36,069 nucleotides of DNA, taken from assembly GCA_905480125.1 (NCBI GenBank), contig CAJQPE010000107.1:1-36069 (forward strand), in the 5' to 3' direction. Each line of letters starts with the position of its first letter. Position 1 is the stretch's first letter. Both the position numbers and the translations under genes were made by a program. This DNA comes from an uncultured Flavobacteriales bacterium. GTDB lineage: Bacteria > Bacteroidota > Bacteroidia > Flavobacteriales_G > NORP312. Below the pieces are notes generated by a model that was not told the origin of the DNA, searched no databases, and was given only the letters and a program-made list of their open reading frames with translations. This document shows, in pieces, positions 1 to 36,069 of the stretch.

Positions 1-384
1 TTTCTGGGCTGCTTCTGCTTCTAGTTTGGCTTGTGCCTCTTCCGCTGCTTGTTTTGCCGCTGCTTCTTCCGCTAATCTCTTTGCTTCAGAATCGCGAGCT
101 AATCTTTCTTGCTCTGCTTTCTGGGCTGCTTCTGCTTCTAGTTTGGCTTGTGCCTCTTCTGCTGCTTGTTTTGCCGCTGCTTCTTCCGCTAATCTCTTTG
201 CTTCAGAATCGCGAGCTAATCTTTCTTGATCTGCTTTCTGGGCTGCTTCTGCTTCTAGTTTGGCTTGTGCCTCTTCCGCTGCTTGTTTTGCCGCTGCTTC
301 TTCCGCTAATCTATTTGCTTCAGAATCGCGAGCTAATCTTTCTTGCTCTGCTTTCTGGGCTGCTTCTGCTTCTAGTTTGGCTTT
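1..384 (-). repeat. 117-bp in-frame tandem repeat coding for 39-residue units
   Basis: Units begin at 1, 118, 235 and 352 (the last is partial) with an exact period of 117 bp. The three full units differ from each other at only one to three bases, so the array expanded recently or is homogenised by recombination. Each unit encodes a helix-forming segment starting KLEAEAAQKAEQERLARDSE and ending in KQAAEEAQA. The array continues past the left edge, so its copy number is unknown. Because 117 is divisible by three, copy changes keep the frame. Confidence 0.95.
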
Positions 385-480
385 AACTTCTTTGTTTAGA
401 CGTTTTTCTTCAGTGAGTTTAGCTTGGGCTAACTCCTCCTCTTTCTTCTTATTTCCGAATAACCTATCTAAAAACCCCAT
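1..480 (-). CDS. ftsY: Signal recognition particle receptor FtsY, N-terminal part (cut by window edge)
   Basis: The open frame starts at ATG 480 and runs off the left edge. The first residues, MGFLDRLFGNKKKEEELAQ, resemble the start of FtsY, the membrane-associated GTPase that receives SRP-ribosome complexes at the Sec translocon. The rest of the visible part is a charged Ala/Glu/Lys/Arg region made of near-identical 39-residue repeats, probably a long helix comparable to the acidic A-domain of other FtsY proteins. The GTPase (NG) domain would lie outside the window, so it cannot be checked. The name rests mostly on synteny: rpmB, rpmG, DUF4295 and ftsY are neighbours in many Bacteroidota. 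A TolA-like or other coiled-coil protein remains possible. Confidence 0.65.
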   Translation of the reverse strand, partial: MGFLDRLFGNKKKEEELAQAKLTEEKRLNKEVKAKLEAEAAQKAEQERLARDSEANRLAEEAAAKQAAEEAQAKLEAEAAQKADQERLARDSEAKRLAEEAAAKQAAEEAQAKLEAEAAQKAEQERLARDSEAKRLAEEAAAKQAAEEAQAKLEAEAAQK

Positions 481-492
481 AATACTACATAT

Positions 493-526
493 AAAAAAAG
501 CTCCTTCCGGTAATGAAAGAAGCTTT
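493..526 (-). terminator. Terminator-like hairpin between the DUF4295 gene and ftsY
   Basis: On the minus strand, AAGCTTCTTTC and GAAGGAGCTT pair (one G-U, one bulge) around a short loop, followed directly by a run of seven T. It lies 20 bases after the DUF4295 stop and about 13 bases before the ftsY ATG. It could end part of the rpmG-DUF4295 message and so lower ftsY expression. Confidence 0.55.
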
Positions 527-546
527 AATTTATCTTAAAATAAAGT

Positions 547-702
547 CTAGTTTTTTGACAAAAACTCGTCAACTTTGTCTTTTGGTACAATTTCTTCTTT
601 AAACATGTAAGCTCCTGTTTTTGGAGATTTCATCATTTTTATAACTTTCGTAAAAGCTTTTGATCCTCCTTTTTGAAGGGATGCTACTACTTTTTTTGCC
701 AT
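547..702 (-). CDS. DUF4295 family small protein
   Basis: A 51-residue basic protein starting MAKKVVASLQKGGSKAFTKV and ending DKVDEFLSKN. It matches the short DUF4295 family of Bacteroidota that is normally encoded between rpmG (L33) and ftsY, exactly its position here. The function of the family is not established; its size, basic charge and fixed location beside ribosomal protein genes suggest a ribosome-associated role (inference). It sits 46 bp downstream of rpmG on the same strand, so the two are probably co-transcribed. Confidence 0.85.
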   Translation of the reverse strand: MAKKVVASLQKGGSKAFTKVIKMMKSPKTGAYMFKEEIVPKDKVDEFLSKN

Positions 703-748
703 GACTTACTTAATTTTATCCAAATCCTCGTTAAACGGAATTCAAAAA

Positions 749-931
749 TTATTTAATTTCTTTATGTAAAGTATACTTCTTGAGAACTGGATTGTATTTT
801 TTTAATTCAACTCTTTCTGGAGTATTTTTTCTGTTCTTAGTAGTGATATATCTAGACATACCTGCCATTCCACTTTCTTTGTGCTCAGTACACTGCAATA
901 TCACTTGTACCCTATTTCCTCTTTTCGCCAT
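749..931 (-). CDS. rpmG: 50S ribosomal protein L33
   Basis: A 60-residue protein starting [20 protein letters not shown] and ending [11 protein letters not shown], the normal length and pattern of L33, a small protein of the large ribosomal subunit near the E site. Only one cysteine (in the QCTEH segment) is visible, so the four-Cys zinc site is absent and this is the zinc-independent (C-minus) form. It is followed by DUF4295 and ftsY. A well-formed Bacteroidota promoter lies 38 bp upstream, so it need not depend on read-through from rpmB. Confidence 0.95.
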
Positions 932-968
932 TACTTAAAGCCTTTATTGTGTATAAATGTTCGGGGTG

Positions 969-998
969 CAAAAGTATAACATTTAATTGGATTTGCAA
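969..998 (-). promoter_or_regulatory. Bacteroidota-type promoter for rpmG
   Basis: On the minus strand, TTTG (995-998) is followed after 18 bases by TACTTTTG (969-976), matching the Bacteroidota -33 TTTG and -7 TAnnTTTG elements. The predicted transcript start is near 962, about 30 bases before the rpmG start codon. This is the best spaced promoter match in the window. Confidence 0.65.
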
Positions 999-1084
999 AA
1001 GGGAATTACCTTACTAAAGGTAAATCTCCATCAAATAATTTAGATAATGGTTAACATTTCTAATATTTTCACATTCAAATATTT

Positions 1085-1250
1085 ACCAAACCCTATTTCA
1101 TAGTCATTTCTTGTTCAATGCCAAAAGCTGTTTTTGTAATCAGTATCATGGACTAACCTTCAACATCCATAACACATACATCTGATACTGTCCCTATCTC
1201 ATTATAGTAATAGCCTTTTCATTAGAGTCTGTTGATTGAAGAAATTATTT
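1085..1250 (-). pseudogene. Possible decayed coding remnant in the rpmB-rpmG gap
   Basis: The 724-bp space between rpmB and rpmG holds no convincing gene. On the minus strand a stretch reads TDSNE, then after a one-base shift KGYYYNEIGTVSDVCVMDVEG, a stop, SMILITKTAFGIEQEMTMK, and another stop. The composition looks protein-like rather than random, so it may be the worn remains of a gene. No family is recognised. The rest of 999-1600 shows nothing beyond the rpmG promoter and rpmB terminator; a 62-codon frame at 1412-1600 looks spurious. Confidence 0.3.
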
Positions 1251-1600
1251 CAATAATAATGCCTTATGTATAGTCGACTTCTTCTTTAAAAATGAGAAGC
1301 ATAGAATGCGGCTCTTGCAGAACTTGATAAATAGAAAAAATTTGGGTATTAATGGTATTCAAGATTAATATCGTTAAATCTATTTCTAATCGAATCTGCG
1401 AATATATACTGTTACAGAATTTTCAGGCACCAGTTTTCGCAATGTATCTCGTCTAGTAGTATGAAAAAATTTTGACAATAAATTATCATCATAAACAAAC
1501 CGTTAAGGAAAAAATCAACAAGAGTTAGTATGTTTAGAGGACCTTGGGGACTATAGAGAATATTAATGAAAACTAGAAAATATGACACGCATATAAACAA

Positions 1601-1631
1601 AAAACGTTGTTAACAAATTTAACAACGTTTT
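1601..1631 (-). terminator. Intrinsic terminator after rpmB
   Basis: A perfect 13-bp stem (AAAACGTTGTTAA type) with a 5-base loop, starting 25 bases after the rpmB stop, followed on the minus strand by TTTTTTGTTT. It is clearly placed to end the rpmB transcript and to separate rpmB from rpmG. Confidence 0.85.
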
Positions 1632-1655
1632 AATATTATTAAAGACAAAAAATTT

Positions 1656-1895
1656 TTATCCTTTATAAAAACCGTTTTTCCTAGCTCTTTTTATACATTC
1701 AGATAAACCTAATTTATCAATGTTCCTAATAGCTGAAGTAGATACTTTCAGTGTAATCCATTTATCTTCCTCAACCAAAAAAAATCTTTTTGTTTGAAGG
1801 TTAGGGTAGAACTTTCTTCTCGTCTTTCTGTGAGAGTGAGAAACGTTATTTCCTGAGATTACTTTTTTTCCTGTTAGATCACAAATCTTTGACAT
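1656..1895 (-). CDS. rpmB: 50S ribosomal protein L28
   Basis: A 79-residue basic protein with the L28 pattern: CDLTGKKVISGNNVSHSHRK near the start, then a TRRKFYPNLQTKRF segment and a conserved ending SECIKRARKNGFYKG. L28 is a structural protein of the large ribosomal subunit. Length is normal for Bacteroidota L28. It has its own promoter motif overlapping the end of cinA and its own terminator, so it forms a single-gene unit here although rpmB and rpmG usually lie side by side. Confidence 0.95.
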   Translation of the reverse strand: MSKICDLTGKKVISGNNVSHSHRKTRRKFYPNLQTKRFFLVEEDKWITLKVSTSAIRNIDKLGLSECIKRARKNGFYKG

Positions 1896-1921
1896 CGCTA
1901 TTATATTTTCAAAAAGAGGTG

Positions 1922-1953
1922 CAAATATACATCAATTTTGAATTGAATTACAA
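1922..1953 (-). promoter_or_regulatory. Promoter motif for rpmB
   Basis: On the minus strand TATATTTG (1922-1929) fits the -7 element TAnnTTTG exactly, with a TTG (1951-1953) 21 bases upstream as a possible -33 element. The -33 part overlaps the last codons of cinA. The predicted start is about 20 bases before the rpmB ATG. Confidence 0.5.
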
Positions 1954-3195
1954 CTCTTCTTTAATAATTTGTTTCCTCAATAAATTTAATGCTGTAATGA
2001 CAGTCCTTTCAATGTTTCTACTTCTTTCATCGCCGAATCGAAACATCTTAGAAACTATCTCTGTTGGGGATGCTACAGCTACCCATATTGTACCTACAGG
2101 TTTTTGATCTGTTCCACCATTAGGACCTGCAATGCCCGAAGTAGCTACAGAATAATCTGTTTTTAACTTTTTCCTAATCCCGATGGCCATTTGTTCAACA
2201 ACCTCTCGACTAACCACCCCATGCTTTTCTATATCATCCTTGGAAACGTCAAGTATATTTTTTTTAACTTCATCAGAATATGAAACTACTGAACCGATGA
2301 AATAATCTGAACTGCCTGAAATTCTAGTTAATCTACCCGCAATATTACCTCCAGTGCAGCTCTCTGCGGTTGAAACTGTTTGTTTCTTTTTCTTTAGGGC
2401 CCTCCCAACAACTTCTTCCAATGTTTGTTTATCATAGCCAAATACAAATTCTGGTATAAGTTCTTTCAATTCTGCCACTTTATCCTCTACGACTTTTTGT
2501 TCAGCTCTTCCTCCACTATAAGAAGATAGTCTCAATCGAACACTGTTAAGAGAAGGAAGAAAAGCCAACTTGATGTCGTAAAGTGCCAGTGATTTACGCC
2601 AAACTTCAATTTTTTCAGCCAATTTTGACTCTCCTATACCCTGGGTCAATACCGTTTTATGAAAAATAGCTTGGGTATTGAATTTATCCTTTATTTTGGG
2701 TATAACCGAATCTGAAATCAATCCTTTCATTTCGAAAGGTATACCAGGCAGCGAAACAAATACTTTTTCATCGTGCTCAAACCACATCCCTGGTGCCGTT
2801 CCAAGCTTATTAATCATTACTTCGCAATTATCAGGCACTTTCGCTTGATCCTTGTTAACGCTCAAAACTGGAATATTCCTTGATTTGAATATAAGCTCTA
2901 TGTTAGTATATACTTCTTCATTAAACACAAAATTCGATTGAAAATAATCACCTAATGTTTCTTTTGTAATATCATCTTTTGTTGGGCCCAAACCACCGGT
3001 AATAAGTATAATGTCTGCTCTTTCTTTGGCTTCGTTTAGAGCATTGATAATATGTGTTCTATCATCCTGAATAGAACTAATTTGTGAAACCCTAACTCCG
3101 ATTTCGTTTAACCGCTCAGCCAACCACGCAGAATTAGTATCTACAATTTGACCAATAAGAATTTCATCGCCGATTGTTATTATTTCTGCTTTCAT
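1948..3195 (-). CDS. cinA: CinA family protein (nicotinamide-nucleotide amidohydrolase)
   Basis: A 415-residue, full-length two-domain CinA. The N-terminal molybdopterin-binding-like domain (about 1-170) carries ITIGDEILIGQIVDTNS and LITGGLGPTKDD. The C-terminal domain (about 255-410) has the amidase signature STAESCTGG with the catalytic Ser/Cys region, then SGSSDYFIGSVVSYS and SGIAGPNGGT. CinA-type proteins deamidate nicotinamide mononucleotide (pyridine nucleotide recycling) and some also have ADP-ribose pyrophosphatase activity. Its ATG overlaps the stop of the upstream Usp gene by one base (TAATG), so the two are translationally coupled. Confidence 0.93.
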   Translation of the reverse strand: MKAEIITIGDEILIGQIVDTNSAWLAERLNEIGVRVSQISSIQDDRTHIINALNEAKERADIILITGGLGPTKDDITKETLGDYFQSNFVFNEEVYTNIELIFKSRNIPVLSVNKDQAKVPDNCEVMINKLGTAPGMWFEHDEKVFVSLPGIPFEMKGLISDSVIPKIKDKFNTQAIFHKTVLTQGIGESKLAEKIEVWRKSLALYDIKLAFLPSLNSVRLRLSSYSGGRAEQKVVEDKVAELKELIPEFVFGYDKQTLEEVVGRALKKKKQTVSTAESCTGGNIAGRLTRISGSSDYFIGSVVSYSDEVKKNILDVSKDDIEKHGVVSREVVEQMAIGIRKKLKTDYSVATSGIAGPNGGTDQKPVGTIWVAVASPTEIVSKMFRFGDERSRNIERTVITALNLLRKQIIKEEL

Positions 3196-4064
3196 TACAA
3201 TATATCTAAAGATTCTAATTTTCGAGGCAAAACGCTCAGTACAGGAATGTTTGAGCGATTAATTGTCGTTTGTGCGCTTGACCCAATAAAGTATTCGGTT
3301 GGGTTTGTTTCCTGCTGCGTCATTATCATAATCACATCAGCATTTACTTTTTCTGCGTAACTAATAATAGCCAGAGGAAGAGAGTCTTCTCCTTTAACTG
3401 TTTTCACTAGAGCTGCTTGGCACGAAACTCCATACTTTGTGACATCCTCAACTACTTTATCCATTTGATCTGTTAGCTTAGCTATTATTTTTTGGTCATT
3501 AGTATTTACTATTGAAACAGCACGGATTGTAGATTTAAACATCTTCGAAAAATCAACCGCTTGCTCAACTTTTTGAGTAGTTTCTTTTGTTAAATCGAGA
3601 GGCAAAACGATATTTTCACAACCTGTTCTATGCTCTTTACCTCTAATCGTTAATACCGCACATGGAGAACGCTTAATAACTCGCATTGTATTAGAACCGA
3701 TAAATTGTCCTTTTAACCCTGTCGCACCATTTGTCCCCATAATAATTAATGACGCCATTATTGATTTAGCAAAATCAATAATGGTTTCATATACACGACC
3801 TTCAATAAAAACACCCTTAATTTCTATAGCATATTTATTCCTTTGCCGTTCTATGTATTCTATGAATTGCTCTTCAGCATTTCTTTTCATTTTATCTTCA
3901 TCTTCAGGTTTGGCAAAAAAACCCTTTGTTCGACTTGAGTCAAAAACATAAAGCATATTTACCTCAGCATTATATCGTTTAGCAAGATTACATCCTTGCT
4001 CAACTATGGTTTCGGTTTGAGGCGAAAATGCCACAAGAACTAGAAAACGAATTTTTTGCTCCAT
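3195..4064 (-). CDS. Tandem universal stress protein (UspA family)
   Basis: 289 residues with two Usp domains of about 140 residues each. The first domain has the nucleotide-binding signature IIMGTNGATGLKGQFIGSNT followed by RSPCAVLTIR. The second ends with a weaker version (IMIMTQQETNPTEYFIGSSA, then IPVLSVLP) that lacks the typical glycines, so only the first half probably binds ATP. Such tandem Usp proteins are cytoplasmic stress or energy sensors with poorly known targets. The start codon is close to the divergent phosphorylase gene, and a -7 promoter motif for this gene lies inside that neighbour's first codons. Confidence 0.88.
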   Translation of the reverse strand: MEQKIRFLVLVAFSPQTETIVEQGCNLAKRYNAEVNMLYVFDSSRTKGFFAKPEDEDKMKRNAEEQFIEYIERQRNKYAIEIKGVFIEGRVYETIIDFAKSIMASLIIMGTNGATGLKGQFIGSNTMRVIKRSPCAVLTIRGKEHRTGCENIVLPLDLTKETTQKVEQAVDFSKMFKSTIRAVSIVNTNDQKIIAKLTDQMDKVVEDVTKYGVSCQAALVKTVKGEDSLPLAIISYAEKVNADVIMIMTQQETNPTEYFIGSSAQTTINRSNIPVLSVLPRKLESLDIL

Positions 4065-4073
4065 AAAAATGAA

Positions 4074-4104
4074 TATTTTTGCTTCGATGAGCGAAGCAAA
4101 TGTA
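4074..4104. promoter_or_regulatory. Overlapping face-to-face promoter motifs with a perfect hairpin at the phosphorylase start codon
   Basis: TATTTTTG (4074-4081, plus) and TACATTTG (4097-4104, minus) both fit the -7 element exactly and point at each other. Between and within them is a perfect 9-bp inverted repeat, TTTGCTTCG (4078-4086) and CGAAGCAAA (4092-4100), with the loop ATGAG (4087-4091). The loop begins with the likely start codon of the phosphorylase. The -33 elements are weak (TTTG at 4055-4058, 15 bp spacing, for the plus strand). It may be an operator or a shared, mutually exclusive promoter. Confidence 0.4.
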
Positions 4105-4980
4105 ATTAATCAAAGAATAATTCCTCCTTCGGAATTAATAATAAACCAAGATAGCAGTATTTACCATATAAAATTGCGCGAAGAACATATTGCGGATAAT
4201 GTAATTATAGTTGGTGATCAAGACAGGGTTAAACTAATTTCTAGCTTTTTTGACACTATTGAAACGAAAATCCAAAGTCGAGAATTTGTTACTCATGTTG
4301 GCGAATACAAAGGGAAAAGAATTACAGTCATGTCTACTGGGATTGGAACTGACAACATTGACATCGCTATTAATGAGTTAGACGCTGCGGTCAACATTAA
4401 TTTAAGTACAAGGCAAATAAAAGAAACTAAACGGAAATTAAATATTATTCGAATAGGTACTTCTGGAACATTGCAAGAAGATATTCCTGTAGATTCGTAT
4501 TTACTTTCTGAATATGGTTTAGGACTTGACGGACTAATGTACCATTACGGTTTCCAGCACTCGAAAGAAGAACAAGAAATAATTAATGCTTATTCTGATC
4601 AAGTAACGCAGAATGGTAATCTCCCTTCCCCTTATATCGTGAAAGCATCCGAATCACTATTTAACAAATTGCGCACATCCGAGATGTATACTGGAATTAC
4701 AGCCACCGCATCGGGATTTTATGGGCCTCAAGGAAGAGCGTTAAGATTAAAGCCAATTAACTCAATACTAAACGAGGAGTTGGCTGCTTTTTCTCTTAAT
4801 GGGCATCGAATAACTAATTTTGAGATGGAGACGTCTGCTCTATTTGGTTTTGGAAAATTACTAGACCACAACTGCATTACAGTTTGTGCAATTATCGCAA
4901 ATAGAATGAGAAAAGAGTATAGTAAGGATTACAAAAAGACAGTAAAAGAATTGGTTGAGGTAGTAATAGATAAGCTATAA
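4087..4980 (+). CDS. Nucleoside phosphorylase (PNP/UDP family)
   Basis: About 297 residues of the purine/uridine phosphorylase superfamily, which splits nucleosides with phosphate into base and ribose-1-phosphate. Visible motifs are NVIIVGDQDRV (normally GDPDRV, phosphate site), VMSTGIGTDNIDIAINEL, IRIGTSGTLQ and the ribose-binding NFEMETSALFGFGKLL. The protein resembles the uridine phosphorylase-like group common in Bacteroidota; substrate cannot be fixed from sequence. An in-frame ATG at 4069 would add six residues, but a -7 promoter motif lies at 4074-4081, so the ATG at 4087 is preferred; its transcript might be nearly leaderless. The stop codon is directly followed by the ATG of aroE, so the two genes form an operon. 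Confidence 0.85.
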   Translation: MSEANVINQRIIPPSELIINQDSSIYHIKLREEHIADNVIIVGDQDRVKLISSFFDTIETKIQSREFVTHVGEYKGKRITVMSTGIGTDNIDIAINELDAAVNINLSTRQIKETKRKLNIIRIGTSGTLQEDIPVDSYLLSEYGLGLDGLMYHYGFQHSKEEQEIINAYSDQVTQNGNLPSPYIVKASESLFNKLRTSEMYTGITATASGFYGPQGRALRLKPINSILNEELAAFSLNGHRITNFEMETSALFGFGKLLDHNCITVCAIIANRMRKEYSKDYKKTVKELVEVVIDKL

Positions 4981-5724
4981 ATGAAGTCATTCGGATTAAT
5001 TGGAAAAACTCTTTCACACTCATTTTCAAAAAAATATTTTAAGGACAAGTTTTCAAATGATGATATTCCTAATTGTCACTACAACTTATTTGAATTAGAA
5101 GCAATTAAGGATTTTCCAAAATTAATTGAAGCGCAAAACTTTTCAGGACTAAATGTTACAATTCCATATAAGGAATGTGTTATCCCATTTCTTGATGAAC
5201 TAACACCTGAGGCTAAATCGATTGGTGCTGTAAATTGCATTGAGTTCGTCAATAACAAATTAATCGGTCACAATACGGATGTATATGGTTTTAGGAAGTC
5301 ACTTAGGCCGTTAATTCAGAATGCCAATAAAAAAGCCCTAATTCTAGGGTCTGGAGGTGCTTCTAAAGCTGTAAACTTTGTTCTTGACAACCTTAATATT
5401 AAGTCAAGTTTTGTTTCTAGAAAACCGTCAAAAAAAAGCTTAGGGTACACGGATTTATCTTTGACTACAATTGCCAACCATAAACTGATTATAAACACCA
5501 CACCATTAGGTACTTCTCCAAATATTAATTCTTTACCTAACATTCCCTACGAAGGAATTACTAAAGAGCACATCTTGTTTGACCTAGTTTATAATCCTTT
5601 AGAAACTGCTTTTCTAAGAAAAGGAAAAGAAATGAGATGCACAACGAAGGGGGGAAAAGAAATGTTTGTGCTTCAAGCAGAAAAAAGTTGGGCAATATGG
5701 AATTCCATATCGCCCAACATCTAA
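4981..5724 (+). CDS. aroE: Shikimate dehydrogenase
   Basis: 247 residues, the normal length of the short Bacteroidota AroE. It reduces 3-dehydroshikimate to shikimate with NADPH in aromatic amino-acid synthesis. The shikimate site shows SHSFS (13-16 region), NVTIPYK with catalytic Lys64, Asn85 and HNTD with Asp100. The cofactor domain carries the glycine-rich loop LGSGGASKAV (122-131), then TTPLGT and DLVYNPLETAFL. The end, FVLQAEKSWAIW, is typical. It starts right after the phosphorylase stop with no gap. The last codons also form the terminator hairpin of the convergent gene. Confidence 0.95.
   Translation: MKSFGLIGKTLSHSFSKKYFKDKFSNDDIPNCHYNLFELEAIKDFPKLIEAQNFSGLNVTIPYKECVIPFLDELTPEAKSIGAVNCIEFVNNKLIGHNTDVYGFRKSLRPLIQNANKKALILGSGGASKAVNFVLDNLNIKSSFVSRKPSKKSLGYTDLSLTTIANHKLIINTTPLGTSPNINSLPNIPYEGITKEHILFDLVYNPLETAFLRKGKEMRCTTKGGKEMFVLQAEKSWAIWNSISPNI
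5681..5718 (-). terminator. Intrinsic terminator of the LVIVD lipoprotein gene, inside the aroE coding end
   Basis: A 32-bp inverted repeat (5687-5718, GTTGGGC...GCCCAAC outer arms) has one mismatch as DNA, which becomes a G-U pair in minus-strand RNA. It is followed on the minus strand by TTTTTT (5681-5686). It begins about 20 bases after the stop codon of the minus-strand gene and lies wholly within aroE codons. On the plus strand there is no strong T run, so it is mainly a minus-strand terminator. Confidence 0.85.
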
Positions 5725-5738
5725 TCTTTTATTCTACT

Positions 5739-7055
5739 TTATTCTGGACACTGACCAGTTACAATCATACTCATCAATTGAATATCATTTAGATTTGTAT
5801 AATCGTATTGGTAAAGCCCATCGTCACCTATTAATATTAAATGACCGTTCATTGGAATGACATCATATCCTGTATTACTTATTGAATATTCATTGCCATG
5901 CAATATACCACCTGCAACTTGATTAGTCAGATCTGTGAATATTTTTACTCCAGAATGTCCATCACAAACAAACAAAACATCCTTTTCTCCATCGATTCCT
6001 AAACCATAAGGGGAATTCAAGCTATAATCAGCAATAGATTCTGGGGTTGTAATATCTGAAATATCAACTACATCTAACTGGTTAACCCAACCACCACATT
6101 GGTCATCACCCCTAGTTGTAACATAGGCCCTATCTTCATATACAACAACCGGGTCACATGACTGAACATGCTCAAATGCAGAAATATATTCTGGTCTATC
6201 GCTATTTTTTAAGTCATAGATGTACATCCCGGTTTCAGCACCAACAAATAACTTGTCTTTGTAGCTAAATAAAGTTTCGATACCCCATTCTAGCTCTACT
6301 TCGCCAGAAAGCGTTGGACAAGATGCATCAATCACGTTAAAAATTGCAACCTCAGAAATACTACTAATCGCATATAACATTTGCTCGTAAATCATAAAAC
6401 GAGACATTGAACCTGCAACACTAACCCCTTCCATTTTTCCAACCTGTAAACCACTTCCTGCTTCGCCAAAAGCTCCTTCATTAAAAACCAATCTTTCATT
6501 ATCGAAATTTATATCGTAGTTCTGACCACAGTCACCTTGCTCACAAACTTCAGTAACTTCCATTACCTCCCAGCCAGAAACAACTCCTTTAGCAGGATCA
6601 ATCATCGCGATTGGATATTGAGCATTATGCGGTGGTAAAACATATTCAAATACTTTATTATCTCTGCACACCTCAGTTATATTGTTTATGTCTCTAATAT
6701 CAAAAGTTACCAAATCAGAATAACTATCAGCATATAGGTAACCGTCGTTTACAGATATGTCAACATTACCAGGAATGTTAATAAAATACAAATTTTCTGG
6801 ATTTCTAGGATCAGCATTATTGATAACGTGAATCCCTTTACCTAATTCGTTAATAAACAGAAATAAACCAGAAGCATATATTTTTCTTGGGGTACATAGA
6901 TCTTTTGGAGCCTCAACTCTTATTGACTGTGCCAATACTTCATAGGTCGTATAAATTGGAGCATTTGCAGTATATGTTCTTTTTTCTGTGTGTTTATCTT
7001 TTAAACAGCTCTGAAAAAGTATAGCTATTGCTATAATTGGGAAGATAGTTCTCAT
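5739..7055 (-). CDS. LVIVD-repeat-like beta-propeller lipoprotein
   Basis: About 438 residues from the ATG at 7055. That start gives a lipoprotein signal, MRTIFPIIAIAILFQSC, with the Cys as the lipidated residue; the frame stays open 27 codons upstream but that part lacks signal character. The mature part repeats short strands such as GKGIHVINNADPRNPENLYF, DLVTFDIRDINNITEV, GMYIYDLKNSDRPEYISAF and NQLDVVDISDITTPESIADY, the pattern of LVIVD-type beta-propellers in surface proteins. It is probably exported to the outer membrane; no enzymatic site is visible and its ligand is unknown. It is convergent with aroE and ends at a strong terminator. Confidence 0.75.
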   Translation of the reverse strand: MRTIFPIIAIAILFQSCLKDKHTEKRTYTANAPIYTTYEVLAQSIRVEAPKDLCTPRKIYASGLFLFINELGKGIHVINNADPRNPENLYFINIPGNVDISVNDGYLYADSYSDLVTFDIRDINNITEVCRDNKVFEYVLPPHNAQYPIAMIDPAKGVVSGWEVMEVTEVCEQGDCGQNYDINFDNERLVFNEGAFGEAGSGLQVGKMEGVSVAGSMSRFMIYEQMLYAISSISEVAIFNVIDASCPTLSGEVELEWGIETLFSYKDKLFVGAETGMYIYDLKNSDRPEYISAFEHVQSCDPVVVYEDRAYVTTRGDDQCGGWVNQLDVVDISDITTPESIADYSLNSPYGLGIDGEKDVLFVCDGHSGVKIFTDLTNQVAGGILHGNEYSISNTGYDVIPMNGHLILIGDDGLYQYDYTNLNDIQLMSMIVTGQCPE

Positions 7056-7109
7056 GATTTTTAATATTTTAGGATGTCTGAATAAATATCTTTTTTTCTG
7101 TATGTGTAA

Positions 7110-7830
7110 ATGTATGAAAAAATTAACAAAGTGCAAAAAACCAATAACTTGGTAAAATCTTTTTCAATTTTAATAGTCCTTAAAATTAATGCCATCGTTA
7201 ATACTAAAACGCAGAAAAATGGTGATGCTATTTATTTAGAAAACGGAAATATTATTCGCGGAACAATAATCTCACCGTTAAATAGTAATAAAATCGGTAT
7301 TGATTTAAAAAGAGCATATTTTTTATGTATTTGATAAAGATGACGTTGACATTATAAAACAAAGCAAATCCGGAGCCAAACCAAAAGGGTTTTCCATTAA
7401 ACTAAGTGCATATTTATATGGTATATTAGCGTGATCTTCTGGCACAAAAAATTAAGGAGGTTACAAATTCAAAGATCGTTTTTATTTAGGATTGAGATCT
7501 GGGATTAAAGGATTCAACGGGAGTTATATCCCCTTGTTTTTGTAAGGTGAAATAAATATTAGCACCGCTGCAACGCAACCATACATATACCTTTACGGAG
7601 GTTATAATTTTTATTCGTAGAATCACGGAAACAACACAAACCAATATTATTATGACCAATGGATTAATTATTACGCCCATATAGCTTCAGACTATAAAGA
7701 AGGACTCTTAGTTTTAATGGCAATTGGTATGAATAAAAACTTTAACGCTAAGTTCGGAATGGGATTTCAACTTGGATATAGATATCAAAAAAACAACTTT
7801 ATCATACCCTCATTAAATTTGGATTTCTAA
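7110..7830 (+). pseudogene. Broken gene for an outer-membrane-type protein
   Basis: The frame from 7110 has a hydrophobic start (SFSILIVLKINAIVN) and then QKNGDAIYLENGNIIRGTII, a motif common at the mature start of Bacteroidota envelope proteins. Near 7318 the frame shifts; the continuation reads YVFDKDDVDIIKQSKSGAKP and then about 150 codons of barrel-like sequence to the TAA at 7828, including PYIYLYGGYNFYS and KFGMGFQLGYRYQKNNFIIP. That second part is interrupted by four in-frame stops (TGA 7432, TAA 7456, and TAA and TAG further on). One frameshift plus four stops means it is not functional. No intact copy is in the window. The rest of 7056-7974 holds only the downstream terminator. Confidence 0.85.
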
Positions 7831-7923
7831 TGGCTGGGATTCACTACTCGTGAAAAATGACACCGTCACTACTAAAAACAACTTTCACCGATTTAAATTA
7901 GGCGTATTTTTACTTTTTTTAGC

Positions 7924-7955
7924 AAAAAAAAGTGAGGCAATGCCCCACTTTTTTG
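7924..7955. terminator. Bidirectional intrinsic terminator between the pseudogene and htpG
   Basis: AAAAAAGTGAGGC and GCCCCACTTTTTT form a 13-bp stem with one mismatch and an AAT loop, with T runs on both strands. It begins about 20 bases after the htpG stop (minus) and also lies downstream of the pseudogene (plus). Confidence 0.85.
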
Positions 7956-7974
7956 TAATTATTTTGGCGAATAT

Positions 7975-9870
7975 TTAGTTTATCAACTCAGTGCTTCGTT
8001 TAATAAAATTAGTAAGATCTTCACCTTTTAGAAGATTCTGAGACAAAAGTGCCAAGTCAGTTGCTTGTTTAGTCATATCTTTTTGTTTCGACTCATCTTT
8101 CTCTGATAAAATTTTAGAAATTAAAGGATGGTTCGAGTTAATAACCAAATTATACATATCAGGCATGGATCCCATACCCATCATTCCACCGCCACCCATA
8201 GCTTGCTGTTCTTTCATTCTGCGCATGAATTCTGGCTCGGTAATTAACACCGGTGCTTCTTTCTCATTCATACTTTCGAATTGAACCATAAATTGTTCTT
8301 TTTTAACTACACTTTCTATAACAGGCTTCAATTTCTCCTCATCTTTTTCTGTTAATTTAGAGGGAATCTCTTCATCTTTAGGTATTAATTTATCCAACGT
8401 GTCAGAATCAATTCTAGCGAATTTCACTTTTTCGTTTGCTTGCTCAACCTTACTAATAAAATGACTCGTTAAAGGAGAATTCATTATCAACACATCATAA
8501 CCTCTTTCTTTGGCCATTTCAATATAGCTATGATGAGCTTGTTCATCATTTGTGTAAAGAAAAATGGTGTTCCCGTCTTTATCAACCTGATTTACCTTAA
8601 GCTTTTCTTTGTATTCTTCCATTGTGGAATATACACCATCAGTGCTTTTGTACAAAGCGAATTTTTCAGCCTTAATGTTAAATTTATCTTCAGATAACAT
8701 TCCATACTCGATAAACACCTTAATATCGTCCCACTTAGCTTCGAAATCTTTACGGTCTTTTTTGTATAGGCTAGCCAATTTGTCAGCTACTTTTTTAGTG
8801 ATGTGGCTGGCGATTTTCTTTACATTACCATCAGCTTGAAGATACGAACGAGAAACGTTTAACGGAATGTCTGGAGAATCGATTACACCGTGCAAAAGGG
8901 TTAAAAATTCAGGAACAATTCCTTCTACCGAATCCGTAACAAAAACCTGATTACTATAAAGCTGTATCTTATCTTTTTGAACCTCAATATTATTCGCAAG
9001 CTTCGGGAAATATAAAATTCCAGTAAGGTTGAACGGATAATCAACATTCAAGTGAATATTGAATAATGGTTCTTGAAAATTCATCGGGTACAACTCTCTG
9101 TAGAATCCTTTATAATCTTCGTCTTTTAGTTTAGATGGAGATTTAGTCCATGCTGGTGCAGGATTATTAATAATGTTATCAACCGTCTTAGTGATTTTTT
9201 CAACGTTACCATCCTTATCTTTCTTTCCAGAAGGATCATCTTCTTGTTCTTGTTTGGTGCCGAATTTAATCGCAACCGGCATGAATTTACAATACTTATT
9301 TAAAAGCGTTGTAATTCTTGCTTCCTCTAAAAATTCCACTGAATCGTCTGATATGTGTAGAATGATTTCGGTACCTCTTTCAGTTTTGTCGGATTTTGAA
9401 GTAGTAAACTCTGGACTACCATCACAAGTCCATAAAACAGCTGGTTCGTCTTTAAATGATTTAGAATTTATTTGAACCTTCTCGGCGACCATGTATGCAG
9501 AATAAAAACCCAAACCAAAGTGACCAATAATATTTGCTGTATCGCCCTTATCTTTGTACTTTTCAACAAACTCTTCAGCTCCTGAAAAAGCTATATCAGC
9601 AATATATTTTACAACTTCATCTTTTGTCATGCCGATCCCACGGTCTCTAAAAATTAATTGCTTTTCTGCTTTTTTTATTTCAATTTCAATAGTTGTATCG
9701 CCAATATCTCCTTTCATCTCTCCTGATGACGAGAACGTTTTTAATTTATTTGTTGCATCAGTTGCATTTGAAATCAGCTCTCTCAAGAAAATTTCATTAT
9801 CGGAATACAAGAATTTTTTTATAATCGGAAATATATTTTCCGTATTCACTTTTATCTTCCCTTTTGCCAT
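7975..9870 (-). CDS. htpG: Molecular chaperone HtpG (Hsp90)
   Basis: 631 residues, a normal full-length bacterial Hsp90. The N-terminal ATPase domain has the Bergerat-fold motifs EIFLRELISNATDA, FRDRGIGMTKDEV and IIGHFGLGFYSAYMV. The middle domain contains LYFPKLANNIEVQKDKIQLY and VSRSYLQADGNVKKI. The C-terminal dimerisation part follows, with a Gly/Met-rich loop MGGGGMMGMGSMPDMY before NLVINSNHPLI. It folds and remodels client proteins in the cytoplasm, especially under heat or other stress. It is transcribed alone, with a terminator right after it and a dyad (9901-9924) in its 5' region that may be regulatory. Confidence 0.97.
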   Translation of the reverse strand: MAKGKIKVNTENIFPIIKKFLYSDNEIFLRELISNATDATNKLKTFSSSGEMKGDIGDTTIEIEIKKAEKQLIFRDRGIGMTKDEVVKYIADIAFSGAEEFVEKYKDKGDTANIIGHFGLGFYSAYMVAEKVQINSKSFKDEPAVLWTCDGSPEFTTSKSDKTERGTEIILHISDDSVEFLEEARITTLLNKYCKFMPVAIKFGTKQEQEDDPSGKKDKDGNVEKITKTVDNIINNPAPAWTKSPSKLKDEDYKGFYRELYPMNFQEPLFNIHLNVDYPFNLTGILYFPKLANNIEVQKDKIQLYSNQVFVTDSVEGIVPEFLTLLHGVIDSPDIPLNVSRSYLQADGNVKKIASHITKKVADKLASLYKKDRKDFEAKWDDIKVFIEYGMLSEDKFNIKAEKFALYKSTDGVYSTMEEYKEKLKVNQVDKDGNTIFLYTNDEQAHHSYIEMAKERGYDVLIMNSPLTSHFISKVEQANEKVKFARIDSDTLDKLIPKDEEIPSKLTEKDEEKLKPVIESVVKKEQFMVQFESMNEKEAPVLITEPEFMRRMKEQQAMGGGGMMGMGSMPDMYNLVINSNHPLISKILSEKDESKQKDMTKQATDLALLSQNLLKGEDLTNFIKRSTELIN

Positions 9871-9900
9871 TTTACAGTTAGTTAGTTTATAGATAATTGT

Positions 9901-9924
9901 TTTGCAGGACCCTTACTCTGCAAA
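9901..9924. promoter_or_regulatory. Inverted repeat upstream of htpG
   Basis: TTTGCAG and CTGCAAA form a perfect 7-bp dyad with a 10-base spacer, 31 bp before the htpG start codon. It is not the CIRCE heat-shock element. It could be an operator or a 5' UTR hairpin; no binding protein can be named. Confidence 0.35.
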
Positions 9925-9991
9925 CTTTATGTCATAATTTTAAGAAAGCTTGGTTTTCAAAGTCTGTACCACATCAAATTTTCTGACAATA

Positions 9992-10165
9992 TGACCGTCG
10001 TTAATAACTATTATTGGAAATGATGACACTTACGTCCTTTTATGACATGAAACCGGAAGAGAGTTAACTAAAAACTGCGGGCTAAGTAAATACCAAGAAA
10101 GCGTTATTTATAAACCCCAAAAATATGAATGAGCATATCCGTTGTTCGAAGAAAAAATAATCTAA
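9992..10165 (+). pseudogene. Possible decayed coding fragment
   Basis: The gap between htpG and the OmpA gene contains one plus-strand frame that reads like protein: PSLITIIGNDDTYVLL, stop, HETGRELTKNCGLSKYQESV and IYKPQKYE, stop, AYPLFEEKII, then TAA at 10163. All interrupting codons are TGA, as expected if tryptophan codons mutated. No start codon or family is recognised. It could be a remnant of a short gene, or chance. Nothing else is seen in 9925-10161. Confidence 0.3.
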
Positions 10166-12138
10166 TCAACAGCGATTACTTTCATTTCGGTTCTTCTGTT
10201 TTCCTTCATTTTCTCTTCATTAAAGGTACCATCAGGATTGGCATCTGAAACTACAGGATTTTCTTCTCCGAAACCTTGAGCAGATAATCGATCGGCAGTA
10301 ATTCCTCTCTCTAACAAATAATCAACAACTGATTGTGCTCTTCTTTGCGACAATTTATGATTGTATTCTGCCGAACCTTTAGTGTCTGTATGCCCATCAA
10401 TTTCAATAACCAAATGCGGACATTTCAACATTAAACCGCGTAACCTTTCTAGCTCTGTCGTAGATTCAATAGTTAAATCTGCTTTATCAAATTCATAGAA
10501 TATATTATTCAAACCTAAAATCATACCTGCTTTTAATGGATCTAAATCAATCGCTTGTTCAATAATATGATACTGGGAGTGCTCCCCAACTTCAACATGA
10601 TCTGAGTGAAAAAAACATCCTGGCCCCTCATAAGTTATATCATAAGATACGCCATGCCGCAGAACTATTAGATACTCTCCCGTTTCGCTATTAGGAGTGT
10701 ACTCACCCACCAATTCATCTGTTTCAACATTAAAAACTTCAATTTTTACTTGGCTGGGTTTAATCCCGCCATGAGCATGAATTGCACCTTTATATACAGT
10801 TAGTGACTTTTGTTCCACGTCAGGAAAATTAATCTTGTATATATCTTGATAACCAAATCCATCTTTTCGAAAAGAAGAATAATAAGCTCCTGTTCCATCA
10901 GTTGTCGGAATATAAAAAACATCATCACCAGTAGTATTCACTGGGTATCCAATATTATGGGGTTCAGACCAGGATAGGTCATTTTCTGGATCAATTAAAT
11001 GTACTGTCATAATATCAAATCCTCCCATTGAGGTATGGCCCTTTGAACTGAAAAAAAAGTTTTCACCGTCTGGATGCAAATACCCACCATCCTCATCATA
11101 CTCACTATTTACATTACGACCCATGTTTAATGCCAAGCCCCATGTATTGTCTGGCAACCTTCTGCAGAAATAAATATCTGTTCCCCCGAAACCTCCTTCT
11201 CTATCACTGGTAAAGTACAAGAATTTACCATCAGCACTTACAGAGGCATGACTTTCCCATGATTTTTGATTTATATCAGATCCCATTTTTTTTGGGTCAC
11301 TCCATTTGGAGCCATCTAATTGGCTGAAGTAAATATCACCTGAGCCTTCGCTGAATTTATAAATGTATAAGATTTGACCATCAGCTGATAAACCTACCGT
11401 CGCTTCATGATCATCAGTATTAATATGGCCTCCAATCCTTTCAGGTTCAGTCCATTCCCCACCTGTCCTTTGTGATATATATATATCTTCAAAGTATTTA
11501 CCTTCAGAATTAATAGCATCACCAGTAGAACCTGCTCTTCTTGATGTAAAGATCAATTCAGATTCATCGGCTGTCAATACAGGCTTATAATCTGGAAACG
11601 GAGAATTTACTTTTTCGCCTAGATTTTTAATACTCATATTAACAGGAGAACTGACCAGTATTTTAGCGTTTTCCGCAATTTGTATTTGACGATCAATATC
11701 GGCAATAGTAATGCTATCTAATTCATCAATTGAAATTTTATATTCCTCAAAAGTCGAAATTGCCTGGTCAAAATTATAATTCTTATTGTAGGCTTTACCT
11801 AATAAATAATAAGCCCAATTAGGCGCGTTGGTCTCTTTTTCTTCCCCTTCTTGGTATTCTACATTAGTTGATTTTACAGCTTTTTCAAGGTAAAAAATAG
11901 ATTTATCGGTTTCTAAAGGTGAAAAATAATAACACATGCCAATCTGATAAAGAATATTAGCATTATTGGCCTGCATAGAATCCAATTTTATTAGAATAGG
12001 CAAAGCAACCTCATAATTTTCATTAAACATTAGAATTTGTGCCTCGTGAAATAGTCTTTTAAAATCGTCAGCTGCTAGAGATTTTTGACCTATACTCAGT
12101 AAAAAAATACAAGGAAGAAGTAATGCTAAATTTCTCAT
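10162..12138 (-). CDS. OmpA family protein with TPR and PD40 propeller repeats (PorE-like)
   Basis: 658 residues with a Sec signal peptide (LALLLPCIFLLSIGQKSLAA). Next come TPR-like helices (about 25-160), a propeller of PD40 repeats (about 190-420; TADESELIFTSRR, SADGKFLYFTSDREGG, HPDGENFFFSSKG), a carboxypeptidase-regulatory-like beta domain (about 440-510) and an OmpA peptidoglycan-binding domain (about 545-655; EIDGHTDTKGSAEYN, LSQRRAQSVVDYL, ENRRTEMKV). This order is that of PorE, a periplasmic T9SS protein tied to peptidoglycan. Many paralogues share the architecture, so T9SS membership is an inference. PorE itself is a lipoprotein, but no lipobox is seen here. Confidence 0.82.
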   Translation of the reverse strand: MRNLALLLPCIFLLSIGQKSLAADDFKRLFHEAQILMFNENYEVALPILIKLDSMQANNANILYQIGMCYYFSPLETDKSIFYLEKAVKSTNVEYQEGEEKETNAPNWAYYLLGKAYNKNYNFDQAISTFEEYKISIDELDSITIADIDRQIQIAENAKILVSSPVNMSIKNLGEKVNSPFPDYKPVLTADESELIFTSRRAGSTGDAINSEGKYFEDIYISQRTGGEWTEPERIGGHINTDDHEATVGLSADGQILYIYKFSEGSGDIYFSQLDGSKWSDPKKMGSDINQKSWESHASVSADGKFLYFTSDREGGFGGTDIYFCRRLPDNTWGLALNMGRNVNSEYDEDGGYLHPDGENFFFSSKGHTSMGGFDIMTVHLIDPENDLSWSEPHNIGYPVNTTGDDVFYIPTTDGTGAYYSSFRKDGFGYQDIYKINFPDVEQKSLTVYKGAIHAHGGIKPSQVKIEVFNVETDELVGEYTPNSETGEYLIVLRHGVSYDITYEGPGCFFHSDHVEVGEHSQYHIIEQAIDLDPLKAGMILGLNNIFYEFDKADLTIESTTELERLRGLMLKCPHLVIEIDGHTDTKGSAEYNHKLSQRRAQSVVDYLLERGITADRLSAQGFGEENPVVSDANPDGTFNEEKMKENRRTEMKVIAVD

Positions 12139-12165
12139 TTTAAATATTCAATTTCTGACAGATTC

Positions 12166-12173
12166 CAAAAATA
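12166..12173 (-). promoter_or_regulatory. -7 promoter motif before the OmpA gene
   Basis: TATTTTTG on the minus strand fits TAnnTTTG exactly and lies 28 bases before the ATG, within the 41-bp gap after the nitroreductase. No good -33 element is visible. It suggests the OmpA gene can be transcribed apart from the nitroreductase. Confidence 0.35.
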
Positions 12174-12179
12174 CAATAT

Positions 12180-12767
12180 TTATTCAGTTACCCATTCTGT
12201 AAAGTATTCAATTGGCTGGCGTTGACTCGTAGGCCATTCTATATTTGGATAGCCAATATAAAACAACCCTAAACATCTATCTTTTACTGTCAAGCCTAAA
12301 AAGGCTTTCATCTCATCTGAATAAGTCGCCCCTCCAGTTACCCAACATGCACCTATACCGTAGGCTGTAGCAGTTAAATGCATATTCTGAACTGCACATG
12401 CAACTGCTGCAATTTCTTCTATCTCAGGAATTTTCTCGGTTTCTTGTCGTTTCATACAAATAGCTATTGCAGCAGAGGATTGCATGGGGTTAGCAATTAG
12501 TTTATCGTATTTTTTTTTTAAAAATAAGTTAGCTGGTGTTTTCATTTTATAGGTTTTAGCATGAAATTCACCCAATTTATTCAATCCTTTATCCATAAAT
12601 ACTTTGAATGACCAAGGCTGAGTTAAACCATGTGTGGGAGCCCAGCGAGCATTTTCTATCAAGGTTTCGATTATTTCCTTGTGCACTTTTCTCGTATTGA
12701 AATGCTTAGGATAAATGCTCCTTCTGTTTCTTATAATCTCATTAATCTCAGATAGGTTGTACTTCAT
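12180..12767 (-). CDS. Nitroreductase family protein (FMN-dependent)
   Basis: About 195 residues. The N-terminal INEIIRNRRSIYPKHF and ARWAPTHGLTQPWSF match the FMN-binding start of nitroreductases; VQNMHLTATAYGIGACWVTG and RCLGLFYIGYP are the usual later motifs. These proteins use NAD(P)H to reduce nitro groups, quinones or flavins; the natural substrate cannot be told. The ATG at 12767 is preferred over one ten codons upstream because conserved sequence starts there and a -7 promoter motif (12785-12792) lies just upstream. It is divergent from the amidotransferase gene. Confidence 0.85.
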   Translation of the reverse strand: MKYNLSEINEIIRNRRSIYPKHFNTRKVHKEIIETLIENARWAPTHGLTQPWSFKVFMDKGLNKLGEFHAKTYKMKTPANLFLKKKYDKLIANPMQSSAAIAICMKRQETEKIPEIEEIAAVACAVQNMHLTATAYGIGACWVTGGATYSDEMKAFLGLTVKDRCLGLFYIGYPNIEWPTSQRQPIEYFTEWVTE

Positions 12768-12780
12768 AACAGATAATTTT

Positions 12781-12813
12781 TTTGCAAATATATTCATGTA
12801 TTTTTGAGCAAAA
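12781..12813. promoter_or_regulatory. Interlocked divergent promoter between nitroreductase and amidotransferase
   Basis: The minus strand has TATATTTG (12785-12792) with TTTG at 12809-12812; the plus strand has TATTTTTG (12799-12806) with TTTG at 12781-12784. Both -7 boxes match TAnnTTTG exactly and each -33 candidate lies beside the other gene's -7 box, giving a nearly symmetric element. The spacings (16 and 14 bp) are shorter than the usual value of about 19, so the -33 assignments are weak. Confidence 0.45.
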
Positions 12814-12820
12814 CCATCTA

Positions 12821-13384
12821 ATGATTCTCATTATTGATTGTGGAAGTGAAAAATCTCCAAAAATTGGCAAATTTATTGACCTACTAGGAGAAAAAACTGA
12901 ATGTGTTTCATTAGCAGAAGACTTGAAGGACATTATCCGATATAAAGGGATTATCATTAGTGGAGCCCCTATATTAGTTACAGAAATTGACACAAAACCA
13001 TACTTGGACAAATTTCAGTTTCTGACTGGAATTACTACTCCTGTGCTTGGGATTTGTTTCGGTCATCAAATATTAGGTATGGTTTGGGGTGCGTATGCAT
13101 CCCGCTGCAAAGAAGCTAGAAAGTCTTTAGTAATAAGACTGGAAACAAATTCTAAACTTTTCAAGGGTATAGGAGCACATTCAATATTTAACGAAGACCA
13201 TTGCGAAATGATTTCTCTTCCTAAACAGTTTAAACAAATTGCTACATCAGACCATTGCAAAATTGAGGGAATGCAGCACCTGTCAAAAGCATTATTTGGT
13301 GTTCAGTTCCACCCTGAAACATCTGGCAAAAACGGATTACAGCTTTTTAAAAATTTTGTATGTATTTGCAATGACAAAAAGTAA
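12821..13384 (+). CDS. Stand-alone class I glutamine amidotransferase (GATase1, GMP-synthase-like)
   Basis: 187 residues from the ATG at 12821. The complete class I triad is visible: nucleophile Cys79 in GICFGHQ, then His164 and Glu166 in VQFHPETS. It opens with MILIIDCGSEKS and has an oxyanion-type SGAP loop near 47-50. It resembles the glutaminase part of GMP synthase or anthranilate/ADC synthase but has no synthase domain, and none is beside it, so it may supply ammonia to an unknown partner or hydrolyse gamma-glutamyl compounds. The next gene starts within its last 14 bases, so the two are coupled. Confidence 0.82.
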   Translation: MILIIDCGSEKSPKIGKFIDLLGEKTECVSLAEDLKDIIRYKGIIISGAPILVTEIDTKPYLDKFQFLTGITTPVLGICFGHQILGMVWGAYASRCKEARKSLVIRLETNSKLFKGIGAHSIFNEDHCEMISLPKQFKQIATSDHCKIEGMQHLSKALFGVQFHPETSGKNGLQLFKNFVCICNDKK

Positions 13385-13925
13385 ACTATACCTCCTTGGA
13401 CTTTTAACGCTAGTTGGCATGGGTGGAATTGGCATACTTGTAATTGAGTTTTTTCAGGATTCATCTACTCTCTCCCTTCTAGAAGGTGGCATATTTTGGT
13501 ATTATCAACTGCCTATCGGTTTAATCTATGGATTAGTAGCAGCTTGGTTAGGCTGGCATTTGATAAAGCTGCAATTGATGCATGAGGTTAGAAACTTTTA
13601 CTCTTCAATTATTTGGCAGCTAAAACTCAACTGGCTAGATGTTCTTTTTATTTCTTTTTGTGCCGGTGTTGGCGAGGAACTTCTTTTTCGTGGAGCAATA
13701 CAATATTGGTTAGGAATCTATTTTACTTCTATTGTTTTTGTAGGTATACATGGCTATCTCAATCCAAAAGATTTGAAAATAAGCATCTATGGAGGATATC
13801 TTACGCTTGTAATGATTGGCATCAGCTACGGATTTGAAGAATTAGGATTGGTTTCGGCTATGGCTGCCCATTTTGCCATAGATGTCTATTTGCTGGGAGT
13901 AATATCGTTTGAAAATAAGAGCTAA
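13371..13925 (+). CDS. CPBP family intramembrane glutamic protease
   Basis: 184 residues from the ATG at 13371, with several hydrophobic helices. The CPBP (Abi) signature is present: EELLFRG with Glu102-Glu103 and Arg107, a His127 in FVGIHGY, and His167/Asp171 in AAHFAIDV. The family includes Rce1-type proteases that cleave substrates in the membrane, and bacterial members involved in bacteriocin immunity or peptide processing. Its start overlaps the amidotransferase stop by 14 bases. The CPBP-amidotransferase pairing has no function that I can name. The gap 13926-14058 shows only AT-rich sequence with a weak dyad. Confidence 0.82.
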   Translation: MTKSKLYLLGLLTLVGMGGIGILVIEFFQDSSTLSLLEGGIFWYYQLPIGLIYGLVAAWLGWHLIKLQLMHEVRNFYSSIIWQLKLNWLDVLFISFCAGVGEELLFRGAIQYWLGIYFTSIVFVGIHGYLNPKDLKISIYGGYLTLVMIGISYGFEELGLVSAMAAHFAIDVYLLGVISFENKS

Positions 13926-14058
13926 AATGCTGCTGTAGAAAATCTATTATATTAATTTTTTATAGTCATAGATTTTATTAAATAAATGAGCATTAATTAA
14001 AAAATTGAGAAGTCAATTTCTTAGCTTAGATAGATAGGTAAATTATCATAATGGTAAT

Positions 14059-17000
14059 CTATTGCACCAAATCTTTAGAATTCGCCACAGCTTCGTAAAT
14101 CACTTTCATAATTTGAGTGCGGTAACCAGTTTGTATCAACTTTCGATTATCAGCGTCAGGGTATACTCTGTTAGAAAGAAAAATATAAACTAAATCTTCA
14201 TCTGGGTCTCCCCACGCTAAAGTTCCCGTAAAACCGCTGTGGCCAAAACTATCGAACGATATACATTGGCATGTTGGCCCACCAACGCCAAACCTAACAG
14301 GCTTATCAAAACCAGCTCCCCTCCTGTTTTCGCCTTCTTCGCCTGTGCAGTTCTGACAATCGGTAAACTCAGCAACTGTACTATCCGAAATGTATCTTAT
14401 ACCGCCATAAGTACCTCCGTTTATATACATCTGCATAAGCTTAGCCAAGTCTTCTGCGCTAGAAAAAACTCCTGCATGACCACCAACTCCGCCCAGCATT
14501 GCAGAACCTGGGTCGTGCACATCACCATGCACCAATTGTTTTCTAAATAACATATCATATTCCGTAGGTGCAATTCTATCTAACTCAAACCTATTTCTTG
14601 GCTTGTAACCCATAGTGTTAAGTCCCATTGGTAGATAAAAAGTTTTAGAAACAAAACTATCTAAAGGCATTTGTACTTCCTTTTCGATTATTTTTTGAAT
14701 CAAATAATATCCTAAATCACTGTATTTATATCTCCCTGGAGTTTTTAAAGGAGTACCCAAAATTCTCCTAATTATTTCATCAGAGTAATCTGTTTTTATA
14801 TAAAAATCTTCCGCAACTCGCTGACCATACAATTCTGATTCAGCTTGGCTATAGATATCAAATCGAGGCATTCCTTTTATTAAAGTTTTCTTATAAAATG
14901 GAATCCAAGAAACCAACCCAGCTTGATGTGACAACATATCTCTTAATACCATATTCTGATATGGCGTTGTATCAACCATTTCAGAAATATAATCGCATAA
15001 CCTATAATCTAATCTAATGTTTCCATTATCTTGTAAGTACATCAGGGATAGTGTAGAAGCTGCTATTTTAGTTATAGATGCCAGATCGTAGATATCATCG
15101 TTACGAACTTCTCGTTTCTTTTCATAAGTGTGATATCCGAATGATTCCTGATAAATCATGCTTCCATCTTTTAATACAACAACTTGGCAACCAGGAAATG
15201 CCTTATCTGCTATTCCCGAATTGCATATCTCATCAATTTGGACCAAGTCTTCTGAATTAATACCAACATCTTCTGGGCTTCCGTATCGCAGGCGAACCCA
15301 CTCAGAAGTTTGCAATCCATCATTTAATTTAAAATGTTTAGAAGCTGTTATGGGTAATTGACCTTTAGCTTGGAGACCACCAAAAATAAGCGCCGCTGAA
15401 GATTCCTCAGCAAATCTTGTATCTTGATAGGAAACGATTAATGCCTTTACATTTTCAGCTCCAAGAAACTTATTCAAGCTATAAGGACTCGCAAAAACGT
15501 CAAGGATAACTGCGTTCTTCTCTTCTAAAGCACTAACAAGCTTTATTGCTTGCGTGGTTATGCCGAAATTCTTACTTGGACTTTCATTTGTTTTTTGAAT
15601 ACTTACTATTACCAAATCATAGTCTTGCAAAGCAGATAGTGTCCTTGAAATTTGCTCATCGGATGGATTACTAGATATATTAAAATGCTTAACCTTAGCA
15701 TAACGTTCCAAAGATTTCTGAAAAGTATTCACTTTTGTATCACCAATGGCTAATGAAGCAATTTTAAGTGAGTCAATATTTTTCAATGGCAATAAGTCTT
15801 CATCATTTTTGAGCAAAGTCATTGCGTTTTCATACAATTTTCTATTGTGTGCATAGTATTCTGGCTTATTTAGGTCTTTGTACAAGTTTTTAAGCTCAAC
15901 AGGCTTATAGTTATCTAAACCTGCCCATTGCTTAGCTACCAATATCTTACGACAGCGAGCGTCTATTTCAGATTGAGTAATCTGACCTAATTCAATGGCT
16001 TTTTTGATTTCCTTGAGTGCGGTTGGTACATCTTCTGAAAAAAGTAATACATCATTCCCGGCTAGCAAAGCCTTTACATCAACAACACCCGGTTCAAAAT
16101 AGGCACTTACCCCCTGCATGTTAAGAGCATCTGTAAAAATCAAGCCTTCAAAACTCATTTCTCCCTTTAAAAGGCCAGTTACAATAGGTTTAGACAAAGT
16201 TGAAGCCTGATTTTGAGTAGAATCTAAACTAGGAATATACAAATGAGCAATCATCATGCTGCCCAAACCTTCTTCAATCATTCTTCTAAAGGGGTAAAGC
16301 TCGATATCATTTAAACGTTCTAAATCATGATTAATAATTGGCAAAGACTTATGCGAATCGGAGTCAGTATCTCCGTGGCCAGGGAAATGTTTTGCATTTG
16401 CCATAACATAATGATCTTGCATTCCTTTCATGTAAGCAATTCCTTTGTTTGCAACGTTAACCTTGTCTTCACCAAAAGAACGGCTATTAATTACTGGATT
16501 TTTAGCATTATTATTTACATCTACAACTGGAGCAAGATTTACATGAAGTCCAATACGTTTGAACTGCTCAGCTATATCCTCTCCCATTTTGTAAATAAGA
16601 TCATTATCTTGAATTGCTCCAAGCGTCATCTGGCGCGGATACTTCACGGTACTATCCAAGCGCATTGCTAACCCCCACTCCGCGTCCATTGAGAGTAATA
16701 ACGGGACTGCTGCTTTTTCCTGATAAAAATTAGTGAGTTTAGCCTGCCGAACGGGTCCCCCCTGAAAAAAAATTAATCCGCCAATTTTTTGTTCTTCTAC
16801 CAGTTTGGTAATTTCATTAACATGATCTTGGGTTTTATTGGAGTATGCGGCAACCATAAATAACTGCGCAATTCTTTGGTCTGGACTTAATGTCTGCATT
16901 ACTGAATCTACCCATGCCGATTCGACCATCTCAAACAAGATTGGGTCAATAATGTCATCTTTAGTACTTGCCGAATCTTTAGCTTCAGGCGTGACTTTAT

Positions 17001-17073
17001 TTTGAACGAAACCACCAACACAACTAAAGCTTAAAAAGCTATAAAACAGTGTTATAAGTATATAATATGGCAT
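14059..17073 (-). CDS. Glycoside hydrolase family 3 (NagZ-like) / serine beta-lactamase-like fusion lipoprotein
   Basis: About 1004 residues. The ATG at 17073 gives a lipoprotein signal ending in LSFSC; an earlier ATG at 17112 adds 13 residues that do not fit. Numbering from that earlier ATG, the GH3 part has the NagZ motif KHFPGHGDTDSDSH (241-254), whose His/Asp pair acts as acid/base, and FTDALNM with nucleophile Asp328. The C-terminal half is a class C beta-lactamase/esterase-type domain with SITK (Ser679, Lys682), YSD (797-799) and HSG (958-960). It likely acts in peptidoglycan or muropeptide turnover at the envelope. This fusion is common in Bacteroidota. Confidence 0.9.
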   Translation of the reverse strand: MPYYILITLFYSFLSFSCVGGFVQNKVTPEAKDSASTKDDIIDPILFEMVESAWVDSVMQTLSPDQRIAQLFMVAAYSNKTQDHVNEITKLVEEQKIGGLIFFQGGPVRQAKLTNFYQEKAAVPLLLSMDAEWGLAMRLDSTVKYPRQMTLGAIQDNDLIYKMGEDIAEQFKRIGLHVNLAPVVDVNNNAKNPVINSRSFGEDKVNVANKGIAYMKGMQDHYVMANAKHFPGHGDTDSDSHKSLPIINHDLERLNDIELYPFRRMIEEGLGSMMIAHLYIPSLDSTQNQASTLSKPIVTGLLKGEMSFEGLIFTDALNMQGVSAYFEPGVVDVKALLAGNDVLLFSEDVPTALKEIKKAIELGQITQSEIDARCRKILVAKQWAGLDNYKPVELKNLYKDLNKPEYYAHNRKLYENAMTLLKNDEDLLPLKNIDSLKIASLAIGDTKVNTFQKSLERYAKVKHFNISSNPSDEQISRTLSALQDYDLVIVSIQKTNESPSKNFGITTQAIKLVSALEEKNAVILDVFASPYSLNKFLGAENVKALIVSYQDTRFAEESSAALIFGGLQAKGQLPITASKHFKLNDGLQTSEWVRLRYGSPEDVGINSEDLVQIDEICNSGIADKAFPGCQVVVLKDGSMIYQESFGYHTYEKKREVRNDDIYDLASITKIAASTLSLMYLQDNGNIRLDYRLCDYISEMVDTTPYQNMVLRDMLSHQAGLVSWIPFYKKTLIKGMPRFDIYSQAESELYGQRVAEDFYIKTDYSDEIIRRILGTPLKTPGRYKYSDLGYYLIQKIIEKEVQMPLDSFVSKTFYLPMGLNTMGYKPRNRFELDRIAPTEYDMLFRKQLVHGDVHDPGSAMLGGVGGHAGVFSSAEDLAKLMQMYINGGTYGGIRYISDSTVAEFTDCQNCTGEEGENRRGAGFDKPVRFGVGGPTCQCISFDSFGHSGFTGTLAWGDPDEDLVYIFLSNRVYPDADNRKLIQTGYRTQIMKVIYEAVANSKDLVQ

Positions 17074-17211
17074 ATTATTTAATGTGTTTTTAATTAATTG
17101 TAAATTTACCAAGGTAATTGCTGTTTTTTACTTGAAGTTATAAGTTTTATCAACAAAACTGATGTGTATTAAAGAGTTTTAGTTACTTTGCAACTTATAT
17201 TTTTTGATTCT

Positions 17212-18120
17212 ATGAAAAAAATAATTACAATTTTAGCCTCAACTTCACTGTTATTTAGTTGCGAAAACCCTACTGAACCTCAACAAGAAATTGAACTTCA
17301 AAAAAAAGAGATTATTAGCTCTAAACAAACCATATATACAGAAGTTATACCATTAAAGGATGTAAATTCGGTAATTATAACGATGCCTACTGCAAATGAA
17401 ATTACTGCAACAATTAAGACTTCTGGTTCTTTATTTTCTGCGCTAACGCTAAATAATCCCCTTAATGCAGAGAGCTACACTACAAGTTTCAGAAAAACGA
17501 TTAATCTGGGGATTTACGGAACTGACCTTGCATACATTGGCGCTTATGATCGGGGGGATCTTTTAACAGACCATCTCAAAGTAATTAATAGTTTAGCGAT
17601 TGATTTAGACTTGTCGCATTTCATCGATAGAAATCGTATTGAACAAATAAAGGAAGCTGGAATGTTGACCGATTCAATTTTTGCTATGACGGGTGGGGTC
17701 TTTACAAAAATGGATAAATATTTACGAGAAAATGACAGACACAATACAAGTCTCTTATTAATGGTCGGAAGCTGGCTAGAAGCCATTCATATCGCAACTA
17801 CGGTAACATACAATTCTGAATTTGAAAACGAAACTCTAAATGCGAAAATTGGAGAACAAAAACTTATTTTGGAGAAATTTATTATGCTATTAAATAACTT
17901 TAAAACAGAGCCACTTTTTGGTCAACTTATTGATGAACTAACTCAGCTCCGATTATTATATGAAGGCGTTGAACTTGATGAAGAACTTTTAATTCAGGCA
18001 ATGACTGATACAACAGGTAAATACATTAATAGAAAATCTGCAGAAATCAATCGCACCCAACTTGCAAAAATTACTATTAAACTAAACAAAATTAGACATA
18101 GCTTAATTGAGCCAGCTTAG
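17212..18120 (+). CDS. Hypothetical lipoprotein
   Basis: About 302 residues. Starting at the ATG at 17212 gives a clear lipoprotein signal, MKKIITILASTSLLFSC, with CENPTEP after cleavage; an upstream start at 17188 would spoil it. The mature protein is mostly helical, with TSGSLFSALTLNNPLNAESY, then ALEC-like charged helices such as RNRIEQIKEAGMLTDSIFAM and a conserved-looking LLLMVGSWLEAIHIATTV. I do not recognise a domain or catalytic motif. It is divergent from the GH3 fusion and ends at a strong terminator. A TTACTTTG (17183-17190) upstream resembles a -7 element. Confidence 0.7.
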   Translation: MKKIITILASTSLLFSCENPTEPQQEIELQKKEIISSKQTIYTEVIPLKDVNSVIITMPTANEITATIKTSGSLFSALTLNNPLNAESYTTSFRKTINLGIYGTDLAYIGAYDRGDLLTDHLKVINSLAIDLDLSHFIDRNRIEQIKEAGMLTDSIFAMTGGVFTKMDKYLRENDRHNTSLLLMVGSWLEAIHIATTVTYNSEFENETLNAKIGEQKLILEKFIMLLNNFKTEPLFGQLIDELTQLRLLYEGVELDEELLIQAMTDTTGKYINRKSAEINRTQLAKITIKLNKIRHSLIEPA

Positions 18121-18138
18121 CAGAAAACTTTAAGTAAC

Positions 18139-18173
18139 AAAAAAGGAGCAAGTATTAAACTTGCTCCTTTTTT
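18139..18173. terminator. Bidirectional intrinsic terminator
   Basis: A perfect 15-bp stem, AAAAAAGGAGCAAGT with its complement, around an ATTAA loop, with T runs on both strands. It serves the lipoprotein gene (plus) and the carbonic anhydrase end of the long minus-strand operon. Confidence 0.93.
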
Positions 18174-18187
18174 AAAAATTGGTTAGC

Positions 18188-18739
18188 CTATATAATGTCA
18201 ACTTGTCCGGAACCTAAATTATAAAACCCAGATACGATTTTTAGTCCCTCTGAATTTCTAATAATTTCAGATTTGTTAAATAATTCCTTAGCGGTTAATT
18301 GTGCGTTAAATTTAACAACTTCATTTACCTCGCTCGAGCCACAAGAATTAACAGCAGGCTCAATTTGTTCAAGCAAATGAGCCAAACTAGCACTCTCTTT
18401 GACTCCTGCAATAGCGGCCGTTACTGCCCCGCAGCTTTCATGACCAAGCACCATAATAAGTTTAGTTCCTAAATGCGCAACTGCGTATTCAATACTTGCC
18501 ACTGTCGAAGCATTAGCAATATTCCCTGCCACTCTACACACAAATATCTGCCCTGCATTGGCATCAAAAATTGATTCAGGAATTACTCTGGAATCGGCAC
18601 AACTTAAAATTATAGCATAAGGACTCTGTCCTGAAACCAAACTCGATCTTATTGCTGTTGAGGCATCAACATTTTCTTTATCGGCAACATACTTTTCATT
18701 ACCCGTAACTAATAGCTGTAAAGCTCTATCTGCATCCAT
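18188..18739 (-). CDS. Beta-class carbonic anhydrase
   Basis: 183 residues with the beta-CA zinc site: CADSR (Cys47, Asp49, Arg51) and GHESCGA (His100, Cys103). It interconverts CO2 and bicarbonate, feeding carboxylation reactions and pH balance. No signal peptide is seen, so it is probably cytoplasmic. The length is slightly short for the family, and the C-terminal end (GFYNLGSGQVDII) corresponds to the usual GAYYDLETGKVEFL region, so it appears complete. It lies 20 bp after floA and is the last gene of the operon. Confidence 0.92.
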   Translation of the reverse strand: MDADRALQLLVTGNEKYVADKENVDASTAIRSSLVSGQSPYAIILSCADSRVIPESIFDANAGQIFVCRVAGNIANASTVASIEYAVAHLGTKLIMVLGHESCGAVTAAIAGVKESASLAHLLEQIEPAVNSCGSSEVNEVVKFNAQLTAKELFNKSEIIRNSEGLKIVSGFYNLGSGQVDII

Positions 18740-18759
18740 ATTTTTTTTATTAGGTTTAT

Positions 18760-19737
18760 TTACTTTTTAGGTTTGTTGTCTGGTTTAGAAATAGAATCTC
18801 TCATTCCTGTATCAGCTTGAATATTTTTCATCTTATAGTAATCCATAATACCCAGATTACCAGTTCTAAAAGCATCTGCCATAGCTTGCGGCACCTCGGC
18901 TTCAGCTAATATCACTTTTGCCCTCGCTTCTTGAGCTTTAGCCTTCATTTCTTGCTCTTCTGCAATGGCCATCGCTCTTCTTTCTTCTGCTTTAGCTTGA
19001 GCAATATTTTTATCAGCTTCTGCCTGATCAGTTTGAAGAATCGCACCAATATTTTTACCTATATCAACATCAGCAATATCGATTGATAAAATTTCGAAGG
19101 CTGTTCCTGTATCTAGTCCTCTGCCTAAAACCACTTTTGAAATAGAATCTGGATTCTCTAAAACTGCTTTATGCGATGAGGCAGATCCAATTGAAGAAAC
19201 AACACCTTCTCCGACTCTTGCCAATATAGTATCTTCACCTGCTCCTCCAACTAACTGTTTAATGTTAGCACGCACGGTCACTCTTGCTTTTGCAATTAAC
19301 TGAATACCATCTTTCGCCACCGCGGTTACAGGTGGAGTATCAATTACTTTTGGGTTTACAGACATCTGAACTGCCTCTAGAACATCTCTTCCAGCTAAAT
19401 CTATCGCTGTGGCAGCCTGATAATCCAAAATGATATTTGCCTTATCAGCAGATATCAAGGCATTTATTACATTCATGACATTTCCCCCTGCCATGTAATG
19501 CGACTCTAATAAATCTGTTGAGATTTCGATTCCAGCTTTTTTCGCATTAATTCTAGCGTTAACCATTAAAGATGGGGGCACCTTTCTAAAGCGCATAAAA
19601 ATTAGCTGTAACATTGAAACTTTAGCACCAGAGACAACGGATTGAAACCAAAGACCAACTGGAATTAAATACAAAAGTATCAGCAACCCCACTAAACCTA
19701 AAACGCCTATAAAGGCCATACCTGCTAAATCACCCAT
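18760..19737 (-). CDS. floA: Flotillin-like protein FloA (UPF0365/YqfA)
   Basis: 325 residues. An N-terminal membrane segment (about 8-30, [20 protein letters not shown]) is followed by [20 protein letters not shown], typical of FloA, a PHB/SPFH-like core and then an Ala/Glu-rich coiled coil ([20 protein letters not shown]). The end contains [19 protein letters not shown]. FloA scaffolds membrane microdomains and influences membrane fluidity and protein secretion in bacteria. The NfeD gene ends two bases upstream, the usual bacterial NfeD-flotillin partnership. Confidence 0.95.
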
Positions 19738-19738
19738 T

Positions 19739-20203
19739 TTATTCTAATTTTATTACAATTATCTTATTTGATTCAATTTTATTTACTTCAATATTAGTAT
19801 TATTTTCTAATAATCCATACTTTGAATGAACTTCATATAGCTTTTCGTTAATTCGTGCCATCCCCGCTGGCGCAAGTTTTGAAATCGCCACACCCTTATC
19901 GCCAACATGAATAATTTGCTCATCAATTAAATTTACTTTTCCTGTTAATTCACTTTTTAATGAAAACCTATCCCATGTTTTAGCTCTAAAAGCTAACGAA
20001 CCACTAAATCCCAAAAAAACAACTGAGCTTAGTAATGTAATATGACCATAAATAAACTCTATTTGATAAGCCATGAATACACCTACTAACATCATTAAAG
20101 CCCCAAGGACACCTACTACACCAACTCCCGGAATTAAAAAAATCTCAACCAAAATAAGAACTACTCCGATTAACAATAAAAATATTATCCCCGTTAAAGT
20201 CAT
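19739..20203 (-). CDS. NfeD family membrane protein
   Basis: 154 residues with hydrophobic helices at about 1-30 ([20 protein letters not shown]), 30-50 and 55-72, followed by a soluble OB-fold-like C-terminal domain with [31 protein letters not shown] and KIIVIKLE. It is the short NfeD form without the ClpP-like protease domain. NfeD proteins partner with flotillin/stomatin-type proteins, and floA starts directly after this stop, supporting that pairing here. Confidence 0.9.
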
Positions 20204-20248
20204 AATTGGTGCGAAAGTTAGTGAATTTATCTAAACAACTTATATAGG

Positions 20249-22342
20249 TTATCTCATTAAAGTAACGGTGGACCTTACTTCCTGAATTTCTGTTGTGCCG
20301 TCAGAAAATCTCAAGTAATAGACATACGATCCAACTGGGGCTTCCAAACCATCCCAACCAACCGAATAATCGTTTGTGTCAAATATTAAATTACCAAATC
20401 GATTGAAAATAGCGAAATAATAATTTTCTGGATCTGCAAAACTTACCTGGGGTTTAAAAACATCATTGAGGCCATTATCGTTTGGAGTAAACGAATTTGG
20501 AATATATACTTTAGGTGCAATGGTATTGCAAACAATATTAGAACGACTAGAATCCTTATGTGAATATATATTTCCGTCAGACTCAATAGCTTGAATCAAG
20601 TAGCAAAATGTACCAATCTGATTCGCTTCATCGGATACATCGTCTTCAAAAAATGTTTCGTAATCAGGCAATATAGCTATTGGCAGGTCATTAAAAACAC
20701 CATTATCGGATTTGTAAACATTATAAAAACTTACGCCTTGACCGAATGTTTCCCAATCTGAATAATTCGTCCAACTAATCTCATTAATGTATTCATCATT
20801 ACCTTTTGATATTTTTGTTAAAACTGTGTTAGATGTGTTAGACACCTCTATCGAATTGCCACAAACATCAATAGCAGCTACACGATAGTAATAACTTGTA
20901 GTATTAGTGTTTAACATTGAGTCTATATAGACTAATCGCGAAGAAGTCGGTGAAACTATTTGTTCTATTACTTCAAATTCAATACCATTATCAGAAGACC
21001 TTTCTATGTCGTAGTATTGAACAGCCGCATTTAAATCAATATAACAAGACACCTCAACGGTAGACTCACTTAATACAGTTACGTAGTTCAAGTACTGCTT
21101 TTGCGGAAAATTAGGGACTATTACATTCAAGCAAACTAAATTAGATGATGATGAAAGACCAGTTCCGCCAGCTTCGATGGCGCGAACGAAATAACAATAA
21201 TTAGAATTCGCGTTTAATCCTTGATGAATGTAACTTATATTGTTTCCACTAACCGCAGTTAATAATTGAGAGGGGCCACCATTTTCGCTTACAAAAATTT
21301 TATATTCACTTATTCCAGAACTCCAGCCAACGTAATGATTCCAGGAAATTTGAATTTCTTTATCGCATGGGCTCAACTCTGCCTCTAAAAATATTGTTTC
21401 ATGATTAGTCCCAGATGCACTAGTATTGGGAGTGCCTCCACCCCAACAAGAATCGAAAGCTAATAAACCGTATACCTCAGACTGATTATTTGGATCAGCG
21501 TCAACATCAATAAAAAAAGTACTATCTATTCCCCAAATCGTATCAATTTGATATCCGCCTGTTGCTAATTCTAGAATAACAATGTAGCCATCAACATCAC
21601 CCGAGACACTCCTTTCCCAACCCACATTCACTTCTCCTGTTATTGGATTTACACTAACAGAATCAATTTCAGGAATAAGGGGGGGAGTTTGATCACCAAC
21701 TTCGTCTCCTGCAATGTTAGATACTGAAATACAACCAGAAGCATCGAATACTTCAATTTTATAATACGCAGAATCATAGCATACCTTTGTGCTATCGAGA
21801 TAATTTTCTGTTCCAAATTCTACGGAATCAATAAGAGTCCAAGTCCCGCCAGCAAACATTCTATAAATCAAATACCAATCTGAATGAGTATTTATGCGCG
21901 GATTATGAATCTTATTCCAAGTTAATCTTGCTTGACTTTCCAGAATTACTGGAGTTGCACTCAAACCTTCAGCTGTTATCAATATAGGTTGAAGCGTATC
22001 TGAGCTTATGGAAGGCTGCTCTCCTGTCCCATCATCAAAATTGGTGATTACATAAAAATACTCAGTACCTATTCCTAAATTAGCGCCAGAATATGTATAG
22101 CTAACTTGATTGATATCATTTACAGTTGAACATAAAGAATAGCTTCCTGTCGGATTGACAGAATGATAAATACTATATGAATTAAATTCTCCTAATGGAT
22201 CGACTGGCGCCACCCATGTTATAGTTATATCGTCACTAGGGCCTACAGAAATACACTTCAAAATAGGAGCACCTACATTGGCGAACATTTGCTGAAAAGC
22301 AAAAGTTTGAACAATAACCAAAACTATAATTCTTTGAAACAC
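20249..22342 (-). CDS. T9SS type-B secreted protein with fibronectin type III domains and CHU_C sorting tail
   Basis: 697 residues. A signal peptide (IIVLVIVQTFAFQQMFANVG) is followed by several FN3-like repeats recognisable by TITWVAPVDPLGEFNSYSIY, YTYSGANLGIGTEYFYVIT, SYIHQGLNANSNYCYFVRAI and YYYRVAAIDVCGNSIEVS. The C-terminal domain (about 610-697) is the gliding-motility/CHU_C type: VYIPNSFTPNDNGLNDVFKP, FAIFNRFGNLIFDT and GWDGLEAPVGSYVYYLRF. Such proteins are exported by the type IX system and kept at or released from the surface. No enzymatic domain is visible, so an adhesin or scaffold role is most likely. Confidence 0.9.
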   Translation of the reverse strand: MFQRIIVLVIVQTFAFQQMFANVGAPILKCISVGPSDDITITWVAPVDPLGEFNSYSIYHSVNPTGSYSLCSTVNDINQVSYTYSGANLGIGTEYFYVITNFDDGTGEQPSISSDTLQPILITAEGLSATPVILESQARLTWNKIHNPRINTHSDWYLIYRMFAGGTWTLIDSVEFGTENYLDSTKVCYDSAYYKIEVFDASGCISVSNIAGDEVGDQTPPLIPEIDSVSVNPITGEVNVGWERSVSGDVDGYIVILELATGGYQIDTIWGIDSTFFIDVDADPNNQSEVYGLLAFDSCWGGGTPNTSASGTNHETIFLEAELSPCDKEIQISWNHYVGWSSGISEYKIFVSENGGPSQLLTAVSGNNISYIHQGLNANSNYCYFVRAIEAGGTGLSSSSNLVCLNVIVPNFPQKQYLNYVTVLSESTVEVSCYIDLNAAVQYYDIERSSDNGIEFEVIEQIVSPTSSRLVYIDSMLNTNTTSYYYRVAAIDVCGNSIEVSNTSNTVLTKISKGNDEYINEISWTNYSDWETFGQGVSFYNVYKSDNGVFNDLPIAILPDYETFFEDDVSDEANQIGTFCYLIQAIESDGNIYSHKDSSRSNIVCNTIAPKVYIPNSFTPNDNGLNDVFKPQVSFADPENYYFAIFNRFGNLIFDTNDYSVGWDGLEAPVGSYVYYLRFSDGTTEIQEVRSTVTLMR

Positions 22343-22376
22343 CTCTAAACTGGAAGTTATACGCTTAAAACGTATT

Positions 22377-23660
22377 TTAGTTCATATTATTTGAACCAAC
22401 TACAACTTCATACAAATCATTACTTCCCAGATACTTTTCAGCAATGTCACGCACCTCAAAAGGAGTTATGTTTAATATTGTGTTTGTTAGACTATCAAAA
22501 TAGCTTTTATCCAAATCAAAAAGAATTATACCTTTCCAGCGCTCTGCAAGAGAAAAGGGGCCATCAACAGATTTCAACAATTCACCCATCAAGTAACTTT
22601 TTACCAGGTTTAACTCTAAATCTGAAACCAAAGTTGTTCGCAAGAATTCAATCTCCTTATATATTTCACTGATAGCTTTTTGGCTCATATCAGCACCTAC
22701 TTCAGTGGAAATGCCAAAATAAGAATCGTGCTTTTGTGGAGAGATAAATGAACCTATACCATAGGTATAACCTTTATCTTCTCGTATATTACTCATTAAA
22801 CGAGACCCAAAATAACCACCAAGAATTGTATTAACAACTTGAAGTTTGGCAAAATCATGATGAGATTTACCTATGGTACGCTTACCTATGCGAATAGCTG
22901 ATTGCACAGAATTCGGTTTTTCGATAAAATGTTTAAACTTTTTAGCAGAGCTAGGTTTAGTTAAATTATTCAACTCTTCAGAATTAGCCGAAGGAAATGA
23001 AATTGAGGAATCGATAGATTTAAAAACTTCGGCTGTTATTTTTCCCGCAAGAAATATTTTACAGTTTTTTGATGTATAGTTTTTTGCCCAAAACTGCACC
23101 AAATCTTCTCTGTAAATTTGGTCAAAAAATTCAACCTTTGCTTTTCTTCCGTATGGATGTTTGTCTCCATAAAGCACATTTAAAAACTCACGTCTAGCGA
23201 TAGAACTATTTTTTTCTAAATTAACTAAGAATTGTTGTTTAATTCTTGACAAATGAGTTTGTAGCTCGTGTTCAGGGAAGGTCGGGTTTAAAAGCACTTC
23301 CTTGAGATAAGGCAACACATTGTGCAGTTGCTTATTAAGGGCATAAAGAGCAATCGAGGCAACATCTTTAGAAATGTCAGTTTGCAAAAATGCACCATAA
23401 AAATCTACAGCTTCATTTATTTGTTGCGAACTATATTTTGAAGTTCCTTCCATCAATAATGCATTTGTGCAAGAGGCTACAAGTGGTTTCGACTGATTGA
23501 AACTTCCTGCATCAAACATAATTTCTATACTCACAATGTTTTGCGATCCTGTATTAAAGATATACACAGGAATTCCGTTACTCAAATATTTCAATTCATA
23601 ATCATCAAGATTAACACTCTTTATCTCTTTATGAACTGGTGCGACACTTCTATCTATCAT
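22377..23660 (-). CDS. M16 family peptidase, non-catalytic partner
   Basis: 427 residues with the two-lobed M16 fold. At the place of the zinc-binding HxxEH the sequence is VASCTNALLMEGTSKYSS, so the active site is lost, as in the beta-type partner of processing-peptidase-like pairs. The C-terminal Arg/Tyr signature is kept (NIREDKGYTYGIGSF). No signal peptide is visible. The start ATG overlaps the stop of the active M16 gene (ATGA), consistent with a heterodimer made in equal amounts. Confidence 0.88.
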   Translation of the reverse strand: MIDRSVAPVHKEIKSVNLDDYELKYLSNGIPVYIFNTGSQNIVSIEIMFDAGSFNQSKPLVASCTNALLMEGTSKYSSQQINEAVDFYGAFLQTDISKDVASIALYALNKQLHNVLPYLKEVLLNPTFPEHELQTHLSRIKQQFLVNLEKNSSIARREFLNVLYGDKHPYGRKAKVEFFDQIYREDLVQFWAKNYTSKNCKIFLAGKITAEVFKSIDSSISFPSANSEELNNLTKPSSAKKFKHFIEKPNSVQSAIRIGKRTIGKSHHDFAKLQVVNTILGGYFGSRLMSNIREDKGYTYGIGSFISPQKHDSYFGISTEVGADMSQKAISEIYKEIEFLRTTLVSDLELNLVKSYLMGELLKSVDGPFSLAERWKGIILFDLDKSYFDSLTNTILNITPFEVRDIAEKYLGSNDLYEVVVGSNNMN

Positions 23661-24895
23661 TTCTGTGCGTAATATCTGAGTGTTGAACTATTTTCCTTTC
23701 TGAAAATCTTTGTAGCAGCCTTTTTAACATCTTCCGCTGTCACTCGGTTATATTTTTCAACTTCAGTATTTATACCGTTAGCGTCTCCCAATAATTCAAA
23801 TTGAGCTAAATTCATCGCTTTATTCAGACACCCAATTTCATTAAATACAGTTGTTGACTCTATCTTATTTTTCAATTTTTGCAACTCTCGTGGTTCAACT
23901 AATTCGTTAGTCACCTTTTCCAACTCATTCCAAACAGCGGTTTCTGCTTGTTGCATTTTTATCCCTGGAAGAAGTGTTCCTGAAATAATAAACATACCTG
24001 GGTCAATGCTTCCCGAAACGCACGCATCAATATTCCCGAAAACTTTTTTAGTTTTTATTAGTTGCTGATTAAATCGGGAGGAGCCTCCTCTAGAGAGCAT
24101 ATCGGAAATCAAATCCGTTGAGTAATAGGAATCCGTTCCTTTCTTGGACATATGAAAACTCATATATAAAGAATCGGCGGGAACATCTTTTTCAACTTCA
24201 ATTGTTCTTTCTTTAGATTGCTTGTCCTCTTTTTGCAAATTACGCACATAACCCTTTCGTTCTGGAATATCGCCAAACCATTTTTCTGCAAGTCGTTTTA
24301 CCTCGCTATAATCTACATTTCCCACAACAGATAAAACACAATTTTGTGGTCCATAATGTTTATAAAAAAAGTCTTCAACATCCTGCAGTTTTGCCTCCTG
24401 AATATGCCTCATTTCTTTACCTATTGTTGCCCATAAATAGGGGTGTTTTTTATAAGCCATAGGACGAAGAAGCAGCATTGCGTCCCCGTAGGGCTGATTT
24501 AGGTATCGTTGATTGAATTCTTCCATAACAACATTGCGCTGAACATCTAACGATTTTAATGAAAATTCTAGTTGATTCATTCTATCTGATTCTAGCCAAA
24601 AAGCAGTTTCTAAGTTACTTGAAGGTAAGGTCAAGTAGTAATTAGTTATATCATTGGTTGTAAACGCATTATTACTACCACCAATTTGCTGAATAACCTT
24701 GTCATAATCGGGTATATTTTGCGAGCCTCCAAACATTAAATGCTCGAACAAATGTGCAAATCCTGTGCGACTAGAATCCTCATCTCTAGCCCCTACATCG
24801 TATAGTAAATTAACCGCAACTAATGGCGATGATTTGTCCTTATGAACTAGGACTTTGAGCCCATTTTCGAGCGTAAATTTTTCGTATTTAATCAT
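23657..24895 (-). CDS. M16 family zinc metallopeptidase, catalytic subunit
   Basis: About 412 residues. FAHLFEHLMFGGSQ holds the inverted zinc motif HxxEH (residues 48-52 from this start), and the downstream Glu ligand region is RNVVMEEFNQRYL. The family cleaves peptides in a closing chamber; bacterial pairs like this are thought to degrade or process peptides. The ATG at 24895 gives a 4-base ATGA overlap with the upstream flavin oxidase and is preferred over the ATG two codons earlier. It is paired with the non-catalytic gene downstream. No clear signal peptide is seen. Confidence 0.9.
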   Translation of the reverse strand: MIKYEKFTLENGLKVLVHKDKSSPLVAVNLLYDVGARDEDSSRTGFAHLFEHLMFGGSQNIPDYDKVIQQIGGSNNAFTTNDITNYYLTLPSSNLETAFWLESDRMNQLEFSLKSLDVQRNVVMEEFNQRYLNQPYGDAMLLLRPMAYKKHPYLWATIGKEMRHIQEAKLQDVEDFFYKHYGPQNCVLSVVGNVDYSEVKRLAEKWFGDIPERKGYVRNLQKEDKQSKERTIEVEKDVPADSLYMSFHMSKKGTDSYYSTDLISDMLSRGGSSRFNQQLIKTKKVFGNIDACVSGSIDPGMFIISGTLLPGIKMQQAETAVWNELEKVTNELVEPRELQKLKNKIESTTVFNEIGCLNKAMNLAQFELLGDANGINTEVEKYNRVTAEDVKKAATKIFRKENSSTLRYYAQK

Positions 24896-25854
24896 CCCCA
24901 ATTAAAGTGATTTTTGTTGTCTAACATATCTGTTTTCGCTTCGTTGTATTCACTAATTAAGTCTGTTATAATTTGGGCAGCAGGCTTAACATTATTTATC
25001 ATCGAAGCTATCTGCCCAATTTCTAGTTCGCCTTCAATAATGTCCCCCTCAAACATACCCTTTTTAGCCCTAGCTCTTCCTAGAATTTGTTTCAATTCAT
25101 TAACACTAGCTCCTCTTTGCTCTGCTTCAAAAACTCGTTGCTGAAACTCATTTCTTATTAACCGAACAGGTGTTACTGATTTAAGAACTAAGCTAGTATC
25201 ACCTTCTTTAGAATCGACCACTTCATCTTTGAAATTCTGATGAGCTGAAGATTCTATTGAAGCCACAAATTTACTGCCAATCTGAACTGCATCAGCTCCC
25301 AAAACCATAGCAGCCAAAATTGCTTCTCCTGAAGCAATGCCGCCTGCAGCAATTAGCGGAATTTTAATTTGTTTAGCTACATCTGGAATGAGACATAATG
25401 TTGTCGTTTCCTCTCTGCCGTTATGCCCACCTGCCTCAAAACCTTCTGCCACTATTGCGTCAACACCAGCAGCTTCAGATTTCAGAGCAAACTTAACGCT
25501 AGATACAACATGCACGACCTTAATTCCATGACTTTTCAAATGCTTTGTCCATAGCTTAGGGTTTCCTGCAGAAGTAAAAACAATTGGAACCTTCTCATCG
25601 ATAACCGTCCGCATATGTTCTTCTATATTTGGATAAAGTAAGGGTATATTAACCGCAAATGGTTTTTCTGTTGCCTGTTTACATTTTTGCACATGTATTT
25701 TAAGCACCTCGGGGTACATAGAAGCAGCTCCTATAACACCAAGACCTCCTGAATTAGAAACAGCTGCAGCCAATTCCCAAGGCGAACACCAAAGCATTCC
25801 CGCTTGAATAATTGGAAATTTAATACTAAAAAGCTCTATTATTCTATTTGTCAT
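24892..25854 (-). CDS. Nitronate monooxygenase-like FMN oxidoreductase (NPD family)
   Basis: 320 residues of the NPD/2-nitropropane dioxygenase-like TIM barrel. It starts FPIIQAGMLWCSPWELAAAV, has the catalytic-type His in EAGGHNGREE and FMN phosphate-binding stretches IPLIAAGGIASGEAIL and LGADAVQIGSKFVAS. Related enzymes oxidise alkyl nitronates or act as enoyl-ACP reductases (FabK); the two cannot be separated here with certainty. It is the first gene of the long minus-strand operon, with a -7 motif TACTTTTG (25871-25878) just upstream. Confidence 0.85.
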   Translation of the reverse strand: MTNRIIELFSIKFPIIQAGMLWCSPWELAAAVSNSGGLGVIGAASMYPEVLKIHVQKCKQATEKPFAVNIPLLYPNIEEHMRTVIDEKVPIVFTSAGNPKLWTKHLKSHGIKVVHVVSSVKFALKSEAAGVDAIVAEGFEAGGHNGREETTTLCLIPDVAKQIKIPLIAAGGIASGEAILAAMVLGADAVQIGSKFVASIESSAHQNFKDEVVDSKEGDTSLVLKSVTPVRLIRNEFQQRVFEAEQRGASVNELKQILGRARAKKGMFEGDIIEGELEIGQIASMINNVKPAAQIITDLISEYNEAKTDMLDNKNHFNWG

Positions 25855-25870
25855 GTTAGAAATTTAACCC

Positions 25871-25939
25871 CAAAAGTAGATATATACGCTTATTTTCTAC
25901 TTACATTTGTAGTGAATTGTACATTAAATAGTATTTTTG
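25871..25939. promoter_or_regulatory. Divergent promoter region between the NPD gene and the PorG-like gene
   Basis: The minus strand has TACTTTTG (25871-25878) 17 bases before the NPD start codon. The plus strand has TACATTTG (25902-25909) and TATTTTTG (25932-25939) before the PorG-like start; TTTG of the first could serve as the -33 element of the second (22 bp spacing). All fit TAnnTTTG exactly. Confidence 0.45.
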
Positions 25940-25961
25940 ATTAGTAATTGCTGAAAGTATA

Positions 25962-26873
25962 ATGCGTAATATCCTAATAACAACTGCCTTAATAGTCTCA
26001 CCATTTATTGCCTTTTCGCAATATTATGCAATGGATTATGGCTTATTAGCAGGGGCTTCTCAATACCTTGGAGAATTTGGCGGTAATGAAAAAGAAGCAC
26101 AACCTTGGATTTTAGACATGAAAAGTCAACAAACAAGATTTGCTGTTGGAGGATTTTATAGATATAGATTCAAAGAAAAAATTGGGGTAAATATTCAAAT
26201 GAATATGATCCGATTGGCGGGTGCAGATAATTTATCTACAAATGGCCCTCGAGTTGGAAGGAACTTAAGTTTTAGAAATGATATCGTTGAATTAAGTGCT
26301 AGGTTAGAATCATTTATTTACCATGTTAACGATGTTGGTCATACCGGTCGATATCAATTAGATTTTAGAGCATATTTGTTTGCAGGAGTAGGAGTATTTT
26401 ATAATAATCCAAAAGCATCGCATGAGGGCTTTGGTGGATATAATGCCCTGCGACCGTTGCAAACAGAAGGAGTTAAATATAGTGCTATTCAGCCATCAAT
26501 TCCTTTTGGATTAGGTTTCTTTTACACATACAAAAAGGTACATAGGATTGGATGGGAATTTGGTACTCGAAAAACATTTACTGATTATATTGATGATGCA
26601 AGTACATTCTATTACGATCATGGTCCTGGCGCTGATCCAATGGTTTTAGCATATTCAAATAGATATGATGAGACACTTGATAAGAAATTAATTGGAGAAA
26701 AGAATTATGTTCCTGGTGCTAAAAGAGGTGACCCAGGAGCTATGGACTGGTATATGACGACTCAGTTTTCTTATAGTTATGTATTGCGAGGAAAGCGTAA
26801 CTTTACTCATTCTCAGTATAGTTACCTTTATGGTAACAAAAATCGCAGACGTAGAAGTAGAGCTAAGTTCTAA
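25962..26873 (+). CDS. PorG-like outer-membrane beta-barrel protein (DUF6089)
   Basis: 303 residues with a signal peptide (LITTALIVSPFIAFSQ). The mature start MDYGLLAGASQYLGEFGG, then FYRYRFKEKIGVNIQMNMIR, NLSFRNDIVELSARLESFIY and LDFRAYLFAGVGVFYNNPKA follow the DUF6089 pattern, a barrel family that includes the T9SS outer-membrane component PorG. The C-terminal part is rich in aromatic strands, and the protein ends with an unusually basic tail (KNRRRRSRAKF). It is monocistronic and convergent with the polysaccharide operon. T9SS function is inferred from family and from the CHU_C cargo nearby. Confidence 0.8.
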   Translation: MRNILITTALIVSPFIAFSQYYAMDYGLLAGASQYLGEFGGNEKEAQPWILDMKSQQTRFAVGGFYRYRFKEKIGVNIQMNMIRLAGADNLSTNGPRVGRNLSFRNDIVELSARLESFIYHVNDVGHTGRYQLDFRAYLFAGVGVFYNNPKASHEGFGGYNALRPLQTEGVKYSAIQPSIPFGLGFFYTYKKVHRIGWEFGTRKTFTDYIDDASTFYYDHGPGADPMVLAYSNRYDETLDKKLIGEKNYVPGAKRGDPGAMDWYMTTQFSYSYVLRGKRNFTHSQYSYLYGNKNRRRRSRAKF

Positions 26874-26891
26874 AGTAATCTAGTAGATTAT

Positions 26892-27638
26892 TTATTTTAG
26901 GAACTGTATTAGCTTAGATAAAGGTTTTTGGTAAAGTGTGAAATAGTTTGGCTTAAGATAATTAACCCGCCATGCCTTTCTATCTTCAAGGTTAGCTTTT
27001 ACTCGATTAATAATTGAAGAATTACTCTTTCCTCCAACTCGCATTTTTACTAAAACTTCTGGAATATATTTAATTGAAATTTTATTTCCATGCAAAAAGC
27101 GAAGCATTAATTCATAATCCGCAGATATTTTAAATGAGGTATTATAGGCCCCTAAATCCGCAAACAATCTGCGCTTAGCATAAAAAGTGGGGTGTGGAGG
27201 CATCCAACCATTCAAAAACATTCCATCAGAATAGCTCCCAGCTTTCCAATCACGAAATACCTTGTTCAAATTATCTTTATCCACATATTGTAAATCTGAA
27301 TATATCGCCTCGCATTTGCTTTTAATAAAAACTTCAACAACTTTACTAATTACATCTTTCGCTGCTAATACATCGTCCGCATGAACTAAGCCAACAATTT
27401 CACCTGTAGCAACTTTAATACCCTTATTAATAGCATAGTATAACCCGTTATCAGCTTCAGAAAAACATTTCATTATTTGGCTTGAATATGACCTTATAAT
27501 TTCTAGTGTACGATCCGTTGATTTTCCATCAATGACAATATATTCAATGTCTTGATAATTTTGAGAAATAACTGAATCAATCGTATCCTTAATGGTTGCA
27601 GCACTATTGTAACATACGGTAATAATTGAAACCTTCAT
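26892..27638 (-). CDS. Glycosyltransferase family 2 (WcaA-like)
   Basis: 248 residues of the GT-A fold: VSIITVCYNSAATIKDTIDS, then VIDGKSTDRTLEII for nucleotide-sugar binding, and VGLVHADDVLAAKD carrying the metal-binding Asp pair. Downstream PPHPTFYAKRRLF is typical of polysaccharide GT2 enzymes. It adds a sugar to the growing repeat unit at the inner membrane; donor and acceptor are unknown. It is the last gene of the polysaccharide operon and overlaps the acetyltransferase stop by four bases (ATGA). Confidence 0.9.
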   Translation of the reverse strand: MKVSIITVCYNSAATIKDTIDSVISQNYQDIEYIVIDGKSTDRTLEIIRSYSSQIMKCFSEADNGLYYAINKGIKVATGEIVGLVHADDVLAAKDVISKVVEVFIKSKCEAIYSDLQYVDKDNLNKVFRDWKAGSYSDGMFLNGWMPPHPTFYAKRRLFADLGAYNTSFKISADYELMLRFLHGNKISIKYIPEVLVKMRVGGKSNSSIINRVKANLEDRKAWRVNYLKPNYFTLYQKPLSKLIQFLK

Positions 27639-28186
27639 GCTATATTACGGTCTCTTATTTTTACAGCTGGGTTACCTTTATAAACGGAATACTCTTGCAT
27701 ATCATCACATGCTACAGAATTAACCCCTAGAACAGAATGGTTTCTACATATAACTCCTTGTGCTACAATTGACTTCGCACCAATCCAAACACCGTCTTCA
27801 ATTTTGATAGGCTTAACAATTAAATCAAAATTTACTGCAGAATAATCATGGTTTCCACTCAATATTAATGCACCTTGAGAAATACAAACCTGATTACCAA
27901 TTTCTACCACATCTAAATTATCTATCCATACATTTTCTCCAAGCCAAGTGTTATTTCCAACATGCAGTTTCCATGGGTACTTAATATTCAATTTAGGTTT
28001 GAGGATAACTCCCGTACCTATTTTAGCCCCAAAAAACCTGAGAATAACACGCTTAATTGAAGATACGGGAAGTAAATACGAATTAAAAGCAACGGCATTT
28101 ATAATATACCATAAAAGAACCACAATTTTATTCTTACCAATATCAAACCAGTCATTATTAAATTTTGATAAATCTGTCGAATTCAT
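27635..28186 (-). CDS. WcaF-type left-handed beta-helix acetyltransferase
   Basis: 183 residues. After a hydrophobic N-terminal stretch (KIVVLLWYIINAVAFNSYLL) come hexapeptide repeats: IGTGVILKPKLNIKY, VGNNTWLGENVWI, IGNQVCISQGALIL and DGVWIGAKSIVAQG. The active-site His is in SGNHDYSAVNFDL and the ending YSVYKGNPAVKIRDR is typical. It closely resembles WcaF, the colanic-acid acetyltransferase, and probably O-acetylates a sugar of the exported polysaccharide with acetyl-CoA. Confidence 0.9.
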   Translation of the reverse strand: MNSTDLSKFNNDWFDIGKNKIVVLLWYIINAVAFNSYLLPVSSIKRVILRFFGAKIGTGVILKPKLNIKYPWKLHVGNNTWLGENVWIDNLDVVEIGNQVCISQGALILSGNHDYSAVNFDLIVKPIKIEDGVWIGAKSIVAQGVICRNHSVLGVNSVACDDMQEYSVYKGNPAVKIRDRNIA

Positions 28187-28198
28187 TTTCTAATCACA

Positions 28199-29344
28199 TT
28201 AATTACCAAACAAATCTACACTTTGTTTGACAATTGTCTCGTCTTCAATTATGCTCTTTGAAAACTTACTGCACGATGCTACATATTTATCAAAATCCTT
28301 CTGATTCATCTGAGCTGCTTCGCTAATCGTATTATTGATTTCACCTTTTCGTTTCAAATCTAAATCCCAACCTAAAACCTTTTCATTAAGATTTTTCCAA
28401 GGAGTTTGGTCACTTATTATCACTGGTCTAGCTGCCATAAAACTTTCTAAAACAACATGACCAAAATTTTCTCCAAAGGATAGTAGTGTTAAAAAATGAT
28501 ATTTTTTTATGGTTTCTTCAATACTCTTTGGGTGAATGGTGCCTCGATAACTAATTTTGATATTGTTAGGCATTTTACTAATTAACACCTGACATTCTTG
28601 CCAATATTTTAGATTATATAGCGTGCCATAAATATCTAATGTAATATTTGCAGTTTGTTTCATTAAAATTTCCAATAATTGATACAGATTTTTCTCAGGA
28701 GATATACGAGCTATCGATATCAGACTTAAGACATCCTTTACCTTCTCAGTCGATGAAGTTGGAATATTTAGGTTTACTTTATGCAAATTTGGAGCAATTT
28801 TAACGTTAGCATTTTTACCAATTGAATTATAAATATCTTGTTTCTCATCCTCATTTGTTGCGTGAAACTCTGCCTCTCTATAAAGTTTCAGCAACGAAGC
28901 TAAAAACAAAAACAAACGTTTTTTATAGAATTTAATTCCAATCGCGCTACCAGCTAACATACCCCGGGCTGATACTAAAACATGTTTTCCCATCCCCTTC
29001 GAAATTAGAAGAGGGTATATGGAGAAATACTTTGAATATATCCCATTGACATACATTATATCAAATTCTATCGACTTAACTAATTTCTTAAGAAAAGAAA
29101 AATTAAGATTACTATCTGATACATAGTAAACCGAAGAACCGTCCTTTTGATTGTTCCAAACATTAGGTTTGATAAACTCATACGGCTCCTTTTCGCAATA
29201 GTCAGTATTTCTTGTTACAATATAGAAATCATAATAATTAGATAGATGTCCGACTAAATTAGCACAAGAAGTAATTGGACCGCCAGCCTTGAAACCAGGT
29301 AAGTACCAATCTATAAAAAGTAATATCTTTTTTTTAGGCTTCAA
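28199..29344 (-). CDS. Glycosyltransferase family 4
   Basis: 381 residues. The N-terminal KILLFIDWYLPGFKAGGPIT is the acceptor-side glycine-rich start of GT4 enzymes in polysaccharide loci; the C-terminal domain has SIARISPEKNLYQLLEIL and the donor-binding FGENFGHVVLESFMAARPVI with the spaced Glu motif. The start codon overlaps the end of asnB by 11 bases, showing tight coupling. The sugar transferred is unknown. Confidence 0.9.
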   Translation of the reverse strand: MKPKKKILLFIDWYLPGFKAGGPITSCANLVGHLSNYYDFYIVTRNTDYCEKEPYEFIKPNVWNNQKDGSSVYYVSDSNLNFSFLKKLVKSIEFDIMYVNGIYSKYFSIYPLLISKGMGKHVLVSARGMLAGSAIGIKFYKKRLFLFLASLLKLYREAEFHATNEDEKQDIYNSIGKNANVKIAPNLHKVNLNIPTSSTEKVKDVLSLISIARISPEKNLYQLLEILMKQTANITLDIYGTLYNLKYWQECQVLISKMPNNIKISYRGTIHPKSIEETIKKYHFLTLLSFGENFGHVVLESFMAARPVIISDQTPWKNLNEKVLGWDLDLKRKGEINNTISEAAQMNQKDFDKYVASCSKFSKSIIEDETIVKQSVDLFGN

Positions 29345-31205
29345 TATTATTACGCTTTAACCAGTCTTCTAAAACAACAATATGCCATACCCTACTCCAC
29401 GAAACCTTAGGATCATTTTTCAAAAAAGAATTCCACAATTGGATAACCACCCCTCCTTCAAAAATGCCTCTTTTTTCTATACTTTCCATTCGATCGACAC
29501 AAAACTCTCTTAACTCATTTTTGAGCCATTTTGTCCAAGGCAAAACGAAACCCATTTTTTTTCTATAAATAACCTCGTCTGGAACAAGGCCTTTAAATGA
29601 ATCTGTTAATAAACTCTTTGGCGTTAAAGGGTACTTGATGTCGTCTGAGACGGATAATACATATTCTATCAATTGATGATCTAAAAAAGGCACTCTAACC
29701 TCTAAAGCACTTGCCATACTCATCTGATCAGTATCTCTTAGTAAAGTATTTTGCATATAAGTAGACAGCTCATATATACTTACTTCGCTCAACAAAGGTA
29801 AATCAGTTTTGCGATTCAGGGGAGCGAATTGACCCAACAAACTTATTTTTTCAGCACTTTTAGCCCCCGATAAAATATTTACCTGACTGTTAAGAAGGGT
29901 TTTTCTATATGTGGGATATAAGTATCTAGTTGATATTTTAGAAAGACTCAGAACTTCAGCTATTTTTTCACCACTTACCCCGCTTGCAGTTCGCGCATAT
30001 AATTGGCCAAATAATTTCCTTAAATTTACGGGAACTTTGTTTAAGTAGCTTTTCGAATTAACATCCAAGGCTTGTTTAAAAATCGAATAGCCGGCAAATA
30101 ATTCGTCCCCTCCCAATCCTGACAAAGCAACTGTAATTCCGGCCTTCTTGGTTGCTTTTGAGACTAAGTAAGAATTAGGACCATCACCACTTGGATGATC
30201 CATCCTTGCTAATGCATTTGGTAACTCATCAATGAAATTCTCTACCTTTAACTGTATTTCATTATGGTTGGTTTTGAAATGTTTTGCAACAATATTGGAA
30301 TATTTAGCCTCAGAGAATTTTTGATCGTCAAAAGTTATTGAAAAAGTATTTACGGGCTTCGTATTAATTTTACTCATCAAACCAACAATAAGACTAGAGT
30401 CTATTCCTCCTGACAAAAATGCCCAAAAAGGCACATCAGATATCATCCTTCTTTCTACAGACTCAGTAAGCAGTTGAGCTACCTTATCGGTAACTTGCTT
30501 TTTAGAATGCGTTAATACGTTTGGATTAATACATTTTGTTGGTTCCCAATACTTTTCAATAATTATTTTATTCCCTCTAATTCTCATGTAAGAGCCTGGC
30601 AAAAGAACATTTACATTCTCTACTATGGTTTTTGGTGCATGGACTGTTTGATACTGAAGGTATTCCGGCAAAACACTTTTATTAAGTTTTCGAGGAACTT
30701 CCTCTGACGCTAGTAAAGCCCTAATCTCAGAAGAAAATACAATGCAGCTTTCTTGAATGGAATAATAAAGAGGTTTTATTCCAGCTCTATCACGGGCAAT
30801 AAATAGTTCTTTCTGCTCCTTATTCCAAATAGCAAAAGAAAACATTCCGTTAAACAACTTAACACAATCCTGGCCAAGAGCTATGTACGCCGCAAGAATT
30901 ACTTCTGTATCTGTGTTCGTCTGAAATGGGTAATCTTTTAGTTGCCTCTTTATTTCTTGATAATTATATAATTCACCATTATAAACTATAACAAATTTCT
31001 CGTCAACTGAAAGAAATGGCTGATGGCCATCCGATGACAAATCAATTATTGCGAGTCTTTGGTGACCTAGGGAAATATTTTCATCAGAATAAACACCGCT
31101 ATCATCAGGCCCACGGTGTTGAAGAGCAATATTCATACCTTCAACTTGGCTGCTATATTGCACTTTCTTATTCCCAGTATGAAATACTCCGTTTATTCCA
31201 CACAT
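29334..31205 (-). CDS. asnB: Asparagine synthase (glutamine-hydrolysing) of a polysaccharide locus
   Basis: 623 residues, full length. Cys2 after the initiator Met (MCGINGVFH) is the glutaminase nucleophile, with QHRGPDDSG, RLAIIDLSSDGHQP and NGELYN completing that domain. The synthetase domain has the ATP PP-loop SGGIDS (265-270) and SGLGGDELFAGY. It would make asparagine from aspartate, but copies inside polysaccharide operons are often thought to amidate a sugar acid or uronic acid of the polymer. The gene overlaps neighbours on both sides. The biosynthetic target here is an inference. Confidence 0.92.
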   Translation of the reverse strand: MCGINGVFHTGNKKVQYSSQVEGMNIALQHRGPDDSGVYSDENISLGHQRLAIIDLSSDGHQPFLSVDEKFVIVYNGELYNYQEIKRQLKDYPFQTNTDTEVILAAYIALGQDCVKLFNGMFSFAIWNKEQKELFIARDRAGIKPLYYSIQESCIVFSSEIRALLASEEVPRKLNKSVLPEYLQYQTVHAPKTIVENVNVLLPGSYMRIRGNKIIIEKYWEPTKCINPNVLTHSKKQVTDKVAQLLTESVERRMISDVPFWAFLSGGIDSSLIVGLMSKINTKPVNTFSITFDDQKFSEAKYSNIVAKHFKTNHNEIQLKVENFIDELPNALARMDHPSGDGPNSYLVSKATKKAGITVALSGLGGDELFAGYSIFKQALDVNSKSYLNKVPVNLRKLFGQLYARTASGVSGEKIAEVLSLSKISTRYLYPTYRKTLLNSQVNILSGAKSAEKISLLGQFAPLNRKTDLPLLSEVSIYELSTYMQNTLLRDTDQMSMASALEVRVPFLDHQLIEYVLSVSDDIKYPLTPKSLLTDSFKGLVPDEVIYRKKMGFVLPWTKWLKNELREFCVDRMESIEKRGIFEGGVVIQLWNSFLKNDPKVSWSRVWHIVVLEDWLKRNNIEA

Positions 31206-32137
31206 GAATTAACGAAATTTTCATCTGCCAACATAAGTTTTATCCCTTCTTCAATTGACAATAAATCTCTTCCAAGTATAGACAACATCTTTGTATTATC
31301 AGGCTGCCTTCTAGTCATATCCCCGTCTTTTAAAGGGGGCAGATTAATAATCTTTGAGTCTGAATTAGTTAAGCTAATTATCATTTTAGCAAGGTCAATT
31401 ATTTTAATAACAACATCTCCGCCAATATTAATTATGTCATTAACCACCTTATTTTCATCTAATATTTTGACGCATGAGTCTATATTATCATCAACATAAC
31501 AAAACGTTCTAGTCTGGCTTCCATCGCCATAAACAGTGATATCTTGATTATTGAGTGCCGAACGAATAAAACGAGTTACAACAAAATCAGGACTTTGATT
31601 TACTCCATAAGTATTAAAAAATCTAAAAATGGTATAATCTAAATCATACTCTTGCTTGTATGATTTTAAATATGCCTCCCCGACATTTTTAACAATAGCA
31701 TAAGGAACTCTAGAATTAAGCGGTGTTGTGTGCTCATGTTGAGGCAATTCCACTGGTTCACCATATACCTCCGATGAAGACGAAAAGAAAACTCTTTTAA
31801 CTCCAGTGTTCTTGCTAAGCTCAAGAATATATTTTATACCATCAATATCTTCAAGAACCTTTATTGGATTTTCTTGCGTTCTTGCCACACCAACTAGTGC
31901 TGCAAAGTGAAATACATAATCGAAATTATTCGATATCATCAACTCTGAGATACCTTTATACTTATTAATATCGCAATTAATAAATTTCCATTTTGGTGAT
32001 GGAGGTGGCAACTTATTTTTTAAACCAGTCGAAAGATTATCTGCTACGACAATATGATTTTGATTATTCTGTAATAATTTTTTTACCAAAGCGCTTCCGA
32101 TATTTCCCGCTCCACCTGTAACTAGTATTTTACACAT
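31193..32137 (-). CDS. NAD-dependent sugar epimerase/dehydratase (extended SDR)
   Basis: 314 residues. The NAD-binding GGAGNIGSALVKKLL is at the N-terminus, followed by FHFAALVGVARTQENP, the Ser in FFSSSSEVYGEP and the catalytic YxxxK in VPYAIVKNVGEAYL. GDGSQTRTFCYVDDNIDS matches UDP-glucose 4-epimerase and UDP-glucuronate decarboxylase relatives. It probably makes a nucleotide-sugar precursor for the polymer. The start overlaps the upstream glycosyltransferase by 8 bases and its stop overlaps asnB by 13 bases. Confidence 0.9.
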   Translation of the reverse strand: MCKILVTGGAGNIGSALVKKLLQNNQNHIVVADNLSTGLKNKLPPPSPKWKFINCDINKYKGISELMISNNFDYVFHFAALVGVARTQENPIKVLEDIDGIKYILELSKNTGVKRVFFSSSSEVYGEPVELPQHEHTTPLNSRVPYAIVKNVGEAYLKSYKQEYDLDYTIFRFFNTYGVNQSPDFVVTRFIRSALNNQDITVYGDGSQTRTFCYVDDNIDSCVKILDENKVVNDIINIGGDVVIKIIDLAKMIISLTNSDSKIINLPPLKDGDMTRRQPDNTKMLSILGRDLLSIEEGIKLMLADENFVNSCVE

Positions 32138-33182
32138 TTTTAAATTCCATTATTGCACTGACCCAAAGGTCAACATTTATTTTATTACCTATCTCCGAAC
32201 TAGCCTTCTGAAATTTGATTAATGAAGACTGCTCCATAGCGAATATTTTTTTTAAAGACGTTTTGATGCTCGAGATGTCTCCCGATTTAAAGGTATAGCC
32301 ATTAATGTTTTCTTCCAAAAAAACTTCTGAAGAACCTACTTTATCACTTACCAACAAAGGTAATCCTGATAATGCAAATTCTTGAAGTGTTACTCCCCAG
32401 GGTTCAAAATGGCTAGGTAGAATATATACACCCGATTTGGATATGACATCATTCATCTCTTTTGGCTGTAAAAAGCCAAAATGTTTTATTGAATTATGTA
32501 TTATCCGATTCTCAAACTCTTCACCTGTTCCAACACACCACAATTCCCAGTCAGAAAATTTTTCTTCAGTCACCTCTATAAATGCTCTCCAAAGATCATA
32601 AATACCTTTATGCTTAACATACCTGCCAACATACAAAATAACTTTAGGAAAATTTTGTTCTTTAGATATTTTATTTTGTAAATAAAAATTTCTGAATAAC
32701 TCAACATTTGCGGTGTAAAAACCTTTTTGAATATAGGCACTATCGAATCCTAATTTCTCCGCATATCTATATTGTTTAGATCCAGGAACCCAGGCATGTG
32801 AGAATTTAGAAGTTAAAAAATAACGCGCAATAAAAACACCTAATAATTGCTTTATATTACCGTTCCATTGATTATCTAAAGCCAATATAGTTGGTATTTT
32901 AGTCTTATAATATGAGCAAATTTTGAGATATACCGAATCAACCCAACCTGAGCAAATTATTTTGTCTGGATCAATACATCTAACTGCCTCAAGTAAATCA
33001 GCTTTGTGATTGTACTTTTTTCTCGAGTAGAGTATCACACCATCCACCAAATCGAATTCGAAAGGTGCTTCTGCATTAATTTCCCAATAAAAAACATGAA
33101 CTATGTTTCTTGCTTTAGCCAATTCATTAAAGCAATTAACAATATACCCAGCAAGTTCCGTATATAAAAAAACAACTTTCAA
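32130..33182 (-). CDS. Glycosyltransferase family 4, TTG start
   Basis: 350 residues beginning KVVFLYTELAGYIVNCFNEL. The C-terminal GT-B domain has VILYVGRYVKHKGIYDLWRA and PSHFEPWGVTLQEFALSGLP with the donor-binding Glu pair. No ATG is available at the right place; the TTG at 33182 overlaps the SGNH stop (TTGA) and gives the proper N-terminus, so TTG is taken as the start, which may lower translation. Sugar specificity cannot be judged. Confidence 0.88.
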   Translation of the reverse strand: MKVVFLYTELAGYIVNCFNELAKARNIVHVFYWEINAEAPFEFDLVDGVILYSRKKYNHKADLLEAVRCIDPDKIICSGWVDSVYLKICSYYKTKIPTILALDNQWNGNIKQLLGVFIARYFLTSKFSHAWVPGSKQYRYAEKLGFDSAYIQKGFYTANVELFRNFYLQNKISKEQNFPKVILYVGRYVKHKGIYDLWRAFIEVTEEKFSDWELWCVGTGEEFENRIIHNSIKHFGFLQPKEMNDVISKSGVYILPSHFEPWGVTLQEFALSGLPLLVSDKVGSSEVFLEENINGYTFKSGDISSIKTSLKKIFAMEQSSLIKFQKASSEIGNKINVDLWVSAIMEFKNV

Positions 33183-34102
33183 TCTAGAATTGATTTGAAA
33201 ACATATGGATATGCTACTTCTGCCATGTTTTTTTGCCCTAAATTGTTTAAATGGATATTGTCCCGATATCCGTCTGTTGTTTCGTGTTTCATCCCGTCAA
33301 TAAACTCAATTTCATTTGTTTTAAAAATATTAATCCATTCCTCTCCATCAATATTGTATTTCTTTGCTTTAAGTTCTTTTAATTCTGGATGCAAATACGG
33401 AATTAGTTTTATTTCATTCAGCTTACAGTAATCGATAAGTTCTTGAATATAAATATTTTTTCTGGCAGACACATCGACTTGATTTTTAGCTAGACGCAAG
33501 CGGTATTTATGGAGCCATTCAGTGTATTCAGGAGTAATAATCTTATAGTCCTGACGAATCAAATACCTGTTGATCAATTCCAGGATAGCTATACTTGGAT
33601 TATTATTTGGATGGCTTTTATGTCTGCCAACTATTGGTTTAAAAGTCATATTATCTTTTAAATCATGACTAGACACTACCCAAAATATACTTTTAGCACC
33701 AAAATTTCCAAACTTATTTAAATAGGCCATTACATTTCCCGGGCCCCAACTTCCGGCAGAAATATTTAAAAATTCACCGGTACTAGAGAAATCATTCTTT
33801 ATTTTTAAATCCATTATGGTGGTTGCAAGATGATTATGGTCAGTAGGTTGCCCTCCATTAATTATTGAGTCTCCTAAACCTAAAATTCTAACTTTAGTGC
33901 CTGTTTTCAACTCTTCACTCCGCATAGAGTAGCTGTTAGTTATGATGTTTTTGAAAAATCTGTTTATATTTTGATTTGGAGCCATCAGATATTCGCAATT
34001 TGGATCTGAAATGTAAAGAACTGGAGTCAAAACTCCGAGCATCCTTAAAATAAGCTCAACACTTAATAGAATCAATAGACTATACCTTAACAATTTCAAC
34101 AT
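33179..34102 (-). CDS. Membrane-anchored SGNH/GDSL hydrolase-like protein
   Basis: About 307 residues. One N-terminal membrane anchor (about 4-30) is followed by ILGLGDSIINGG with Ser79 as nucleophile, ISAGSWGPGNVMAYL as the Gly/Asn blocks and DNIHLNNLG as the Asp-His block. This fits an SGNH esterase or acyltransferase facing the periplasm. Its place between the polymerase and a glycosyltransferase suggests that it adds or removes acyl groups on the polymer. The ATG at 34102 overlaps the polymerase stop by 23 bases; two ATGs upstream (34150, 34117) are less likely. It is not a well-known named gene. Confidence 0.8.
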   Translation of the reverse strand: MLKLLRYSLLILLSVELILRMLGVLTPVLYISDPNCEYLMAPNQNINRFFKNIITNSYSMRSEELKTGTKVRILGLGDSIINGGQPTDHNHLATTIMDLKIKNDFSSTGEFLNISAGSWGPGNVMAYLNKFGNFGAKSIFWVVSSHDLKDNMTFKPIVGRHKSHPNNNPSIAILELINRYLIRQDYKIITPEYTEWLHKYRLRLAKNQVDVSARKNIYIQELIDYCKLNEIKLIPYLHPELKELKAKKYNIDGEEWINIFKTNEIEFIDGMKHETTDGYRDNIHLNNLGQKNMAEVAYPYVFKSILD

Positions 34103-35408
34103 GGTTCTGATCCTCATAATTAATTTCAGGAATATGCAAAATAACCGCAATACAGATAATAAATTGAATAGTAAAAGGATTTAAGGAAGCTGCCAACCAA
34201 GGTTCAAAATTAGCAACAAATAAACAAGCAAAAAGAATTGGCAATGCTAATCCTGAATTTTTTGCCGCATTAAAAAACAATTGTGTTAAAGAAAAAAGAT
34301 AGAGTAACAGACCAACTGCACCAGTATTTAACCACAAAATAAGATAAACATTGTGAACACCACCTTGATGATTTAACACGTTTAAAGTTTTTTGAATCGG
34401 ACCAAATATCCAGTATTCATCATAGGCCCATCCTCTCCCAAAAAACATATTTTTTTGAATTTCTTCCCAAGCAAATCTCCATGCTACTGTTCTTCCAGAT
34501 GCATTCTCTACTGATTCAGCACCATCTGCTATTCTTAACTGATTATTTAGGCCTAATTGATCGACAATAGTTAAGCCTATTATAAAAACATAGTCATAAA
34601 CTAAAACTACAAACAACATTATGACAAGTGAAATCGTTGGGGATATCCCCGAAAACTGTCTAAAGAATAAAAAAATTAGAACCGAAATCCAACTCGTTCT
34701 TGAACCAGTTAAATACAAGGTGAAAATTATTACGATAATAATTGTGATGTTATTTATTCTGCTTAGAATATTCATTTCACTAAATGTATCTTTGAATAAT
34801 TGAAATAGAATAAAATTAAAAAAACACATCATAGCAAGTCCATTTGGATTCCCTAATAAACCATGAAGCCTGCCACCATGTGAATAAACCATGTTTGGAA
34901 ATATTGGAATTAAAACAATTCCGATTAACAATATTAGTATAGAAAAATTTACCATATCCAATAAGATTTTTGGGCCTTCTCTATCTATCAAATAAGTTAC
35001 ATAACCAGGTATGGTAAGAAATAGCAAGATATAGGACAAATTCTTCTGAAAAGCCACTAAAGTATTTGGGCTAAGTAACAATAACAAAATTGTGTAAGAA
35101 AAAAAAATTGCAAAAGATTTAAATACCTTATTACCTGCCCATAAATTAGAATTTTTAACTGTAAACAATGTAAATATTAGAATGAGTAATGGCTTTATTT
35201 TTTTTGCAAAAAACATGTCTGGATTATCTGAAAAAACAAGAATCACGTAAAAAAAAAGTAAAACCTCCTTATGGTGTCCCTTTGCTATGAAAAGAATAAA
35301 AATAAGTGGAACTAGAATATAAGAAACTATCGGTAAAAGCCAACCAGTAAAAGCAACAATAATAGTTGCAATTATCAATATTCTATATTCTCTTATAAAA
35401 TCTAACAA
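34080..35408 (-). CDS. O-antigen/polysaccharide polymerase (Wzy/O-antigen ligase family), TTG start
   Basis: 442 residues with about ten to twelve hydrophobic segments and a larger extracytoplasmic loop (about 280-340) containing NASGRTVAWRFAWEEI and GRGWAYDEYW, then HNVYLILWLNTGAVGLLLYL. TGSRTSWISVLIFLFF in the fifth-sixth helix region is typical of the Wzy/WaaL (PF04932) family. It probably polymerises repeat units on the periplasmic side. There is no ATG at the start; TTG at 35408 is the only plausible start since an in-frame stop lies 12 bases upstream. It lies 107 bp after the kinase gene. Confidence 0.85.
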   Translation of the reverse strand: MLDFIREYRILIIATIIVAFTGWLLPIVSYILVPLIFILFIAKGHHKEVLLFFYVILVFSDNPDMFFAKKIKPLLILIFTLFTVKNSNLWAGNKVFKSFAIFFSYTILLLLLSPNTLVAFQKNLSYILLFLTIPGYVTYLIDREGPKILLDMVNFSILILLIGIVLIPIFPNMVYSHGGRLHGLLGNPNGLAMMCFFNFILFQLFKDTFSEMNILSRINNITIIIVIIFTLYLTGSRTSWISVLIFLFFRQFSGISPTISLVIMLFVVLVYDYVFIIGLTIVDQLGLNNQLRIADGAESVENASGRTVAWRFAWEEIQKNMFFGRGWAYDEYWIFGPIQKTLNVLNHQGGVHNVYLILWLNTGAVGLLLYLFSLTQLFFNAAKNSGLALPILFACLFVANFEPWLAASLNPFTIQFIICIAVILHIPEINYEDQNHVEIVKV

Positions 35409-35441
35409 TTTATTATCTGATCAGCTAAATATAGAATTGAA

Positions 35442-35460
35442 CTTTTGAAATATTCAAAAG
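35442..35460. promoter_or_regulatory. Inverted repeat upstream of the polymerase gene
   Basis: CTTTTGAA and TTCAAAAG form a perfect 8-bp dyad around ATA, in the 107-bp gap between the kinase stop and the polymerase start. It could be an operator or a weak hairpin. No T tract makes it a terminator. Confidence 0.25.
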
Positions 35461-35515
35461 CATTTTTAATAAAAAATTAGCTAACTTTTTCTTCGATTAA
35501 TTTAGTAAACGTAAG

Positions 35516-36069
35516 CTACACTTTTTTTTCGGGATCATCTTCAAAGTCATAAAGGTAACCATCTTGATCACCAGAGTTACCGTATCCATAACCATATCCG
35601 TATCCGTATCCGTATCCGTATCCGTACTTACTATAGTAATAACTAAGTTTCTTTTGTTTGATGCTATTCAAAATAAGTGCGTTATTACTCATTTTGCTTT
35701 TTTCAATTATCCCGTCAATCATCTTAAGTTCGTTTCTCTTTGCTTTCATAGAATTTATAACATAAATAGTAACATCCATCTTCTTCATCAAAATCATTGC
35801 ATCGCTTATCAAACCTAAAGGGGGCGTGTCAAATATCAAGTAATCGTATTTACTATTAACCTCATCAATAAATTTAATCATCTGATCTGACATAATTAAT
35901 TCAGATGGATTGGGAGGAACTGGACCAGCAAAGACAACATCTAAATATTCCACGTGCGTTTTTTGAACCACTTCACCAAAGGTCTTTTTATTACTTAACA
36001 AATTAGACAATCCTTTGTCGTTTTCGGCATCAAACATTTTGTTAATTTTTGGTTTATGCAGATCGACAT
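35516..36069 (-). CDS. Polysaccharide-export tyrosine autokinase (Wzc/CpsD type), C-terminal part (cut by window edge)
   Basis: At least 184 residues visible; the frame is open to the right edge. VDLHKPKINKMFDAENDKGL is the conserved stretch just after Walker A, and YDYLIFDTPPLGLISDAMIL is the Walker B region of bacterial tyrosine kinases. The tail SYYYSKYGYG continues with eight Tyr-Gly pairs and then GYLYDF, a tyrosine cluster as used for autophosphorylation. Such kinases control polymer length and export together with a Wza-type pore. The Walker A motif and chain-length domain are outside the window. It heads the polysaccharide operon as seen here. Confidence 0.9.
   Translation of the reverse strand, partial: VDLHKPKINKMFDAENDKGLSNLLSNKKTFGEVVQKTHVEYLDVVFAGPVPPNPSELIMSDQMIKFIDEVNSKYDYLIFDTPPLGLISDAMILMKKMDVTIYVINSMKAKRNELKMIDGIIEKSKMSNNALILNSIKQKKLSYYYSKYGYGYGYGYGYGYGYGNSGDQDGYLYDFEDDPEKKV
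35579..35626 (-). repeat. Hexanucleotide repeat coding for eight Tyr-Gly pairs
   Basis: Eight tandem 6-bp units (mostly TACGGA, with variants TATGGT, TATGGA and TACGGT at one end) encode the (Tyr-Gly)8 tail of the kinase. Five units are identical, a tract liable to gain or lose units by slippage. Each change adds or removes one Tyr-Gly pair without shifting frame. Confidence 0.93.

Follow-up and report, generated by a model that had tools for sequence, protein, structure and literature searches.

In E. coli Wzc, the YxY motifs of the C-terminal tail are described as working like a ratchet: one tyrosine lies in the active site with the tyrosine two residues before it in a pocket, phosphorylation runs from the C-terminus inward, and the octamer disassembles once four phosphates have been added (PMC11986026). 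No single tail tyrosine of this kinase is reported to be essential or sufficient (PMC8285477). For V. cholerae VpsO, both the number and the position of the phosphorylated tyrosines mattered (PMC7485978). Substitutions in the tyrosine cluster of Streptococcus CpsD alter capsule production (PMC4574921), and the cytoplasmic part of Ptk1 from P. gingivalis, a Bacteroidota relative, autophosphorylates (PMC4082711). Taken together, the VpsO and Wzc data make tyrosine number a plausible quantity to tune. The ratchet model gives the spacing and number of tyrosines a direct role in setting how long surface polysaccharide chains become.

Simple-sequence contingency loci, short tandem repeats that are able to slip, are known for phase variation. 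In E. coli TolA, in-frame repeats tune an envelope protein; contractions occur with a frequency of 6.9e-5 and remove several units together (PMC3477136). Here we analyzed a stretch of 36,069 nucleotides from an uncultured Flavobacteriales bacterium (the window), which ends in a BY-kinase gene with a Tyr-Gly repeat in its tail. The initial annotation of this DNA had proposed that slippage of the repeat in 6-bp steps might act as a graded switch of surface polysaccharide.

Results

By its sequence, the gene at the end of the window is a Wzc-type tyrosine autokinase of the PCP-2a/BY-kinase family (Table 1). Read by eye, the fragment holds the end of Walker A′, Walker B (YDYLIFDTPP), and the tyrosine tail, and it scored 132.2 bits against TIGR01007 (polysaccharide tyrosine autokinase; cut-off 108.05), with 185.1 bits for a full orthologue. 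We found a 620-residue 5′ part, comprising the N-terminus and Walker A, at the start of another contig of the source genome (G000:C70), which shares an exact 19-bp overlap with the end of the window (C107). On the C70 part, the Walker motifs, again read by eye, are GEGKT and VDVDLHK; the window has IFDTPP. The C70 part is 82% identical to a sister-species orthologue (L041), whose Walker A is also GEGKT and in which a Wzz domain (PF02706, 37.7 bits, cut-off 25.5) and an AAA domain both score over their cut-offs. Because the matching 5′ part is present on C70 and the two contigs overlap, the organism most likely carries an intact gene, which only the contig end interrupts.

Table 1. Features at and near the Tyr-Gly array, in window coordinates
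Feature	Position	Strand	Remarks
BY-kinase gene (PCP-2a, Wzc-like), 3′ part	35516..36067	minus	runs off contig end
(Tyr-Gly)8 array	35579..35626	minus	48 bp, aa 148-163 of 183-aa fragment
Pure hexamer run (TACGGA)x5	35597..35626	minus	no other part can slip by exactly 6 bp at a time
Imperfect units TATGGT TATGGA TACGGT	35579..35596	minus	interrupt the repeat
Acidic C-terminal extension NSGDQDGYLYDFEDDPEKKV	35519..35578	minus	past the array; 2 more Tyr, then stop
O-antigen ligase/polymerase-like protein (Wzy_C)	34080..35408	minus	next gene downstream of kinase
Surface polysaccharide genes	26892..33182	minus	glycosyltransferases, NAD-dependent epimerase, asparagine-synthase-like protein, hexapeptide-repeat protein

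The initial annotation had placed a Tyr-Gly repeat in the autokinase tail, and this was confirmed both by Tandem Repeats Finder and by the codons of the minus strand. The program returned positions 35580-35626 with period 6, 7.8 copies, and 90% match, and among its 20 rows for the window this is the sole period-6 array with more than 2.5 copies. On the minus strand, the units read TACGGA five times, followed by TATGGT, TATGGA, and TACGGT, in the protein context SK-(YG)8-NSGD. As had also been stated, the 6-bp unit preserves the frame and the tyrosine count moves by whole units. The stretch of tail that we counted contains 13 tyrosines, nine of them with another tyrosine two residues earlier; as Tyr and Gly alternate in the array, every tyrosine of the array belongs to a YxY motif. 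The published work agrees with the assumption that tail tyrosines are phosphorylated in this family and that polymer output is affected by how far this phosphorylation goes (PMC11986026, PMC8285477, PMC12220298), and by analogy we infer that the tail of the window protein is phosphorylated as well.

A gene that looks like the ligase/polymerase neighbor is also next in line to the sister-species kinase L041 (Flavobacteriales MAG, SI039_bin50). CpsB/CapC-type phosphatases are mostly known from Gram-positive capsule loci; the source genome encodes one of this PHP type (G000:C108:1370-1966), and a search of the same assembly, which is 83% complete, detected no LMW-PTP. At the other end of the window, an Ala/Glu/Lys-rich ORF at 1-480 (minus strand), cut by the contig start and with no Pfam match, contains an in-frame tandem array of 117-bp units (1-383, 3.3 copies, 98% match).

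Sampling one genome per species, we detected a relative of the kinase in 39 of the 42 genomes of the order and in 341/395 genomes sampled from the class. A search of further genome contigs gave three relatives, one of them from the sister genome, and a search of viral contigs gave none. Arrays of 4-12 Tyr-Gly units are common in the order, and a (YG)n tail is, therefore, an ordinary protein feature in Flavobacteriales. In three genomes of the window's genus, (TAYGGN)4 has 37 matches at seven places, all of them BY-kinase tails. Two of 169 loci had no kinase hit and were dropped, as were the duplicates L041 (of L005) and L001-L003 (of L004, L007, and L011). Genus g25 is represented by 82 loci taken from its matches, which favor two of its three orthologue groups, and the ‘class’ group by 8 loci from 8 genomes, a non-random set from near the top of the match list (4 have n of at least 4). 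At locus L069 (G024:C20), an in-frame stop stands just ahead of an otherwise normal YG array; the kinase of this species may no longer end in a tyrosine tail, or the stop may be an assembly error. Locus L063 (G016:C39) has two Ns within its array, and at L036 (G003:C6), the reading frame is lost within the array; because the latter site is close to a contig end, we do not trust the frame loss. Assemblies may stumble at the repeats of these two loci.

The purity of the DNA repeat is unusual in this genus. Pure hexamer runs of at least five units occur in 5/7 of its arrays (runs of 5-9) versus 7/116 arrays elsewhere, counting arrays with n of at least 4, which are non-independent, the genus's seven sharing ancestry. 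The exceptions within the genus are L005, the closest orthologue of the window's kinase, with a longest pure run of 3, and L009, with a run of 1. TAC is the minor Tyr codon in the genus (28%) and GGA accounts for 27%. Under the codon frequencies of the genus's kinase loci, a pure run of at least five among the eight units of the window has a probability of P = 0.006; for the pure runs in L006, L007, and L008, P is 0.0002 or less under genus codon frequencies. The repeat unit differs from gene to gene, being TACGGA in the window, TATGGG in a paralogue on C111, TATGGA in the G002 orthologue of that paralogue, and TATGGG in G001, and differences of this kind indicate that each gene has expanded its own array. 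Outside the genus, locus L166 (G064:C85) has 12 units with a pure run of 9. Loss of mismatch repair was considered as a source of the pure repeats and rejected, as MutS and MutL score over the cut-off in all three genomes of the genus. Two MutS copies lie on separate contigs of G001 (G001:C303 and G001:C177), one with an internal stop, and G001 is possibly a mixed bin.

Matching every kinase to its closest relative, with no locus used twice, gave 50 independent pairs (we excluded loci that lacked a stop, contained X, or had E above 1e-15, and skipped pairs with n<3 on both sides). Of these closest orthologue pairs, 22/50 differ in copy number and 5/50 show an indel in the compared kinase domain. 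Sorted by nucleotide identity, the number differs in 0/7 pairs at 0.93 or above (none from the window's genus, and two being near-identical genomes), 4/11 at 0.85-0.93, 8/16 at 0.78-0.85, and 10/16 below 0.78. The initial annotation had suggested counting the repeats in related strains; between sister species of the genus, orthologous arrays do differ in number, 8/9 and 8/10: the window's array has n = 8 (TACGGA x5) and its orthologue L005 n = 9 (TACGGT/TATGGT) at 86% nucleotide identity, and the paralogue L007 has n = 8 (TATGGG x7) and its orthologue L008 n = 10 (TATGGA x9) at 90%. From these comparisons, copy number seems to drift between species within a range.

In 12 equal-number pairs (nucleotide identity 0.85-0.995), the Tyr codons of the array differ in 24/64 cases versus 143/956 two-fold gene codons, and the Gly codons in 27/64 versus 280/1290 four-fold gene codons; this comparison is made position by position, so that gene conversion or fast point mutation would register too. 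Since units are replaced while their number tends to stay, the data point to unit turnover plus some constraint on array length, and slippage or a slippage-like process is presumably the mutational cause of the array. At the protein level, x-changes in YxY number 79 and Y-changes 29; 72 of the 79 x are R/A, fitting one inherited YRYAY motif in g25.

We also asked how often units at a given distance within an array are identical, using arrays with n of at least 4. In the order (41 arrays), pairs of identical units are fewer than expected at lag 1 (49/287, expected 63.5) and more numerous than expected at lag 2 (77/246, expected 53.7) and lag 3 (57/205, expected 44.1). When each of 14 genera is represented by a single array, the ratios at lags 1-4 are 0.74, 1.41, 1.28, and 0.68, and the same pattern, sought in the Tyr and Gly codons of the gene body, was absent there. 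The depletion at lag 1 has P = 0.0055 when whole units are shuffled; when Tyr and Gly codons are shuffled separately, P is 0.16 for the order and 0.0245 for g25. The 68 distinct arrays of g25 are likewise depleted at lag 1 (70/313, expected 84.6) and raised at lag 3 (58/177, expected 48.4), and lag 2 is non-significant (73/245, expected 66.3). The pattern reads naturally as blocks of 12 and 18 bp being duplicated and lost; the arrays of relatives would then change by such blocks and not by 6 bp. The window's pure run would in principle be free to change one unit at a time.

Discussion

We consider it likely that the window encodes a slippage-built, evolutionarily adjustable YxY tail on a Wzc-type kinase. 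The array would be the autophosphorylation tail of this PCP-2a kinase, with a tyrosine at every second residue and each tyrosine, thereby, part of a YxY motif. As proposed for E. coli Wzc, such motifs would feed tyrosines successively through the active site of a neighbor until the octamer falls apart, and by analogy one repeat unit would correspond to one ratchet step. As a tandem repeat, the array would turn over by slippage or unequal exchange, with units duplicated and lost; this turnover would replace the spelling of whole arrays between sister species and let copy number drift within its range. Most relatives carry codon-mixed units that recur as 12- or 18-bp blocks, and this genus mostly pure hexamer runs. 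The repeat is at most an evolutionary length knob, not a demonstrated switch. If the explanation is true, a frame-preserving DNA repeat would be evolving a regulatory number, and the arrays of 4-12 units within one order would form a natural series, in which the number of steps varies with the motif constant and the ratchet can be tested. The counterpart of the pocket residue E675 of Wzc is Glu in the window and in L005, at the same distance from Walker B, and was found in 4/155 proteins by ungapped offset from sequence alone; as so few proteins have it, the published form of the ratchet may not apply to these kinases as a class.

There is, in our estimate, a lower than even but substantial chance that selection acting only on protein composition is the whole explanation. 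A long, Tyr-rich flexible tail would be kept, n would drift neutrally, and the DNA repeat would be a by-product; this account shares its anatomy and turnover with the adjustable YxY tail and denies any effect of n. It is consistent with the wide variation of n in the order, from 4 to 12, and with the report that no single tyrosine of E. coli Wzc is essential (PMC8285477). Disassembly of the octamer after four phosphates would leave extra tyrosines redundant (PMC11986026), and those beyond about five could be idle. However, the equal n of close pairs despite the turnover of their units hints at some constraint on length, and the g25 orthologue with a ILNGVDIDRNKY tail keeps 5-9 units in the species examined.

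The adjustable YxY tail could be taken further, to a length dial on which each 6-bp unit is a YxY step and n sets the phosphorylations that precede octamer disassembly, and hence chain length; mixed codons would hold the dial steady in most Bacteroidota, and the pure hexamers of this genus would make it movable stepwise. We regard this as unlikely.

We are equally doubtful that the array is a contingency locus, at which hexamer slippage in a growing population would give rise to subclones with differing tyrosine numbers and graded polymer lengths. The pure runs of 5-9 hexamers in five of the seven arrays of the genus would provide the substrate, sister species differ by 1-2 units, and the tuning of E. 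coli TolA at its contraction frequency offers a precedent (PMC3477136). Yet the window has only five pure copies (up to nine in genus relatives), MutS and MutL are present in all three genomes, and n is equal in 7/7 closest pairs, none of them from the genus. Because the closest pairs keep their copy number, a fast graded switch on a population time scale, as the initial annotation had envisaged, is not supported; five of the eight units are pure, and the block that recurs in relatives is 12 or 18 bp instead of the proposed 6-bp step. On/off phase variation by frameshift was rejected, as the 6-bp unit keeps the frame and frame loss was seen once, at L036. It is highly improbable that codon bias alone yields the pure run and makes slippage unnecessary: with two Tyr and four Gly codons identical neighbors are not rare (expected 0.17 in the genus), but the codon frequencies and run probabilities given above, and the homogenization of separate arrays of one genome to different units, argue against it.

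The window's kinase resembles E. coli Wzc (K30, K-12) in family, domain order, Walker motifs, and a C-terminal tail with YxY. The K30 tail is described as irregular, its YxY pattern being broken at N711, whereas the window has an unbroken (YG)8 encoded by a DNA repeat. In the open-licence literature that we searched, Wzc occurs together with YxY only in PMC11986026, and YGYGYG is absent among the top-ranked matches listed. Unlike the E. coli system, the window's relatives seem not to keep the pocket Glu in general, and the phosphatase detected in the source genome is of the CpsB/CapC type instead of an LMW-PTP. Streptococcus CpsD is alike in having a repeated Tyr-Gly tail on a BY-kinase that controls capsule; its tail is (YGX)n, with a period of three residues and few copies, and adaptor and kinase are separate proteins, unlike the window's kinase. 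Compared with contingency loci, the hexamer of the window keeps the frame, has few pure copies and no on/off state, and its variation is known across species only. E. coli tolA, too, is an envelope gene whose repeat preserves the frame, contracts by several units, and acts in a graded way through its copy number; it differs in that the protein is another one, the unit is longer, and variation within the species is shown there (PMC3477136).
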